A stretch of 64,000 nucleotides of DNA from Hyphomonadaceae bacterium (GTDB taxonomy: Bacteria; Pseudomonadota; Alphaproteobacteria; Caulobacterales; Hyphomonadaceae), in assembly GCA_022760335.1 (NCBI GenBank), contig JALEGE010000024.1, positions 21,497-85,496 on the forward strand, written 5' to 3'. The notes beneath the pieces are model-generated. The model made no database searches and was not told the DNA's origin. It was given only the letters and a program-made list of their open reading frames with translations. Of the stretch, positions 1 through 64,000 are shown one piece after another. Each line of letters opens with the position of its first letter. The first letter of the stretch is position 1. The position numbers and the translations under genes were made by a program.

Positions 1-114
1 GCGGAGAATGTCCTCTATGTGTTCGACATGATCTGCAAATATATGGCGGGTTTTGGCAAGTATTGCATGCGCCTAGAGCATCGGGCGTTCTATGTGAAAT
101 GCTTGATGCTCTAG
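1..114 (+). CDS. Possible 3' end of an unidentified gene
   Basis: Frame 1 is open from the window edge to a TAG at 112-114, giving 37 codons with no identifiable domain. Its last 14 or so codons lie inside a dispersed repeat (73-178), so if the gene is real the repeat has supplied its C-terminus and stop. Frame 3 is also open across this stretch, so the coding assignment is weak. Confidence 0.25.
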   Translation, partial: AENVLYVFDMICKYMAGFGKYCMRLEHRAFYVKCLML

Positions 115-178
115 GTTTTTGTGGTCGCACCGGTTTTGCGAAAAACCGGAGTCCACTTTTTCGCCCGTCGCTCTAAAA
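73..178. repeat. Dispersed structured intergenic repeat, copy A
   Basis: About 106 bp, nearly identical to 41712-41818. It begins CTAGAGCATC and ends GCTCTAAA. The first half folds on TAGAGCATC / GATGCTCTA, and the second half on GCGAAAAA / TTTTTCGC around ACCGGAGTCCAC. Similar hairpin elements occur in many copies in alphaproteobacterial genomes. It has no coding content of its own and sits downstream of the minus-strand CHAT gene, where it could act as a processing or termination structure. Confidence 0.85.
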
Positions 179-255
179 CGGCCATAGCCCCCACGCGTCG
201 TCAAAGGGGCTGATCTGAAGTTTCGCCACAAGTTCGCACGGCAGGCGATGTTTCT

Positions 256-2955
256 TTACCCACCATATATGGCATAGCCGGCCCAGTGACGGGGATGGTG
301 ATAGCGGGTCTGGCTCTCATCCTGAAGGAGGGTCTCGATTGCGCTGCGCAGAGCCTGCGGCACGGGCAAACCGGTTTCTCCGCCATGCAGAGCCAGCACG
401 GAGGGTACAAAGCCGGATGTGAACCCGTCCTCAACTTCGAAATGTGTTGCCAGGATGGAGCGGGCCCCCGCCTGAAGAAAACCGAGTGTCAGACCGGAAA
501 ACATCTCGCCGCGCGGTGCGCCGCTCGGCCCGGCCGTACTGCATCCTGACAGAATCACCAGATCGACATTCATCGGGATGCGCGCGATCTCGCCGGCGGT
601 CAAAAGCCCATCATATTCCGACTGGCTGTCGGAGGCCGATTGAGTGGGTGTGAAGACTAGCGCCGGCTGGTCGAGGGAAAAATCCTCCGCCGACAGGGCA
701 TGCGTAGCGATCAGCAGGGTTTGCGCTGCCGACCAGTCCCGATTGGTAAAACGCTCTTCGGTGAATGCATCCGCGATCAGGCTCTCGGCACGCGGCCCTT
801 CCAGAGCTTCCACTTGCTTCAACTCGCGATATGCACCCGGAAGGCCATCCAGGTTCAGGACCTGGGCACGGTCGCCGCTCGGATCGGCATTCCGGAAACG
901 GCTGGCAAGGCTCGAGGGCGACAAGGTGCGATCAGCATCAACTGCCATCAGGGCACGGCAGTCTTCCCCACTATAACGGCCGAGACATGGCGCGCCGGCC
1001 AAGACAAGCTTTCCGGCCGCGCTGCGACCTGTTCGTTGCCTGCGTGTCGCGATCAAGGCCTGAGCGGACGGTGTGTAGATCAAGGCCTTGGACTGGCCGA
1101 GCCAGTCCATCTCGGCAAAGTCGGCACCTGGCTCTGGCGCCGAGCGCAAAAGCGCCCCCATTGGCAGGGCAGCATGGGTGCGCGCGGCGTTGATGATCCA
1201 GGTTTGGCTTGGATCAAGCAGTTCGGCCGCGGGGCCAAAAACCCGCTGATAATATGCGTGCGCCTGTTCAGGATCAAAGACAGGGGGCTCGATCGCAACC
1301 TCCTGCAAGTTTATGCCCTTGCCATCACACAAGAGGGGCGCGGCGTCTGTGAGACTGTTGCGGATATTGCTGATGAGGCCGCAAGCCTCTCCATTCGCAA
1401 ACTCGGCGACATGAACCCATTTTGCCTCGCGCGTCACCACGACGACATAAAGGTCGGTGTAAAGTGATGTGATCAGAATATAGGCCTCGCCCTCGCTCAG
1501 AACATTCTGGAGCTCGGCCACAGACGCACCATCGGTCCGCCAAAGCCTGTCGAACAAGGGATCGGCATCTGCAATCCAGTCGCTCAGATCGTCAATTTCC
1601 GCTGCGAGGTCTGCCTTTGCCTCTAGCAGGCGGCTCGGAGCGTCAGCGACCGATCCGGTGCTGCGCCAGATATCCAGCTGCGACTCAAGGCCCCGCCATT
1701 GTTGGCGAAGATCGCGGCGGCGTTTGGCAGCGTCCAGAATCTCAGGCGCACGCCCTGCGGCATCCTGCGAGGCCAAAAACATCGCGTGAGACATGGCGGT
1801 CATCTTGTTGAGCTGTGCCACCTGGAAGATACGTTCAAAGGTCGCGTCCGGCAGGTCGCCCGAGTGGGTCTCGCCATTCAGTACGGCTTCGAGCATGGCC
1901 ACACTGGCAAAGGTCAGGCCGGCATGAGCGTCAGGGACAGGCCCATTCATGTCCAGCATGGCGCGCTCATAATAGGCCATGATCACTTCGATTGCCGTAT
2001 CTCCCCAGGCCAATGCCTCTTCATGGCGTCCTGTCCGCTGGGTGTAGTAGGTCATAAATGTTGCAAGTGCGGCGTAATCACGGCCACGATCGAGGCCGAG
2101 TTGCTCCATCAAGGCGAGCCCTTCGCCGAGATGGGCCACAGCCTCTTCCCGCAAATCCATATTCCATTCCACCCGGGAGAGGGCTTCAAGATAGATCGCC
2201 GTTCCGTAGTCATCTCCTTCCAGGCGCTCTTCAGCGACAGCCTTTAGGGCATACTCCCTTGCCAACTGCTCATGGACTTCGGCCCCTTCATCCTCATGAA
2301 CACGTTTTTCCACACCGATCTGACGATGGATCCGCGAAAGCCACACAAACAACGCCCCCCGCGTGTCATGGGACACACTTGCCCCTGCGCGCGCAGCAAT
2401 ATCTTCTGCTCTCTCGATGGGCTCAAGCGGTGCGTATCTATCATCGCCATCGGTCAGCACGACCGCGCGCTGGACCAGCAAGGTCACCGCCAGGTCCGGG
2501 TCGGCCTGTTCAAGATCCTCCCGCAGAGCCAGTGCAGAGACGGTCATCTGGTCGGCTGCAGCGACATCCCCAAGCCAGTAAAGCGTTTCCGCCAGCATTG
2601 CCCGTGACCGAGCCTCGTAAAGGGTGTTGCCACGCTCGGAAAAAGCGGCAAGCGCGCGTTCCTCGACAAGGGCAGCGGCCTGCAGGTCTTCCAACATATG
2701 AAAAAGGTCGCTTGCCTCCTGTGTGATGGCATGGAGTTCCTCGGCGCTGGCTTGCGCGTCGATTGCAGCCGCCTGGCGCTGGCGCAGAAACTCACCCGCA
2801 GCAGCCCAGTCGGAGTCGCGTTTGATCGCCTCTACTTCTTCCTGCCAGGCATAGGCCTCATCGCCTGAAGACGGCTCAGGCGACAGATGGGCGCAGCCGG
2901 CCACACCGATGAAAAACGCAATCAGGAGAGCGAAAAGAAGGGGATGTCGTGTCAT
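256..2955 (-). CDS. CHAT-domain protease, outer-membrane-type lipoprotein with TPR-like helices
   Basis: An 899-residue protein. The N-terminus is a lipoprotein signal with lipobox VAGC (Cys21), so it should be a lipid-anchored envelope protein. Residues about 40-480 are Ala/Glu-rich helices typical of TPR or solenoid repeats. The C-terminal 300 residues are a CHAT (caspase HetF associated with TPRs) peptidase domain, with the expected catalytic pair at His752 (ATHALS) and Cys805 (LSGCSTAG) and the family ending HPRHWAGYAIYG. CHAT proteins are cysteine peptidases, often used in signalling or defence cascades; the substrate here is unknown. The 213-aa lipoprotein gene ends 3 bp upstream, so the two are co-transcribed. 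The gene diverges from a two-component operon starting at 3731. Confidence 0.9.
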   Translation of the reverse strand: MTRHPLLFALLIAFFIGVAGCAHLSPEPSSGDEAYAWQEEVEAIKRDSDWAAAGEFLRQRQAAAIDAQASAEELHAITQEASDLFHMLEDLQAAALVEERALAAFSERGNTLYEARSRAMLAETLYWLGDVAAADQMTVSALALREDLEQADPDLAVTLLVQRAVVLTDGDDRYAPLEPIERAEDIAARAGASVSHDTRGALFVWLSRIHRQIGVEKRVHEDEGAEVHEQLAREYALKAVAEERLEGDDYGTAIYLEALSRVEWNMDLREEAVAHLGEGLALMEQLGLDRGRDYAALATFMTYYTQRTGRHEEALAWGDTAIEVIMAYYERAMLDMNGPVPDAHAGLTFASVAMLEAVLNGETHSGDLPDATFERIFQVAQLNKMTAMSHAMFLASQDAAGRAPEILDAAKRRRDLRQQWRGLESQLDIWRSTGSVADAPSRLLEAKADLAAEIDDLSDWIADADPLFDRLWRTDGASVAELQNVLSEGEAYILITSLYTDLYVVVVTREAKWVHVAEFANGEACGLISNIRNSLTDAAPLLCDGKGINLQEVAIEPPVFDPEQAHAYYQRVFGPAAELLDPSQTWIINAARTHAALPMGALLRSAPEPGADFAEMDWLGQSKALIYTPSAQALIATRRQRTGRSAAGKLVLAGAPCLGRYSGEDCRALMAVDADRTLSPSSLASRFRNADPSGDRAQVLNLDGLPGAYRELKQVEALEGPRAESLIADAFTEERFTNRDWSAAQTLLIATHALSAEDFSLDQPALVFTPTQSASDSQSEYDGLLTAGEIARIPMNVDLVILSGCSTAGPSGAPRGEMFSGLTLGFLQAGARSILATHFEVEDGFTSGFVPSVLALHGGETGLPVPQALRSAIETLLQDESQTRYHHPRHWAGYAIYGG

Positions 2956-2958
2956 TTT

Positions 2959-3600
2959 TCAGTTCGTTATGAAGAGAATTTCCAGCAGGTCAGGGTTTTC
3001 GGTTTCAATCTGAACAGAGACAGGTCTCGCGCCGTCAGCCTGCCAGCGACAGATCTGCCGGATCTTGTCCGGATCGCTGCACTGGACGCCTAGTGTGTCA
3101 GTCTGAAGGATCGAAAGCGCATAAGAGGCCCCAGGTTCAGACTCGGTATAAATGATGGCAGGCAAGTCCGCCTGGAAGAGGATCTCCTCCGAAAACGGCG
3201 CCGTTCGGGAGACCTGCAAGTGCCTCACGACCGGTCCGTTTACGCGCCCGCGCGTGCGGCGGGCTTCGATCCGGTCCAGATATGCCAGCGCCAGCGTGTC
3301 CGTGCCCGCTGCCTGGCGCGCCATGTCGAGCATTTCCTCGGGCGAGAGCACACCGCCAGGCAGGTCACCTGCAGGTTGCCAACTGCCGAGAGACAAAGCC
3401 CGCATCTCGGCTGCCAAACCCATCACCACCGGCTCATTGGATTTCTGGCCACGCACAAACAGCCGGTCTGCAGCGGCGAGCTCATCTTCGATTTGGCTGA
3501 AACTGTCTTCCATGAGAGGAGCGGCGCGGTCTGCACCTGAATGCATGCAGGAGGCAAGCAAGACGCAAAGGGCTGTAAGCAGCATTGCGGTCTTGGTCAT
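2959..3600 (-). CDS. Small lipoprotein of unknown function, partner of the CHAT gene
   Basis: 213 residues. The N-terminus MTKTAMLLTALCVLLASC is a lipoprotein signal with lipobox LASC (Cys18). The rest is soluble with no recognised domain; the C-terminal half looks beta-rich and has two cysteines (VQCSDP and QICRWQ). It is the first gene of a two-gene minus-strand unit with the CHAT lipoprotein (3-bp gap), which suggests a regulator, adaptor or substrate of that protease. This is inference from position only. Confidence 0.75.
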   Translation of the reverse strand: MTKTAMLLTALCVLLASCMHSGADRAAPLMEDSFSQIEDELAAADRLFVRGQKSNEPVVMGLAAEMRALSLGSWQPAGDLPGGVLSPEEMLDMARQAAGTDTLALAYLDRIEARRTRGRVNGPVVRHLQVSRTAPFSEEILFQADLPAIIYTESEPGASYALSILQTDTLGVQCSDPDKIRQICRWQADGARPVSVQIETENPDLLEILFITN

Positions 3601-3730
3601 ATTCTGGCCAGTCCTTGCGCAACGGTGCGTCGCGCACCCATCATATCCTGACCCCTTATTTCAGTGTTCTCTGGGCAGTTGCAAGCTATGCTCATCAATC
3701 AAATTGTTTCATTTTTGCTGGCACTTGCTG
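3601..3730. promoter_or_regulatory. Divergent promoter region between the CHAT unit and the response-regulator operon
   Basis: This 130-bp gap separates two divergently transcribed units and must hold both promoters. It is more AT-rich near 3685-3715 than its surroundings. No confident -35/-10 pair or operator can be named from inspection. Confidence 0.4.
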
Positions 3731-4435
3731 ATGACCCCTGCATCCAATATTCACATTCTGCTTCTGGAAGATGAAACGGCTTGGGCAATTCAGGTCCAGG
3801 AGGTGGCGGATGAACTGGGCTGGCAAGTTGAATGGCACCGGGATTTGCCCGACGCGCTGGCGGCGGCACTAGACCGAGTGTTCGATCTTGTCATCATCGA
3901 CCGCCAGATCGATGGCCAGGTTGACGGCCTGTCGCTCCTGGAAGCGTTCCGGAAATATGAAGTGACTCCGCTGACCCTGGTCGTCAGCCAACTGGGCGCA
4001 ACCCATGAACGTGTTGCCGGACTGAGCGCCGGGGCCGATGACTATCTGCCCAAACCCTATGACAAGACCGAGCTCAAAGCGCGCCTGGTTGCGCTGGCGC
4101 GCCGCAGCGGTCTGTGGTCGGACTATCCCACAGTCTGCCGTCTCGGCGCATTGGAAGTTCGCCAGCATGCGCGCACCGCCACATGGAAGGGCGAGAGCGT
4201 GCGCATCCCTGAACAGCTGTTCGATCTGCTCTGGCTGTTTGTCTCCAATCGCAATGCCACGCTTTCCCGGGAGATGATCTGGCGGGAGGTCTGGACAGAT
4301 TTCCAAGGCCTGGACCCGCAGGCCAATACGATCGAGGTTGCGATAGGCAGGTTGCGGCGCATCCTTGCCGATGTCACCGGACGCAACATGATCAAGAGCG
4401 TACGCGGACAGGGCTATCGGTGGGCGGATGACTAG
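3731..4435 (+). CDS. OmpR/PhoB-family response regulator
   Basis: The ORF track runs upstream to 3152, but that part is antisense to the 213-aa lipoprotein. The ATG at 3731 begins exactly where the receiver domain should (ILLLEDE), giving 234 residues. The receiver (1-115) has the acidic pair E13/D14, phospho-acceptor Asp57 (DLVIIDRQ) and Lys108 (YLPKP). Residues about 135-232 are a winged-helix DNA-binding domain ending in the usual IKSVRGQGYRW motif. The stop overlaps the start of the kinase gene by 8 bp, so regulator and kinase are translationally coupled and presumably cognate. Confidence 0.92.
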   Translation: MTPASNIHILLLEDETAWAIQVQEVADELGWQVEWHRDLPDALAAALDRVFDLVIIDRQIDGQVDGLSLLEAFRKYEVTPLTLVVSQLGATHERVAGLSAGADDYLPKPYDKTELKARLVALARRSGLWSDYPTVCRLGALEVRQHARTATWKGESVRIPEQLFDLLWLFVSNRNATLSREMIWREVWTDFQGLDPQANTIEVAIGRLRRILADVTGRNMIKSVRGQGYRWADD

Positions 4436-5771
4436 GCTGGGCGTCTCGCCGCTTGTTTCCCGGATCGCACTGCTCCTGACCGGGATTTTTGCAGCCGCGC
4501 TGATCGCAGCGGGAACGGCAAGCTGGTTTTTCATCTCCAAAACCTATGATGCGCAATTGCGCCGGGAGATTGCTGCGGATGCGGCTGAGCTGAAACAGCG
4601 TGTGGAACGGCTCAGAATTGTCGCGGTCATTGATGCCATCGATTATCGCCTGGCCAAGAGCTTTGGGACAGGAAGCGATGTGGTCTACCTCCTGGTCGAT
4701 GCTCAAGGCGAGGTGATTACCGGCAATCTCGATGCTTGGCCGGCCGACATGCCGCCAGCCGCCCCGTGGGCCCGTTTCGCACTTTTCCGCCAGGGGGAGT
4801 CCGTTCAGATTCTCGCCCATATGGAAGAGATCGACGGCCATTACTGGCTCCTGACCGGCCGTACCCTGGCCTCGGCGGAACGGTTCCAGCGTGCCGCAGC
4901 CTTTATCCTTTGCGCCGTGGGCGGCTTGTCGATCCTGGGCTCGGCCCTACTGACCATCCTGTTCAGCCGCGTCCTGGCCGCACGGTTTGAGACCGTGACA
5001 CAGGCCTTGGAGGCATTTGGCCGTGGCGATGCCAATGCGCGCAGCAATCTGCAAGGCCATGACGAGATCGCCCGGCTCTCAGCTGGTGTTGACAGATTGT
5101 TGGTGACTGTCGATCGCCAGCTCTATCATCTGCGCAATATTTCCAGGGTGATCGCACATGAATTCCGCTCCCCGCTCTCACGGGTGCGTTCCCAACTGGC
5201 GTCTATTGATCCAGTTCCTGCCGCTATGGAAGCCGAACTTGCCGAAGCACAGGAGGAGTTGGCCGGCCTGCTCGCCCTGTCCAATCAATTGCTTGAAATC
5301 GCCGAATATGAGTCCAACGCTTCCGTACATTCTGAGGAGGTGAGCCTGCCGGGCATCGTTCAGAGGATTGCAAGCCTACTGGACCCCGTGGCCGAGGAAA
5401 GAAGCATAGAGCTGCGCGTCGATGCGGCTCCGGCAATGGTGCGGGGAGAGCCAGCCTTGCTCGAGCGTTTGCTTGCAAACCTGCTCGAAAACGCCCTTGA
5501 AGCGACGCCACCAGGCGGGCAAATCACTTGCGCGTGCGGGACTGACGCCAGCAGTGCCTTCTTGCAGGTCCGCGACTCCGGGCCGGGTGTGCAGGCCCAG
5601 ACGCTGGACGAATTGATCTCGCAACAAGCCGCACTTCGCATATCCTCTCCGCAACCGGGAAGTCATGGCATTGGGCTGCGCCTTGTGCGCGCCATCGCCT
5701 TGCGTCACGGCGCGAGGGTGACGCTGGGAAATGTATCGGACGGATTCGCTGTTCAGGTGAATTTCCCCTGA
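4428..5771 (+). CDS. Membrane sensor histidine kinase
   Basis: 447 residues. One transmembrane segment (about 12-34) precedes a periplasmic sensor of roughly 110 residues, followed by a second membrane helix (about 155-180), a HAMP-like linker, and the dimerisation helix with phospho-His244 in VIAHEFRSPLSRV. The ATPase domain has the N box (LLANLLENALEATP), G1 (VRDSGPGV) and G2 (GSHGIGLRLVRAI). It overlaps the regulator gene by 8 bp. The periplasmic ligand is unknown. Immediate downstream genes encode lipoproteins, so an envelope-stress role is plausible but unproven. Confidence 0.92.
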   Translation: MTRLGVSPLVSRIALLLTGIFAAALIAAGTASWFFISKTYDAQLRREIAADAAELKQRVERLRIVAVIDAIDYRLAKSFGTGSDVVYLLVDAQGEVITGNLDAWPADMPPAAPWARFALFRQGESVQILAHMEEIDGHYWLLTGRTLASAERFQRAAAFILCAVGGLSILGSALLTILFSRVLAARFETVTQALEAFGRGDANARSNLQGHDEIARLSAGVDRLLVTVDRQLYHLRNISRVIAHEFRSPLSRVRSQLASIDPVPAAMEAELAEAQEELAGLLALSNQLLEIAEYESNASVHSEEVSLPGIVQRIASLLDPVAEERSIELRVDAAPAMVRGEPALLERLLANLLENALEATPPGGQITCACGTDASSAFLQVRDSGPGVQAQTLDELISQQAALRISSPQPGSHGIGLRLVRAIALRHGARVTLGNVSDGFAVQVNFP

Positions 5772-5927
5772 TATTTCGGCGCATTAGAGCCCGAACCTGA
5801 AAATCAATGTCAGGAATCCCAAAACAGTTGAGCACACCTGCCAGCTCATGAATTGTCTATCCGGGCCGGCTGTTTCGGCAGCCATTCGGGGAAGCAAATC
5901 CCCACGCATTTTTCGGAGGGACCTGTG

Positions 5928-6260
5928 GTGTCTTGTCTGTTCAGGAAAGCTGGAACTTTACTTCTCGCGGCAGGCATGGCGATCAGCCTCAGCGCCTGCG
6001 GGGGCATGTCAAATGAAGCCCAGGCCGTTGCCGACGCCTGCGTGGAAATCGGCCAAGCGCAAAAATCGGTCTGCACATGCTTTGCCCGTGAGGCCAGCAA
6101 GGAGCTTTCAAAAGACGAACTTGCCTCGCTGAGCCAACTGATCGGCGACCCGACAGGGATGAAGTCGGTCGACATAATGTTGGAATCGGCCAGCGATGAA
6201 GGTGCAAGCCTGTTGCGCTTGGGCAATATCAGCGAGCGCGCCATGGGAGCCTGCTCATGA
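5928..6260 (+). CDS. Small cysteine-containing lipoprotein
   Basis: The ORF track starts at 5853, but GGAGGG at 5915-5920 is spaced 7 nt from a GTG at 5928. That start produces a clean lipoprotein signal with lipobox SLSACGG. The mature part is about 85 residues with a CVEIG...CTCFAR cysteine cluster and a C-terminal Cys. No family is recognised. The stop overlaps the next ATG (ATGA), so it is coupled to the 703-aa lipoprotein. Confidence 0.72.
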   Translation: MSCLFRKAGTLLLAAGMAISLSACGGMSNEAQAVADACVEIGQAQKSVCTCFAREASKELSKDELASLSQLIGDPTGMKSVDIMLESASDEGASLLRLGNISERAMGACS

Positions 6261-8368
6261 GCCCCCGCCGCGTCTTGCTCGCCAGCTCTGCGATAGTCGT
6301 GTCGTTTGCCGTGGCGGCCTGCGGCGGCGATCCTGAGGAAAAGAGTGCTGCAGAGCTTGAAAAGGCATATGAAACCTGGACAGACGCCAAGGCCGACTCG
6401 CGCCTGACCCGCCGATTGAACGGCTATGAACAAGCCATCGAAACCGCAGAAAACGTCCTGGAGCGCTACCCGGAAACCGAGGCTGGCGAGCGGCTTGCCC
6501 GCTACGGCGCGTGGAGCGGTGTGGATATGGAGGCCTGGCGCACGGCCCATGACGATCTGGCAGACAAACTGCCCTGCATCGAGAAGCCGGACGCGGCATG
6601 CCTGGCCGACTATGCGATCAGCCCGGCGGGTGAAGGCAGCACGCCGCGCAGCCGGAATGGCGAGATACAACCGGCCGTCAATGCCGCCTGCACAGGCGAT
6701 GCACAGGGGGCCCGCGCCGCGCTCTCGAAATTCCAGGCAAACGGACAAGCCTATCGTACAAACCTGATCCAGACGGCCATGATGGCCGCCGATTGCGGTG
6801 AGGATGGCGTTGTCGCCGATCTGGTCGCCACAGCCGTCGATAGCGACAATGCCACCGGCCAGATGCGCGTGCAGAACCTTGCCCAGATCCTGGCAACTCC
6901 CCGTCTACGCCCTGGCTGGGCACATACAGCCGATGCCATGCTCACGCATATTGAAGCGAGCAATTTACCCGAGCAGATTGCGGCCAATGGACTGTTCGCC
7001 GCCATGCCCGCCTATGCCGGTGCGGGACAGCCTGACAAGGCGCTGGCTATACATCGCCAGGTGGCTGGCGAAATGGGCTATCGGGTGAATGTCAATGACA
7101 CGGTTGTCGAGTTGCTGGCCAATGGAGGCGCAGAGATCGCACTGGCCGAGCCGTTCCGGCAAACAACACTTGGCAACCATAATACCGACATGTTCGCGCG
7201 CGCCTTGCTGCAAGTCATGGCCGATGCGGGTCTGACCGGTGTCACAGACCATGAGCGCGCAACAGGGCGGTTCGCATCTCGTCCAGCATACGCTTTGCGC
7301 AGCGATCCACAGGATGTGCTCGTCCCGATCACGGACCCAGTCAGGCGCGCGGCACTCAAGGCCAGGCTGGAGGATTTCCAGCTTGCCATCACCGCAGCCA
7401 TCCAGGCCGGTGAAGGCAACCCGATTAACAGCATCACTTTCCAGGAAGCGCAGTATCTGATCGCCTTGATCTATCTACGCCTGGGAGAGCCTGAAACGGC
7501 GGCAAGCCTTGTTGAAGCGGCAGCAGATATCCCGTCATCTCGCCGCAATGGTCAGAATTACACCCCGCCCTATGATGTCACCTACTGGCTGGCGACGGGT
7601 GATCTCGATGCAGCACTTGAAGCCACTCGGCGGAATATCGGCATGGTGAATGAACGGGTTGCCCAGGAATTCGGCCAGGCCGGGCGCGCCAGTGAGGCAC
7701 AGGCCGTTATCGGTCACCTCCTCAATGCCAGCATGCAAACGGGCAATCAGCCGTCGCTCAGTCTCTCTTTTGCAGAAGGGCTGATCGAAGCTGGCCAGCC
7801 TGGCGACGCCATGCCCATGATCGTCTCGCTCCGCGGCGAGTACCGGAACTCCGCACACTCAGACCGCGTTTTTCTCGCCCTTGTCAGCGCGCTTGCCGCG
7901 CAAGGGGATATCTCCTCGCTGGAGGCGCTGGACGTCCCCAGCACAACAGGCGCTCGTTCTGAAGACCAGATCGCCTTCCTGGCCGCCAAGGCGGAAGGGC
8001 TGATCAAGCGCGGCAATGATGCAGAGATCCGCACGGCCCTTGAAGCGCTCTATGCCTATGCCGAAACCGCCGAACCGAGCCAAGGCGATTCCACGCTGCG
8101 GATCCTGCAGTCAACAGGCACATTCGGAGCGAACCGGGCCTTCCTTATGGAGCCGGCGCGGGTCGCCCTGGAAGGCGGATTGATCGATCTCGGGCTCGAT
8201 TATTATGAGCGTGGCGGGCGCTGGAACTCTGCCCCGCTGGTGGCCGCAGCCAAAACCACGACCAGTCAGGCAGACCGCACCAGGCTGCTCACGGCCGCAT
8301 ATGACACAAGTGACGATGCGTTTGCCGCCACGGCCTGGGGCATCTTGCAATCTTTGGGGGAGAGCTGA
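6257..8368 (+). CDS. Large TPR-like lipoprotein of unknown function
   Basis: 703 residues. The N-terminus MSPRRVLLASSAIVVSFAVAAC has a lipobox (VAAC, Cys22) followed by GGD, which predicts lipid anchoring. The body is a long helical solenoid with repeated Ala-rich TPR-like pairs and no enzymatic motif, so it is probably a scaffold. It overlaps the upstream lipoprotein by 4 bp (ATGA) and lies in the kinase operon. Its resemblance in style to the helical part of the CHAT lipoprotein is noted, but no direct homology is claimed. Confidence 0.75.
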   Translation: MSPRRVLLASSAIVVSFAVAACGGDPEEKSAAELEKAYETWTDAKADSRLTRRLNGYEQAIETAENVLERYPETEAGERLARYGAWSGVDMEAWRTAHDDLADKLPCIEKPDAACLADYAISPAGEGSTPRSRNGEIQPAVNAACTGDAQGARAALSKFQANGQAYRTNLIQTAMMAADCGEDGVVADLVATAVDSDNATGQMRVQNLAQILATPRLRPGWAHTADAMLTHIEASNLPEQIAANGLFAAMPAYAGAGQPDKALAIHRQVAGEMGYRVNVNDTVVELLANGGAEIALAEPFRQTTLGNHNTDMFARALLQVMADAGLTGVTDHERATGRFASRPAYALRSDPQDVLVPITDPVRRAALKARLEDFQLAITAAIQAGEGNPINSITFQEAQYLIALIYLRLGEPETAASLVEAAADIPSSRRNGQNYTPPYDVTYWLATGDLDAALEATRRNIGMVNERVAQEFGQAGRASEAQAVIGHLLNASMQTGNQPSLSLSFAEGLIEAGQPGDAMPMIVSLRGEYRNSAHSDRVFLALVSALAAQGDISSLEALDVPSTTGARSEDQIAFLAAKAEGLIKRGNDAEIRTALEALYAYAETAEPSQGDSTLRILQSTGTFGANRAFLMEPARVALEGGLIDLGLDYYERGGRWNSAPLVAAAKTTTSQADRTRLLTAAYDTSDDAFAATAWGILQSLGES

Positions 8369-8403
8369 CGGCCAGAAGCCGTCGCGCACGCGGAGGAATG
8401 AAT

Positions 8404-9150
8404 ATGAACACCACACTGAAATCGCTTTTGCTGGCAGGCCTGATGGGACTAGGCCAACCCGCGCTGGCGCAAACCGGAGATAGCCCGCCCGCCTATGATG
8501 TGCGCGGGGTCGTCATGGGCATGACGCCGGATGTTGCCGATGCGCATTTCCGGGAGCTCGGCTGGGAAATTATCGATGAAAAGGCCTTCATCATACAGGA
8601 TACAGGCGAGGAATTCGTCGCCTCGCGCACCTATGCGGTAACCGATCGATCGGAGAACCAGGACCAGGTGGAGCTGGATTTTTCCCGCCCCCCCGTCTCA
8701 CCGCATGTGATCCGCCTGTTTCGCACCTATAAGCCCTATCCCGCAGACTTCATGATCCAGCCAAAACTCTTGCCCCTTGACCAAATGGAAAGCTCCGTTC
8801 TCGGCAAGTATGGCACGGCACAATACAGGGAAACTCGTACGGCCGGTGAGATCTACAGGTGGAGCAGCGACCCGGACGCGACGCGCTGTGCGGCATATAC
8901 AAATGGGCATTTCCGTATCGTACCAAACAGCGGCCGCGCTCCAGTACCAGACTGTCATGGCGAGCACCTGAGTGTAACCTTGCAGTTTCAGAGGCAGAAT
9001 ATCGGCCCGACACTGAGCAAGGCAACATTTGAGCTGGTCGAGGTCGATGAGTTCCGTGTCGATTACATGCGCTTCCAGTCCTATCTCGCCGATATCCAGA
9101 CCCAGAAGGAACGCGAGCAAACCCAAGGCGCCGAAGCTCCGCCGCTTTAA
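8404..9150 (+). CDS. Secreted protein of unknown function
   Basis: The ORF begins at 8398, but GGAGGA (8392-8397) abuts that ATG. The second ATG at 8404 has a proper 6-nt spacing and is preferred. Residues 1-23 are a Sec signal peptide ending ALAQ. The mature protein is about 225 residues, soluble and mixed alpha/beta, starting with a YDVRGVVMGMTPDVADAHF segment. Two cysteines (TRCAAY and PDCHGE) may form a disulfide. It is the fifth gene of the apparent plus-strand operon starting at 3731; the function is not recognised. Confidence 0.7.
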   Translation: MNTTLKSLLLAGLMGLGQPALAQTGDSPPAYDVRGVVMGMTPDVADAHFRELGWEIIDEKAFIIQDTGEEFVASRTYAVTDRSENQDQVELDFSRPPVSPHVIRLFRTYKPYPADFMIQPKLLPLDQMESSVLGKYGTAQYRETRTAGEIYRWSSDPDATRCAAYTNGHFRIVPNSGRAPVPDCHGEHLSVTLQFQRQNIGPTLSKATFELVEVDEFRVDYMRFQSYLADIQTQKEREQTQGAEAPPL

Positions 9151-9192
9151 CAGCCTTTACGCTCTGAAACGGTATTCTCGCAGGAGATCCAG

Positions 9193-9684
9193 ATGAAAAA
9201 TCACGTTGTTGACGGCACAATCGAAGTGCTTGGGGATTATCTCGCCACTGGACGTCAGGACAAGTCCGTCGAGATGAAGAAATACGCATACATCCAGTTC
9301 CGGGAAACTGGCGGCGATGAAGTGCTGGTGAAGAATGTAACCGTGCCGGTGGATGTCGACCGTATTCTGGAGCCCGGCGCAACTGGCTTGTTCCTGATTT
9401 CGAAATCCACTTTTCCGCCCTCGCGATCCCTGCTCGCGGCCAAAGTGGGAGATCGCGAAGCCGTGAACGAATATGTTCTGGGTGGTGCCGGCAGCTATGT
9501 TGGTGCTTATCTGCAGTTTTTGGTGCTGCTCATTCCTTGCATCTTATTGAGTTTCATCATGATCGGGATACCCATGGCCATGATCGTAATCTGGATGATG
9601 ATCCGCTATCCGGCCTGGATGGCCAATCTGCGTAACGTAGCCATGAATGCCGGCTTCAATCTGAAACGGGCGAAATCTATTTAA
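9193..9684 (+). CDS. Small inner-membrane protein of unknown function
   Basis: 163 residues with AGGAGA 9 nt before the ATG. The first 90 residues are soluble and beta-rich; a single long hydrophobic stretch (about 106-140, AYLQFLVLLIPC...) could form one or two membrane helices. The C-terminus is short and basic. It is the last gene of the plus-strand run and converges on the 393-aa secreted protein gene. Confidence 0.65.
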   Translation: MKNHVVDGTIEVLGDYLATGRQDKSVEMKKYAYIQFRETGGDEVLVKNVTVPVDVDRILEPGATGLFLISKSTFPPSRSLLAAKVGDREAVNEYVLGGAGSYVGAYLQFLVLLIPCILLSFIMIGIPMAMIVIWMMIRYPAWMANLRNVAMNAGFNLKRAKSI

Positions 9685-9883
9685 TCGTACGTTCTCGTCG
9701 TCTGAAGCATTGGTGCGAGGTCTTGCAAGGCTTGTCGAGATAGCGCCCTGTTATCTGAGCGACCGGGGTTCCCGATCCACCTCTCCGCGCGTACCAAGAA
9801 CGGAGCCTGTCCATCACGTTTCCCGTGGTTCGCCGTGGTTTTCAGAGCTTTCTTCAGCAATTTCAAGGTGGAGACCCGGATAA

Positions 9884-11065
9884 TCAGGGAAGTCGATACA
9901 GTATCGAGCTGCGGTTCAACGACCAGCATTCACTGGAGTCATCGCTGCAGAGGGGAGCTTCCTGGCCGAAGGAAAGTGTTTTCACGCTGGCGGACGCGCG
10001 GATGCGTTCGCGGATTTTCTTGAGCCGGTCACCAACGGTCTCTTCCGGCAAGTCCGGATCCCCACGATGGATGAGCAGGTACCGCGCCCTGGCGGCTTCC
10101 ACTTCTCCCTCCTGAGATGCCTTTTCAATGGCGTCTTCTATCGCCTCCAGCAGCGGATCAAGCGGGACCATGCCGATTTCTTCTGTCCCGTCGCGGTTGA
10201 GGATCACAGTCGGATCCAGCATGATCGGTAATTCTGGCGCAGGGGCGACATAGGGCTCGCCCGATGGGTCGGTCTCGACGCTGCCTCCGCGCAGCAGGAC
10301 TGGGTAATCCAGGATCAGGCCACGCGAGAAAGGCAGAGGGATGATCGCAGGATCCTGCACGCGTGCAGGCCCGCCTTCGACGATGACGAGAACATCATCG
10401 GCATTGTCTGATGCAAACGGGTCGTGCGCGCGGAAGGCCTTCACATTGTCGCTAAAGTCCTGGCCGGCCAGTTGCTGCCAATCCTTGTCGTAAACATAGG
10501 AGCCAGAGCCCCAGACAAGGCCAACACGTTGGGGGCAGGAGATTTTTTTCCAATCACTGGTTCGCGTCCCAGCCGCTTCCACTGCAGTTGCGCTTGCCGC
10601 ATCGAGCCCCCCGTTGGTGCGCCCCCCACCCTGCCCGGTTCCTTTGTGTTGATTGTCGGTACAAGCGTCATCTTCATCCACCGCGCTCAATGGCCCGCTC
10701 GGCAGATAGCCTTCCTCCAGAGCAAAGAGTGTGACAGCAGGCGTGGCGAAAGCTTCCCTGACAGGCAGATAATTCTCACCTTGAAGAACGAGGAAATGGC
10801 TGTCCCAGCCGCCGATGGAAGGCGGAAGGGGCCAAGGCTCATTGCTGACTGGCCCACGCTTCTCCTCGGCATCGTCGCCTTGAGACTGTCTATTCAACTC
10901 GTTGATGACGGCGAGGAAATCCCGGGCAGCTGTCAGGGATGGATCATCGCTATAGTCGACCGCCTCCTCGGAATTTTCGGGATTTTCCTGGCCGGAAGCC
11001 GTCCCGCCACCTAGCATGCCCGTGGCAAACAAGCCCGCCAGCATGAAGCTGGAAACATATCTCAT
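9884..11065 (-). CDS. Secreted protein of unknown function, co-transcribed with the VWA protein
   Basis: 393 residues with an N-terminal signal peptide (MRYVSSFMLAGLFATGMLGG, cleaved near SGQ). The mature part is acidic at first, then has a central segment with several cysteines (DDACTDN and KISCPQR) and a helical C-terminal region (VGDRLKKIRERIRA). No known domain is evident. It follows the 219-aa gene after 1 bp and the VWA gene beyond it, forming a three-gene minus-strand unit of exported proteins. Confidence 0.7.
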   Translation of the reverse strand: MRYVSSFMLAGLFATGMLGGGTASGQENPENSEEAVDYSDDPSLTAARDFLAVINELNRQSQGDDAEEKRGPVSNEPWPLPPSIGGWDSHFLVLQGENYLPVREAFATPAVTLFALEEGYLPSGPLSAVDEDDACTDNQHKGTGQGGGRTNGGLDAASATAVEAAGTRTSDWKKISCPQRVGLVWGSGSYVYDKDWQQLAGQDFSDNVKAFRAHDPFASDNADDVLVIVEGGPARVQDPAIIPLPFSRGLILDYPVLLRGGSVETDPSGEPYVAPAPELPIMLDPTVILNRDGTEEIGMVPLDPLLEAIEDAIEKASQEGEVEAARARYLLIHRGDPDLPEETVGDRLKKIRERIRASASVKTLSFGQEAPLCSDDSSECWSLNRSSILYRLP

Positions 11066-11066
11066 T

Positions 11067-11726
11067 CTAGTTCCCCTGGCCGAGAATATCAGCGAGCCCG
11101 CCAGGCAGGTTGGAAAGGTCTGGCCCGTCCGACACAGTCATGTTCTGGTAGAGCGTATAATTCTCATCTGCGCCGCCGGAGGTGCGGTCCACAGAGGTCG
11201 CGCTCTGGCCCATGCCCATCACCGATTGCTCCAGCATCAGCCAATCGCTTGTGAAGCAGGCCGTCCCCATCATGGGCGAGGAATAGACCGTGCATCCCTC
11301 TCCGGCGACCGTATTGGTTTCACCGGTGGGCGACATGTTCATGGCCTCAAGAAAACTTGCGCCGAGCTCTTCCGGGCTGGCATCTTCCATCGCATCCGCC
11401 AGGCCGGCATACATGGGATTGGTCGTTTGTGTGGCGGTGTTGGACTGCAGGTCAATCGTATAGATCGTGTCACCGATTGTGATGGTGTGCGTGGTCTGGG
11501 TCTGGCTGAATCCGCCAAAACCAATTGAGACGTCCTGTATTTCATAGGATTCATAGCCAAAGTCGCGATGGCAACGGGTCACCGTGCCCGACTGCATCTG
11601 GCCGTTCATCTCGTAAGTAACACAGGCTTTCTCGACGGGGTGAAGCTTCGGCGTGTCGGGATTGGCGAAAGCGGGGGCGGCTGAGATGGCCAGCATGGAA
11701 GAAACGGCAAGACTGCGCAGCAACAT
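11067..11726 (-). CDS. Secreted beta-rich protein of unknown function
   Basis: 219 residues with a typical signal peptide (cleavage near AFA-N). Four or more cysteines are spread through the mature part. Repeated Thr/Ser beta strands (TQTTHTITIGDTIYTIDL) resemble proteins that report on a bound metal or lipid, but no family is identified. It is the middle gene of the 13618-9884 minus-strand unit. Confidence 0.68.
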   Translation of the reverse strand: MLLRSLAVSSMLAISAAPAFANPDTPKLHPVEKACVTYEMNGQMQSGTVTRCHRDFGYESYEIQDVSIGFGGFSQTQTTHTITIGDTIYTIDLQSNTATQTTNPMYAGLADAMEDASPEELGASFLEAMNMSPTGETNTVAGEGCTVYSSPMMGTACFTSDWLMLEQSVMGMGQSATSVDRTSGGADENYTLYQNMTVSDGPDLSNLPGGLADILGQGN

Positions 11727-11740
11727 GGGGGCTCCAGGAA

Positions 11741-13618
11741 TTACGAGTTGAGTTCGAGTGTGACAGCGTGCTGGGCACCTGCTGTGATGGTGATTTCCTG
11801 CGGGGCAAAATCCCCGGCCGTGGACCAGCCTTCCACCAGATACCGCCCCGGAAGCAGCTTACGGGCCTCTCCCGGCTGGAAGATCCCGCCAATGATCGGC
11901 TGACCGTCAAGTGCGGTGACGAAAGCCCGGTCCGGTATGGTGGTGTAAGCCTCGGATGGCGCATAGGAGACGGTGAGTTCGCCCACGGGCTTCGGCTCCA
12001 ATGTCGCCGTGACGGTCTCATCCGCCGCGATTGTCACGTCCAGCGGATCGAAATGGGCCGTGCGGTCATAGCCGTGTACGCGGTACGCGCCTGGCGCCAC
12101 TGGGATTGCGCCGCCCGGCGTGGCATAGCTTCTCCCGCCCCGGTCAAGGGATTCCAGGAAGGCCCGGTTGGGCTGGGCGACATAGTTGAAGGGATCCCCG
12201 CCATATTCGATGGTCAGGAAACCGGCCGCGAGGGGAACTGTCAGGGGCTCCCCATCATTGGTGAGGGTCACCTCCACCGGAACGAGTGGCAGGTTCTGAT
12301 CATCTGAGCGCAGCTCATATGTGCCCGGCTGTATGGTCTCTCCATTGGTGGCATGCAGGGTGTAGAGCTTCTCACCCGCGCGCCACAGTTCCGAGGCGCG
12401 CTTGATGGTTTCGCCATCTGGCAGCGTGAACTGGATATAGGCCTTGATGGTCTGCGTCAGGTCGTAGACCAGATCGGTATGCGCGCCGGCCTCAAGAGTT
12501 TGCGTCAGGGTGAGTTCATTGTCGGCATTGGGCGCGGTGCGGAAGTTGTAGGTGCCTTCCCGGGCAAAGGCGACATCGCCCGGCCGAAAGCTGAACACCT
12601 CCTCGCTATCCTGATAGGCGCGGATCAGGGCGCCGGAATGGGGCTCGCCCATCTCAAGGAAGCTGGCCGAGACCGAAGCCGGGCGCGGAACTTCCAGCGT
12701 CAGGGACATCACACCCGGCTCGGAGACACTCACACTCGTTTCGACGAGGGTGTAGGCCGAACCATCGGCGAGCCGCGCGCCGGCCTCGATCACATAGTCT
12801 CCCGGGCCGGGGACAAGATTGACCCCATACCCCTTGGTTTCCACCTCGCTCAGAATGCTTGCATCCTGGCGCAATTGCCCTATGCCGCGCAGGCTTTCGC
12901 CGGTCTCGTCGATGAGGTCGAGTGCAATGGCATATGTGATGGGCTGCGGCACAGGATCGGGCTCAGCCATGGCGGTGCTGGCATCGGTGAGCGCCTCATT
13001 GAAGGCCAGCTCGCTGTCGGCGTCGAAATACTGCCCGCCGGAGACATCCGCGATGCAGGTCATGGCCGTGCGCTCCAGATCGCTGAGGCCCACACCCACC
13101 ACATGAACCTGGACATCCACGCCCGCGCTCTGCCAGTCGCGCATCAGATCGCACGGGTCAGCGTCGCAGGTTTCAATCCCATCGCTGATCAGCAGGATAT
13201 CACCCGGCCCGCCGCCCAGATCTTCCAGACCCTGGCTGAGCGACCATGTGATCGGCGTCATGCCGGTGGGGCGAATGTCTTCCAGGGCCGACTGGATGGA
13301 CGCCGCCCCCGTTTCTGCCGTCTGAAACGGCACCAGAAGCTCGCTGTCGCGGCAATCATCCCGGTAGCGATGGCCATAGGCGCGAAAGGCCACGTCGCGT
13401 TCCCCGATCCCAGTCGCGATAAACTCGGAAATGGCGTTTCGGGCCGCCGCATATTTACGCGATGCATCTGACAATTCTCCCCACATGGAGTTTGACGAGT
13501 CGTAGATCACGAGCACCTTATTGTCCGGGGCTGGCGCTGGATCTGTTTGTTCCGCCAGGGCGGCAGGCCAGCAAAGACACAGGGCGGCGATCATAATCGC
13601 CTTGAACACTACTTGCAT
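11741..13618 (-). CDS. Secreted von Willebrand factor A domain protein
   Basis: The ORF track starts at 13693, but the Met at 13618 opens directly into a signal peptide (MQVVFKAIMIAALCLCWPAALA) with AGAGG 12 nt upstream. The protein is 625 residues. Residues about 32-210 are a VWA domain with MIDAS motif DSSNS (VIYDSSNSMWG) and later conserved Asp (ISDGIETCD), so it should bind a divalent metal and a protein ligand. The rest is a series of beta-sandwich or carboxypeptidase-regulatory-like repeats, each with a GAYRVHG / GRYLVEG type turn. It is the first gene of a three-gene exported unit. An adhesion or envelope-sensing role is inference. Confidence 0.85.
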   Translation of the reverse strand: MQVVFKAIMIAALCLCWPAALAEQTDPAPAPDNKVLVIYDSSNSMWGELSDASRKYAAARNAISEFIATGIGERDVAFRAYGHRYRDDCRDSELLVPFQTAETGAASIQSALEDIRPTGMTPITWSLSQGLEDLGGGPGDILLISDGIETCDADPCDLMRDWQSAGVDVQVHVVGVGLSDLERTAMTCIADVSGGQYFDADSELAFNEALTDASTAMAEPDPVPQPITYAIALDLIDETGESLRGIGQLRQDASILSEVETKGYGVNLVPGPGDYVIEAGARLADGSAYTLVETSVSVSEPGVMSLTLEVPRPASVSASFLEMGEPHSGALIRAYQDSEEVFSFRPGDVAFAREGTYNFRTAPNADNELTLTQTLEAGAHTDLVYDLTQTIKAYIQFTLPDGETIKRASELWRAGEKLYTLHATNGETIQPGTYELRSDDQNLPLVPVEVTLTNDGEPLTVPLAAGFLTIEYGGDPFNYVAQPNRAFLESLDRGGRSYATPGGAIPVAPGAYRVHGYDRTAHFDPLDVTIAADETVTATLEPKPVGELTVSYAPSEAYTTIPDRAFVTALDGQPIIGGIFQPGEARKLLPGRYLVEGWSTAGDFAPQEITITAGAQHAVTLELNS

Positions 13619-13693
13619 CGCGGCGGAACCTCTTGTCGCGTGGCCTGCCTGTGTTCCGCAAATCCGCGCCCGAACCAACTCGTACAGATGCAC

Positions 13694-13777
13694 TAGTCAG
13701 CTCGCGGATAGGGCAAGCGCCCTAATTGGCAGCCAGGCCTGGTTGCGCCCCATTAGGCGGCCAAACAGGAGACATAT
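13694..13777. promoter_or_regulatory. Short divergent intergenic region with nested inverted repeats
   Basis: Upstream of the 115-aa secreted protein there is a small hairpin TAGGGC-aagc-GCCCTA, then a wider CCTAAT...ATTAGG pair that encloses the palindrome CCAGGCCTGG. These could be operators or RNA folds near the start of transcription; no regulator is identified. Confidence 0.35.
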
Positions 13778-14125
13778 ATGAGACTGAAACTGCTGTCCTC
13801 CGGAGCCTTGCTTGGTGCCATTGCCGCGCTCGCCGCGCCGCCGGCTTCGGCGAGCTATATGGAAAACTGCAAGGCCCTGATTGCCGATTGGGATGCCTGC
13901 CGCACCAAGGGCGAAGCCTGCAAATCCGAGCAGGAGGCGATCGAGACCGAATGCAAATGCCATGCGCAGAAAGGCGATGAGTGGGAGCTTGTCATGGCCG
14001 CGGTCGGCAAGGACAATGTCTGCGAAACCGAATGGCCGCCAACCGACATTCCAGACTCCTCCCCTCCGCCGCATGAAACGCGCGACAATCCCGGTTCAGA
14101 GCCGGAGGTTCGCACCCCGAACTGA
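13778..14125 (+). CDS. Small secreted cysteine-rich protein
   Basis: 115 residues with an AGGAG Shine-Dalgarno sequence 7 nt upstream. The signal peptide ends near ASAS. The mature part has cysteines in [25 protein letters not shown] and VCETEW, a spacing like twin-CX9C-type helical hairpins, followed by a Pro-rich tail. No family is recognised. The A of its stop overlaps the ATG of the upstream-extended regulator ORF, but the regulator probably starts at 14176. Confidence 0.65.
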
Positions 14126-14175
14126 TGCCCCCCTCAGGCCTGCCAACACCTTTGCCTTTGTGTTACGAGCACACC

Positions 14176-14805
14176 ATGAGTAGTGCCATGAAAATCCTGC
14201 TGGTGGATGATCATCCCGTCTTTCGCAATGGCATGATGGTGATGCTCGGCAAACTGTTTGCCGGCGCTGAGATTGTCGAGATTGGCGACCATCCAAAGCT
14301 GGTCGAGGCGGTTGCCAATCCCGCGCCGCCGGACCTTGTCCTGCTCGATCTGGTGTTCCCCGGCTTTGATCCGCAAAAGGATTTCCCCGCATTACGCCGC
14401 CGCCTGCCGCTGACGCCGATTGTGGCGGTCAGCATGGTGTCGGACTTTTCCATTGTCGATGACATCATGGCCGCCGGCGCGAACGGATTTGTCTCCAAGA
14501 CAGCCCGCCCGGACTCCATGTCGGCAGCCTTTCTTTCGGTGATGGATGGCGAGACCGTGGTGTTGAAGGCTTCCAGCGATGCCACGCCATTCTCGCAAGG
14601 CGAGGACGCACTCAGTGCCCTGACCAACCGGCAGATCGAAGTGTTGCGCTTCATCTGCCGGGGCCTGTCGAACAAGGAAATCGCCCGCGAGCTTGATATC
14701 TCTCCCTACACGGTGCGCATCCATGTCTCAGCGCTGCTCAAGACGCTTGGTGTGCAGAGCCGGTCTGCGGCTGCCTCGCTGGCCAGCTCACGAGGCTTTG
14801 TTTGA
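14176..14805 (+). CDS. NarL/FixJ-type LuxR-family response regulator
   Basis: The track start (14125) adds 17 residues before the conserved receiver. ATG 14176 ([16 protein letters not shown]) is preferred; ATG 14188 is also possible. The receiver has D12/D13-type acidic residues, phospho-acceptor Asp58 (LVLLDLVFP) and a KT pair near residue 109 (FVSKTARP). The C-terminal 60 residues are a LuxR HTH ([28 protein letters not shown], quoted in part). It converges on and overlaps by 18 bp the hybrid kinase gene, a likely cognate pair. Confidence 0.9.
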
Positions 14806-16566
14806 ACTCGCCAGCGCATTGAGCAGCGCCGACCGCAACTGGGCGGGCCGGATCGGCTTGTGCAAAAGCGGGATGCCGCGCTCGGCAACGGCGAGCTGCA
14901 TCTCCTTTGAGGTGTGGCCGGAAATCATGATGGTCGGGACGGTGCCAGTCGCTGTCTCGGCCAGTCCGTCAATGACATCCAGACCGGTCATGCTGGGCGA
15001 AAGCTCATAGTCACAAATGATCACATCTGGTGCGTGTTCACCAATGGACTCCGGTGTGGACAAGGATTTAACACGACATCCCCAGCGGGTCAGAAGCAAC
15101 TCGGTCGCCGCCAGGGTGGCCGGATCATCGTCGACCACCACGATGCTCGCGGCCTCAAAGTTCCCCGCCTGCGCCCCCCGGGGCTGAGGGAGACTGGCCT
15201 CATTGCCATCCGCGCGTTCAAACCCGTTGATTGAAAAGACCGAGCCGCGCCCTTCGCGTGAAACCAGACTGATATTGAGCCCCAGCTCATCGGCCACGCG
15301 CTGCACAATGGAGAGGCCAAGCCCCAGCCCCGGCGTTGCCTTCGCCCCCATGCGGGCGCTGTCGAGCCGGGCGAACTCCTTGAAGATGCGTTGTTGCTCA
15401 TCTGCGGGAATGCCCCTGCCCGTGTCGCAGACCTGGATCGAAACGCCTCCGCCACGCCGCCGGCAGCCGATCAGCACATCCTGCCCCTCGGAATGGCGAA
15501 TGGCATTCGAAACAAGGTTTTGCAGCATGCGCCGAACCAGCACGGGGTCGCTGCGGAGCTTCAGGCGCGTCGGCGCGATGTGGAGCGTGACATCGCACGC
15601 ACGGGCGACCAGTTCGAAATCGCGCTGCAGTTCCACAAACAGATCCATCGCATTGAACACGCTGATGCGCGGCTGAACCCCGCCCGTATCGAGCAAAGAG
15701 ACATCAAGAAGCGAGTCGAAGAGCTTGGTCAGCACGTCCAGAGACTGGCGCACCCGGCCCATGATCTCCTCATGCTCTTCGGGCGTTTCCGCATCCGGTA
15801 GGGTTTCCACATACAGGCTGATCGCATGCAGCGGCTGGCGCAGGTCGTGACTGGCCTGCGCGAGAAAGCGCGACTTTGAGAGATTGGCCTCATCGGCCGC
15901 CTCGCGCGCCCTTTCCAGTTCAACGGCTTGTTGCTGAAGGTCGCGCAAGAGGCCGTCTTTCTCGATCTGGAGACGGAAGGCCTGGAGCATGAAGTCATTG
16001 ATCTTGCGCGCCAGCGAAACCAGCACGACCACATAGAGCAGGATCAGCCCGCCGGAGAGCCAGTTGCTGAGCCCGCCTTCCAGCATGTAGCGCACGCCCA
16101 GCGGCACCATGCCCGGCAAGACGGATGTATAGCATGTGCGCAGGCGCATGCCCTGGGTTCCCACGGCGCTGAGCGACATACCGCCCATAACGAAGGTCAG
16201 GAACAACTGTTTGGCCGGCTCCCCGCTGGGGAACAGCATCAGGCCGGCAAATCCCCACATGCAGCCGACCCAGAAAGCCAGCCGGTCAAACTCGTGGCGC
16301 GCGTCCAGAACGCTCTCATCGCTCCAATCTTCACGCGCCACACGGCTCGACAGCCGCAATTGCAGGAGGATCGGAATGGCGAGACCGGCGGCGAAGAAAG
16401 CACATCGCCAAATGGGCACTGAGGTCGACGCCACCACGGCGATGAGAATGCCGACCAGAATATGCATGCCGCTGGCAAGCCGGTTCCGGTCCAGCAGCAT
16501 CCTCAATGCATGGACTTCGAGTTCTTCGTCTCTCGCGGTTACGAAATTCGGGTCGGATTTTCTCAT
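14788..16566 (-). CDS. Hybrid sensor histidine kinase with C-terminal receiver
   Basis: 592 residues. Roughly six hydrophobic segments in residues 30-190 form an integral-membrane sensor of no named family. A coiled-coil linker follows, then the phospho-acceptor His240 ([14 protein letters not shown]), an ATPase domain with [17 protein letters not shown] and [10 protein letters not shown] boxes, and a C-terminal receiver with Asp519 (VIICDYELS). This layout matches hybrid kinases that signal to LuxR-type regulators; the neighbouring NarL-type regulator is the obvious partner. Confidence 0.9.
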
Positions 16567-16596
16567 AGATGATGTCAGTCTAATGCGAAGCCGTCT

Positions 16597-16860
16597 CTAA
16601 TAACATCCTTCGAGCACCTCGCCTTCATGATCAAATGCGCACCAGAGATAATGGATCTTGGCGCCGATTGTGATGAACACCCCACCCATGTGCCAGCGCC
16701 ATTGGGGAACACGGCGTATTGCTTGTGCTCGCTGTTTCTTGATCTCAGGCGCGAAGATCGATCCGAAGCGAAAGCGGGAAACGGACGCACAATATGACCG
16801 CGAGACGAATGATCTGTGGTGACGTCTTGAAGTAGCGGTACGGCGACTTGCTTATGGTGC
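16597..16860 (-). pseudogene. Remnant of an IS6-family transposase
   Basis: Two pieces in different minus-strand frames match the IS6 transposase order. The N-terminal piece (about 16860-16768) reads TISKSPYRYFKTS...IIRLAV...RFPLSLR. The second piece reads FGSIFAPEIKKQRA...QWRWHM...AKIHYLWCAFDHEGEVLE and stops at 16597. The roughly 25-30 residues that normally lie between RFPLSLR and the FG motif are deleted at about 16765, with a frame change. The catalytic first Asp, normally in WHVDE, is replaced (WHMGG), and the C-terminal half with the remaining DDE residues is missing. It is inactive. Confidence 0.82.
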
Positions 16861-17104
16861 AGTCAAGATATGACGCCTCGTGCTGCCCAGGCGTCCTGAC
16901 GAGTCCCTTCATGTTTACCAAAAACGGACAGCGTCCTGACGGCGTGGTGCTGCATGTGCACAAATTTTTGTGCGCGCGCACACATATTTGCCCGAAGCTT
17001 AGTCATACCCCCCACGATGCAGGACTTATTTCATAAGATAACTATCCGAATGATGAGGCGTCGGACTCTTTCACGCAGGTTTGTATGTCGAAGAGGACGT
17101 CCCG
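16861..17104. promoter_or_regulatory. Upstream region of the TonB operon with an imperfect palindrome
   Basis: Non-coding between the IS6 remnant and the TonB receptor start. GCACAAATTTTTGTGC at 16958-16973 is a near-palindrome (GCACAAA/TTTGTGC) about 130 bp before the start codon and could be an operator. No promoter hexamers can be assigned with confidence. Confidence 0.4.
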
Positions 17105-19447
17105 ATGGCCAGAGTCTTAAGATCCGTCGCTTGTGTAGCAGTTACTGCAGTTTGTAATTTCCTTCCCCTGCATGTCGCGGTCGCGCAGGAAGGAGTTGAT
17201 GACGCCGAAGCACGCCTTGATGCGGTCGTCGTTGAAGGCCGGCGTGTGTCAACGGTGGATCAGGCAATCGGGACTGGCCAAGCCTCGAACACAGTCGCAG
17301 TGACGCGCGAGGAACTCCTTTCCGCACCGGCTGGGATCTCGGGCCTGAAAATGCTGGAGACCCTGCCGGGCTTCAATGTACAGACCGATGGCGCACTCGG
17401 GCTTTACGAATTCGGCAACTCTGTCACGGTACGTGCCTTCAATCTGCAGCAGATCGGCTTCGTCCTGGATGGCGTGCCGATGGGGCGGTCCGATGCCTTT
17501 GGCGGCAGTCCGATCTTCCGCTATGTCGACAATGAGAACCTCGCGTCGGTCGTGGCCTCGCCCGGTGCCGGCGATGTCTCGTTGCCGAGCTATGCCTCGC
17601 TTGGTCCGATCGTGTCCTACAACTCCGTCGAGCCATCGGAGGAATTGGGTGGGATGCTGGCTTATACCGCCGGCGAGTACGGACTTGAACGCAGTTTCAT
17701 CAAGCTGGAAACCGGTCAGATCGGCGGCTTTTCAGCCTATGCCAGCCGGTCCAAGACAGATTCTGATCTCTGGCGTGGAGCGGGAAGCATCGACCGCGAG
17801 CATATCGAGGCGAAACTGAAATATGAGTTCAGCGACGTCACCGCACTGACGTTCGGCTATGTCGCAAATGAATTCTTTGATTATGATTCCCCTTCGGCGC
17901 CTGAGACCTTCTTCGAGAATGACTATTACCTTGGCTATACTGGCACGATCCCGGACGGTTGCATTATGCCATATACAGATGCCGCCGGTGACCTGATCTA
18001 TCCATTTGACTATAATGGCGATGGCGTCGCAGACGAGAATGATTTCTCGCCAACTTTCATCGGCGGGACCTGTACCAATTACTATCAGGATCGCATCAAT
18101 ATCCGCCAGGATGCGCTCTACCACCTGAATTTCGAGACCGAGATCACTGAGGGTCTTGACCTGACCGCAACTTATTACTTCGAAGACAAGGATGGTTTCG
18201 GGGTCTCGCCCGACGGTTTCTCCAACACACTTTCCAACTATACTGAACAGGCCGCTGCCGGCCTTGACGTGGTCTTTCCGCGTGGTGTTCAGTACGGCCT
18301 GTCGGAAGTGGGTGGCGAGCGCGAAGGCTTCCTTGCCGGCCTGAGCTGGGATATCGCCAACCACACCATCGAAGTCGGTGGCTGGATTGAGGATGAGACC
18401 TACAACCGCACACAGCTGCGCCTCAACAAGGTCGGCGGTTCCCAGGATGGCGCCGTGTTGTTTGACGAGGTGGCCTATTATCGTCGTGACTATACCTCCA
18501 CTCGCGAAGCGACCCAGCTTTACATCAAAGACACGATCAGCCTGCTCGACGACCGGCTGAATGTCGAGCTTGGCGCAAAAAGCCTGAGCGTGGACTATTC
18601 GCTTGATGGATATCGCGACTTTGACGACTACTCACTTGCTGGCGGCATGCCCGGCTATGGCCCACAATTCATTGAAGCTGACTATGAAGAAAGCTTCCTG
18701 CCCATGGTCGGGGCCGTCTATGAGCTGAATGCAACCGATCAGGTCTTTGCCTCCTGGTCGCAAAACTTCGCTCTGCCGCGCGGCGCCGACGATATCTTCG
18801 ACAATGCCACATCGACGCCGCTGGCTGCGCCTGCTGGCGAAGAATCGGAGAATTTTGAACTCGGTGTGCGCACAAACCGGCCTTCCTTCTTTGGCGCTGC
18901 GGCGCTGTTCTACACCACATTCGACAATCGTCTTCTGGCCGGCAATGTCATCAATCCCGCAACCCAACAGCCCGAAGCCTTCTATTTCAATGGCGGCGAG
19001 ACCAGTGCCTATGGCCTGGAACTGTCAGGTGTCTACCAGCCCGACATTTTCGATGACCAAGTCTATTTCACAGGCAATCTCACCTACAACAAGACCGAGG
19101 ACGAGGATGGGTTCACACTGGCTGACAGCCCGGAATGGCTGTTCACCGGCGGGGTGACTTATGAGCCCACGCCCTGGCTCGTGGCCAATATATCTACAAA
19201 ATACACCAGTGAGCGCTATGCGACCTTCACCGAAACGGGTGAAATGGAAGCATTTGCAGTGTTTGACGGCTATGTGGATGTCGGTGGCCCCAATGGATTT
19301 GGCCTGCCGGACACCATCAGCTTCCGTTTGAATGTCAGCAACATTCTCGACGAAGAAGTGCCAACCGCCTTCGTTTTTGCCGGCGCGCAGTTCTTCCGCC
19401 CGCTGAACCCGCGCACCGTGCAGGCCACCGTGTCGGTCCAGTTCTGA
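17105..19447 (+). CDS. TonB-dependent outer-membrane receptor
   Basis: The ATG at 17105 (MARVLRSVACVAV) is preferred over 17081 because it gives a proper signal peptide ending VAVAQ; the protein is about 780 residues. A plug domain (about 40-180; LDAVVVEGRR, then LKMLETLPGFNV and FVLDGVPMGRS) precedes a 22-strand barrel ending in the aromatic TVQATVSVQF. The family imports large or scarce ligands using TonB energy. It heads a tight operon with an M19 dipeptidase, a TSUP exporter and an exported aminotransferase, so the ligand is likely a peptide or amino-acid derivative (inference). Confidence 0.9.
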   Translation: MARVLRSVACVAVTAVCNFLPLHVAVAQEGVDDAEARLDAVVVEGRRVSTVDQAIGTGQASNTVAVTREELLSAPAGISGLKMLETLPGFNVQTDGALGLYEFGNSVTVRAFNLQQIGFVLDGVPMGRSDAFGGSPIFRYVDNENLASVVASPGAGDVSLPSYASLGPIVSYNSVEPSEELGGMLAYTAGEYGLERSFIKLETGQIGGFSAYASRSKTDSDLWRGAGSIDREHIEAKLKYEFSDVTALTFGYVANEFFDYDSPSAPETFFENDYYLGYTGTIPDGCIMPYTDAAGDLIYPFDYNGDGVADENDFSPTFIGGTCTNYYQDRINIRQDALYHLNFETEITEGLDLTATYYFEDKDGFGVSPDGFSNTLSNYTEQAAAGLDVVFPRGVQYGLSEVGGEREGFLAGLSWDIANHTIEVGGWIEDETYNRTQLRLNKVGGSQDGAVLFDEVAYYRRDYTSTREATQLYIKDTISLLDDRLNVELGAKSLSVDYSLDGYRDFDDYSLAGGMPGYGPQFIEADYEESFLPMVGAVYELNATDQVFASWSQNFALPRGADDIFDNATSTPLAAPAGEESENFELGVRTNRPSFFGAAALFYTTFDNRLLAGNVINPATQQPEAFYFNGGETSAYGLELSGVYQPDIFDDQVYFTGNLTYNKTEDEDGFTLADSPEWLFTGGVTYEPTPWLVANISTKYTSERYATFTETGEMEAFAVFDGYVDVGGPNGFGLPDTISFRLNVSNILDEEVPTAFVFAGAQFFRPLNPRTVQATVSVQF

Positions 19448-19454
19448 GGAAAGG

Positions 19455-20825
19455 ATGATGCTTCGACACTGCTTGCCGCATGGCACCGTCATGGCTGCAA
19501 TCTGGGGATTGGCGGCATGCGCCGCCAGTCCTGTATCAACGCAAGGAAACCTGGCTGCACCACCCGTGCAGGATGCAGCCATAAAGGCTGACGAAACCGC
19601 ACCGGAAGCGCCTGACCGGGCGGTTTCCGATGTGGTCTGGTCTGCACACGATGCGGCGATCACACTGGACAGCCATCTCGACACTCCGATGCTTCTGGAG
19701 TTGCCCGGTTTCGATATCACTGAGCGCCATGATCCCCTGCGCGATTACTCCCAAGTAGATCTGCCTCGCATGATAGAGGGCGGCCTGGATGGCGGCTTCT
19801 GGGTGATCTACACACCGCAAGGCCCGCTGAGCGAGACCGGCTATAAGGCCGCGCGCAATGCCGCGCTGATGCGAGCTGTCGCCATACAGCGTATGCTGGC
19901 AGCGTATCCGGAGCATTTCGAATTGGCGTTGAGCCCACAAGATGCCGAGCGCATTGAAGAGGCGGGCAAACGGATTGTCTTTCAGAGTATCGAGAACTCC
20001 TATCCCCTCGGCGAGGATCTCTCGCTTCTCGATACGTTTTATGCGCTTGGCGTTCGCATGCTGGGACCTGTGCATTTTGCCAACAATCAGTTCGCTGACA
20101 GCGCGACCGACATAAAAGGCGCAACCTGGGACGGCCTGTCTCCGCTTGGCGAGGAGCTTGTGCGAAAGGCCAACCGGATGGGAATCATTCTGGATGCCAG
20201 CCATGCGAGCGATGCGACGTTCGATGACATGATCGAGCTGTCTGGCGCACCGATCATATTGTCTCATTCAGGCGCCAAGGCGGTATTCGATCATCCGCGC
20301 AATATCGATGATGCGCGTCTCATACAGCTGGCGGAGGCTGGCGGCGTGATCCAGATGAATGCGCTCGGTGCCTATCTGAAGGCCCTGCAGCAGGAGCCTG
20401 CACGTCAGGAGGCCTATCGCGAGCTTTTTCAGTCCTTCGCCAATATCTCCTCCATGACGGAGGAAGAGTATACTGCTCTGTTGGAAAAACGCCGCGAGAT
20501 AGATGCCCGGTTTCCCGCCGATATGGCTGATTTCGAGGACTATATGGACCACTTCTTACATGTCCTGGACCTGATCGGACCGGAGCATGTCGGCGTGGGG
20601 GCTGACTGGGATGGCGGCGGTGGCGTCGTCGGTATGCGCGATATTGCGGCATTCCCGATGCTTACAGAGCGCCTTCTTTCAGAAGGCTACAGTAGTGATG
20701 AAATTGAGCTGATATGGGGCGGTAATTTGTTGCGTGTGCTTGGCGAGGTCCAGGCATATGCGGCTGAACTAGCCGTTGCCGAAGCGGCAGAAGATATCGA
20801 TTCGGAGGCTGGCGATGCTGATTGA
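19455..20825 (+). CDS. Membrane dipeptidase, peptidase family M19, exported
   Basis: 456 residues (start 19455, or 19458 where the spacing from GAGGA is better). The N-terminus is a signal with a possible lipobox (GLAACAAS), so a periplasmic lipoprotein is likely. Family M19 zinc sites are visible: SHLDTP, the bridging Glu in QSIENSYPLG, ILDASHAS, and ILSHSGAK, with the C-terminal VGVGADWDGGGG motif. M19 enzymes cleave dipeptides, including those with D-residues and Cys-Gly-like substrates. It lies 7 bp after the TonB receptor and overlaps the exporter gene by 11 bp. Confidence 0.9.
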   Translation: MMLRHCLPHGTVMAAIWGLAACAASPVSTQGNLAAPPVQDAAIKADETAPEAPDRAVSDVVWSAHDAAITLDSHLDTPMLLELPGFDITERHDPLRDYSQVDLPRMIEGGLDGGFWVIYTPQGPLSETGYKAARNAALMRAVAIQRMLAAYPEHFELALSPQDAERIEEAGKRIVFQSIENSYPLGEDLSLLDTFYALGVRMLGPVHFANNQFADSATDIKGATWDGLSPLGEELVRKANRMGIILDASHASDATFDDMIELSGAPIILSHSGAKAVFDHPRNIDDARLIQLAEAGGVIQMNALGAYLKALQQEPARQEAYRELFQSFANISSMTEEEYTALLEKRREIDARFPADMADFEDYMDHFLHVLDLIGPEHVGVGADWDGGGGVVGMRDIAAFPMLTERLLSEGYSSDEIELIWGGNLLRVLGEVQAYAAELAVAEAAEDIDSEAGDAD

Positions 20826-21729
20826 GATTTTGCCTTTCGTCCTGACCATGCTGGTCGCAGGCGCGTTGGCAGGTTTTGTCGCCGGTCTGTTCGGGATTGG
20901 CGGCGGTTTTGTCGTGGTGCCGACACTTGCTGCTGTATTTTCATTGCTGGCCGCCGACACTGATGCCGACGCGGTAGACAAGACCATGCACATGGCCATT
21001 GGCACCTCGCTGGCGACCATTATTTTCACCTCGATCAGATCGGTGCATTCGCACGCCAAGCGGGGCGCGGTCGATTTCGAGATCCTCAAGAGCTGGGCGC
21101 CCTATGTGGTGATCGGTGTGGCCATCGGTATGGCGTTGGCCCGTTTCATGGACGGGCGCGGGCTGAGCCTGCTCTTCGGCATTGGCGTTTTTGTCATGGC
21201 CTGGCATTTCCTGTTTCCGGTCCTCTCGCGCAGGGCACCGTTGACACCGACCATGCCAACCGGTGTGCTTCGGGGCGGGCTGGGCAGTTTCCTGGGCGGC
21301 TTTTGCGCCTTGCTCGGGATTGGCGGTGGAACGCCAGCCGTCCTGATCATGACACTCAGTGGCCAGCCCATTCACCGCGCCATCGCGACAGCGGCCGGTT
21401 TCGGGACCTTGATCGCCATTCCCGGCGCGATCGGCTCGGTCCTGATCGGACTTGGCGAGGAGGGATTGCCTTATGGCTCGGTCGGCTATGTGAACCTGAT
21501 CGCGCTGGCAGGCATTGCCGGCATGAGTGTGCTAACGGCCCCGCTCGGTGTTGCCGTGGCCCACAGTCTGGACCCCGGCCGTCTGCGCCGTGTGTTCGGC
21601 ATTTATTTGCTCGTCACATCCAGTCTCATGCTCTTCAATGCATTCGCACCTGAACGAAACAACGACTCGCCTGCGCTCCCGCACGCAACAGCAATCCAAT
21701 CGCAAGGAGGAATTGAAAGTGGCATATGA
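20815..21729 (+). CDS. TSUP-family (TauE/SafE-like) membrane exporter
   Basis: The track start 20776 lies inside the dipeptidase gene. ATG 20815 with GGAGG at 20803-20807 is the sensible start and gives 304 residues. It has about eight membrane helices and the two family repeats, each with the GIGGG motif (LFGIGGGFVVVPTL and LLGIGGGTPAVLI). TSUP proteins move sulfite, sulfoacetate or other small organosulfur or organic anions. In this operon it could export a product of amino-acid breakdown. It overlaps both neighbours by 11 bp. Confidence 0.88.
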   Translation: MLIEILPFVLTMLVAGALAGFVAGLFGIGGGFVVVPTLAAVFSLLAADTDADAVDKTMHMAIGTSLATIIFTSIRSVHSHAKRGAVDFEILKSWAPYVVIGVAIGMALARFMDGRGLSLLFGIGVFVMAWHFLFPVLSRRAPLTPTMPTGVLRGGLGSFLGGFCALLGIGGGTPAVLIMTLSGQPIHRAIATAAGFGTLIAIPGAIGSVLIGLGEEGLPYGSVGYVNLIALAGIAGMSVLTAPLGVAVAHSLDPGRLRRVFGIYLLVTSSLMLFNAFAPERNNDSPALPHATAIQSQGGIESGI

Positions 21730-22876
21730 CATTTCCAGACGCAGGCTCTTCGGGACCGGGCTTGCAGGTCTCGGGCTCGCCGGCTGTGCATCGACCGGCG
21801 CGACTTCACTTTCCACGGCAACAGAGGCCGCCTTTCCGCCTGGCGCGGCAGAGCCGGACATATTCGGCCCGCCCGCAGGTCTCGCCATGCTGGCGCGCAA
21901 CGAAAATCCGTATGGTCCGGCACCTTCGGCTCTGAGCATGCTCAGCAAGGCGGCGGAAAAGGGGGCCTATTATACCTCCTTTGAAGCCATGGAGACCTTG
22001 GCGTCGCTGATCGCTGAGCGCCATGGGCTGGAGCCCGAGCAGATTGTGGTTACGACGGGGTCCGGAGAGGCGCTGAGCGCACTGGCGCTGATGTATGGGC
22101 CGAACGGACCGATTGTGGCCCCACGGCTGTTCTGGGACACGACCGCACTTTACGCCGCCAATCTGGGCCTTGCCAACATCCAGCGCGTCGCACTGACGCC
22201 AGATATGGGGATCGACCTGCCTGCTATCGAGGCCGCTGTCACGGCTGAAACCGGGATGGTGCAATTGTGCAATCCCAACAATCCGACAGCGCTCGTTCTG
22301 CCCGGAGAGACCATCCGTCCCGCCGTGGCGCGGATGTCGGAAAAGACAACCGTCGTGGTCGACGAGGCTTATATCGAACTGGCCGACGATCCGGCCGGAA
22401 CCACTTGCATTCCATTGGTGAAGGAAGGCAAGGACGTCATTATCACCCGCACCTTCTCGAAGATCTACGGCATGGCCGGCATTCGCGTTGGCTATACAAT
22501 CTCATCGGCCGAGACAGCTGAGAAGATCCGCGCGACGGCCATGTCCTGGACCCCATCGACCTCCTTTGCCGCAGCGATAGGCTGCTATGACGACGAGGCA
22601 TTCCTGCACATGTCGCGGCGCAAGATTGTCGAGGCAAGAGAGATGGTGACAACAACCCTGGATACGCTTGGGCTGACCTATCTGCCCTCGCAGACAAACT
22701 TCGTGTATTTCCAGAGCGGCAAACCCGCCAATGATGTGCAGGCGGCCCTGCTCGAAAAGCAAATCGCCATCCGCGGACAATATATGGATTACACGTCCTG
22801 GAGCCGCGTCTCCATGGGCAAACTGGAGGATGTTGAACGATTCTGCCGCGCCTTGCCCGCGGTGATCGGTGCATAG
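21719..22876 (+). CDS. Tat-exported lipoprotein aminotransferase, histidinol-phosphate aminotransferase-like
   Basis: The GTG at 21719, 5 nt after an AAGGAGGAATTG-type Shine-Dalgarno sequence, gives 385 residues. The N-terminus has a twin-arginine motif (SRRRLFGTG) and a lipobox (LAGCAS), so the folded PLP enzyme should be exported by Tat and lipid-anchored. The fold-type I aminotransferase features are present: ARNENPYG, CNPNNPTA, VVDEAYIEL, and the PLP lysine in RTFSKIYGMAGIRVGY. HisC itself is cytoplasmic, so this copy is likely to act on an amino acid released by the periplasmic M19 dipeptidase, not in histidine synthesis. Confidence 0.88.
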   Translation: MAYDISRRRLFGTGLAGLGLAGCASTGATSLSTATEAAFPPGAAEPDIFGPPAGLAMLARNENPYGPAPSALSMLSKAAEKGAYYTSFEAMETLASLIAERHGLEPEQIVVTTGSGEALSALALMYGPNGPIVAPRLFWDTTALYAANLGLANIQRVALTPDMGIDLPAIEAAVTAETGMVQLCNPNNPTALVLPGETIRPAVARMSEKTTVVVDEAYIELADDPAGTTCIPLVKEGKDVIITRTFSKIYGMAGIRVGYTISSAETAEKIRATAMSWTPSTSFAAAIGCYDDEAFLHMSRRKIVEAREMVTTTLDTLGLTYLPSQTNFVYFQSGKPANDVQAALLEKQIAIRGQYMDYTSWSRVSMGKLEDVERFCRALPAVIGA

Positions 22877-23391
22877 ATCGGCTGCCCCGGCATCCGGAAG
22901 ACAGCTCCGGATGCCGGTGGAAGTTGAATATCGACCCCGCCTCTAGCAGCAAATATTGCCAAACTCGTCAGGCGGCGAGGTGCCCGCGACACTCTGTGAG
23001 GGCGGCGCTTGTAGTGACTTGAACCTGGTGCGCAGCGCTCGATGCATCTCCAATGATTGAAAAGATCGCGGGAGAGGCATGGGGCGCGCTTTCCTGTTTG
23101 TCTCCGTATCGCTTCGCTCAGATGAGACGCGCTCATGGCTGTAGAGCTGCTGCAGCCCTGAGCGCGATCCATGTGAGGGCGAAGCCCGATACGGGATCAA
23201 AACAAAGACTCAGCCCTGAGCGCGATCCATCGCGAAGGGCGCCAGGTCGAAGTGGGGATCCAACAAGGAAAACCGGCCCTCGTCCTTCGACTTCGCTCAG
23301 GATGAGGGCTGTGATGTAGCAAGCTAAACACAACCGGCTCCAGCTGAGCCGTGCCGCCATGTTCGGCCAAGCCAAATCCCAGAAATGGAAA
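22877..23391. repeat. Non-coding spacer rich in short direct and inverted repeats
   Basis: No gene is supported here. A 20-nt sequence (CAGCCCTGAGCGCGATCCAT) occurs twice, at 23153-23172 and 23211-23230. At 23276-23309 an imperfect palindrome GCCCTCgTCCT...AGGAtGAGGGC flanks TTCGACTTCGCTC. This last unit is of the REP/BIME type that recurs between genes in many proteobacteria. Confidence 0.6.
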
Positions 23392-23425
23392 CAGGGGAAC
23401 AGCTAAGGCCGTTCCCCTGTTTTTT
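23392..23425 (+). terminator. Rho-independent terminator
   Basis: A perfect 9-bp stem CAGGGGAAC / GTTCCCCTG with a 10-nt loop is followed by six T residues on the plus strand. It lies 500 bp beyond the aminotransferase stop and 50 bp before the 3' end of the minus-strand TonB receptor, so it ends plus-strand read-through or an unrecognised small RNA. Confidence 0.85.
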
Positions 23426-23475
23426 AGTACTATGGCAGAGAATCTTGCGCTACTTTTAGCAGCACATGCCACACT

Positions 23476-26136
23476 TTAGAATTCGGCGCTGACGCGGGCA
23501 TAGTAGAAGCCACCCTGCCAATCGACGATCAGCCCCGATTCATAGACCCGGCCACAGCAGGCATCGCCGATCGATTTGTCGGCCTCATCGGGATATTCGT
23601 CAAAGACGTTACGCGCTCCCAGAGACAGCTTGACCAGGTCCGTCGCCTGCCAGCTACCTTCAAGGTCGATCATTACGACCGGATCGTACTCCTGGATGTT
23701 GCCATCCGCACCGCCGCTGTCGGAATTCTCGTGGCTGCCATAATAATTGGCGCGCCCGAGAACGGTGAATGATCCGAACTCATGTGTCGCCGTGATTGCG
23801 CTACGCCACTTCGGATCATAATTCTCGAAATCATAGCGGCTTTCGGCATTGAAGAGATCCGTCACATCGCCGTCGAACTCGGTTTGGTTATAGTTCAGCG
23901 ACCCGACGAAGCTGGTGTTCGAGCCGTCATAGAATGAGGTCGAGTAGGTTCCCACAACATCAACACCTTGCGTTGTCGTGTCGAAGGCATTGGTGAAGTA
24001 GAATACACCGCCGATCGATTCCGCGCCGACAACACCGGCATCGACCAAAGCGACATAGTTGTCATACGCCACTCCAGTGGTTGGATCAGAGGAGACGTCC
24101 TGGGTCGAGATGGCGTTCACACGGTCTTCGAGGTCGATCTGGTAGGCGTCCACCGTCAACGTGAAGGCATCCCAGTTGGTCGTTAAGCCAAGTGTGTAGT
24201 TGGTCGACTTTTCAGGCTCCAGCGGCGTCGCACCGAGGGCCTGGGCAACCGGGCCGCCGGCCGGGAAGAGGCCGGTCGCGACCGGGAAGCCGTTCGGCAG
24301 GCGGGTCGAGACATTGGTCGTACCCTGCTGTCCGGGCGTCGGAGCCCGGAACCCGGTACCAACTGACCCGCGAACCGCGAAGTTCGGCGTGAACTCATAC
24401 CGGCCAGCGACCTTCCAGACCACTTCGGAATCGAAGTCCGAATAATCCTCAAACCGCACCGCGCCCTGCAGGAAGAGGGCATCCGTCACATCCGCGCTGA
24501 CATCGATATAGGCGGCATAGGAATCACGGGTGTATTCGCCCGAAAATTCCGGCGAGTAACCCGGGAAACCATTCGAGCCGACCCCGACCACCCGGTAAAC
24601 CGGCTCAAGCCCGGGGATGCCGTCGTCTTCAATGCCATCTCCGTCCGAATCGTTCTCGGTGTAGTTGGCACAGTCCAGGTCAGCGATCCCGGCACCGGCA
24701 GCTGTCGGCAAGTAGGTATCGGTACAGAAATCCCAGGGATCCACACCGGCATAAGGGCCTGCCGCATAGGAGGCCATATCCCCACCAACCAGTTCGTAGG
24801 ATTCATCCATATAACTGAGACCGAACGCGAAAAGCAGCGGGCTGGAAAACCCTACTTCAAAGGACTGGCCGAAATCCGCCTGGAACTGGAGTTCCTCGTT
24901 GATCAGATCGCCGGGATTGAAGCTCGTTGGCGACATGTTGCCGAGAGACGGGTTTACCGTATTCTTCAGCGTGTAGGAGATCTCATTCGAGCCGAAGCGG
25001 CCGGATAAATCCCAGGTGAAGCCACCTTCGGTCTCCCCCTTGATCCCGCCAAGCAGGGAGTAGTCCGTCACCTCACCGAAAAAGCGCGGCGTGAAACCGC
25101 CTGGAAAGAAGAATAGCGGCGACCATAGCGAACCATCCTCGAGGCGGAGATTCTCAATCGTGCCATTTCCGGGAAAACGGTAGAAGAAGCTGCCATCGGC
25201 TTCCGATGTCGAATAGTTTCCGAAGCTGTAGAGTTCAGCAAAGCCCAGATCATAGCCGGCATTGTAGAACAGCCGGAAGCCGCTGGATTCCGGCTGCCCC
25301 CAAGGCTGGACGACGTCGCCGAAACCGATATTCGCGTCCGGCAGGCCGGCCGTATAGGTGTCGATGTCATAGCCGGCCACCATGGTGTTGATCGGACCTG
25401 GAAAGGCCGGGTTATTCGGATCGGTACAGGCCCAGAGTTCGCAATAGGGCTCTGACCGGCTCGTCGCCTCGGCATCGGAGTATTCGGCCGAAATACTGAG
25501 GAAGCCGTCCTCACCAATTGGCAGGCCGATATTGCCGGCCACGATGTACTCCGTGCCGTCGCCTTCATAGTACTGGCCAGTTTGAGCCGTTAGCGTAACG
25601 CCTTCGGCATTGTCCTTCAGGATGAAATTGATGACACCGGCAATGGCGTCGGAGCCATACTGAGCAGCTGCACCATCGCGCAGAACTTCAACGGATTTGA
25701 GCGCCGTGGACGGGATGGTCGCAAGGTCAGGACCCTGCGTGCCGGATCCGCCAATCGACACCAGAGCCGCACGATGGCGCCGCTTGGAGTTGACAAGCAC
25801 AAGAGTCTTGTCGGTCGGCAGGCCGCGCAGCGAGGCTGGACGGATGAAGGTACCGCCATCCGATATAGGCTGGCGGGCCAGCGTATAGGACGGCACGAGC
25901 GTCTTCAGGACATCATTGGTATCGATGAATGAAACAGCATCAATCGCCTCTTCGTTGAAGACGTCGATTGGTACCGGACTATCAGAGACTGTGCGCGGCT
26001 GACCGCGACCGCCGGTGACGACAATGGTCTCCTGTACGGATTCTTCATCCGCAGGAGCCTGTTGTGCGTGTACCGGACTGGCAAAGGCAGCTGCGGCGAT
26101 ACCGCAGAGCAGGATACACTTGAATGAACTTCGCAT
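23476..26136 (-). CDS. Large TonB-dependent receptor
   Basis: 886 residues with a signal peptide (MRSSFKCILLCGIAAAAFASPVHAQ, quoted in part: ASPVHAQ cleavage region). The TonB box and plug begin QETIVVTGGRGQPRTV, the plug contains LRGLPTDKTLVLVNSKRRHR and VEVLRDGAAAQYGSDAIAGV, and the barrel ends in Phe (YYARVSAEF). This subtype, with the KRRHR-type plug segment, is common in sphingomonads and Caulobacter relatives. The ligand is unknown. It is monocistronic, with its promoter presumably in 26137-26300. Confidence 0.9.
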   Translation of the reverse strand: MRSSFKCILLCGIAAAAFASPVHAQQAPADEESVQETIVVTGGRGQPRTVSDSPVPIDVFNEEAIDAVSFIDTNDVLKTLVPSYTLARQPISDGGTFIRPASLRGLPTDKTLVLVNSKRRHRAALVSIGGSGTQGPDLATIPSTALKSVEVLRDGAAAQYGSDAIAGVINFILKDNAEGVTLTAQTGQYYEGDGTEYIVAGNIGLPIGEDGFLSISAEYSDAEATSRSEPYCELWACTDPNNPAFPGPINTMVAGYDIDTYTAGLPDANIGFGDVVQPWGQPESSGFRLFYNAGYDLGFAELYSFGNYSTSEADGSFFYRFPGNGTIENLRLEDGSLWSPLFFFPGGFTPRFFGEVTDYSLLGGIKGETEGGFTWDLSGRFGSNEISYTLKNTVNPSLGNMSPTSFNPGDLINEELQFQADFGQSFEVGFSSPLLFAFGLSYMDESYELVGGDMASYAAGPYAGVDPWDFCTDTYLPTAAGAGIADLDCANYTENDSDGDGIEDDGIPGLEPVYRVVGVGSNGFPGYSPEFSGEYTRDSYAAYIDVSADVTDALFLQGAVRFEDYSDFDSEVVWKVAGRYEFTPNFAVRGSVGTGFRAPTPGQQGTTNVSTRLPNGFPVATGLFPAGGPVAQALGATPLEPEKSTNYTLGLTTNWDAFTLTVDAYQIDLEDRVNAISTQDVSSDPTTGVAYDNYVALVDAGVVGAESIGGVFYFTNAFDTTTQGVDVVGTYSTSFYDGSNTSFVGSLNYNQTEFDGDVTDLFNAESRYDFENYDPKWRSAITATHEFGSFTVLGRANYYGSHENSDSGGADGNIQEYDPVVMIDLEGSWQATDLVKLSLGARNVFDEYPDEADKSIGDACCGRVYESGLIVDWQGGFYYARVSAEF

Positions 26137-26486
26137 TGAATTTCCCCGGATTTTGCAGGATTCCGACTGTGGGAAGCGTCATAAGTTCAGCCGCAATGCA
26201 GCCCTGAGCAGGCTGTCATTGTGGCGACATACGAGCCGTACAGTCGTTGATTGAACAAGATTTGATCTCAAACCGGCACGCTTAGCGTTTAAGCGTCCTG
26301 TGGCCCCTCAATGAGCCCGGTTTATGGTTCGCCGTTGAACGCTGCCAATCGAGACGAATGTAACGCATGCGTAAATAAGGCGGCTGTTACAGATGAACTG
26401 CTTTTACTGCTTCAGCCTAAGTTTTGTGCGTCGCAACATAATGCAGGGTCAGAATTCTCGCAGTCGCGAATGCCGACAAGCATGTC
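26137..26486. other. Intergenic region with no gene seen
   Basis: 350 bp between two minus-strand genes. It must hold the promoter and leader of the TonB receptor. No convincing ORF, terminator or palindrome was found by eye. Confidence 0.4.
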
Positions 26487-27134
26487 TCAGTTCTGATCCC
26501 GATATGATCTGGCAGTTCCGGCGAGGCCAATGACCGTCTTGGCAATGTCGAGCACGGTTCGCCCCTGCGTCATGGCCAGCCGTCGCATAGTCTCATAGGC
26601 ATCTGCTTCCCTCAGACCTTGCTGTTCCATGAGCAAGCCCTTTGCACGTTCTATGGTCTTGCGCGCGGACAGTGCATTTTTCGACTCGATGACTTCCTTC
26701 TGCAGGGCGGACAAGATCCGGTACCGCTCAAGCGCTGCCTCACAGATCAATGCAATTCTGTCGGGAGCCAGGCCGGCAACGACAAAGGCGCTGGCACCTT
26801 TACGTACATACTGGCCGACCGCAGTGGAGGATGCACTGTCGACGAAGATCACGACAGGCAGTGTCAGTGCATTGACAATGGTTTCGAAAGCCCTGGCAAA
26901 ATCGTCAGCAGGTCTGTCAGCACCGAGAATGACAAGGTCTGCGGCACTTTTTTGCGCCTGGTTGATGATGATACCGGGTTCCAGTCGATCGATGACAAAA
27001 ACCGCGCGTACGGCATCAAGTCCCGATACAAGAACCTGCCGGCGTACTTCTGTGGGATCGGCCACAAGCACGGTCTTGTCCGACAAGGCTCGTTGATCGA
27101 GCGGGATTTCCGGAGGTGTGTGCATCGGTTGCAA
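26487..27134 (-). CDS. ANTAR-domain response regulator (AmiR/NasT type)
   Basis: 215 residues (ATG 27125 is an alternative start). The N-terminal 125 residues form a receiver-like fold (KTVLVADPTEVRRQVLV) in which the usual phospho-acceptor region reads DLVILGADRP, so the canonical Asp is lost or shifted. The C-terminal ANTAR RNA-binding domain has the diagnostic ALSARKTIERAKGLLMEQ followed by AYETMRRLAM. ANTAR proteins bind paired hexaloop hairpins in leader RNAs and cause antitermination. No kinase gene adjoins it. Its target RNA is not seen in this window. Confidence 0.88.
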   Translation of the reverse strand: MQPMHTPPEIPLDQRALSDKTVLVADPTEVRRQVLVSGLDAVRAVFVIDRLEPGIIINQAQKSAADLVILGADRPADDFARAFETIVNALTLPVVIFVDSASSTAVGQYVRKGASAFVVAGLAPDRIALICEAALERYRILSALQKEVIESKNALSARKTIERAKGLLMEQQGLREADAYETMRRLAMTQGRTVLDIAKTVIGLAGTARSYRDQN

Positions 27135-27324
27135 GTCTTGTTGAGGTCACTCAAGAAATCGTCACCGCTTCATATTGGAAAGCCCTTTTCGCACCACGAT
27201 GATTGGGAAATTGAACATTGACAATTTTATGTTCACTGTTGCCAGTACAACAGTCAGCGGTATTTTCATGTGCCAACGATACAGGACGTATAAGGATCGT
27301 TTCAAAGAGGGCAGAAGAACATGC

Positions 27325-27536
27325 TCCGTCGCTCATGTCTCGCTGGAAAACGCAGAGGCCTATGCGATCTGGGTCGGCGCAGCCTGCCCGACCCCGAAGC
27401 GGAGTATGAATATGCCGCGCGCGCTGGACGTGTCGGCGCTGACTATGCCCGGGGTGATGGTCTGACGCCCGGCGGCCAGCACAGAGCCAATACCTGGCAC
27501 GGCGTTTTCGCCTTCGTGGTCTATGGCGCGCGTTGA
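27325..27536 (+). pseudogene. Frameshifted fragment of a formylglycine-generating enzyme-like (SUMF1) gene
   Basis: In one frame, 27325-27390 reads VAHVSLENAEAYAIWVGA. The match continues in another frame as LPDPEAEYEYAARAG, then GDGLTPGGQHRANTWHG. Together these follow the order of the FGE/SUMF1 core (PVVHVSW-DA-AYAAW-G-RLPTEAEWEYAARGG...). A one-frame shift at about 27385 and loss of both ends make it a remnant. No sulfatase gene adjoins it. Confidence 0.75.
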
Positions 27537-27548
27537 AGGGCGCCTCTC

Positions 27549-27561
27549 CTGACAGCGCCTT
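27549..27561 (+). repeat. 13-nt direct repeat, left copy flanking the CRISPR-Cas locus
   Basis: CTGACAGCGCCTT is found here and at 37551-37563, bracketing the whole CRISPR-Cas locus. It could be an island boundary, but 13-nt repeats also occur by chance in 64 kb. Confidence 0.3.
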
Positions 27562-27729
27562 CGATTTTGAACTTCACCCACCTGCTTGTAGTGCGCCCCA
27601 GAACTGGTCGTTGTTGCTATGGAATTGATAAGGTCTCACCTTTGGTGTTTGCTCTGCAAGAATTCCTTCAGCAACGGAATTCCGGTTGGCTTGAGTCACC
27701 GCTGATCCATCACGCCCCGGGGATTATCC

Positions 27730-30291
27730 GTGTTCAACTGGCCTGGAAAATCCAATAGCGACGAGATGTTTCATCCAGCGGCGCTGCACATGCTGGATGT
27801 CGGCGCCTGCGCACTGGAGCTTGGCTTCCCACGCCAGGTTCGGGATCTGGGGGACGAGGTCTGCAATGCGCTCGGCCTTCTCATCGCCGTGCACGACCTT
27901 GGTAAATTCTCGAATGCGTTTCGGTCACAAATACGCGATGGGGCACGACCGCCATCATGGGCGCGCCATTGGGAACTCAGCGATGTGCTTTTTGATGAAC
28001 ATGACGCCCTCTTTGCGGAGGCCTTCAATCAGCACCCCAAAGACTCCGGAACGCTCGGCCGCCGACATCGGAGCGTTCGCAAGCAATTCTACAAAGCCGT
28101 GGCCTGGCACCACGGGCGCGTTTCCAGTGGGGGAGAACACTCCGCCCAGCTGAAGTATATCGGCGAAGATGCGCTTGCCGATTCGAAGGGGTTCCTTGAG
28201 CTGGCCATACCGCTGTTCGGTGGCATGGACTTGTCCAGGCTGGAGCTGGCACAGGCGAAAACGCTGTCCTGGCTTGTGAACGGACTGACCTCACGCGCGG
28301 ACTGGCTCGCCTCAAATACCACTTGGTTTCCCTTTCAGACCGAGCCCATTGCGCTTGATACGTACTGGAACATCGCCCGTGAGCGCGCCCGCATCGCAGC
28401 AAGGGAATCCGGCCTGGCAGGCGCATCGCCATCGGCGTCTCTTAGCGGGAGCACGCTGGTCGGTGGGCACGAACTTCGGCCCATGCAGGCCGCCGTGGAG
28501 GCGGCCGAGTTGCCTGATGGCCCCGTCCTCGCCCTGATTGAGGATGCGACCGGGTCGGGCAAGACGGAGGCGGCGTTGATGCTCGCCCATCGCATGATGC
28601 AGGCGGGCAAAGGAAAGGGGCTGTTCTTCGCCCTGCCGACAACTGCAACGGCCGATAGCATGTTCGCCAGGATGGAAGGTCAGGTCCGATCGCTGTTCGA
28701 TGGCACGCCATCGCTCTCCCTTGCTCATGGCAGGGCCTGGCTGAACGACAGATTTGCAGAACTGAAAGGTGCCCGGGTGAGCGGATCTCCCGAAGCCTCG
28801 TGCGCAGAATGGCTGGCGGCTGACCGCCGCCGGGCGCTTTTCGCCGAAATTGGCGTGGGGACGGTGGACCAGGCTCTTATGGGCGTCCTTCCGACACGTT
28901 TCCAGGCGATGCGACTGGCCGCGCTCTCTGAACGGATCATCATTGTCGATGAAGCTGCCTTTGGTCCTTATATGGCGCGGGAGGCGGAAGCGCTGCTTGA
29001 AGCGCAGGCGGCGTTCGGCGGTTCCGCGATAGTCATGACGGCGACCCTGCCGCTAGCCCTGCGCAAGAGATATGCCGCGAGCTTTGCGCGTGGGGCGGAC
29101 GCGGCCGTTAAGGACCTGGATGATGCGAGTTGGCCAGCGCTCAGCCTCGTATCGAAGCACGGTGTTTCCCAGACATCCGTGACGCCAGTCTCGGCTACGT
29201 GTCGATCGGTCAAGGTTCGACGGCTTGCCGATCGGGAAGCCGCACTGAACTTGCTTGCTGATGCGGCCAGCAAGGGTGCGGCCTGCATCTGGGTGCGAAA
29301 CGCGGTGGACGAGGCGGTCGATGCGACCCTGGCGCTCCGGGCACGGGGTATCGAGGCCGACCTCCTCCATGCCCGCTTCACCCTGTATGACAGGGCCAAG
29401 CGGGAGGCCGATATGCTGCGGCTTTATGGCAAGGACCGCGCGCCACGCCCTGGGCGCGTTCTGGTCGCAACGCAGGTCATCGAAAGCTCGCTTGACCTCG
29501 ATGCCGACGTGATGGTCAGCGATCTGGCCCCCATGGACAGTCTGATCCAGCGCGCAGGCCGGCTTTGGCGGCACATGGACAGACGCCCGGCCGATGAGCG
29601 CGCGACAGCCAAGTCGGTTCTCCACATCCTGTCACCTGATCCTGGCATGGTCACCTCGAACTGGCTTGAACCCACGCTTGGAAAGGGCGCCTGGGTCTAT
29701 CCAGCCGATCACCAGTGGCGCACGGCAAACATGCTGTTTCGTGAAGGCGAGATCAGGACGCCGGAACGGTTGCGATCGCTGATGGAGGCTGTCTATGGAG
29801 AGGAAGGCGACATTGCCGAAATGCCTGAACGGCTTTGCGCGGCCGAACAGGAAGCCGAAGGCCAACGGTTCGGTGAACGCAGCTCTGCGAACATGAACGT
29901 GATCGAGCTGTCGAGAGGCTTTTCCTCGGTCAGCAATGGCCTCAGCCAGGATGACCCGGCTGTCGGCACGCGGCTGGGCGAACCCCAGATACCTCTGAAG
30001 CTTTACCGGATGGAGGCCGATGGGCCGGTCTGGTGGTCGGGCCGCGCAGGCCGCCGCGATGAGGCGCTGAGCACGATCCAGCTTCGCGAGACCCTGTTTA
30101 ACCGGAACATCGGTGCGGACCAGCGCGGTACGATCCCGGGCGAAGCCGAACCGCTGGTGGCAGACTGGAAAGACTGGCAGCGCGCCGAAGGCCTCGTGGC
30201 GCGGGTGAATGACGATGGCAGCCTGGAAGGGCTGCCGGGCTTGCATTATTCGCCGGAGGCTGGTTTAAATGTGGTCCCGTTATCGGGCTGA
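27730..30291 (+). CDS. cas3: Cas3 nuclease-helicase, type I-E
   Basis: 853 residues from a GTG start whose WPGKSN opening matches the family N-terminus. The HD nuclease has HPAALHMLDV, the HD pair in AVHDLGKF and HHG. The SF2 helicase has Walker A IEDATGSGKTEAALM, motif II VDEAAFGPYM, motif III MTATLP, motif V VLVATQVIESSLDLDAD and motif VI QRAGRLWRH. Motif II is DEAA rather than the usual DEVH/DEAH, which is an oddity. Cas3 unwinds and degrades DNA bound by Cascade. Its last codons overlap a degenerate CRISPR repeat (30271-30295), so the mRNA can carry the crRNA-like element. Confidence 0.96.
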   Translation: MFNWPGKSNSDEMFHPAALHMLDVGACALELGFPRQVRDLGDEVCNALGLLIAVHDLGKFSNAFRSQIRDGARPPSWARHWELSDVLFDEHDALFAEAFNQHPKDSGTLGRRHRSVRKQFYKAVAWHHGRVSSGGEHSAQLKYIGEDALADSKGFLELAIPLFGGMDLSRLELAQAKTLSWLVNGLTSRADWLASNTTWFPFQTEPIALDTYWNIARERARIAARESGLAGASPSASLSGSTLVGGHELRPMQAAVEAAELPDGPVLALIEDATGSGKTEAALMLAHRMMQAGKGKGLFFALPTTATADSMFARMEGQVRSLFDGTPSLSLAHGRAWLNDRFAELKGARVSGSPEASCAEWLAADRRRALFAEIGVGTVDQALMGVLPTRFQAMRLAALSERIIIVDEAAFGPYMAREAEALLEAQAAFGGSAIVMTATLPLALRKRYAASFARGADAAVKDLDDASWPALSLVSKHGVSQTSVTPVSATCRSVKVRRLADREAALNLLADAASKGAACIWVRNAVDEAVDATLALRARGIEADLLHARFTLYDRAKREADMLRLYGKDRAPRPGRVLVATQVIESSLDLDADVMVSDLAPMDSLIQRAGRLWRHMDRRPADERATAKSVLHILSPDPGMVTSNWLEPTLGKGAWVYPADHQWRTANMLFREGEIRTPERLRSLMEAVYGEEGDIAEMPERLCAAEQEAEGQRFGERSSANMNVIELSRGFSSVSNGLSQDDPAVGTRLGEPQIPLKLYRMEADGPVWWSGRAGRRDEALSTIQLRETLFNRNIGADQRGTIPGEAEPLVADWKDWQRAEGLVARVNDDGSLEGLPGLHYSPEAGLNVVPLSG

Positions 30292-30353
30292 CCCAGTATG
30301 TCTGGGAGTCGCTTCGACAGTGGCTGTGTAGTCCCCCGCAACGCGGGGCTAAG
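30271..30353 (+). ncRNA. Candidate crRNA-like RNA (CreA/CreR-type): two degenerate repeats bounding a 33-nt pseudo-spacer
   Basis: Pseudo-repeat 1 (30271-30295) has stem CCCG-TTAT-CGGG and ends CTGACCCA, versus the array handle CTGAACCG (6 of 8 identical). Pseudo-repeat 2 (from about 30329) keeps the full array stem CCCCGC / GCGGGG with loop AAC. Between them lies a 33-nt pseudo-spacer starting GTATGTCTGGGAGT, the right length for type I-E. Cas6e cleavage 3' of both stems would give a crRNA with a near-normal 5' handle. The first pseudo-repeat overlaps the cas3 stop codon, so it would be transcribed with cas3. Confidence 0.78.
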
Positions 30354-30386
30354 GTATGTCTGGGAGTTCAAGAGGGTTGACAAAGC
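30351..30386 (+). promoter_or_regulatory. Candidate Cascade target site: AAG PAM plus seed match to the pseudo-spacer
   Basis: AAG (30351-30353), the preferred type I-E PAM, is followed by GTATGTCTGGGAGT (30354-30367), identical to the first 14 nt of the pseudo-spacer. Beyond that the match ends, which is expected to allow Cascade binding without Cas3 destruction. A 33-nt footprint would cover the -35 box at 30377. The PAM falls in the altered 3' handle of pseudo-repeat 2. Confidence 0.75.
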
Positions 30387-30405
30387 CTGACCTCAGGCGT
30401 AAACA
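30377..30405 (+). promoter_or_regulatory. Sigma-70-type promoter
   Basis: A perfect -35 TTGACA (30377-30382) is followed after 17 bp by TAAACA (30400-30405) as -10, placing the start near 30411. It can drive the hairpin leader and the cas8e-cas2 genes. The candidate Cascade site overlaps its -35 box. Confidence 0.7.
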
Positions 30406-30455
30406 AAAAAACCCGGCACCGAGATGAGCTTAGAAATCATACCTCGGCGCCGGGT
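30404..30455 (-). terminator. Hairpin with T-tract on the minus strand
   Basis: The stem ACCCGGCACCGAG / CTCGGCGCCGGGT has one mismatch and a 19-nt loop. On the minus strand it is followed by seven T, so it would terminate antisense transcripts. On the plus strand it is instead the first hairpin of the leader transcribed from the 30377 promoter. Confidence 0.6.
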
Positions 30456-30550
30456 CAACTTGTACTCAAACAAACGGAGGCAGATCCAGTTATGACCTTA
30501 AGCGCCTAGGCTGTTTGATGGGCTGGATATAGTCTAGCCCATCAACAGCC
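30411..30550 (+). ncRNA. Structured leader or candidate CreT-type toxin RNA
   Basis: The transcript from the 30377 promoter would contain hairpin 1 (30411-30455), a strong GGAGG (30476-30480), a five-codon ORF (30492-30509), then hairpin 2 starting at the stop codon. Hairpin 2 is GGCTGTT(T)GATGGGCT paired with AGCCCATCAACAGCC, 15 bp with one bulge. Known CreT RNAs pair a Shine-Dalgarno sequence and a tiny ORF rich in a rare codon with stable hairpins, and they trap a rare tRNA. The TTA codon here would be a candidate. It could instead be only the cas8e leader. Confidence 0.5.
30492..30509 (+). CDS. Five-codon mini-ORF in the cas leader
   Basis: ATG-ACC-TTA-AGC-GCC-TAG (MTLSA) with GGAGG 11 nt upstream. 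Its ATG overlaps, as ATGA, the stop of an upstream 23-codon ORF (30424-30495) that starts in the loop of hairpin 1 and has several rare codons (TTA, ATA, CGG, AGG). TTA is rare in GC-rich genomes. Confidence 0.4.
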   Translation: MTLSA

Positions 30551-30610
30551 GCAAACAAAATTTCGCGCCGCCTCGCGCGGCATTGAATTTATTTTGCAAC
30601 TAACACTCTC

Positions 30611-32194
30611 ATGAACCTCAACCTGATTTCAGACCCGTGGATCCCCGTACGCACACGGCAGGGCAAGCGGGTGATCGCGCCTCATGAAATTGCCGATCCG
30701 GACGTCCTGTTTCCGGACTGGCCGCGGCCGGATTTCAACCTGAACACGCTGGAGCTTCTTATCGGTCTGGTGAGCCTCGCCGTAGCGCCTCAGGAGGAAC
30801 ACGAATGGTACGAGATTGGAGCGGAGATAGACCCTTCGTCGCTGGCGAAGCACCTGGCTCCGCTTACGCCCTTCTTCAACCTGCTGGGCGATGGTCCTTA
30901 TCGCTTCATGCAGGACCTGGACGACATTGAGGGCTCCGCCAACCCCGCTGAAGCCCTGCTGATCGATGCCGCTGGCGAGAATACCAGCAAGAAGAACGCC
31001 GATCTCATGGTGCATCGGGGGCGCCATGAAGGTTTCGACCTGCCGACCGCTGCCATCGCCCTTTATACACTGCAGAACAGTGCCCCCTCCGGCGGCGCAG
31101 GCAATCGCACCAGCCTGCGCGGTGGCGGGCCCCTCACCACGCTGGTTATCCCCAATGACGCCCCAACGCTCTGGGATATTGTCTGGACCAATGTCCCCAT
31201 TGGCACGTCCTGCCAGGACGAGGCGTCCATAAAGGCCGCCCTGCCCTGGTGCCGACCAACGCGCACCTCAGAGAAGGGCACTGGAGAGGTCACCTCCCCC
31301 CCGAACAGTGAGAAGCGAATATCACCTGAAGTCTTCTTCGGCATGCCGCGACGCATTCGGCTGCGCGCGACTGAAGGCCTCGTGACAGGCTGGGCGCAAG
31401 TCCCCTGGGGGACGAACTATTCCCACTTTATCCATCCACTGAGCCCCTATTATGCGAACGAGAAGGGCAAACCGCACGATCCTCCGCTACTCCCGATCCA
31501 CCCCAAGCCCGGAACGCTCAGCTATCGCGACTGGCTCGGCCTCAGCCTCAGGCGCCCTCCCGGTGAAGGCGGCGAGGTCGCACGATGCGTCCAGGAGGCC
31601 GAAGCAAAGCTCGACCGAGACGACGCCCAAAACCGCCTTCTGGTGGCTGGCTGGTCGATGAAAAACATGACGCCCGTGGACTTTCAGTGGAGCGAAATCC
31701 CGCTGCAGCTTGGCATGTCTCCTGATGCGGAAGACACGGCCCGGCAAATGGTGGATGCCGCCAGCCTCGCCGCATCCTTCCTCGTCAAACAGCTCGGTGT
31801 CGCACTGAACCTCGAGGCAGGTGACGCCGCCGCCATCGCGCCAGAGCGCGAGGCGTTCTTCCATGACACCCAAAGCGCGTTCGAGGAGGCGCTGTTGCAT
31901 CTCGCACGCGGCGGCGATGCTGATCAACTGGCTCAGCTGAAGGCGGAATGGTTCCGCACGATCGAACGCGCTGCCCTTCGGCGATTCGATGCTGCGGTTC
32001 TGCCGGGGCTTGCCTTGCGCGACATCTCTCACCCGTCCCAGCGTGCCGATGCGAAGAAAATCCCCCCCGGCTCAGCTGAGGCTGTGGCCCGGGCGCGCGA
32101 AAGCCTGCGCAAACAGCTCTGGAGCAAGAAAATGCTGACCGACACGCTCGGCGTCGCGAAAGAACAAATCACCAAGAGCAAGGAGGTCGCATGA
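30611..32194 (+). CDS. cas8e: Cascade large subunit Cas8e (Cse1/CasA)
   Basis: 527 residues, near the family's usual ~500. The opening NLISDPWIPVRT is the family signature. Cas8e recognises the PAM and recruits Cas3. No good Shine-Dalgarno sequence precedes the ATG, so translation may depend on leader structure. It overlaps cse2 by 4 bp (ATGA). It is the first gene of the Cascade operon, 320 bp after cas3, and follows the regulatory RNA element. Confidence 0.95.
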   Translation: MNLNLISDPWIPVRTRQGKRVIAPHEIADPDVLFPDWPRPDFNLNTLELLIGLVSLAVAPQEEHEWYEIGAEIDPSSLAKHLAPLTPFFNLLGDGPYRFMQDLDDIEGSANPAEALLIDAAGENTSKKNADLMVHRGRHEGFDLPTAAIALYTLQNSAPSGGAGNRTSLRGGGPLTTLVIPNDAPTLWDIVWTNVPIGTSCQDEASIKAALPWCRPTRTSEKGTGEVTSPPNSEKRISPEVFFGMPRRIRLRATEGLVTGWAQVPWGTNYSHFIHPLSPYYANEKGKPHDPPLLPIHPKPGTLSYRDWLGLSLRRPPGEGGEVARCVQEAEAKLDRDDAQNRLLVAGWSMKNMTPVDFQWSEIPLQLGMSPDAEDTARQMVDAASLAASFLVKQLGVALNLEAGDAAAIAPEREAFFHDTQSAFEEALLHLARGGDADQLAQLKAEWFRTIERAALRRFDAAVLPGLALRDISHPSQRADAKKIPPGSAEAVARARESLRKQLWSKKMLTDTLGVAKEQITKSKEVA

Positions 32195-32751
32195 TGGGGG
32201 AGGCGACAAAAATCAACGTCGCGAAGATCGCGTCAGACTGGTGGAAGCAGTGTTGTAGCCTCAAGAACCCGGCTGGTCATGGCGGCGCGCGCCAATTTCG
32301 TGCCGCCTGCAGAAGGCTCCGGTCACCCATGGAAGCCTACAGGCTGGAGCAAACTATTCTCCTGCATCGTGAACTCGCCAAAGCGGCATATTTGCGCGGC
32401 GACGAACCGGACTCCCGCGTGGGGCTGATCGCGGGCCTGCTTGGCCAAGTTGAATGCATTGAAGCCGACGGCCCTGAAAAGAGCTTTGCCGCATTTCTCA
32501 TGGGCAAAGGCGATCCTCCCAAGGTATCGCCCATGCGCTTTCAGAAACTTGTCCGCGCCAATGTAGGCGAGCTGATGACGCCGCTCCGCCGCACCCTCGC
32601 CCAGATCGAGTTCCGGTGCGATCCGGGCCGGCTCGCCAGTGATCTCTTCTTTTGGGGTGACGACGTGAAGGCGCGCTGGTGCCTGCAATATTATGGCGAC
32701 ACCCAGCCGCCCCACCTCTCAAACACCGCTTCCGAGGAGACCCCGGCATGA
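32191..32751 (+). CDS. cse2: Cascade small subunit Cse2 (Cas11e/CasB)
   Basis: 186 residues, all helical, with the family pattern WWKQCCSLKNPAGHGGARQFRAACRR... (quoted in part: GARAQFRA-type motif) and the C-terminal W..DVKARWCLQYY. Two copies form the Cascade belly and hold the displaced DNA strand. The start is 32191 or the adjacent ATG 32194. It overlaps cas8e and cas7e by 4 bp each. Confidence 0.92.
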   Translation: MMGEATKINVAKIASDWWKQCCSLKNPAGHGGARQFRAACRRLRSPMEAYRLEQTILLHRELAKAAYLRGDEPDSRVGLIAGLLGQVECIEADGPEKSFAAFLMGKGDPPKVSPMRFQKLVRANVGELMTPLRRTLAQIEFRCDPGRLASDLFFWGDDVKARWCLQYYGDTQPPHLSNTASEETPA

Positions 32752-33830
32752 GCTTTTTCCAGTTCGACTATCTGACTGTCTACCCGCCCTCCAACCCGAA
32801 CCGCGATGACCAGGGCCGACCGAAAACAGCCTTTTTTGGCGGCGTTCCGCGCCTGCGCCTGTCGAGTCAGTCGATCAAGCGCGCGGTGCGGATGTCGGAT
32901 GTCATGCAGACCGCGCTCACTGGAAACCTGGGGGATCGCACGCGCAGGGCGTCCAATGGCATCCGCAAGGCATTGCTTGAGGAGGGCGTGCCTGAAGACA
33001 AGGCCCGGGAGGCGGCGATCGCTGTTGCGGGCGTGTTCGGCAAGCTCTCGGCAAAGGATGATGAAAAAGGCGCATCGGCGGAGAAGCCTGACGTGTTGAC
33101 CGCCCAGCTCGCTTTCATCTCACCGCAGGAATACGACGCCGCGCTTGACGCTGCCCGGCGCCTGACTGCAGGCGAAGAAGACGCCAAGAAGGACCTCGCC
33201 CAGAAGATCCTCACCACAGCGGATACCGCCGTTGATATCGGGATGTTTGGCCGGATGCTGGCTGACCAGCCAGGCTTCAACCGTGAAGCCGCTGTGCACG
33301 TCTCCCATCCCATTACCACGCACAAAGCCGACGTGGAGGACGATTACTACACCGCTGTCGACGATCTCAACACGCGCGAGCAGACAGGCGCAGGCTTCGT
33401 CGGCGAGGCGGGGTTCGGGTCGGGGGTCTACTATCTGCATGTCACAATCGATGAAGACTTGCTGCTCAAGAATCTCGGCGGTGAGGCTCAACGCGAGCTG
33501 GCAGCGCGCGCCATCGCCGCCGTTGCGGAGGGGTTTGCAACTGCGTCACCATCGGGGAAACGGGCGAGTTTCGCGCACGCGCCCCGTGCCGGCGTCATTC
33601 TGGCCCGCCATGGCAAGCAGCAGCCTATGGACCTGACCGGTGCTTTCCTCAAACCCGTGCAGGGACAAGACCTGCTCGCGGCATCCGAAACGGCCCTCAA
33701 CGAAACGCTGACCCGGATGGAAGGCATCTATGGCCCATCCGCTGATTCGGACTATCGTGTTTCCTTGCCCAAGGAAGAAGGATCACTGGACGGCCTGAAG
33801 CGCTGGATCGCGGAACGGGTTCATGGCTGA
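32748..33830 (+). CDS. cas7e: Cascade backbone subunit Cas7e (Cse4/CasC)
   Basis: The track start (32679) lies within cse2. ATG 32748 overlaps its stop (ATGA) and opens with FDYLTVYPPSNPNRDD, the family N-terminus. 360 residues, with RLRLSSQSIKRAVR and SHPITTHKADVEDDYYTAVDD (quoted in part) as conserved motifs. Six copies bind the crRNA spacer. It overlaps cas5e by 8 bp. Confidence 0.95.
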   Translation: MSFFQFDYLTVYPPSNPNRDDQGRPKTAFFGGVPRLRLSSQSIKRAVRMSDVMQTALTGNLGDRTRRASNGIRKALLEEGVPEDKAREAAIAVAGVFGKLSAKDDEKGASAEKPDVLTAQLAFISPQEYDAALDAARRLTAGEEDAKKDLAQKILTTADTAVDIGMFGRMLADQPGFNREAAVHVSHPITTHKADVEDDYYTAVDDLNTREQTGAGFVGEAGFGSGVYYLHVTIDEDLLLKNLGGEAQRELAARAIAAVAEGFATASPSGKRASFAHAPRAGVILARHGKQQPMDLTGAFLKPVQGQDLLAASETALNETLTRMEGIYGPSADSDYRVSLPKEEGSLDGLKRWIAERVHG

Positions 33831-34572
33831 GACGGTTGCCTTCAGCCTTTATGGTGCGTTCGGCGCTTTCGGGGGACCGGCGGGCTATACGCGGCGCGGA
33901 ACGCAGATGGAACCTTCGCGCTCTGGCCTGCTCGGCATTTGTGCTGCAGCCCTCGGCATTCCGCGAGACGACAAGGACCGTCAGGCCGCCCTTTCAGCTT
34001 GGAGATTCGCTTGTGCCCGCATCGAACCCTTGCGATCCCGCCAGCGTGTCATCCGCGACTATAACACAGCACAGACGGTGCACCGGAAGGTCAGGACTCC
34101 TCGAACCCGGCGGGACGCAATATTGCGAGGCCGCGTGAACGACGCCATCCATACAGAGATCACCCAGCGCGACTACCTTACCGACTGCGCCTTTGCCATA
34201 GCGGCCTGGGGCGGCGATACCGAAGGCCTTGCCGCAGCGTTGAAACGTCCGGTCTTCGCGCCCTTTCTCGGACGCAAATCATGCCCGCTCTCTGCGCCGA
34301 TGGATCCGAAAGTCATCGAAACCGATATGCCCTGGGCCGCTTTCGCGCATCTGCGTTGCCCGCCTTGGTTCGGCGAAGGACGGATCGAGCGGATCACCTG
34401 CGACCCACTTGGTCCAGCCCTGGCTGGCAGCCGCATTATCTCCACCTCCCACGCTTATGACGAGCCGGGCGCGCGCAGCACATGGTCCTTCCACCGGCGC
34501 GCCGTTGAAACCCGAAAGCTGGACTCCGCGATCATCCTTCCACTCGCCACAGTGGATGAGGCGCCAGCATGA
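33823..34572 (+). CDS. cas5e: Cascade subunit Cas5e (CasD)
   Basis: 249 residues. The N-terminus has the family GAFGGPAGYTRRGTQMEPSR (reads as the modified G-x-x-AFGG...R-T-x-PS-S motif) and then GLLGICAAALGI. Cas5e caps the 5' handle of the crRNA. It overlaps cas7e by 8 bp and cas6e by 4 bp. Confidence 0.93.
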   Translation: MAETVAFSLYGAFGAFGGPAGYTRRGTQMEPSRSGLLGICAAALGIPRDDKDRQAALSAWRFACARIEPLRSRQRVIRDYNTAQTVHRKVRTPRTRRDAILRGRVNDAIHTEITQRDYLTDCAFAIAAWGGDTEGLAAALKRPVFAPFLGRKSCPLSAPMDPKVIETDMPWAAFAHLRCPPWFGEGRIERITCDPLGPALAGSRIISTSHAYDEPGARSTWSFHRRAVETRKLDSAIILPLATVDEAPA

Positions 34573-35288
34573 CCCATTATCTTTCCCGCCTGACGCTGTC
34601 GCGAGACCCTTCCATCAAATCGGTCGCTCCGCTCCTCAACCCATCGCCCGGCACCAATCACGGTCACGCGGCTTCCGCCCACCACCGTCTCGTTTGGAGT
34701 GCGTTCAGTGATGGCAGCGATGCGCCAAGGGACTTTCTCTGGCGGGCTGAGGACCGGGGCGCGTTCTATGTGCTGTCGGCCACACCGCCGAAACAAAGCG
34801 CCTTGTTCGAGGCCGCCGAAATCAAGCCTTTCGACCCGGCCCTCTTCCCCGGAGACCGTCTCGATTTCAGGCTGAGGGTTCATGCCACTGTCAACACGCC
34901 AATCCCGGGCGGCAAGCGGGGCAAGCGCCACGATATCGTCATGCAACGGCTGCACGGCGTCCCCAAAGATGAACGAGCCGGGAAACGCATGGACGTCGCA
35001 GAAGCCGCTGCGATCGACTGGCTTGATATGCAAGGTAGCCGGAATGGGTTCTCGCTTTTGCGTCCACGCGATCCAGACATCCGCCTCGTTCAAGACTACC
35101 ACGTTCTCGATATCCCGCGCAAAGCCGTATTCGCCAACAAGCGTGATCACCGCATGCGCGTCGGCGTCCTCGATCTGGAGGGCCGCCTGGAGGTCACCAA
35201 TCCGATGGCGTTCCTCAGCCGCCTTTATGGCGGTTTTGGGCGGGCAAAAGCGTTCGGCAATGGTCTCATGCTGATCAGGCGCGCCTGA
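34569..35288 (+). CDS. cas6e: crRNA-processing endonuclease Cas6e (CasE)
   Basis: 239 residues with the typical opening YLSRLTLSRD, a His in the HHRLVWSAF segment as the likely catalytic residue, and the Gly-rich loop GGFGRAKAFGNGLML near the C-terminus. It cuts 3' of the repeat hairpin, leaving the 8-nt handle CTGAACCG. The same cut on the degenerate repeats at 30271-30353 would release the crRNA-like RNA. Confidence 0.94.
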   Translation: MTHYLSRLTLSRDPSIKSVAPLLNPSPGTNHGHAASAHHRLVWSAFSDGSDAPRDFLWRAEDRGAFYVLSATPPKQSALFEAAEIKPFDPALFPGDRLDFRLRVHATVNTPIPGGKRGKRHDIVMQRLHGVPKDERAGKRMDVAEAAAIDWLDMQGSRNGFSLLRPRDPDIRLVQDYHVLDIPRKAVFANKRDHRMRVGVLDLEGRLEVTNPMAFLSRLYGGFGRAKAFGNGLMLIRRA

Positions 35289-35294
35289 CGCCCG

Positions 35295-36510
<1,216 letters not shown>

Positions 36511-36593
36511 CGATAGGTACATATGAGTCAATTTTGGTTGGTAGCTGTTTGACATTGCAAAAATGCGAATCCTTTCAATAGGTTTCAGGAAGA
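36511..36593 (+). promoter_or_regulatory. CRISPR leader
   Basis: An 83-bp AT-rich segment between cas2 and the first repeat. TTGACA at 36549-36554 is a good -35; the matching -10 near 36572-36579 (TTTCAATA) is weak. Its position, and the degenerate repeat at the other end of the array, mark this as the leader side. Confidence 0.75.
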
Positions 36594-37537
36594 GTGTCCC
36601 CCGCACCTGCGGGGCTGAACCGTGAGCCGGGAAGAGGCTGAGGAAATCCTGACCGTGTCCCCCGCACCTGCGGGGCTGAACCGACATATCAGGAAGCCGA
36701 GAAGGTGCGCCAGGAGTGTCCCCCGCACCTGCGGGGCTGAACCGGCCCCGCCCTTGGTGGGCCAGGTGTCTTCCCCGTGTCCCCCGCACCTGCGGGGCTG
36801 AACCGCGAGCGCGCCCAGTTCGGTGGCGCTCAGGCCAGTGTCCCCCGCACCTGCGGGGCTGAACCGGGCGAGGAGTTCGACGACTATGTCGAGGCGACGT
36901 GTCCCCCGCACCTGCGGGGCTGAACCGGTGACCGCCTCACCGGGCCTCGCCCAGCCATGGTGTCCCCCGCACCTGCGGGGCTGAACCGTTGAGAAACGGG
37001 TGACCGGCGTGGCGCCGCGCGTGTCCCCCGCACCTGCGGGGCTGAACCGTCATCGTCTGCCGGAACAGTGTCGGTGAGCAAGTGTCCCCCGCACCTGCGG
37101 GGCTGAACCGGCGACGTCTTCGTCGGCGAGGTTCGCTGCCGCGTGTCCCCCGCACCTGCGGGGCTGAACCGCCAGACCTGTCGCGCGGAAGCGGTGTCAA
37201 TGCGTGTCCCCCGCACCTGCGGGGCTGAACCGGACAGGGATTTGCCGTTCAGCGCCCAGCTTTCGTGTCCCCCGCACCTGCGGGGCTGAACCGGATATTC
37301 CAACGGAATCCGCTTCGCGCGCAGAGTGTCCCCCGCACCTGCGGGGCTGAACCGAGCACAGCCAGCCTCTCGGCTCACCTCCCCTCGTGTCCCCCGCACC
37401 TGCGGGGCTGAACCGCACTACACAGCGGTCATTGACGGCGTGCTATAGTGTCCCCCGCACCTGCGGGGCTGAACCGCGGCCGCAGAACATTGCCAAGATG
37501 TTGCCGGAGTGTCCCCCGCACCTGCGGGGCTGTATTC
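36594..37537 (+). CRISPR. Type I-E CRISPR array, 16 repeats and 15 spacers
   Basis: Repeats of 29 bp start at 36594 and recur at exactly 61-bp steps to 37509, so every spacer is 32 bp. The repeat core is CCCCGCACCTGCGGGG, preceded by GTGTC and followed by the handle CTGAACCG. All repeats look identical except the last, whose final bases read GTATTC. That end is leader-distal. Perfect repeats and cas1-cas2 suggest an active or recently active locus. Confidence 0.98.
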
Positions 37538-37550
37538 GGAGCCACTTCCT

Positions 37551-37563
37551 CTGACAGCGCCTT
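37551..37563 (+). repeat. 13-nt direct repeat, right copy flanking the CRISPR-Cas locus
   Basis: CTGACAGCGCCTT, identical to 27549-27561. It lies 13 bp after the last CRISPR repeat and within an imperfect hairpin (GACAGcGCC-ttt-GGCaCTGTC). Confidence 0.3.
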
Positions 37564-37656
37564 TGGCACTGTCGGTTGACGATGATCTCATAGCCGTTTC
37601 TGAGCGCTTCCAATTCAGTGTTTGCAGTCGACTGATCCTGACGAGATAATGTGGTC

Positions 37657-38577
37657 ATGGACACTGCATGGCTCCAAGACTTCCTCGAATTGTCTGAGAC
37701 GCGGAACTTCTCTCGTGCTGCGGAGATCCGGAATCTCTCTCAATCGGCGTTCAGCCGCCGCATCCAGATGCTGGAGGAGTGGATTGGATGTCCACTGGTT
37801 GAACGCCATTCCCGCCACACCAGGCTGACCGCTGCTGGAGAGACCCTGAAACCCATTGCGGAAGAAATCGTTCGCCAGGTTCATACCGCCCGCCATCGTG
37901 CAATCGAGGCGACAAGAGCAGAAGAGACATCCCTGCGCATCTGTTCCACCCACGCACTGTCCATTGCCTTCCTGCCATCCTGGCTGCGCACACTGGACGA
38001 AACCTATGAAACCACGCAGCTGGTCAGCCTTGTCGCCGACGGGCTCGCGGGCAGTCTGAAAACCTTCGGACGCGGCGATGCACAATTCCTCGTCTGCTAC
38101 CATCACGGCATTGCACCGCCCCCGCTCTCGACTCAGTATCATGATTATCTGACCATCGGACACGACACAGTGCAGCCCGTCAGTGCCGCCTCTGGCAAAA
38201 AGCCCGCACACGAGATCATCAAAGGCGCTACGATCCCTCTGCTCGCCTATGGTTCGGGATCGGGTATCGGCCAGATCCTCTCCGCCTTCCTCGCTGCACC
38301 CCCTTTTCCCTGCCATTTCGAGCCGTTCTTCCGCTCACCGGTCGCGGCCGTGCTCCTGCAGATGGCGAAGGACAGAAAGGGCGTGGCATGGCTTCCAGGC
38401 AGCCTCACCAGGCCAGATCTTGAACAGGGCAAGCTCGTAGCGGCGGCTGACCCGGACTGGACCGTTCCACTGGATATCCGGATTTACCGTCCAAGGGCGC
38501 GCCAGAGCCCGGCAGCGGAGACATTCTGGGCTCGAACCCGGGAGCTGGCATTCGAGGTGTCTGCGTCCGACGCATGA
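37657..38577 (+). CDS. LysR-family transcriptional regulator
   Basis: 306 residues from ATG 37657 (the track begins two codons earlier at a GTG). The N-terminal winged HTH has FLELSETRNFSRAAEIRNLS and SAFSRRIQMLEEWIG. The effector domain follows. It sits 81 bp upstream of the leuCD-like genes on the same strand and probably controls them in response to their substrate. Confidence 0.9.
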   Translation: MDTAWLQDFLELSETRNFSRAAEIRNLSQSAFSRRIQMLEEWIGCPLVERHSRHTRLTAAGETLKPIAEEIVRQVHTARHRAIEATRAEETSLRICSTHALSIAFLPSWLRTLDETYETTQLVSLVADGLAGSLKTFGRGDAQFLVCYHHGIAPPPLSTQYHDYLTIGHDTVQPVSAASGKKPAHEIIKGATIPLLAYGSGSGIGQILSAFLAAPPFPCHFEPFFRSPVAAVLLQMAKDRKGVAWLPGSLTRPDLEQGKLVAAADPDWTVPLDIRIYRPRARQSPAAETFWARTRELAFEVSASDA

Positions 38578-38657
38578 ATTGATGCGTCATTTGCATCACT
38601 AAACCACACGAAATACCGCTAGTTTCAAGGCTGTGAACTGATAAAGCTGGATCGCTG

Positions 38658-40076
38658 ATGCTCGCGCCGAAAACCCTGTATGACAAACTCGTCGATGCTC
38701 ACACTGTCTGCAACCTGGACGAGGCCGGACAGGAAATCCTGCTCTATGTCGATCGCACTGTGCTCAATGAATACACCAGCCCGCAGGCTTTCACGGGGCT
38801 GCGCGAGGCCGGGCGGAAAGCGTGGCGCCCAGAAACGGCGCTCGGAGTTGTCGATCATGTCAACTCGACCCGGCCAGCCCGGATAACCCTGATTGGTGGC
38901 GAGCAGGATATCCAGTCGGAGTATTTCGCGCGCAACTGCCGCGATTTCGACATTGAGCTTTTTGACCTGTTTCACCGTCAGCAGGGCATCGAACATGTCG
39001 TGATGCCGGAGCTCGGGCTCGTCCTGCCGGGCCTGGTGATAGCAGCAGGGGACAGCCATACAACCACTTATGGCGCCTTCGGCTCCCTGGGCTTCGGCAT
39101 TGGCACATCTGATATCGAGCATCTTCTGGCGACTCAGACACTCGTCTACCGGCGCCTGAAGAACATGCTGATCCGCGTGGAGGGAGATCTGCCTGTCGGG
39201 GTTACCGCGAAGGATCTGATCATGTCGGTCATTCGCAAGATCGGCGCGGCCGGCGCCAGCGGATTTGCCGTGGAGTTCGCCGGACAAGCGATCGACCGAC
39301 TCTCGATGGAAGGCCGCATGACGATGTGCAACATGGCTGTCGAATGCGGCGCGCGAGGCGCCCTGGTCGCACCCGACCAGAAGACCTTCGATTATATTTC
39401 GGGTAAGCCAAGGGCGCCCAGTGGCGAAGACCTGGCTGCGGCCCTGACCGCATGGACAGATCTGCGCTCCGATCCAGAGGCAGGGTTTGACGAAACCGTC
39501 ACCCTCGAGGCCAGCGCCATTGAACCCATGGTCAGTTGGGGAACCAGCCCGGACCAGGCCGCCCCGATCTCAGCCCGTATTCCCGATCCGGAGCGCGAAA
39601 CGGATCCCGACCGCAAGCGCGACGCGATTCGGGCACTCGACTATATGGGCCTCGAGCCTGGCATGGATCTGCGCGCCATCCGCATTGATCACGCCTTTAT
39701 CGGCTCGTGCACAAATGCGCGGATCGAGGATCTGCGCGCGGCAGCTGCCATTCTGAAAGGGCGCAAGGTCGCATCCGGTGTCCACGCCATCATTGTGCCA
39801 GGTTCCAGCGAAGTGCGGCGTATGGCCGAAGCCGAAGGTCTCGACCGCATCTTCATCCAGGCCGGTTTCGAGTGGCGCCAGTCGGGGTGTTCCATGTGCC
39901 TTGCCATGAATGACGATGTCGTGGCGCCCGGTGAGCGGTGCGCCTCCAGTACCAACCGCAATTTCGAAGGCCGACAGGGCGCGGGCGCCCGTACACATCT
40001 CATGAGCCCAGCCATGGTCGCGGCCGCTGCGGTGGCCGGACGGCTCAGCGATATCCGATCACTGGGGAGCAACTGA
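38658..40076 (+). CDS. 3-isopropylmalate dehydratase large-subunit-like hydro-lyase
   Basis: 472 residues of the aconitase superfamily, LeuC branch. Iron-sulfur ligands are in GSCTNARIEDLRAA and SGCSMCLAMNDD; substrate-site motifs include GDSHTTTYGAFG and FGIGTSDIEHLLATQTL. It forms a heterodimer with the next gene (TGATG overlap). With a LysR regulator, a hydroxyacid dehydrogenase and no leuB or leuA nearby, a catabolic substrate such as a methyl- or alkyl-malate is more likely than leucine synthesis (inference). Confidence 0.88.
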   Translation: MLAPKTLYDKLVDAHTVCNLDEAGQEILLYVDRTVLNEYTSPQAFTGLREAGRKAWRPETALGVVDHVNSTRPARITLIGGEQDIQSEYFARNCRDFDIELFDLFHRQQGIEHVVMPELGLVLPGLVIAAGDSHTTTYGAFGSLGFGIGTSDIEHLLATQTLVYRRLKNMLIRVEGDLPVGVTAKDLIMSVIRKIGAAGASGFAVEFAGQAIDRLSMEGRMTMCNMAVECGARGALVAPDQKTFDYISGKPRAPSGEDLAAALTAWTDLRSDPEAGFDETVTLEASAIEPMVSWGTSPDQAAPISARIPDPERETDPDRKRDAIRALDYMGLEPGMDLRAIRIDHAFIGSCTNARIEDLRAAAAILKGRKVASGVHAIIVPGSSEVRRMAEAEGLDRIFIQAGFEWRQSGCSMCLAMNDDVVAPGERCASSTNRNFEGRQGAGARTHLMSPAMVAAAAVAGRLSDIRSLGSN

Positions 40077-40702
40077 TGCGTTTCGAACCTTTCGTCTGCG
40101 AAAAAGCCCATATTGCGGCCCTGCCTGCGGCCAATATCGACACCGATGTGATCATGCCGAAAACCTTCCTGAAAGGGATCGACAGGAAAGGATTGGATGT
40201 CGGGGCCTTCCATCACCTGCGGTTCGCATCCGACGGTGTGCCAAGGGCTGATTTCGTTCTCAATCAGGCGCCCTGGACACAAGCGAAATTCCTGGTGACC
40301 GGCGAAAATTTCGGCTGCGGCTCCAGCCGCGAACATGCGGTCTGGGGACTTCTTCAACTCGGGATCCGCGCCGTCGTCGCCCAGTCCTTTGGCGGGATCT
40401 TCTTTGACAATTGCGCACGCAATGGCCTCCTCGCCATCGAATCCGATGAGGCCGATGTCGAACGCCTCTCACGCCATGCGAACGCCGGTAAAGAGATCAC
40501 GATCGATCTCGATTCACAATCCATCATCACCCCCGGCGAGACCATCGGCTTCGACATCGGTGAACGCCGGAAGTTCATGCTGATGAATGGCCTCGACGCG
40601 ATCGGTATCACGCTGAAGCGGCGCGACGAGATCGCTTCATTTGAAAACGAATATCTCGGCCAACGGAAGTGGCTGGCAGGTAAAGGAGTATCAGCGGCAT
40701 GA
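40076..40702 (+). CDS. 3-isopropylmalate dehydratase small-subunit-like protein
   Basis: The track start (39938) is inside the large-subunit gene. ATG 40076 overlaps its stop and gives 208 residues, the usual LeuD size. Motifs: ANIDTDVIMPKTFLK, FGCGSSREHAVWGL and FGGIFFDNCARNGLL. It completes the hydro-lyase active site. It overlaps the dehydrogenase gene by 4 bp. Confidence 0.9.
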   Translation: MRFEPFVCEKAHIAALPAANIDTDVIMPKTFLKGIDRKGLDVGAFHHLRFASDGVPRADFVLNQAPWTQAKFLVTGENFGCGSSREHAVWGLLQLGIRAVVAQSFGGIFFDNCARNGLLAIESDEADVERLSRHANAGKEITIDLDSQSIITPGETIGFDIGERRKFMLMNGLDAIGITLKRRDEIASFENEYLGQRKWLAGKGVSAA

Positions 40703-41715
40703 GCACGCCCCCCCGGAAAGTCGTCGTCACCCAGAAATTCTTCGATGATGATGCGATCGCCTTCCTGAAAGCCAACCGATGCGAGGTGGAGATTGCCCAG
40801 CTGCCGGAAGGCACCTCCGAGGCCCAGCTTTCGCCCGATCAGATCGAGGGCCTGCTTGCTGGCGCAGGCGGCTGGATTGTCGGGCATGCCCGGATCACCC
40901 GCGAGGTGCAAACGCGCCTGCCGGATCTCGCCATTGTCTCCCGCCGTGGTGTCGGCTTCGAGAAGGTTGACACTGAGGCCGCAGAAGATCTCGGCAAGGT
41001 TGTGACGATCGCGGCGGGTGGCAATGATGCCTCCGTGGCCGATCAGGTCATCGGCATGATGATCTCTATCGGACGGCGCTTCCGCGAAGCCCAGGAGGCA
41101 ATGAATGACGGCAGCTGGAACATCCTTGTCGGCACGGAACTTTATCGCAAGACGGTCGGCATTGTTGGACTCGGTCGGATCGGGCGAAGCCTGGCAAAGC
41201 GGCTGCAGGGTTTTGAGGCCAGGGTCCTGGTCTGTACTCCAAATCTCTCGGCAACTGATATTGCCGAGTTTGGTCTTATCGAAAGCGATTTCGACAGTAT
41301 CGTCGAGCAGGCGGACTATATCTCGGTCCATGCTCCGCTCACGGATGAAACCCGCCATCTCTTCAATACTGATGTCTTCGCCCGGATGAAACGGTCTGCC
41401 GTGCTGATCAATACCGCCCGCGGCGGCCTGGTCAGCGATGCCGACCTGCTCGCAGCCCTTGAAAGCAAGCAGATCCTCGGTGCTGGGCTGGATGTCTATG
41501 AAAGCGAAACCAACCCGGCCCTCAAGCCGGTGACCGAAGCCCTCATCAAACTGCCAAACGTGATCGCCGCACCGCATGCAGGCGCCTCGACGGATGAGGC
41601 GCTCAAGCGGACCAACATGATCGCGGCGCAATGTGCTGTGGATGTGCTCGATGGCCGGGATCCGCCAGCCCAATGCGTTGTCGCCGACGGTCGCAAGACC
41701 ATTGTCAGCAACTAG
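40699..41715 (+). CDS. NAD-dependent D-2-hydroxyacid dehydrogenase (SerA/phosphoglycerate dehydrogenase-like)
   Basis: 338 residues. The Rossmann motif GIVGLGRIGRSLAKRL and family catalytic residues Arg (NTARGGLVSDADL), Glu (GLDVYESE) and His (IAAPHAGAST) are present. It should interconvert a 2-oxoacid and a D-2-hydroxyacid. It is the last gene of the leuCD-like operon; its TAG stop lies inside the dispersed repeat at 41712. Confidence 0.88.
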   Translation: MSTPPRKVVVTQKFFDDDAIAFLKANRCEVEIAQLPEGTSEAQLSPDQIEGLLAGAGGWIVGHARITREVQTRLPDLAIVSRRGVGFEKVDTEAAEDLGKVVTIAAGGNDASVADQVIGMMISIGRRFREAQEAMNDGSWNILVGTELYRKTVGIVGLGRIGRSLAKRLQGFEARVLVCTPNLSATDIAEFGLIESDFDSIVEQADYISVHAPLTDETRHLFNTDVFARMKRSAVLINTARGGLVSDADLLAALESKQILGAGLDVYESETNPALKPVTEALIKLPNVIAAPHAGASTDEALKRTNMIAAQCAVDVLDGRDPPAQCVVADGRKTIVSN

Positions 41716-41818
41716 AGCATCGGGCGTTGTATGTGAAACGCTCGATGCTCTATGTTTTTTGTGGTCGCGCCGGCTCATGCGAAAAACCGGAGTCCACTTT
41801 TTCGCCTGGCGCTCTAAA
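41712..41818. repeat. Dispersed structured intergenic repeat, copy B
   Basis: Nearly identical to 73-178, with the same paired segments (TAGAGCATCG...CGATGCTCTA and GCGAAAAA...TTTTTCGC). It supplies the TAG stop of the dehydrogenase gene and fills the gap between two convergent genes, where its hairpins could end transcription from both sides. Confidence 0.85.
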
Positions 41819-41832
41819 CAGCAAGAAGGCAC

Positions 41833-43221
41833 TCAGGCCTCGGGCAAAACCTTGCCTGGATTGAGCAAATTATGCGGGTCAAGGGTCGTCTTGATCTGAC
41901 GCATGAGCGCGATCTCTTCGGAATTCCGTGACAGCGGCAACCATTCGAGCTTGTCCAGCCCGATGCCATGCTCGGCCGACACCGATCCACCAAGCGCCGC
42001 AAGGGGCTTGTAGACGAGTTCCTTCGCCTGATGGATCGTTTCCGAATTGCATGGGCGCGGGGACACCATGACGTGCAGATTGCTGTCCCCGATATGGCCG
42101 AAAACAGCCATGCGCGCGTCTTCACCGCAAGCCTGGTGAAGCTGTTCATCAAGACCGGAGATATAGTCATCCATCATTATGATGGGCAGACTGACATCGA
42201 AGGCCACCCCTGGCATGAATGCGTGCACAAGCCCTTCGATATCCTCGCGAATACCCCATATCGCATCGCGCTGGGCTTTCGAGGATGCGATCACAGCATC
42301 AGCTGCGATGCCGGCTTCGATCGCGGTGCCGAGCACCTCTGTGAACAGGGCTTCGTCAGCCTCCGGATCATTCCCCGTGATCTCGACGACAATGTAGAAA
42401 TCGTGGCCCGCAACGAGCGGCGGCTTGTGGCGGCCACTCTGGACGCCGATGACCTGATAATAGTTGTTCCACATCACCTCGAAAGAGCTGAGCATGCCCG
42501 CGAACCGTCCACCGACCAGGGTAAAGAGCCGGGTGAGATTTTCGAACCCGTCCAGCGCAAGCATCGCTGTCGCTTCGCTGGTCGGTGCCGGCTGAAGGCG
42601 CAGGACCGCGCGTGTCACAAGGCCAAGCGTTCCCTCCGAGCCGATGAACAGCTGCTTGAGGTCATAGGCGGCATTGTTCTTCAGCAGCGCATTCATCGAG
42701 GAGACGATCGTCCCATCGGCGAGCACTGCTTCGAGACCGAGAACATTTTCGCGCGTCATACCATAGCGGATCACCGTGTTGCCGCCGGCATTGGTGGAAA
42801 TGTTCCCTCCAATCGTGCAGGATCCGCGTGCCCCAAGATCGACGCCATACATCAACCCTTCCTCAGCCGCCGCCTCATGAACGGCCTGAAGCGGTACACC
42901 GGCCTGAACCGTCATCGTCCGCCCCACAGGGTCGACAGATTCAATCTTCCGCATGCGTTCGAAGGATATCTGTACCTCATTGCCATTCGCCCGTGCACCC
43001 TGGACCAGCCCGGTCAGGCCACCCGCCGGGACAACCGGCTGGCGTGCGGCGTGGCAGAGTTTCATCACCTCAGACAACTCTTGCGTCGTGCCCGGACGAA
43101 CGACCGCCCTGGCCTTGCAAGAGGTTCTGCCCGTCCAGTCCGCAGGCCGTTTGCCCACTTCTTCTCCAACGATCAGGCCAGTTTCACCGACAACGCCGCG
43201 AATTTGTTCAAGCAGATCCAT
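41833..43221 (-). CDS. FAD-linked oxidase of the D-2-hydroxyacid dehydrogenase (GlcD/D-lactate) family
   Basis: 462 residues with GAGGAC ahead of ATG 43221. The FAD-binding 4 (PCMH/VAO) fold is marked by VVPAGGLTGLVQGA, DLGARGSCTIGGNISTNAGG and YGMTRENVLGLE. The C-terminal cap has GHIGDSNLHVM and GSVSAEHGIGLDKLEWL. It should oxidise a D-2-hydroxyacid to the 2-oxoacid, which the adjacent TPP enzyme could decarboxylate. It is the last gene of the minus-strand operon. Confidence 0.9.
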   Translation of the reverse strand: MDLLEQIRGVVGETGLIVGEEVGKRPADWTGRTSCKARAVVRPGTTQELSEVMKLCHAARQPVVPAGGLTGLVQGARANGNEVQISFERMRKIESVDPVGRTMTVQAGVPLQAVHEAAAEEGLMYGVDLGARGSCTIGGNISTNAGGNTVIRYGMTRENVLGLEAVLADGTIVSSMNALLKNNAAYDLKQLFIGSEGTLGLVTRAVLRLQPAPTSEATAMLALDGFENLTRLFTLVGGRFAGMLSSFEVMWNNYYQVIGVQSGRHKPPLVAGHDFYIVVEITGNDPEADEALFTEVLGTAIEAGIAADAVIASSKAQRDAIWGIREDIEGLVHAFMPGVAFDVSLPIIMMDDYISGLDEQLHQACGEDARMAVFGHIGDSNLHVMVSPRPCNSETIHQAKELVYKPLAALGGSVSAEHGIGLDKLEWLPLSRNSEEIALMRQIKTTLDPHNLLNPGKVLPEA

Positions 43222-43249
43222 TAGGTCCTCCCGGGGGCGACCGGCCCCA

Positions 43250-44797
43250 TTATAATATTGCCTCGATCAGAGATGGCCCTTTGGTTTGGATCGCTTCACT
43301 CAGCGCATCGCGAAACCTTTCCGCCGTTGAGACGCGCATGCCAGGTACGCCCATGCCTTCCGACAATTGCGTCCAGTTGATCTCCGGATTCTTGAGATCC
43401 AGCATCGACAAGGCTTTTGGTCCCGGGTTCTCCACCCCGACCCGCATCAACTCGACATTGAGGATCGCGTAGGAACCATTGTTGAGAATGATGGTGACAA
43501 TATCGAGCCGCTCTCGCGCCATCGTCCAAAGGGCCTGGTTGGTATACATGCCCGAGCCGTCAGCCTGCAGCGCAATCACCTTGCGGTCCGGACAGGCAAC
43601 CGCCGCGCCGACAGCGAGCGGCATGCCCTGGCCAATTGCACCGCCGGTCAGCGTCAGCCAGTCATGCGGCGGCGCGCCTGCAGTCTTGCCGTAGATCGGT
43701 AGGCCCGATGTTGCCGCTTCATCGGAGACAATCGCGCCTTCGGGCATGAGCTCGGACAATGCGACCCCGATGCTTTTAGGAGTGAGCTTGCCTGTTTCGA
43801 CCGGAAAGCCTTGTGGCTGCTGGACAAGCACTGGCTCTTCCGGAGCACCAAGAGCTTCCGCAAGTTCTTCCAGCGCAGCACCTGCATTTTCGCGTACTGA
43901 AGCCAGGCGAACCACTCTGGCGCCGTTCGGCAGCAGCCAACTCGGCTTGCCCGGATAGGCGAAGAAGGAGACGGGCGGCTCGGCGCCGCACAGGATCACC
44001 GTGCGGAATCCGCTTAAATATTCCTCTGCCTGCTCACCGAAATAGGGAAGCTTCTCCACTGCAACGCGCCCAACCCCTCTTTGCAGACGGGCCGGAAACG
44101 TTTCGCAGATCAGTCTCGCCCCAGTCGCGGCGGCGATGCGGCCGGCCTGAACCAGCGCGCCTTCACGCAAGGCCCGCCCGCCCAGATAAAGACAGGTCTC
44201 ACCCTCTACACCCCGCAGGGCGCCCGCCGCTTCGTCGATCACGGCTTGCGGGCTCGAAGGAGGCAGCGCCTGCTCAGGCGCATCTACGGGGCTCGATCCT
44301 TCACCCCAGGCATGATCGGCAGGCACGATCAACGAAGCGATCTTGCCCGGATAGGTCCCCGCAGCGAGGAAAGCCTCGACGCCAGCCTGTGCCAAGTCCC
44401 GCGCTGAACGTGATACCCGCACCCAGTCCGACATTGGCCGAGCGACGCCAGCCGTATCCGACGTCAGCGGCGCATCGAAATGTTGGTGGTATGTCGCATG
44501 CTCGCCGATCAGGTTGATAACTGGCGATGCGGCGCGGCGCGCATTGTGCAAATTCGCCAGACCGTTGCCAAGACCAGGTCCGAGATGGAGAAGGGTCATG
44601 GCAGGCTTGTCAGCCATGCGGGCATAACCATCCGCAGCACCAGTCACGACGCCTTCGAACAGCCCGAGCACAGCACGCATGTCGTGCTGCCCATCAATTG
44701 CCGCGACCAGTTGCATCTCGGACGTTCCGGGATTGGCGAAGCACACCTCTACGCCGCACGCCCGCAGAGTAGCCACCAAGGCTTGTGCACCGTTCAT
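43250..44797 (-). CDS. Thiamine-diphosphate-dependent enzyme, acetolactate synthase / benzoylformate decarboxylase type
   Basis: 515 residues, shorter than true AHAS. The catalytic Glu is in LGLFEGVVTGAADGYARM. The TPP-binding motif reads ADGSGMYTNQ...LNNGSYAIL, where the canonical GDG is ADG, as in the short acetolactate-synthase-like group. Likely reaction: 2-oxoacid decarboxylation or carboligation. GAGGGAGA precedes the ATG. It lies between the FAD oxidase and the DUF4387 gene in the same operon. Confidence 0.85.
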   Translation of the reverse strand: MNGAQALVATLRACGVEVCFANPGTSEMQLVAAIDGQHDMRAVLGLFEGVVTGAADGYARMADKPAMTLLHLGPGLGNGLANLHNARRAASPVINLIGEHATYHQHFDAPLTSDTAGVARPMSDWVRVSRSARDLAQAGVEAFLAAGTYPGKIASLIVPADHAWGEGSSPVDAPEQALPPSSPQAVIDEAAGALRGVEGETCLYLGGRALREGALVQAGRIAAATGARLICETFPARLQRGVGRVAVEKLPYFGEQAEEYLSGFRTVILCGAEPPVSFFAYPGKPSWLLPNGARVVRLASVRENAGAALEELAEALGAPEEPVLVQQPQGFPVETGKLTPKSIGVALSELMPEGAIVSDEAATSGLPIYGKTAGAPPHDWLTLTGGAIGQGMPLAVGAAVACPDRKVIALQADGSGMYTNQALWTMARERLDIVTIILNNGSYAILNVELMRVGVENPGPKALSMLDLKNPEINWTQLSEGMGVPGMRVSTAERFRDALSEAIQTKGPSLIEAIL

Positions 44798-44853
44798 ACT
44801 GTCTCCCTCTTATTTCTGGTAGGGCGCACACAGGTCGCGCCTTCTAGGCCAGT

Positions 44854-45183
44854 TCAGCCGGTCATGGCAGGTTTCTGGCTCAGCTCGACATCGAGAATGC
44901 GGACATATTGCTGGCCGCTATGCATATCGCGCTCGATCAGGCCGCCCTGCGGGCTGGGTCGTGGATAGGAAATCTTGACCATGCTAAGCGAGGCTACGGG
45001 ATAATATCGGACAAGGTCCGGATTGGTCCCGAAAGTCTTCGCGAAGAGCTGCGGCCCCAGCGCCGGATCAGCCTTGTATTGCTCGAACATATCCGGCGAT
45101 TTGAAGAATAGATCGAACGTCACCCAGAATGGCCCGGCATTCTTGGACCGGATATGATGGCAGACATCTTTGAGCTTAGGCAT
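44854..45183 (-). CDS. DUF4387-family protein
   Basis: The track extends to 45348, but the conserved family start is Met at 45183 (MPKLKDVCHHIRSKNAGPFW). That gives 109 residues and an 8-bp overlap with the AtuA-like gene. DUF4387 proteins nearly always sit next to, or are fused with, AtuA-like proteins, so they are likely one functional unit of unknown chemistry. Confidence 0.85.
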   Translation of the reverse strand: MPKLKDVCHHIRSKNAGPFWVTFDLFFKSPDMFEQYKADPALGPQLFAKTFGTNPDLVRYYPVASLSMVKISYPRPSPQGGLIERDMHSGQQYVRILDVELSQKPAMTG

Positions 45184-46567
45184 TGCTGGCCTCCAGTTCC
45201 CGGATTTCAACCCACCGCTCGCGCACAAGTTCGCCAGCTTCGTCGGCTTCGACGACATGATTGAGGACAAATTCAAAGACAGGTCCTCGCGGACCGTCAG
45301 CAGGCGAGAACGCAAACCCGTAGCTCGGAAGCTCTTGTTCCATATCAATCGGGAAATGGAAGAAATACGGATTGCAGGCCTTGGCTATCTGATTGGCCAT
45401 GTCCTGGGTCTCACCGGTCGCTACGAAAAGAACACCCACTTCTCTCGGCGGCGGTGCATCTTCGGGCGGCTCATCACCGGAAACCGCATTCCAGCCATAA
45501 TAGCGCAGCGAGATATGGAATTCGTGAGGCTCTAGCCCAACGGCATTGATTATCCGGAAGTTGAGCGCGGCCAGAAACTTCTCGTGGAACTCTCCGAGAC
45601 GGCTGAGCACGACCGGATCCTGTATCCCGACGAGCATCGTTGTCTGATAGCCGATCTTCTTAACGCCTTCCAGTTTCATCGTGTAAGGTTGTTCTTCCCA
45701 GCGCGAACCGGTCACACGGACAGTGCGCGGATCGGCCTGTTCGTATACGGCATCGATCACGTCCAGCACACCGCCCGGCTCGGTCAGGCGGAAAGGATCG
45801 CTGTTTTCATACAGCATATGGGCAGAGACGCTGTGCGGGTCGCAGCGATTGTCGTTGCTTAGCGGCTGGACCTCGAAACCATCATTGTCGATCGAGATCA
45901 GCACGCCGGAGCCCTTGGTTGGCGCGACGGTACATTGTGCGCCACATTCGGAGATCTTGGCCGCATGCCAGGACGGCCCCTTTGGTGCCCCCTTCCACAG
46001 CGCATAGCAGGCAATCACCGCCGTGTCGGTGGTCCGTCCACCAAGGACAATATCTGCGCCGCGTTCCAGGGCCGCGATATAGGGCTCCGGCCCCAGCGCG
46101 GCGACGATATGCTCGCACTCATCGATCGTGGAATCCTCAAGCGGCCCAAGCGGCGCGAGCGGCTTTATCTTGCCAGCCGCATTCTTGGCTTTCAGCGTGT
46201 CCTTCTCCTGTTCGCTATAGAGAACAGCGATGCGGGGTTTCCATTGCAGCTCGGAGGCAACCTCCCTGACGATATCGACTGTCCAGTCGACATTCAGGTC
46301 CCCGCCGGCCTGCCCGCAGGTGCCGACAATCAAGGGCATGCCTCGGCGGCTCGCCGCCTCCATCAGGATCAGAAGGTCGCGGCGCACCGACTCGCGATTA
46401 TTCTTGGACATGCCAAGTCCAAGATAAGCCGCGCCACTATCGGTCGACCCAGCATCTGTGGCGATGGCCTGCGCGCCCTGGGCGATGCCGAATTCGACTT
46501 CCTCCTTTCGGACACCGGCCCCTAGCGAGCCGACAGGCACGATGATCTTTACGGGTTCGTCTTGCAC
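45176..46567 (-). CDS. AtuA-like (acyclic terpene utilisation family, DUF1446) protein
   Basis: The GTG at 46567, 8 nt after GAGAGG, is preferred over the track start 46645, which runs into the GntR gene; 463 residues. Family motifs: IIVPVGSLGAGV, GAQAIATDAGSTDSGA, GADIVLGGRTTDTAV and SECGAQCTVAPTKGSGV. AtuA is required for citronellol/geraniol breakdown in pseudomonads, but this branch pairs with DUF4387 and its reaction is not established. It begins 4 bp after the GntR gene. Confidence 0.85.
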   Translation of the reverse strand: MQDEPVKIIVPVGSLGAGVRKEEVEFGIAQGAQAIATDAGSTDSGAAYLGLGMSKNNRESVRRDLLILMEAASRRGMPLIVGTCGQAGGDLNVDWTVDIVREVASELQWKPRIAVLYSEQEKDTLKAKNAAGKIKPLAPLGPLEDSTIDECEHIVAALGPEPYIAALERGADIVLGGRTTDTAVIACYALWKGAPKGPSWHAAKISECGAQCTVAPTKGSGVLISIDNDGFEVQPLSNDNRCDPHSVSAHMLYENSDPFRLTEPGGVLDVIDAVYEQADPRTVRVTGSRWEEQPYTMKLEGVKKIGYQTTMLVGIQDPVVLSRLGEFHEKFLAALNFRIINAVGLEPHEFHISLRYYGWNAVSGDEPPEDAPPPREVGVLFVATGETQDMANQIAKACNPYFFHFPIDMEQELPSYGFAFSPADGPRGPVFEFVLNHVVEADEAGELVRERWVEIRELEASNA

Positions 46568-46571
46568 CTTG

Positions 46572-47276
46572 CTAACCTCTCTTTTTCTTTTTGTCCGGCA
46601 CGGCGGACGCGGTCTGGACAACCTCACAGACTGCCTCTGCGCCATTACGAAGGTGTTGGCGCATGCACCGCTCAGCGAGGGCGGCGCTGCCGCTCAAGAC
46701 GGCCTCGATGATTTCGTCATGCTCGCGCAACGACTGGTGGAACCGCTCAGCGCCGACCGCCTTGTTGAACTGATTACGGTAGAGCGCCGATGTCAGTCGC
46801 GTGGCCGTTTCACGCAGCACGTCATTGCCGGCAAACTCATACAGCAGGTCGTGAAACAGCTGGCGAATGCGCGTTTGCTCAGGCAGATTATCAATCGTGG
46901 CATGGAGCTGGTCCCGGCACGCTCTTAACCGTTTGGCATAGTCGCCCCGGTGAATATTCTCTGCGGCCAGCCGAGCGGCATAGCCCTCAACGGCCTCGCG
47001 GACCTGGAAGGTCTCGCGGACATCCCGCTCGGTGATGACTTTGACCACGGCGCCGCGATGCGGAACAAATTCCAGCATGCCTTCGCCCGCGAGGCGGCGA
47101 ATGGCTTCCCGAACCGGCCCGGCACTCACCCCGAACTCTTTGCAGACATCCATCACAACAAGGCGCTGGCCCTGCACGAACTGGCCTTCGCGAATAGCAT
47201 CCCGGATAGACCGGATCAGGTGCTCCACAATCGTTTCGCCCGGTTCGTCATTTGCTGGCTCGGATTTTTGCGTCAT
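46572..47276 (-). CDS. GntR-family regulator, FadR/FCD subgroup
   Basis: 234 residues from ATG 47276, with GAGGGA 7 nt upstream; the track's first ATG at 47291 is less well placed. HTH: MDVCKEFGVSAGPVREAIRRL. The C-terminal FCD helical domain binds an organic-acid effector, with metal-ligand-type His in QLFHDLLYEF and LREHDEIIEA. It is the first gene of the operon with the AtuA-like, DUF4387, TPP and FAD genes, so autoregulation is likely. Confidence 0.88.
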   Translation of the reverse strand: MTQKSEPANDEPGETIVEHLIRSIRDAIREGQFVQGQRLVVMDVCKEFGVSAGPVREAIRRLAGEGMLEFVPHRGAVVKVITERDVRETFQVREAVEGYAARLAAENIHRGDYAKRLRACRDQLHATIDNLPEQTRIRQLFHDLLYEFAGNDVLRETATRLTSALYRNQFNKAVGAERFHQSLREHDEIIEAVLSGSAALAERCMRQHLRNGAEAVCEVVQTASAVPDKKKKRG

Positions 47277-47320
47277 GTCATTGTCCCTCATCCGTTTGTC
47301 TGGTCATCCCTGCGCCGGGA

Positions 47321-47352
47321 CGCTGTTCCATGGATGGATCCACGGAACAGCG
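47321..47352. repeat. Intergenic hairpin
   Basis: A 9-bp inverted repeat CGCTGTTCC / GGAACAGCG separated by 14 nt in the gap between the TonB receptor 3' end and the GntR gene. It lacks a T-run; it could stabilise the 3' end of transcripts or be an operator of the GntR unit. Confidence 0.5.
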
Positions 47353-47462
47353 GCGCCCCACCCAGCCCGCCTCGGCCCTGTTCGCAGCACAGGCTTGCAG
47401 GCCTGCTCCCGCATATGACCCGTGCCATTTCGTGGCTGGACGCACATCCCGTTTGCCATGGA

Positions 47463-49619
47463 TCAATAGTTCCATCGCAGGGTGACGCCATAAGTGGGCG
47501 GTGGGTTGTAGGCGGCAAAATTGGCGCCAAGGAAGGTCGCCTGGAAGGTGCGTGTCACCTCATCGGTAATGTTCTTGCCCCAGAGTGACGCGTTCCAGTG
47601 CCCATCGGCACTTTCATAGATCAGGCGCATATCAACGAAGTTCGTCGGATCACGAAATTCCGTGCCGACATTACTGTTATCGTCGAAGATCTTGCTCGCA
47701 TACTGATAGTCCAGCGCGGCCTTGAGAAGCGCACCTGAGCCAAATTGATACTCATAGGATGGCGAAAGCACGAGTTTGTGTTCCGGCGTGCGGGAAATGC
47801 GATTGCCGGAATAATCGTTGTCTCCGCTAATGAAGGTGTCGAACGTGGCATCGGTATAAGCGTATGTCCCGCCCAGCAGGAAATTGTCGCTGAAAGCTAT
47901 CTGGAAAGCCGTTTCATAGCCGCGAATGGTCGCGGCACCAGCATTCGTCGTAAACGTCGTCAGCCCGATCGTCTCCTCGGTCTGAAGATCGGTATAGTCC
48001 ATCCAGTACAGCGTGTTGTTCCAGATGACACTGCCGTTCAGGAACTCGCCGCGCTGACCGATCTCGTATTGCGTTGCATACTCCGGATCGAACGGGGTCG
48101 CCGCAGCTTCAGCATTTACTGGAACTTCAACAAACCCGCCGCTTTTAAAGCCCCGCGAGACCATGGCGTAGAACATGTGCTCGTCGGAAAGATCGAAATC
48201 GGCACCGGCCCGCCAGGTCACGGCATCCCAGCTTTCAGAGGCGGTAATGTCATAGTGCTCGTCGACCTGGAAAAGTGCCTGGGACTGGGCGGTTGTCATG
48301 CCGAAGTCCTTGTCGTCGAGGGTATAGCGAACGCCACCGATGAGGCTGAGCCGGTCGCTCACTGGGAAGGTGACGTCCCCATAGACTGCTGTGCTGTCGA
48401 CCTGAGCGTCCTGGTTCAGGATCTCGTAGCCTGGCGGGCCACCAATGCCGATGCCCAGCAGGCTCTCGCGTGTCGTATCCGCATGGTACTGATAGATGCC
48501 AGCAACCCAGGACACTGGCGAGGATGGGAGCGAGTTCAGCCGTAATTCCTGGCTGAACAGGGTCGAGTCTTCATCGCCCCCGCCGACCACGCTGATCGGG
48601 TTAAAGGTCGGGTTACCCCCGTCGAAGTCAAAAAGCAGGTAGTAGCTTAGCTCGCGGTTCGAAACGAGGTAGTCCAGCGTGCCAAAAGGCAATGTCCATT
48701 TGGCTTCACCGCGTAATCCCCAGGTATCGCGGTCCTGGGCGCCATCGAATTCGGCCCGGCTGGAATCCCGGTCGCGTTCGATTGTCCAGAAGCCTGACAA
48801 TGGATCGGAAGAGTCGACATCGACGACATGGTGCGCTGGCCCATTTGCCCGATCTGTCGTGACATCGAAGGCCAGGTCGAACTCCAGCGTATCAGTCGGC
48901 TCGACCAGCATCTGGAGCCGCATGCTCCTGGTGTCCTTGTCGTCGAGCTTGCCACCGGTGAACTTGTTGTCGATGTATCCATCATGCTTGCGGATCGCGC
49001 CGCTGGCTCGGAAAGCCGCCGTGCCATCGGCGAGCGGAATATTTATGAAACCCGCGCCTTCCATTGTCTCATAATTCCCGCCTGTCACCTCGGCGCTCGC
49101 ATCGAATTCGCCGAGCACTGGGGCAGCCGGCACGACATTGATCGCACCGCCGACAACATTGCGGCCGTAAAGCGTTCCCTGCGGGCCTTTCAGCACTTCG
49201 ATCCGTTCGATATCAAATGCGTCGAAGGCAACCGCGGCCGGTCGTCCGAGATAGATTTCATCCAAGAAAACGGCCGAACTCGGGTCACCACCAGCACCGG
49301 TATCCGACGAGCCAATTCCTCGAACAGCGAGACGCGGCTGTCCGGAGGGGAAGGCGTCGAAATTTAGTCCTGGCGTACGCACCACAACGTCGCCCACTCC
49401 CAGGATGCGGGCCTCGCGCACGGCGTCTGCCCCGAAGGCTGTAACGGTGACCGGCACGTCCTGAAGCGTCTCTTCCTTGCGCTGAGCCGTAACGGTGACG
49501 GTGCTGAGCTTGCGCCCTTCATCGACCTGACTGTCATCTGTTTCCTGCGCGACCGCAACAGGCCCCGTGAGCGCTGTCAGTGCGACAGTGGCGAGCAACA
49601 AATTAGTTCTGAATTTCAC
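47463..49619 (-). CDS. TonB-dependent receptor
   Basis: The GTG at 49619, 5 nt after GGAGG, gives a clean signal peptide (ending VAVAQ); the track start 49709 is unlikely. About 718 residues. Plug: STVTVTAQRKEETLQDVPVT, RGIGSSDTGAGGDPSS and VLKGPQGTLYGRNVVGGAI (quoted in part). The barrel ends VTLRWNY. It shares the GIGSS..AGGDPSS plug segment with the receptor at 54210, so the two are paralogues. The adjacent catabolic operon and divergent MFS gene suggest import of a related organic compound. Confidence 0.9.
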   Translation of the reverse strand: MKFRTNLLLATVALTALTGPVAVAQETDDSQVDEGRKLSTVTVTAQRKEETLQDVPVTVTAFGADAVREARILGVGDVVVRTPGLNFDAFPSGQPRLAVRGIGSSDTGAGGDPSSAVFLDEIYLGRPAAVAFDAFDIERIEVLKGPQGTLYGRNVVGGAINVVPAAPVLGEFDASAEVTGGNYETMEGAGFINIPLADGTAAFRASGAIRKHDGYIDNKFTGGKLDDKDTRSMRLQMLVEPTDTLEFDLAFDVTTDRANGPAHHVVDVDSSDPLSGFWTIERDRDSSRAEFDGAQDRDTWGLRGEAKWTLPFGTLDYLVSNRELSYYLLFDFDGGNPTFNPISVVGGGDEDSTLFSQELRLNSLPSSPVSWVAGIYQYHADTTRESLLGIGIGGPPGYEILNQDAQVDSTAVYGDVTFPVSDRLSLIGGVRYTLDDKDFGMTTAQSQALFQVDEHYDITASESWDAVTWRAGADFDLSDEHMFYAMVSRGFKSGGFVEVPVNAEAAATPFDPEYATQYEIGQRGEFLNGSVIWNNTLYWMDYTDLQTEETIGLTTFTTNAGAATIRGYETAFQIAFSDNFLLGGTYAYTDATFDTFISGDNDYSGNRISRTPEHKLVLSPSYEYQFGSGALLKAALDYQYASKIFDDNSNVGTEFRDPTNFVDMRLIYESADGHWNASLWGKNITDEVTRTFQATFLGANFAAYNPPPTYGVTLRWNY

Positions 49620-49914
49620 TTTTTCCTCCCGTGCCCCTTCTTTTTTATGAGGGCATTTTCTAGTATCAACTTCATCAGTGATATACAAGATTATCTTATA
49701 ATTTATCAAATCCGCAAGCTCAGCAGCGTAAATTTTTCATAAAAAACAACACTTTGCTATACAGATCAGAAATCACTCAAAAAGATTATGATAAAATATT
49801 TGTACAATTCTGTAATTTGAGGCACCTAGGAAACTCAAAAGACAGGCAGTGGCGGACGGCCCGAAAGGGCTGTGCGCCGATAGGCCGGCGATGAGGAAAA
49901 CCTGGAGGAGTCCA
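49620..49914. promoter_or_regulatory. AT-rich divergent promoter region
   Basis: 295 bp between a TonB receptor and an MFS gene. Segment 49670-49815 is far more AT-rich than the window. TTGTACAA at 49800-49807 and a loose GTATC...GATAC pair near 49662-49684 are possible operator halves. Both promoters must lie here. Confidence 0.5.
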
Positions 49915-51327
49915 ATGAGTTCAGCCACCAGCGCGCATCAGCGCCAGCGCATTCCCATGGGCCGGCTTCTTGCCTATTGCGGGCTGACTTTCCCCATAGT
50001 TGCCGTCGGCATGCCGGTTACAACCTTCCTGCCCCCGCTCTATGCTGGCAGTGGCGGGCTTGGCCTCGCTACGGTCGGCATCATTTTCATGTTCGCCAGA
50101 ATTTGGGACGTCGTGTCCGATCCGATCGTCGGCATCCTGGTCGACAGGTATCACTGGGCGCGCGGCCCGCGGAAAACCTGGATTGCCTTCAGCGTACCCA
50201 TGCTTTGCATAACCGCGCTGTTTCTTTACATGCCGGGGCGCGGCGAACAGGCCAGTGCGGCCCTCGTCCTGCTACAGCTGCTGGTGCTCTATACCGGTTG
50301 GACCTTTCTTCAGACCGCGCACCAGGCCTGGGGCGCCGACCTTGCACCCGATTATGACGAGCGCTCTCGCCTGTTCGGCACGCGCGAGATCGTCAATGTC
50401 TGCGGCTCCATCTTCATCCTCGCCCTGCCCGCCATCGTCGCCAACTGGATCCATGTTGATGAGTATACTGAGGTCGCGGTGATGGGCTGGTTCCTGATTG
50501 TCATGCTGCCCATCGCCGTCCTAATCGCTTTCACAATCGTGCCAGACACCCTGCCGACCGAGACCCGCCAGGAAAAGCAGCGTTTTGATCTTCGGGAAAT
50601 CTATGGAAGCCTTCGCGACCGCACCTTGTGGCGCGTCCTGCTCATCGAAATCGCCACCGGTATCGGCGTTGGCATCACCTCTGCCACCTTCATATTCGTG
50701 GCGCGCGGCGTCATCGGGTATGAGGGCTCGGTCAGCACCATTCTTCTCCTCTATTTCGGTGCCTCGATTTTCGGCATCCCGCTTTGGCTCTGGCTCTCAA
50801 GGCGGTTTGAAAAGCACACCTCCCTGCAGATCGCCTGCCTCTATTCGCTGGTCTGCAATCTCCTGGTGATCCCAATCTTGATATCGGGATCAACACCCCT
50901 CTTCATCGCTGCGGCCGCATTTCTTGGCCTCGGCTTCGGGGCGCCCCAGGCCCTGCTGCGCTCCATGATGGCAGATCAGGTTGATCGCGAAGAAGTGCGC
51001 TCAGGCACCAACAAGGCCGGCTTTTATTTCGCCTTCATGGGCACGTCCTACAAGCTCGGACAGGCATCAGCTGTTGCGATTGCCTTCGGAATGCTCGCAA
51101 TCATGGGCTTTGACCCGGAAACGCCCGGCGCCCCGGAGAAGCTGCCGGGGCTGATCATGGTTTACACGGTTGCACCGGCCCTGATTTTCGCGCTCTGCGC
51201 CATTCTCTGCCACAAATATCCGGTCACCAGAGCGCAACATGAAAAAGACAGGGCGATTCTGGAAGCGCGCGCGAAGGCAAACGCTTCCCAGGACCAAGCC
51301 CTGTCCCCAGGCGCGTCAGCCTCATAG
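49915..51327 (+). CDS. MFS transporter, GPH (glycoside-pentoside-hexuronide) cation-symporter type
   Basis: ATG 49915 with GGAGGAG at 49904-49910; the track start 49849 is upstream of this signal. 470 residues and 12 membrane helices. The GPH signature is present: RIWDVVSDPIVGILVDR and DLAPDYDERSRLFGTRE. It is an inner-membrane importer, likely for the compound that enters through the divergent TonB receptor. The C-terminal 40 residues are cytoplasmic and charged. Confidence 0.85.
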   Translation: MSSATSAHQRQRIPMGRLLAYCGLTFPIVAVGMPVTTFLPPLYAGSGGLGLATVGIIFMFARIWDVVSDPIVGILVDRYHWARGPRKTWIAFSVPMLCITALFLYMPGRGEQASAALVLLQLLVLYTGWTFLQTAHQAWGADLAPDYDERSRLFGTREIVNVCGSIFILALPAIVANWIHVDEYTEVAVMGWFLIVMLPIAVLIAFTIVPDTLPTETRQEKQRFDLREIYGSLRDRTLWRVLLIEIATGIGVGITSATFIFVARGVIGYEGSVSTILLLYFGASIFGIPLWLWLSRRFEKHTSLQIACLYSLVCNLLVIPILISGSTPLFIAAAAFLGLGFGAPQALLRSMMADQVDREEVRSGTNKAGFYFAFMGTSYKLGQASAVAIAFGMLAIMGFDPETPGAPEKLPGLIMVYTVAPALIFALCAILCHKYPVTRAQHEKDRAILEARAKANASQDQALSPGASAS

Positions 51328-51381
51328 AACAGGGCGCCGAGCACTCAAGACCAAGTCTGACAGGCCCCAGAACGGAGCCCA

Positions 51382-52665
51382 TTACAGCTCTGGACCGGCT
51401 TGATCGCCGCGCATTTCTGTCACCGCCCCGGCTTCGGAAGAGCCGGAGCGGCTCAACGCCACCGCCTCTTTCGAGCGCAGAAGGTAAATTGCCCCCATGA
51501 GCCCTGCCGCCAAGGCAGAGGCCGCGCCCAGCCCGAGGGCCCAGCGGGGCCCGAATTGATCGGCAACCCAACCGGCAATAGGCGCACCTATGGGGATGCC
51601 GCCAAGCGCGATCGCGACCCGCAGAGCCATCATCCGGCCCCGCATTTCCGGCTCGGTTGTCAGCTGCATGATGCTGTTGGTCGTGGTCATGAAGGTGATG
51701 GCGGCCAGCCCGATCATGACAAGAGCTGCCGCAAACCACCAATAGCCCGGCGAAAAGGCCGCCGCGAGGCAGCCCGCCGAGAAGAACATGGCCGCAAAAA
51801 CCAGGGACCACAGGCCCAGCATACGGCGCCCGGCGGCGAGTATCGCGCCTACCAGCGTGCCCACGGCGATGAAGGAGGCGAGCATACCGAAGCCTTGTGC
51901 GTCAGTCTGATAGACCGAGACCGCCATTGTCGAAATGAAGATCGGGAAGTTGAAGCCGAAAGTACCGATCAGGAACAGCATGATCAGGATCAGCCTTAGA
52001 TCCTGCCGCCGCCAGGCATAGCCAAAGCCCGCGAGAAAGGTGCCCTTCGCGCGTGATGCCCGCTTCCGCTCACGCAACAGCGACAGTCGCATGAAGAAGA
52101 GCGATGCCAGGACGGCGAGGAAGGAAAAACCATTGATCAGAAACGCCCAGCCAATGCCGACTGCCGCGATGAAAAATCCGGCCGCGGCAGGCCCGGCCAG
52201 GCGCGCTGTGTTGAACGAGGTCGAATTCAGGGCGACAGCGTTGGAGAGATAGTGATCGCCAACAAGTTCGCCCACGAAGGCATGCCGGACAGGCGCATCA
52301 AACGCGGCGGTCGCGCCGAGCAGGAAGGCGAGAACATAGACGTGCCAAAGCTCTACGAGGCCGGTGACAGTTAGTACGCCCAGTAGCAGCGACAGCGTAG
52401 CCATCAGACCTTGCGTGACCATCAGCAATTTGCGCCGGTCGAAATAATCGGCCGCGAAACCTGTCCAGGGCAACAGGAGAAGTTGGGGTGCGAACTGGCA
52501 GGCAACGACGATGCCAAGCGCGGAGGCGTTTTTATCGGTCAGTTCGGTCAGGACCAGCCAGTCCTGAGCCGTTCGCTGGATCCAGGTTCCGAAATTGGAA
52601 ACAAGCGCTCCTGCAGCCCAGAGGCGGTAATTATAGACGCGGAAGGATCGAAAGGCGCTCAGCAC
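51382..52665 (-). CDS. MFS transporter, EntS/DHA3-like
   Basis: 427 residues from a GTG start. It opens FRVYNYRLWAAGALVSNFGTWIQRTAQ, quoted in part, the pattern of the EntS/MFS_3 family, with motif A-like DYFDRRKLLMV. These are usually exporters of small molecules. Convergent with the GPH transporter gene and separated by 54 bp without a clear terminator. Confidence 0.82.
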   Translation of the reverse strand: MLSAFRSFRVYNYRLWAAGALVSNFGTWIQRTAQDWLVLTELTDKNASALGIVVACQFAPQLLLLPWTGFAADYFDRRKLLMVTQGLMATLSLLLGVLTVTGLVELWHVYVLAFLLGATAAFDAPVRHAFVGELVGDHYLSNAVALNSTSFNTARLAGPAAAGFFIAAVGIGWAFLINGFSFLAVLASLFFMRLSLLRERKRASRAKGTFLAGFGYAWRRQDLRLILIMLFLIGTFGFNFPIFISTMAVSVYQTDAQGFGMLASFIAVGTLVGAILAAGRRMLGLWSLVFAAMFFSAGCLAAAFSPGYWWFAAALVMIGLAAITFMTTTNSIMQLTTEPEMRGRMMALRVAIALGGIPIGAPIAGWVADQFGPRWALGLGAASALAAGLMGAIYLLRSKEAVALSRSGSSEAGAVTEMRGDQAGPEL

Positions 52666-52786
52666 GGATCTAGTGTCCCCTCCAGCGCGTTCGGCAATGA
52701 TCTGCGTCCTTTTCCAATGTCATGTTCAAAGGCCCGGCGTCTGGATTGCCGGTCTCAAACCAGCCCTTCACTACACACCTTGCCTG

Positions 52787-53989
52787 TCATTGAAAGGCCT
52801 GGATCCCCGTCTGCGCGCGACCCAAAATCAGCGCATGCACATCATGGGTGCCTTCATACGTGTTCACCGCCTCAAGATTCATGACATGGCGGATGACGTG
52901 ATATTCGTCGGAAATCCCGTTGCCGCCGTGCATGTCGCGCGCGGTGCGGGCAATCTCGAGCGCCTTGCCGCAACTGTTGCGCTTGATCAGTGAAATCGCG
53001 GTGGGATGGAGCGTGCCGGCATCCTTTTCCCGGCTCGCCTGAAGGCAGGCCGCAAGACCGATTGTGATCTCGGTCTGCATGTCGGCCAGCTTACGCTGGA
53101 CAAGCTGGGTTGCCGCCAGCGGGCGCCCGAACTGGGTCCGCTCCAGCGTATATTGCCGCGCGGCGTGCCAGCAGAATTCCGCTGCGCCCAGCGCGCCCCA
53201 GGCAATGCCGAAGCGGGCAGAATTCAAACAGCCGAACGGACCTTTCAGGCCTTTGACACCCGGCAGGAGATTGTCGTCCGGCACGAAAACCTCGTCCATG
53301 ACGATCTCGCCGGTGATTGAAGCGCGCAGGGAAAACTTGCCCTCGATCTTCGGCGCCGACAGGCCCTCCATCCCTTTCTCCAGAATGAAGCCGCGAATGA
53401 TATCATCATCGGTCTTGGCCCAGACGATGAAGACATCGGCAATCGGGGCATTGGTGATCCAGATCTTGGCGCCGCTGAGGCAGTATCCACCGGGGACGGA
53501 CTTCGCACGCGTGCGCATGGAGGCCGGGTCAGAGCCGGCATCGGGCTCGGTGAGGCCGAAACAGCCCACCCAGTCCCCACTCGCCAGTTTCGGTAGATAG
53601 TGCGCCTTCTGAGCCTCTGACCCATAGGCATTGATCGGATGCATGACGAGCGAGGATTGCACGCTCATGGCCGAGCGGTAGCCGCTGTCGACGCGCTCGA
53701 CTTCCCGCGCGATCAGGCCATAGCTGACATAGTTCACCCCGGCGCAGTCATACCCCTCAATGGTCGAGCCGAGAAAGCCCAGCGCGCCAAGCTCGCGCAT
53801 GATCTCGCGGTCAAACCGCTCCTCGCGATTGGCCATCAGCACGCGCGGCATCAACTGGTCCTGGCAATAGCGCCGGGCGCTCTCCTGGATCATCCGCTCG
53901 TCTTCAGTCAGGGCGTTCTGCAGGTTGATCGGATCGGTCCAGTCAAAGACGGGCGTGGAGGCGCTTGGACGTGTCTGGGTGTCAGGCAT
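52787..53989 (-). CDS. Acyl-CoA dehydrogenase, glutaryl-CoA dehydrogenase type
   Basis: 400 residues. Features: [14 protein letters not shown] (FAD-binding signature), [18 protein letters not shown], and the catalytic Glu in [17 protein letters not shown]. The substrate-binding Arg in [14 protein letters not shown] is typical of GCDH, which converts glutaryl-CoA to crotonyl-CoA in lysine and aromatic catabolism. No partner CoA-transferase lies adjacent, so the assignment to glutarate breakdown rests on sequence alone. Confidence 0.88.
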
Positions 53990-54209
53990 AATCGGGAACC
54001 CTGGCGGTTGTTTTGACTTTGGTAGGGGCTGTGGGATGCAGTGATCTGAAACAGCGGCGGTGCTTGATGTCCGGTCGCGCAGAAAATCCTGGCCAATTCA
54101 CTCGGCCAGGATTTTGATGTTTCGTTCTGGCGGTTCCAATCTGTGCTTTCTCAGGCGCACGATCGTCGATCCAAAGAGTGGGACAGGAACAACCAGGCGC
54201 AGACAAGTT

Positions 54210-56417
54210 CTAAAACTCGACGGTCGCGGAAAGTCCGATCTGTTTTCCCGGAGCATAGGCAACAAACTGGCCACCAAGGATCTCAACCTGGTGCAGCGAG
54301 TAGGCCTCATCCGTCAGGTTTTTACCCCAGAGCTGCAGCACAACATTGTCCTTGGGGCGGTACGAGATGTACGCGTCGACCAGGGTCTGCGGATCCCTCA
54401 CATCGGGTTCCTGATTGTTGTTGTCCTCATAGATCGTACTTGTGTATTTGAGGTCGAGACCGAAATCGAGTTCACCCCATGAATAGGCGTCTGTCGTATA
54501 GACGCCACTGAATGTGGCCGCATGCACGGGCGTCAGCTGCAGTTTGTTTCCGGTCAGGTCCAGAACTACCGGTGTTCCGTCGGCCAGAATTTCCTGCGTC
54601 TCGACATAGTCGGTAAACTTCGCATCCAGGTAAGTGTATAGCAGGTCGAGCCTCAGATTGTTGGTCGCCTGCAGCTGGAACTCGGTTTCGATGCCCTTGA
54701 TTTCAGCATCCGCATTGTCGACGATGACACTGGTTTCGCCAGGCCCGAGAGACGCATCGGAGATGGTGTTGATGGTCTGAAGGCCGGTATAGTCCGCCAG
54801 GAACACAGAGACATTCGCCCGGGCTCGGTTTTGCCAGAAGTCCGATTTGATACCGACCTCGTAGTTGGTCACTTCCTCAGGATCTGTCGGAATGTTGGCA
54901 AGCTCGAAGTCTGGCCGTTCCTGAAATGCACCGGATTTGAAGCCCGTCGCAACGGATCCGAAGACAAAGAGATTTTCGTTCAACCGGTAGTCCGCACCCA
55001 AACGCCAGGTCCAGCGCTTGTCGTCTGTTGTCCCCGGATTGCCGAAAGTGGACCAGGAGATGGTCGGATTGTCCGGATCGCCGACTTCACGGCGAATCTC
55101 GGATTCCTTGCTCTCATCGGTGTAGCGAAGCCCGCCGAAAACGCCGAACTGATCGGAGAATTGATAGCGGACATCGCCAAAAATCCCGAGGCTGTCGGTG
55201 ACATTCTTGGCGATGTAGTTGTTCTCGCTTGTATCAATTAGGAGGGTTTCCGATTCACGCTCGCGATCGACCGTATCCTGAAGCAGGAAAATGCCGCCAA
55301 CCCAGCTGAATGGGCCTTCGGATGTTGAGGCGAGCCGCAGTTCCGCAGACAGCGATTCTGCTTCTTCCTCAGCCAGGACGTGAATGGCGGGAACAGCGAC
55401 GCCATTGGCAGTGTTCACGGCTTCGGTGGCGCCATCGAAGTCATCGAAAGTCGAGTTGTCGAGGGCGCGGTAGGAGACGTATGTGGTGAGGTCAGCCCAA
55501 CCAAGAGCAGATGTATTCAGCTCCAGCTTGGTTCCCCAGGTATCTCGTTTCAGGAAACCGGCATTGTCCGGAGCCGCAACGCGCAGATTGTCGGGCTCTT
55601 CAAAATTGTTGGGCGCCAGATTGAACCGCGCCGGACCTGCCGAGTCGTCTGTCGTGCCATCAATCGAGAACAGCAGGCTGGTATTGTCGTTTACGTCATA
55701 GAGGGCGTGAAAACGTGCGGTCAGGCGCTCGGTGTCATCCAGCGGACCGCCCGTGTTCAGATTGGTACGATAGCCGTCATTCTTCTGTGAGCTGAACGAG
55801 AAGCGCGTGGCAAGATTGTCCGAAACCGGTGTATTCAGAACAAGGCTGACGTCTTTCTGATTGTACTCGGCAACCGTTCCGCGGATCTTCAGCTCGAAGT
55901 CATCGGTGGGCTTTTGAGTAATGTAGTGAATGGCGCCGCCGACAACATTCTTTCCCCAGAGCGTGCCTTGTGGTCCTTTCAGAACCTCGACCCGCTCGAC
56001 ATCGAAGATATCGACCGAGAGCATCGGGCCGCGCCCGATATACACGCCATCCAGGAAGGTCACCGAAGACGGGTCCGCCCCGGCCGCCTGGTTTGAGCTG
56101 CCAATCCCACGCACAGTCAGCCTGGGCGCCGTCTTCGGAAACGAGTCCATCGAGATGCCTGGAGTGCTGTCGATCAACGACTGCGTGTCGAAAATTCTGC
56201 GTCTTTCAATCGCTGCGCTGGAGAATGCAGTCACGGTTACTGGAACATCCTGTAGGGATTGTTCCCGGCGCTGTGCGGTGACTGTAACCGATTCAATTAT
56301 CAGCGCTTCCTCTGCGTCAATTTCTACACTGTCCTGCGCGAATGCTACGCCCGGCATAGCACAGGTGAGTGAAATGAGGCACACTCCACTCATAAGAGAC
56401 CTGTTATCAAAGAACAT
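54210..56417 (-). CDS. TonB-dependent receptor
   Basis: ATG 56417 with GGAGG 7 nt upstream; the track's 56456 start is rejected. About 735 residues with signal peptide (GVAFAQ). Plug: ESVTVTAQRREQSLQDVPVT, RGIGSSNQAAGADPSS and KGPQGTLWGKNVVGGAIHY. The barrel ends GLSATVEF. It is paralogous to the 47463 receptor. It diverges from a carboxylesterase gene, so its ligand may be an ester that the esterase cleaves in the periplasm. Confidence 0.9.
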   Translation of the reverse strand: MFFDNRSLMSGVCLISLTCAMPGVAFAQDSVEIDAEEALIIESVTVTAQRREQSLQDVPVTVTAFSSAAIERRRIFDTQSLIDSTPGISMDSFPKTAPRLTVRGIGSSNQAAGADPSSVTFLDGVYIGRGPMLSVDIFDVERVEVLKGPQGTLWGKNVVGGAIHYITQKPTDDFELKIRGTVAEYNQKDVSLVLNTPVSDNLATRFSFSSQKNDGYRTNLNTGGPLDDTERLTARFHALYDVNDNTSLLFSIDGTTDDSAGPARFNLAPNNFEEPDNLRVAAPDNAGFLKRDTWGTKLELNTSALGWADLTTYVSYRALDNSTFDDFDGATEAVNTANGVAVPAIHVLAEEEAESLSAELRLASTSEGPFSWVGGIFLLQDTVDRERESETLLIDTSENNYIAKNVTDSLGIFGDVRYQFSDQFGVFGGLRYTDESKESEIRREVGDPDNPTISWSTFGNPGTTDDKRWTWRLGADYRLNENLFVFGSVATGFKSGAFQERPDFELANIPTDPEEVTNYEVGIKSDFWQNRARANVSVFLADYTGLQTINTISDASLGPGETSVIVDNADAEIKGIETEFQLQATNNLRLDLLYTYLDAKFTDYVETQEILADGTPVVLDLTGNKLQLTPVHAATFSGVYTTDAYSWGELDFGLDLKYTSTIYEDNNNQEPDVRDPQTLVDAYISYRPKDNVVLQLWGKNLTDEAYSLHQVEILGGQFVAYAPGKQIGLSATVEF

Positions 56418-56657
56418 GTTGCTTCCTCCCGAATATAAGTACTTTTTCATCGACATTGCTTTGTCATCGATGTGTCAAAACAAAGTAGCGGGCACCGAGG
56501 CCATGCCGGTGGAAACTTTTTTACATTCTTTTAGATTTCATTGGCCCCGGAAACGACGGGCGTGATCTAGTTAAGGCAACCCCAGCATAGTGTTGCTTTT
56601 CTGCGACATTTAACTCGACTGGGCAGACACATAATCACGACAAACCGGGAGGCTGCA
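56418..56657. promoter_or_regulatory. Divergent promoter region with TTTGTCA and GAATGTAAAA motifs
   Basis: 240 bp. An inverted pair CTTTGT...ACAAAG encloses TCATCGATGTGTCA near 56459-56485. On the minus strand, GAATGTAAAAAAGTTTCC at about 56511-56528 resembles GAATGTAAAATTGTTACC near 63886. Both may be shared regulatory sites. Confidence 0.45.
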
Positions 56658-58349
56658 TTGGCAAACAATCGCGCGGACAGAGAAGAGAAAGCCTTCAATC
56701 GACGAGGTTTTCTGATCGCAGGTGGATTGGCCTCGACCGGCATGCTGTCAGCAGGATGCACATTGACGGGAGACGCATCCTCACCATCTGAATTACCCGT
56801 TGTCGAGGTCGCCTCAGGCCGGCTGATGGGCGAACGCACACTAGGCGGCGCTTTCGCGTTCAAGGGCGTGCCATATGGCGCAGATACCCGTCAGCGCCGC
56901 TTTCAGCCACCCCTCCCGGTGCCGGAATGGCGCGGGGTTCGGGACGCCACCCGGATGGGGCCCGTGTCCCCACAATCCGGGGCCGGCGTGCTCGGCGTTG
57001 ATATCATTTCCTCATGGCATTCGCCGGATGAGGTGCAGAGCGAAGACTGCCTTCGGGTCAATGTCTGGACGAACGGATTGCGCGACAATGCCCGCCGGCC
57101 CGTCATGGTTTGGCTACATGGCGGCGGTTTTCATTCCGGGTCGGGAAACTCCCCCGGATATGACGGCACCAGACTGGCCGAGCGGCAGGGTGTCGTGGTG
57201 GTTTCTGTCACACACCGGCTGAATGCATTCGGGCACCTGTATCTGAAAGAGATCGGCGGGCCTGAGCTTGCCGACTCGGGCAATGTTGGCGTGCTCGACA
57301 TTGTGCTTTGCCTTCAATGGATCCAAGAGAATATCGAAGCCTTTGGCGGCGATGCTGAGAATGTCACCATATTCGGGGAATCAGGTGGCGGCGGAAAGGT
57401 CGCGGCGCTGATGAGCATGCCCCTGGCGAAGGGATTGTTCCATCGCGCCGTTATCCAGAGCGCGTCGACCGGAATTGGTGGCAGAAGTGCGGAATACGCC
57501 ACGCAGGACGCGCTGGCCTACATCGATGAACTGGGGCTGCGCCCGGACCAACTCGACCTCCTGAAGACGGCTCCGGTCGCGCTGCTTCGTGAAGGGCTGC
57601 TCAAGCTCAAACAGCGTACCTTGAATGGGGAGCAACCCTGGCTGGGCTTCTCCCAGCGCGAATGGCGCCCCGTCATTGATGGCCGCAGCTTCCCGGATTC
57701 GGCATTCTACCCTGAAGCGCCGGCGATATCCGCCGACATTCCGCTGCTGATCGGCACGGCCAAGGACGAAGTGCGCCTGCACCTCGGAAGCCTAAGACCG
57801 CACACATTCGACCTTGAATGGGAAGACCTCGCGCCGACGCTGGAATCCATCATGAGCATGGATCCCACCAGCTATATCGACTTCTATCGCCGTGAGTTCC
57901 CCTCCGCGACAGCAAGCGAGCTTCTCTTCAAGATCTTCACCTATTGGCGCTGGCGGCATTCGGCCATCTGGGTCGCCGAGAAGCGGCTGGAGGCAAACCA
58001 GGGCCCGACTTACATGTACCGCGTGGACTGGGAAACCGCCGTCGATGGCGGCAAGTGGCGTGCACTTCACATGATCGACATTCCGTTCGTTTTCGACAAT
58101 GTCGCCCTGTCGAGCTCGATCCTCGGCGACACGCCCAATGCCCAGGCGATGGCGGATGAGATGAGTGCGCGCTGGGCGACATTTGCCCGAACGGGCAATC
58201 CCAATCCAACCGGAGCGGTAGAGTGGCCAGAATACGATCTTGAGAACCGGGCGACCATGCGGTTCCACAATGAGATCGAGGTCTTGCAGGATCCTGAGCA
58301 ACTCGAGCGGGAGTTCTTTGTCGGCACGCTTCCCCGTATGTCCTTGTAG
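56658..58349 (+). CDS. Tat-exported carboxylesterase, type B
   Basis: 563 residues from a TTG start 5 nt after GGGAGG. The N-terminus has a twin-arginine signal (NRRGFLIAGGLAST) and lipobox LSAGC, so the folded enzyme is probably exported and lipid-anchored. Alpha/beta hydrolase features: oxyanion HGGGFHSGS, nucleophile Ser in IFGESGGGGKVAAL, and catalytic His in KWRALHMIDIPFVF. It should hydrolyse an ester taken up by the divergent TonB receptor. Confidence 0.9.
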   Translation: MANNRADREEKAFNRRGFLIAGGLASTGMLSAGCTLTGDASSPSELPVVEVASGRLMGERTLGGAFAFKGVPYGADTRQRRFQPPLPVPEWRGVRDATRMGPVSPQSGAGVLGVDIISSWHSPDEVQSEDCLRVNVWTNGLRDNARRPVMVWLHGGGFHSGSGNSPGYDGTRLAERQGVVVVSVTHRLNAFGHLYLKEIGGPELADSGNVGVLDIVLCLQWIQENIEAFGGDAENVTIFGESGGGGKVAALMSMPLAKGLFHRAVIQSASTGIGGRSAEYATQDALAYIDELGLRPDQLDLLKTAPVALLREGLLKLKQRTLNGEQPWLGFSQREWRPVIDGRSFPDSAFYPEAPAISADIPLLIGTAKDEVRLHLGSLRPHTFDLEWEDLAPTLESIMSMDPTSYIDFYRREFPSATASELLFKIFTYWRWRHSAIWVAEKRLEANQGPTYMYRVDWETAVDGGKWRALHMIDIPFVFDNVALSSSILGDTPNAQAMADEMSARWATFARTGNPNPTGAVEWPEYDLENRATMRFHNEIEVLQDPEQLEREFFVGTLPRMSL

Positions 58350-58415
58350 CGGGGAGTGGCCGGGCGGGGCTTGCCCTCCAATACCCTCAGTGCGGCATCC
58401 AGGGTTGCCCCAAGC

Positions 58416-58452
58416 AAAACCCCCGAGGCGCTTGAGCGTCTCGGGGGTTTTC
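58416..58452. terminator. Bidirectional Rho-independent terminator
   Basis: AAAACCCCCGAG-GCGC-ttga-GCG-t-CTCGGGGGTTTT forms a long GC-rich stem with A and T tracts on the two sides, between convergent genes. It serves both the esterase and the MFS gene at 58479. Confidence 0.92.
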
Positions 58453-58478
58453 GCGTCCGATCCTGGAAATGAATTCCC

Positions 58479-59936
58479 CTATTCCAGAACTTCTTCAGGG
58501 TCGGTCTTCAGGCGCCGCTGCCGGATGGTCTCGATGGTCTGAGCGTGCTTGTCCCGGGTGATCTGATACTTCGAAAAGAAGTACAGCGTGAGCAGGATAA
58601 ATATGGAGGTGCCCGGAGCATAGATGACGCCGAGCTGCCAGACGATCTCCGGATCCACGGACCCATAGGCTGCCTGTTCAGGGAAGCTGATCACGTCGAG
58701 AAGAACCCCGCCCAGCATAATGCCGGTTGCGCTTGCTGCCTTGCCGGCAAATGACCTGGCGGCGAAGAGCGAGCCTTCTCTCCGCTTGTCGGTGATTTCC
58801 TCATACTCATCAGCGATGTCGCCATACATGGAGTTCAGCGTGGAAATAACGATAAGGCTGATCACCCCAACAAAGAAGAAGTTGATCGCCACGAAGACGG
58901 GAATGAAAGGCGAGCCATTTTCCGGAAAAATACCGGGAAGGAAGAGCCGCCCACAGACGAAGATGTTGATGTTGACCATGGCCAAGACCATGATTCCGAA
59001 CAGCAGGTACTTCTTGTCCACGATGGATGTCAGAACACGCACCAGCGGGAAAGCCACAAATGCCCCCGCAAGACTGGCAAGCGACATCTTGCTGAGCGTT
59101 TCCGTAGGCAGTCCCCAGAAGTGCACCGCAGCAAAGGTTCCGATGCTTCGCTCGATATTGACGATGAGCACATAGAAGAAAAGACCAATGAAGATCGCCC
59201 GGAAAGACGGGCTGAGGAACAGGCTCTTGATCTCAATGAAAAAACCCATGAGACCGGCCGCGCCTGGCGTGTTGCTCTTTCTCAGATAGGGAATCTCGCT
59301 CCAGGTTCCGACCACGCAGACCACCATTGCGACAACCATGCTGAGCCCACAGAAGATTCCCAGATAGAAATAGCCTTCCTGGTTCAGGATGCCTGGATCG
59401 AATCTCTCCGTGGTTGGAAAGAACAACTCGTAGGCCAGATAAGTAATGAAGGCGCCGGATGCGATGCGGAACCAGGTGCTGATCGTGAATAGTGTCGTGC
59501 GCTGGTCATAGTCATGCGCCATTTCGGCGCCGAGGGCGAGATGGGGGATGTCGTAAAAGGTCATCGCGATCCGGGCCATCACGGCGGTGGTCACCAGCCA
59601 GACGAACAGGTGACCCTGTGAGAGGCCGCTGGGCGGGTTGAAGAGCAGAAAGAAGCTTATGCCCAGGGGGATAGCTGATGCCGCGATGAGGGGGTGCCGG
59701 CGCCCCCACTTGGATTTCATCCTGTCAGAGAACTGACCAATGATCGGGTCCGAAACGGCATCTGCCAGGACCGATATGGCGAGGGCGAGCCCCGCAAGCG
59801 AACCTGATAGTCCGAGGACCTGCTGATAGAAAAAGAGAAGAAACGTTCCGTAGGCGGTGCTTTTGACGCCTTCGGCGACATTACCAGCCCCAAACGCAAC
59901 CATAGTCGGAATGCTGAGGCGCCTGTCCTGAGACAT
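58479..59936 (-). CDS. MFS transporter, GPH type
   Basis: 485 residues, 12 membrane helices. GPH signature: ISVLADAVSDPIIGQFSDRMKSKWGRRHP (quoted in part) and LGAEMAHDYDQRTTLF. Probably imports the product released by the esterase or a related compound. AGGAAAA precedes the ATG. It is 313 bp downstream of another MFS gene on the same strand. Confidence 0.85.
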   Translation of the reverse strand: MSQDRRLSIPTMVAFGAGNVAEGVKSTAYGTFLLFFYQQVLGLSGSLAGLALAISVLADAVSDPIIGQFSDRMKSKWGRRHPLIAASAIPLGISFFLLFNPPSGLSQGHLFVWLVTTAVMARIAMTFYDIPHLALGAEMAHDYDQRTTLFTISTWFRIASGAFITYLAYELFFPTTERFDPGILNQEGYFYLGIFCGLSMVVAMVVCVVGTWSEIPYLRKSNTPGAAGLMGFFIEIKSLFLSPSFRAIFIGLFFYVLIVNIERSIGTFAAVHFWGLPTETLSKMSLASLAGAFVAFPLVRVLTSIVDKKYLLFGIMVLAMVNINIFVCGRLFLPGIFPENGSPFIPVFVAINFFFVGVISLIVISTLNSMYGDIADEYEEITDKRREGSLFAARSFAGKAASATGIMLGGVLLDVISFPEQAAYGSVDPEIVWQLGVIYAPGTSIFILLTLYFFSKYQITRDKHAQTIETIRQRRLKTDPEEVLE

Positions 59937-60248
59937 TCTGGATTTTCCTAATGAGTAGAAACGGTCGAACCGAAAGAGGCCGGGACGAAGCGGTTGGCAT
60001 CTCCGGCAACAGTTGCATTGACGACGTTCTCGCCAGTATGGCTCCCATTCGAGCGCAATGGATAAAGGAATTGCACGACCTGTCCTCCCGGATGGCCCCC
60101 GCTTTCGGGAGCTTCGTATTCATTATTCTGTCAATCTAGCGGTCATGGAGGCGGTCGCCATGGAACAATATTTACATTTGTCAGAATTTATCTGTGCGGC
60201 GCGCGTGTGGCGCCGGGCGATAGCTGAGCTGACCTCTGACTGGCGGTG
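59937..60248. promoter_or_regulatory. Intergenic region with a TGACAAAT half-site
   Basis: 312 bp with no supported gene. Near 60161-60182 the minus strand reads TGACAAATGTAAATATTG, combining the half-site TGACAAAT of the palindrome at 61982 with an ATGTAAA motif. It probably holds the promoter of the 58479 transporter. Confidence 0.4.
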
Positions 60249-61598
60249 TCAGTGTGCACCCTTGATTTCGCCTTCACTGGCCTCGATGTCCAGCACCACT
60301 GCCCTGAGCGGCTTGAGCGCCATACGCAAGAGGAACAGCGCGGTCGGGAATGCCACGGTGATGACCATGGCGAGCGAGTAGCCGACCTTTCCTTCATCGC
60401 GGAACAACAGGTCGGTCAGCATACCGATGATCGTCGGTCCAAATCCGCCGACGATAATCAGGCAGAAGGAGACACACGCCATCATTTGCCCACGCAGTCG
60501 CACGGGCGTCACGACCTGAATGACGGTCGCCACATATGCGGTAATGGGAACCGCCACGATCTGGATCAGGGCGTAGCACAACACGAACAGCCAGGTGTTG
60601 GGAATAAAGAACAGGGCAATGCCTATCGGAGTCGTGATGGCGAGAAGCCAGGTGTAGAACCGGATATGGATGTCCTTGACGCCTTTGCCGAACAGCCAGT
60701 CCATCGCGATCCCCTTGAAGATCAGGGTGGCCGCCGTGATCAGACCGATGGCGCCCAGGATCGGACCGAATTCGGCGCGCGACCAGCCAAACTCGCGCAC
60801 GAGATAGGTCGGTACCCAGCCGGCCATGCAATTTGCCGAAAACGCGATCAGGGTGAACCCTCCCAGCATGGGGAGCAAAAGCCGCGCCTGCTTGCGAATG
60901 AAGAGGACAAGGTGGGCCGGGCTCACATCGCTTTTGGTCTGGGGCGGGCGCACAGGTTCCCTAAAGGTGAAGACGAGCAGTGCAAAGAACACCGCCGGGA
61001 CACCGCAGAACATGATGACGATGCGCCAGGAAGAGAAGTCTCCCATGAAGGGGAGAACGGCAATGACGGCTGCCGAGATCGCGAGACCTGCCCCACCAAT
61101 CACATAAGCGCTGGCGGTGCCGATCTTCACCCCGATATGGTAGATGGAGATCGCGGTTGCGAGCTGCTCTCTGGGGAACTTGTCGGCCAACAGCGAATTG
61201 GCCGATGGCGATACCGACGCTTCGCCGATCCCCACGAGTACACGCGCCAGGAACAGCGTGGCAAAGCCGCCTGCAAATCCGGTAAAGACGGTGGCGGTTG
61301 AAAACACGATGATGCCCAGGAAGATGATCCAGCGGCGCGGAAAAATATCGGATGCCCAGCCAATCGGAACGCCGAAAAAGGCATAAAACAGCGAAAAGGC
61401 CGGCCCCAGTATGAGGCCCATTTGTATGTCCGAAAGGGCCAGCTCGGCCTTAATGTCAGGCACCAGCATGGACAGGATATAGCGGTCGAGCAGACAGAAA
61501 AAGTAGACGCAGAACAGAACTGCAAGGGTCCACCAGCTATCGGGTGTTACTTTTGTGGGGACATGTACCCGACGTTCCGAATCTTCAATTGTGACCAA
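60249..61598 (-). CDS. MFS transporter, spinster/ACS-like
   Basis: 449 residues from a TTG start with GGAGGAAAA 8 nt upstream. It opens with a conserved FLLDRYILSMLVPDIKAEL-type helix 1 (FCLLDRYILSMLVPDI), motif A-like GWASDIFPRRW, and LVGIGEASVSPSANSLLAD, typical of the spinster-like and anion-symporter groups. The substrate is unknown. Divergent from an amidohydrolase gene. Confidence 0.85.
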   Translation of the reverse strand: MVTIEDSERRVHVPTKVTPDSWWTLAVLFCVYFFCLLDRYILSMLVPDIKAELALSDIQMGLILGPAFSLFYAFFGVPIGWASDIFPRRWIIFLGIIVFSTATVFTGFAGGFATLFLARVLVGIGEASVSPSANSLLADKFPREQLATAISIYHIGVKIGTASAYVIGGAGLAISAAVIAVLPFMGDFSSWRIVIMFCGVPAVFFALLVFTFREPVRPPQTKSDVSPAHLVLFIRKQARLLLPMLGGFTLIAFSANCMAGWVPTYLVREFGWSRAEFGPILGAIGLITAATLIFKGIAMDWLFGKGVKDIHIRFYTWLLAITTPIGIALFFIPNTWLFVLCYALIQIVAVPITAYVATVIQVVTPVRLRGQMMACVSFCLIIVGGFGPTIIGMLTDLLFRDEGKVGYSLAMVITVAFPTALFLLRMALKPLRAVVLDIEASEGEIKGAH

Positions 61599-62138
61599 CG
61601 GTTTTCCTCCCGATGTGCCTCAATTGGCTGGATGCTTACCAGCGTAACGGACCCAGGGGAGGCACAGCCCCGGATATCAGGCCAATCCTGTGACCGAATC
61701 TGCACCATTGCTGGGTCGATCTGAGGTATTTGGGTGTTGTGAAACGATGCGGGCTTGGTCTACGCGGTGCGCAGGTGCTGCATACCGAAGTGTCTTGCAT
61801 CCGACCCCGGGTATTGAAACTCATTTGGTTGGTATGCGCACTAAACTTACACGTCCTGCGTTGGCACGTCCTCCGCTTGGGCTCGGCGTCCCTGCTTCTT
61901 GTGATACGCAAGTGGTCGATGCACTTGCGAGGAGTGAATGTTTATCACGCTGGCCAATGCTCGCTGGAGAAAGTGCTAGAATGACAAATATTTGTCACTT
62001 GCCCGCGCGGGTGCTGGCTATCCTGATCCAACGCCATCACCTTCTTCAGTTGGAAAACTGAGCGTTACCAAACAGGGGCGACGCTCGGTCAAGACCAGCG
62101 GCAATCAACGGCGATACTGTGTGGTTTGTGAGGTCCAT
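61599..62138. promoter_or_regulatory. Divergent intergenic region with a perfect 16-bp palindrome
   Basis: 540 bp with only unconvincing ORFs. TGACAAATATTTGTCA at 61982-61997 is a perfect palindrome of the size used by dimeric regulators, including the Crp/Fnr family encoded 1.1 kb away. It is 140 bp before the chosen amidohydrolase start. Confidence 0.5.
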
Positions 62139-63074
62139 GTGTCCAAAACTGAACAAATACCTGGCCCTTTGTCCGCGAGCAAAAAATCGGGGGTTGCAGA
62201 TGTGCGCGGGATAAGACTCAGCGTGCCGCATTCAAGTGGGCAAAAGCCACCGCAAACCGCCGCGCCGGTTGGGGCTGTCGACTGTCATCACCACATTTTT
62301 GACTCACGGTTTCACCGCCCGAAACAGGTTCGCGTGCCTGAGGCGGCCCTGGATGACTACCGTCTGTTCAAGAAGCGCCTGGGCGTCTCGCGTTCTGTGT
62401 TCGTGGCATCGTCGAATTATGGAAACGACCCAGCCTGTCTACTCCATACCCTGGAGAGAGAAGGAACGGACAAGATGCGCGGTGTTGCCATCGTGTATCC
62501 AGAGGTTACCGATTCCGAGCTGGATGAAATGCACGCGCTGGGAGTGCGCGGGATGCGCGTTTACTTTGGCAAGGGGCGGATCCCGACCGCGGAAGAATTC
62601 CAGACACTCAGCCAGCGCGCAGCCGACCGGAACTGGTCAATCAATATTGTCGGCAAGCGGAATGATCAAGTCCTGTTGGGCTGGGAGAAATCCTTCAGAG
62701 ATGCCGCGTGCCCGGTCATTATCGACCATTTTGGCTGGTCTCCCCAACCGGATGGACCGTCAAGTGCCACCGCGCAGATGATCTTGCGTCTGCTGGATAC
62801 CGGACGCCACTATATAAAACTGTCCGGTGTCTACTTATCCTCTGTTGCCGGCCCACCGAACTATGAAGACCTCAAAGAGCTTGCGTCGGCCTTCTGGAGA
62901 CACGCGCCTGACCGCACAATCTGGGGGTCTGACTGGCCTCACCCCATCGCGATGAAGGACGGGATCGTTCCTGACGGGGCCAATCTGTTCGACCTCCTGG
63001 CGCACTGGGTGCCTGATCGTGAGGCGAGGCGCAAAATTCTGGTGGACAATCCCGAGCGGCTATACTGGAGCTGA
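62139..63074 (+). CDS. Amidohydrolase-2 family hydrolase (COG3618, LigI/lactonase-like)
   Basis: 311 residues from the GTG at 62139, which follows TGTGAGG by 5-6 nt; the track's TTG at 61992 is unsupported. Motifs: AVDCHHHIFDS, VIIDHFGWSPQPDG, KLSGVYLSS and IWGSDWPHP. Relatives are 2-pyrone-4,6-dicarboxylate hydrolase and sugar lactonases. Likely opens a lactone or similar ring in the catabolic pathway. Convergent with the Crp/Fnr gene. Confidence 0.82.
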   Translation: MSKTEQIPGPLSASKKSGVADVRGIRLSVPHSSGQKPPQTAAPVGAVDCHHHIFDSRFHRPKQVRVPEAALDDYRLFKKRLGVSRSVFVASSNYGNDPACLLHTLEREGTDKMRGVAIVYPEVTDSELDEMHALGVRGMRVYFGKGRIPTAEEFQTLSQRAADRNWSINIVGKRNDQVLLGWEKSFRDAACPVIIDHFGWSPQPDGPSSATAQMILRLLDTGRHYIKLSGVYLSSVAGPPNYEDLKELASAFWRHAPDRTIWGSDWPHPIAMKDGIVPDGANLFDLLAHWVPDREARRKILVDNPERLYWS

Positions 63075-63106
63075 GCGGGCGCATCCGGGCCGCAATCAGC
63101 AATTCA

Positions 63107-63808
63107 TCACGAGTAATGCAGCTGACGTTCATTAGCATTGGCAAGACTGGCCAGGATGCTCATTTCACGTACAGCCCAGTTTCCCGGCAACTTAACGATG
63201 AGATTTCGCTTCTTGAGTTGCGAGATTTCCTTCTGGATCGTCTGCCGGGTGAGCCCAAGATAAGTAGACATCTCTGAAATCGTGATCGGGACGTCGATTT
63301 CTTTGTACTGGTCGATCTGTGGCGTCTGACTGATCTGGGCCAGATTGTGCAGCACCATGGCAACACGCTGGCCAACCGTAGTCTGGTTCTGAGTCTCGCG
63401 GTAGGAAATGAGCGAGCTCTGTGCCGAGGCAAACTTCCGGCAAAGCGCCTCCGGAATGGAGGGGAAGCGATTGTAAAGCTCGTCGAAATCGGCCTTTTTC
63501 AGAACGCCTATACGCGTGAGACCGGCGGCGATTGTCGTGTGATTGTGAGGTCTGCAGGCAATTACCGGCGATTCACAGAAGCAATTGCCGGGCATGTAGA
63601 CGGCCAACAGGGAGCGTTCGCCGTCCGCGTGATCGGCCAGAAGTTTCACATATCCGCTTTGCACCTGATAGATGCCCTCGCACGGATGCCCTGTCTCACC
63701 GATAACTTCACCCGAGTTTACATCGCGATACTGAAACCGCGCTTCGATTGCGCTGCGTGCATCGCGCGGCAACTCTGAGATCCAGTCGGCACGTCGTGCA
63801 ATACGCAT
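63107..63808 (-). CDS. Crp/Fnr-family transcriptional regulator
   Basis: 233 residues. Cyclic-nucleotide-binding-like domain (about 20-130) with GIYQVQSGYVKLL and VYMPGNCFCESPV; C-terminal HTH with ITISEMSTYLGLTRQTIQKEI. There is no N-terminal Fnr-type four-cysteine cluster, so it is not an O2-sensing FNR. It probably regulates the adjacent amidohydrolase/MFS genes and the next gene; sites such as TGACAAATATTTGTCA are candidates. Confidence 0.88.
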   Translation of the reverse strand: MRIARRADWISELPRDARSAIEARFQYRDVNSGEVIGETGHPCEGIYQVQSGYVKLLADHADGERSLLAVYMPGNCFCESPVIACRPHNHTTIAAGLTRIGVLKKADFDELYNRFPSIPEALCRKFASAQSSLISYRETQNQTTVGQRVAMVLHNLAQISQTPQIDQYKEIDVPITISEMSTYLGLTRQTIQKEISQLKKRNLIVKLPGNWAVREMSILASLANANERQLHYS

Positions 63809-63991
63809 ATCAAGTTTCCTCTCCAGATTTTCTATTATGGATACTATGCGGCGCGTCGGTGTGCATGGCAGCTTTTTTCAAGCGAATGTAAAATTGTTAC
63901 CATCACAAACCGTCCCTTTCCTTCTTATTCTTTTGGATCGCCGGAATATCGACAGGCACAAAAAACGACTTCTAGCGCGGGAGGAAGGCTA
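63809..63991. promoter_or_regulatory. Divergent promoter region before the window end
   Basis: 183 bp between the regulator and the next gene. GAATGTAAAATTGTTACC at about 63886-63903 resembles a motif upstream of the 54210 TonB receptor, and GGGAGGAAGG precedes the next ATG. Confidence 0.45.
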
Positions 63992-64000
63992 ATGAGACAC
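63992..64000 (+). CDS. Start of a gene cut by the window edge
   Basis: ATG-AGA-CAC after a strong GGGAGGAAGG Shine-Dalgarno sequence. Only three codons are visible. By analogy with the shared upstream motif it may be another TonB receptor, but this cannot be judged. Confidence 0.5.

Follow-up and report, generated by a model that had tools for sequence, protein, structure and literature searches.

A putative CreTA-like module between cas3 and cas8e of a Hyphomonadaceae type I-E CRISPR-Cas locus, and its counterparts in alphaproteobacteria

What might a short, degenerate CRISPR be doing between cas3 and cas8e of a type I-E system that also has an array of its own? The question is raised by a Hyphomonadaceae locus in which the window, that is, the whole 64-kb stretch of DNA analyzed here, carries a complete type I-E gene set (cas3, a 319-bp gap, cas8e, cse2, cas7, cas5, cas6e, cas1, cas2 and the array, with 15 intact repeats downstream of the cas genes; Table 1). 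An earlier note, made from the sequence alone, had described two repeat-like units, one with an array-like handle and one with an intact CCCCGC/GCGGGG stem, around a 33-nt spacer, and this description is confirmed, the spacer being 32–33 nt long. The first unit, psiR1, has a CCCG-TTAT-CGGG stem (30276–30287), weak and absent from the lowest-energy fold of the precursor, and a handle, CTGACCCA, identical at 6 of 8 positions to the array handle CTGAACCG; the handle consensus among relatives is ATG[AG]CCCG. Since the cas3 stop codon TGA (30289–30291) falls inside this pseudo-handle, psiR1 overlaps the coding end of cas3. The second unit, psiR2, keeps its CCCCGC-AAC-GCGGGG stem (30334–30348) and decays beyond it into CTAAG; because its loop is one base short, the pseudo-spacer psiS counts 33 nt from the 5′ side and 32 nt from the 3′ side. 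An ordinary CRISPR array is ruled out, given that neither unit is near-identical to the 29-nt array repeat (ungapped identity 12/29 for psiR1 and 15/29 for psiR2). Degenerate repeats flanking a pseudo-spacer, beside an intact type I cas locus, are instead among the features by which CreTA (CRISPR-regulated toxin-antitoxin, type VIII) modules are recognized.

Table 1. Coordinates of the features of the type I-E locus and of the putative regulatory module in the window.
Feature	Position	Strand	Remarks
cas3	27730–30291	+	HD + helicase, 853 aa; its 3′ end doubles as the 5′ part of the guide gene
psiR1, degenerate repeat	30271–30295	+	stem and 5′ handle CTGACCCA (30288–30295)
psiS, pseudo-spacer	30296–30328	+	32–33 nt; first 14 nt identical to target
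psiR2, second repeat	30329–30348	+	intact stem; expected 3′ handle of guide RNA
PAM AAG	30351–30353	+	occupies the expected psiR2 handle position; within decayed CTAAG
Target protospacer, 33 bp	30354–30386	+	30354–30367 identical to psiS
Putative creT promoter	30377–30405	+	TTGACA 30377–30382, 17-bp spacer, weak TAAACA 30400–30405
5′ stem-loop of putative CreT RNA	30411–30455	+	from folding
Shine-Dalgarno CGGAGG	30475–30480	+	−9.5 kcal/mol with anti-SD
Putative creT mini-ORF	30492–30509	+	ATG ACC TTA AGC GCC TAG (MTLSA)
3′ stem-loop	30509–30550	+	overlaps mini-ORF stop codon; −39.8 kcal/mol, z −6.7
Weak terminator-like hairpin ahead of cas8e	30563–30590	+	
cas8e (cse1/casA)	30611–32194	+	
cse2, cas7e, cas5e, cas6e, cas1e, cas2e	32191–36510	+	full Cascade and adaptation genes
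CRISPR array	36594–37536	+	29-nt repeat GTGTCCCCCGCACCTGCGGGGCTGAACCG, period 61 nt

The first 14 nt of psiS, GTATGTCTGGGAGT, are found at two places in the 64-kb window, namely at 30296 behind the handle CTGACCCA and at 30354 behind AAG, and have no copy on its other strand. The claim that they recur 58 bp downstream, right after AAG, while the remainder of psiS finds no match in the target, proved exact; this is the longest direct repeat of the cas3–cas8e gap, and none of 3000 Markov shuffles reached its length (maximum 13, mean 7.9). AAG is a canonical type I-E PAM. As the note had also read, the 33-bp protospacer that Cascade would cover includes the −35 element TTGACA. Such a partial, PAM-flanked match of psiS in a neighboring putative promoter is again typical of CreTA, and the limited complementarity of a mini-CRISPR guide to a putative promoter is equally a mark of CreR. 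A standard sigma-70 scan yielded no promoter match because the −10 element is weak, so the promoter call rests on TTGACA and on its conservation in relatives.

These relatives are distant. A family-wide search found a match in 1 of 105 family genomes, the window's own, which makes close relatives unusable for comparison, and no Cas8e relative exceeds 50% identity, so that the window module lacks a close homologue to be compared with. Searching genome contigs with the single window Cas8e protein gave no match; an alignment query succeeded. Cas8e relatives were gathered from plasmids, species genomes and other genomes, and the cas3–cas8e gap was cut from each of about 100 related type I-E loci and scanned for handle, pseudo-spacer, PAM and target, with shuffled gaps as control. 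At least 27 loci besides that of the window, almost all of them from alphaproteobacteria, show the same logic, and the arrangement that the earlier note had suggested seeking in related gaps is thus found there, with the pairing kept while the letters change. The scan accounts for about 23 modules (23 that scored above shuffled gaps, or level with the best of these, or were found PAM-blind), and five further ones were found later, including the held-out plasmid loci L098, L101 and L104; three of the five were fetched after the rule had been fixed. Gaps shorter than about 130 bp almost never contain the module, and L011, L012 and L036 have pairs of repeats without a detectable target.

Guides match their own targets at 9.3 of 10 seed positions and those of other loci at 2.8. 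As the loci had been selected for a good own match, the mismatch pattern and the PAM are the stronger evidence. In a PAM-blind, unweighted scan, from which matches inside ordinary array repeats were set aside, a threshold of 12/18 was too loose (15 chance matches expected, 26 observed) and the statistics were accordingly restricted to matches of at least 14/18. This recovers 17 modules, with AAG as PAM in 13 and ATG in two; over all 28 modules the PAM is AAG in 21. For the set from this PAM-blind, unweighted scan, 28 of 46 mismatches between psiS and target fall at nt 6, 12 or 18 (p = 2e-11), and for the five later-found loci 10 of 22 do so (p = 0.0015); these are the positions flipped out by Cascade. 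Nucleotides 6 and 12 are likewise the non-pairing positions of haloarchaeal CreTA (PMC8501985). The sister loci L030 and L071 (one fork, 95*) carry identical letter changes at positions 13, 14 and 16 in psiS and target, and in 17 of 23 loci, where chance would give 0.5, TTGAC lies at +18 to +50 from the point at which the target begins. The parts, their pairing, the conservation of this pairing and the Cascade-type mismatch pattern are thus directly observed. Taking together the contrast between own and cross matches, the PAM, the mismatches, the changes shared by L030 and L071 and the placement of TTGAC, Cascade-guided repression of the neighboring promoter appears by far the best reading, with no binding or repression data at hand, and the CreA/CreR logic invoked in the earlier note is supported, having withstood comparisons that might have refuted it.

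The distance from the start of psiS to the psiR2 stem is 34–36 nt in 18 loci, 23–24 nt in eight (L063, L071, L065, L053, L055, L084, L010 and L050) and 41 nt in one (L087), and the pseudo-spacers therefore measure about 32, 20 and 38 nt, in steps of 6 nt; none near 26 nt was seen among the loci measured. In this regard, engineered spacers of 20–24 nt let the type I-B Cascade repress without interference (PMC10989794), spacers shorter by 6 or 12 are tolerated by the I-E Cascade (Kuznedelov 2016, to the extent that it is cited in PMC7296934), and engineered altered-length Cascades follow 6-nt steps (PMC7296934). By comparison, eight loci, the window not among them, appear to use 20-nt pseudo-spacers naturally.

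In most modules psiR1 overlaps the end of cas3, and in nine of them (the window, L013, L030, L049, L062, L083, L098, L101 and L003) psiS starts exactly 4 nt past the cas3 stop, the TGA being part of the handle; on account of this overlap, the guide is probably a product of the cas3 transcript. Elsewhere psiS begins 14 or 24–25 nt past the stop, in what look like 10-nt steps. Other layouts were also encountered. A Paracoccus MAG (L065) has a real four-repeat array between cas3 and cas8e, with a first spacer of only 20 nt; because the seed of this spacer has a match beside AAG in front of cas8e (TATTAGGGTGT / TATTATGGTGT), a regulatory guide seems to be built into a normal array there. On plasmid p7 of Azospirillum argentinense (L104) cas3 is divergent and the same logic holds, with a TACTGCTCATT guide and an ATG-flanked target just before casA. 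Upstream of cas8e in L005 and L008 a repeat-like stem directly abuts TTGACG (GGGGGACTTGACG; GGGGATGTTCCCCTTGACG), perhaps another way of linking repeats to a promoter.

The earlier note spoke merely of an adjacent promoter as the repressed item; it is most likely an RNA with a CreT-type mini-ORF. The 110 nt upstream of the window mini-ORF fold at −38.8 kcal/mol (z −5.0), and the ORF contains one rare codon, not a tandem pair, namely TTA, the rarest of 61 codons (1.1 per thousand). The spacing from Shine-Dalgarno (SD) to ATG is long, 11 nt, and the mini-ORF of the window, taken by itself, reaches only p = 0.02. CreT is known to need an SD, a start codon, rare codons and a stem-loop (PMC8501985), and all of these, with the mini-ORF, can be recognized in the putatively repressed RNA, as sequence features only. 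It is because the SD, mini-ORF, rare codon and stem-loops correspond to this published anatomy that the window is read as CreTA. A 23-codon ORF within the first hairpin (from about 30424, ATG AGC TTA ...) has no SD and was set aside, and an Rfam search gave a single chance-level NiCo match, far below the cut-off.

The window shares with about 14 relatives a targeted promoter that points toward a structured RNA containing a ribosome-binding site and an ORF of 2–6 codons. In this long form the target lies about 240–350 bp from cas8e, with the 5′ stem-loop, SD and ORF between; the ORF is longer in L053, L026 and L007. Predicted peptides are MTLSA in the window, VLKIP (L013), VHKIP (L049), VQKIP (L055), MQKIPF (L050), MGPL (L071), MGQL (L014), MRAT (L096), MTIRI (L003) and MK (L046), and an ORF ending in AAA-ATA-CC(C/T) is common to VLKIP, VHKIP, VQKIP and MQKIPF. 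About 12 other relatives have a short form, with the target typically 70–190 bp (one 290) from cas8e and no mini-ORF. Compared with shuffles, SD plus mini-ORF gives a Fisher p of 1.3e-7 in the long form and 0.99 in the short one; as the form labels drew partly on ORF presence, it is how far the target lies from cas8e that serves as the independent variable. The mini-ORFs are enriched in rare codons (combined p = 6e-5), with TTA of the window and CTA of L013 both ranking first of 61 and TTA of L071 second, and no rare codon occurs in the mini-ORFs of L014 and L084. Intrinsic terminators ahead of cas8e in L049, L055 and L052 indicate that a stand-alone small RNA would be made there, and the short-form relatives look like CreR autoregulators. 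The cas3–cas8e gap of Bombella mellum (L046) has as its putative CreT a two-codon ORF, ATG AAG TAA, behind AAGGAGG, which we take to resemble the bar minigenes of phage lambda.

The sisters L030 and L071 have homologous guides, with SD and mini-ORF kept in L071 and absent from L030, possibly reflecting a change from CreTA to CreR. Module labels are scattered over the Cas8e tree without a single clade (16 changes for 17 CreT rows, 11 for 12 CreR rows), so a single origin is not claimed, and the close sisters L052/L067 and L055/L076 differ by absence of the module. Both scatter and absence are what one would expect of an accessory addiction module that turns over frequently.

The window being of the long form, CreTA is favored over CreR, and we regard a type I-E CreTA-like addiction module as the likely identity of the locus, in the absence of RNA, binding or toxicity data. 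It is possible, if doubtful, that both functions are combined, a single Cascade-repressed promoter driving creT and reading through to cas8e, such that derepression would give toxin and more Cascade. This case, which is counted as a sub-case of CreTA and CreR and not as a third alternative, would agree with the continuous same-strand order and with the failure to find a good terminator between the putative creT and cas8e in the window, and is weakened by the terminators of several long-gap relatives. Rather unlikely for the window is a CreR-type autoregulator in which guide and Cascade would repress the promoter of the cas8e operon, the mini-ORF being a chance occurrence or a leader peptide. 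The simple form does exist among relatives, a type I-E CreR has been described (PMC13131331) and no strong terminator separates the window promoter from cas8e; the 257 bp between the window target and cas8e, however, contain the SD and mini-ORF as well as two very stable hairpins, and the long-gap relatives have conserved mini-ORFs, some with intrinsic terminators ahead of cas8e. That the first hairpin (30411–30455) terminates a leftward, minus-strand RNA instead of forming the 5′ end of creT seems improbable to us: a T7 run follows it on the minus strand and A-runs precede it in several relatives, but the minus strand showed neither a conserved gene nor a conserved promoter, the plus-strand SD and mini-ORF keep a similar distance from the target, and both roles could coexist. 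The view that a short CRISPR array has decayed, or a promoter segment was duplicated, and that what is left has no function can hardly be upheld in spite of the strong degeneracy of psiR1 and the lack of the module in many sister loci, since guide and target diverge yet keep matching, with PAM and Cascade-specific mismatch pattern, and a neutral duplicate would be expected neither to limit its mismatches to nt 6/12/18 nor to need AAG.

Under the CreTA reading, the 3′ end of the cas3 transcript would carry the minimal degenerate CRISPR psiR1-psiS-psiR2, which Cas6e would cut to give CreA, a crRNA-like guide for the loading of Cascade. By way of the AAG PAM and of pairing over 14 seed bases, Cascade would bind at about 30354–30386 and block the promoter, the rest of the spacer remaining unpaired and Cas3 cleavage thus not ensuing. 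If unblocked, the promoter would yield CreT, with its 5′ stem-loop, SD, five-codon ORF with TTA and 3′ stem-loop, and CreT would jam translation whenever Cascade is lost or inhibited, by sequestration of tRNA-Leu(UAA) or by peptidyl-tRNA drop-off, so that loss of the immune system would harm the cell. Processing, loading, repression, toxicity and the tRNA target are all inferred; for processing by Cas6 and carriage by Cascade the periodicity of the mismatches gives indirect support.

CreTA was described in the haloarchaeal type I-B systems of Haloarcula hispanica and Halobacterium hubeiense (PMC8501985, PMC9458426). Shared with it are the psiR1-psiS-psiR2 order with psiR1 more degenerate, the PAM, the promoter target, a CreT made up of an SD, a start codon, a mini-ORF containing rare codons and a stem-loop, and the logic of its seed (there 10–11 nt, with nt 6 free). 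The haloarchaeal module differs, however, in being archaeal, located between cas6 and cas8, without homology and with a TTC PAM, whereas here we find type I-E, AAG, a guide located at the 3′ end of cas3, rare codons for Leu or Ile and two hairpins around the ORF. The type I-E CreTA of Citrobacter rodentium (PMC12055562) is also cas3–casA intergenic, with a PAM-adjacent partial target at the toxin promoter and a translated ORF, but its CreA is encoded on the opposite strand and its 96-bp ORF is free of rare codons, in contrast to the same strand, cas3 overlap and five-codon ORF seen here. The I-F CreTA of Acinetobacter WCHA45 (PMC10097628) resembles the window in its cas3–csy1 gap, two psiR, mini-ORF RNA toxin and partial PAM-flanked target, and departs from it in type, in a creA divergent from creT, in a CC PAM and in a 33-bp ORF. 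CreR is known in types I-B, I-E and V-A (Liu 2023, via PMC13131331 and PMC12737573). As far as those secondary accounts go, it shares a mini-CRISPR guide whose complementarity to a promoter close to cas genes is limited, I-E included, and differs in repressing cas promoters without a toxin, which the short-gap relatives fit and the window fits less well; the I-E examples of Liu 2023 could overlap the loci found here.

CreTA and I-E CreR are therefore already known as kinds. The earlier note's statement that no alphaproteobacterial I-E case had been described stands insofar as none was found in the open literature, the primary CreR and first CreTA papers excluded, and is to be qualified by the I-E precedents for CreR (PMC13131331) and CreTA (PMC12055562). 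What appears to be new is the alphaproteobacterial I-E family itself, with its putative cas3-3′-end guides, pseudo-spacers quantized at 20/32/38 nt and CreT/CreR interchange. The module family is widespread in alphaproteobacteria, which goes beyond the earlier note. We lean, with limited confidence, toward its constituting an I-E family in which the guide comes from the 3′ end of the cas3 mRNA, the PAM lies in the decayed psiR2, guides of 20, 32 or 38 nt do not cleave, and the payload switches between CreT (2–6 codons) and CreR among sisters.

With our findings, CRISPR addiction and self-regulation, as inferred from sequence, reach into a large set of alphaproteobacterial I-E systems, some of them on plasmids, and the approximately 28 natural guide-target pairs provide a readout of the pairing rules of Cascade. 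They also suggest that cells evolved shortened guides with which a target is bound but not cut, and that a toxin guard can change into a cas autoregulator and back. Control of short toxic minigenes by Cascade would explain both the cost of a broken Cascade and the sensing of anti-CRISPRs.
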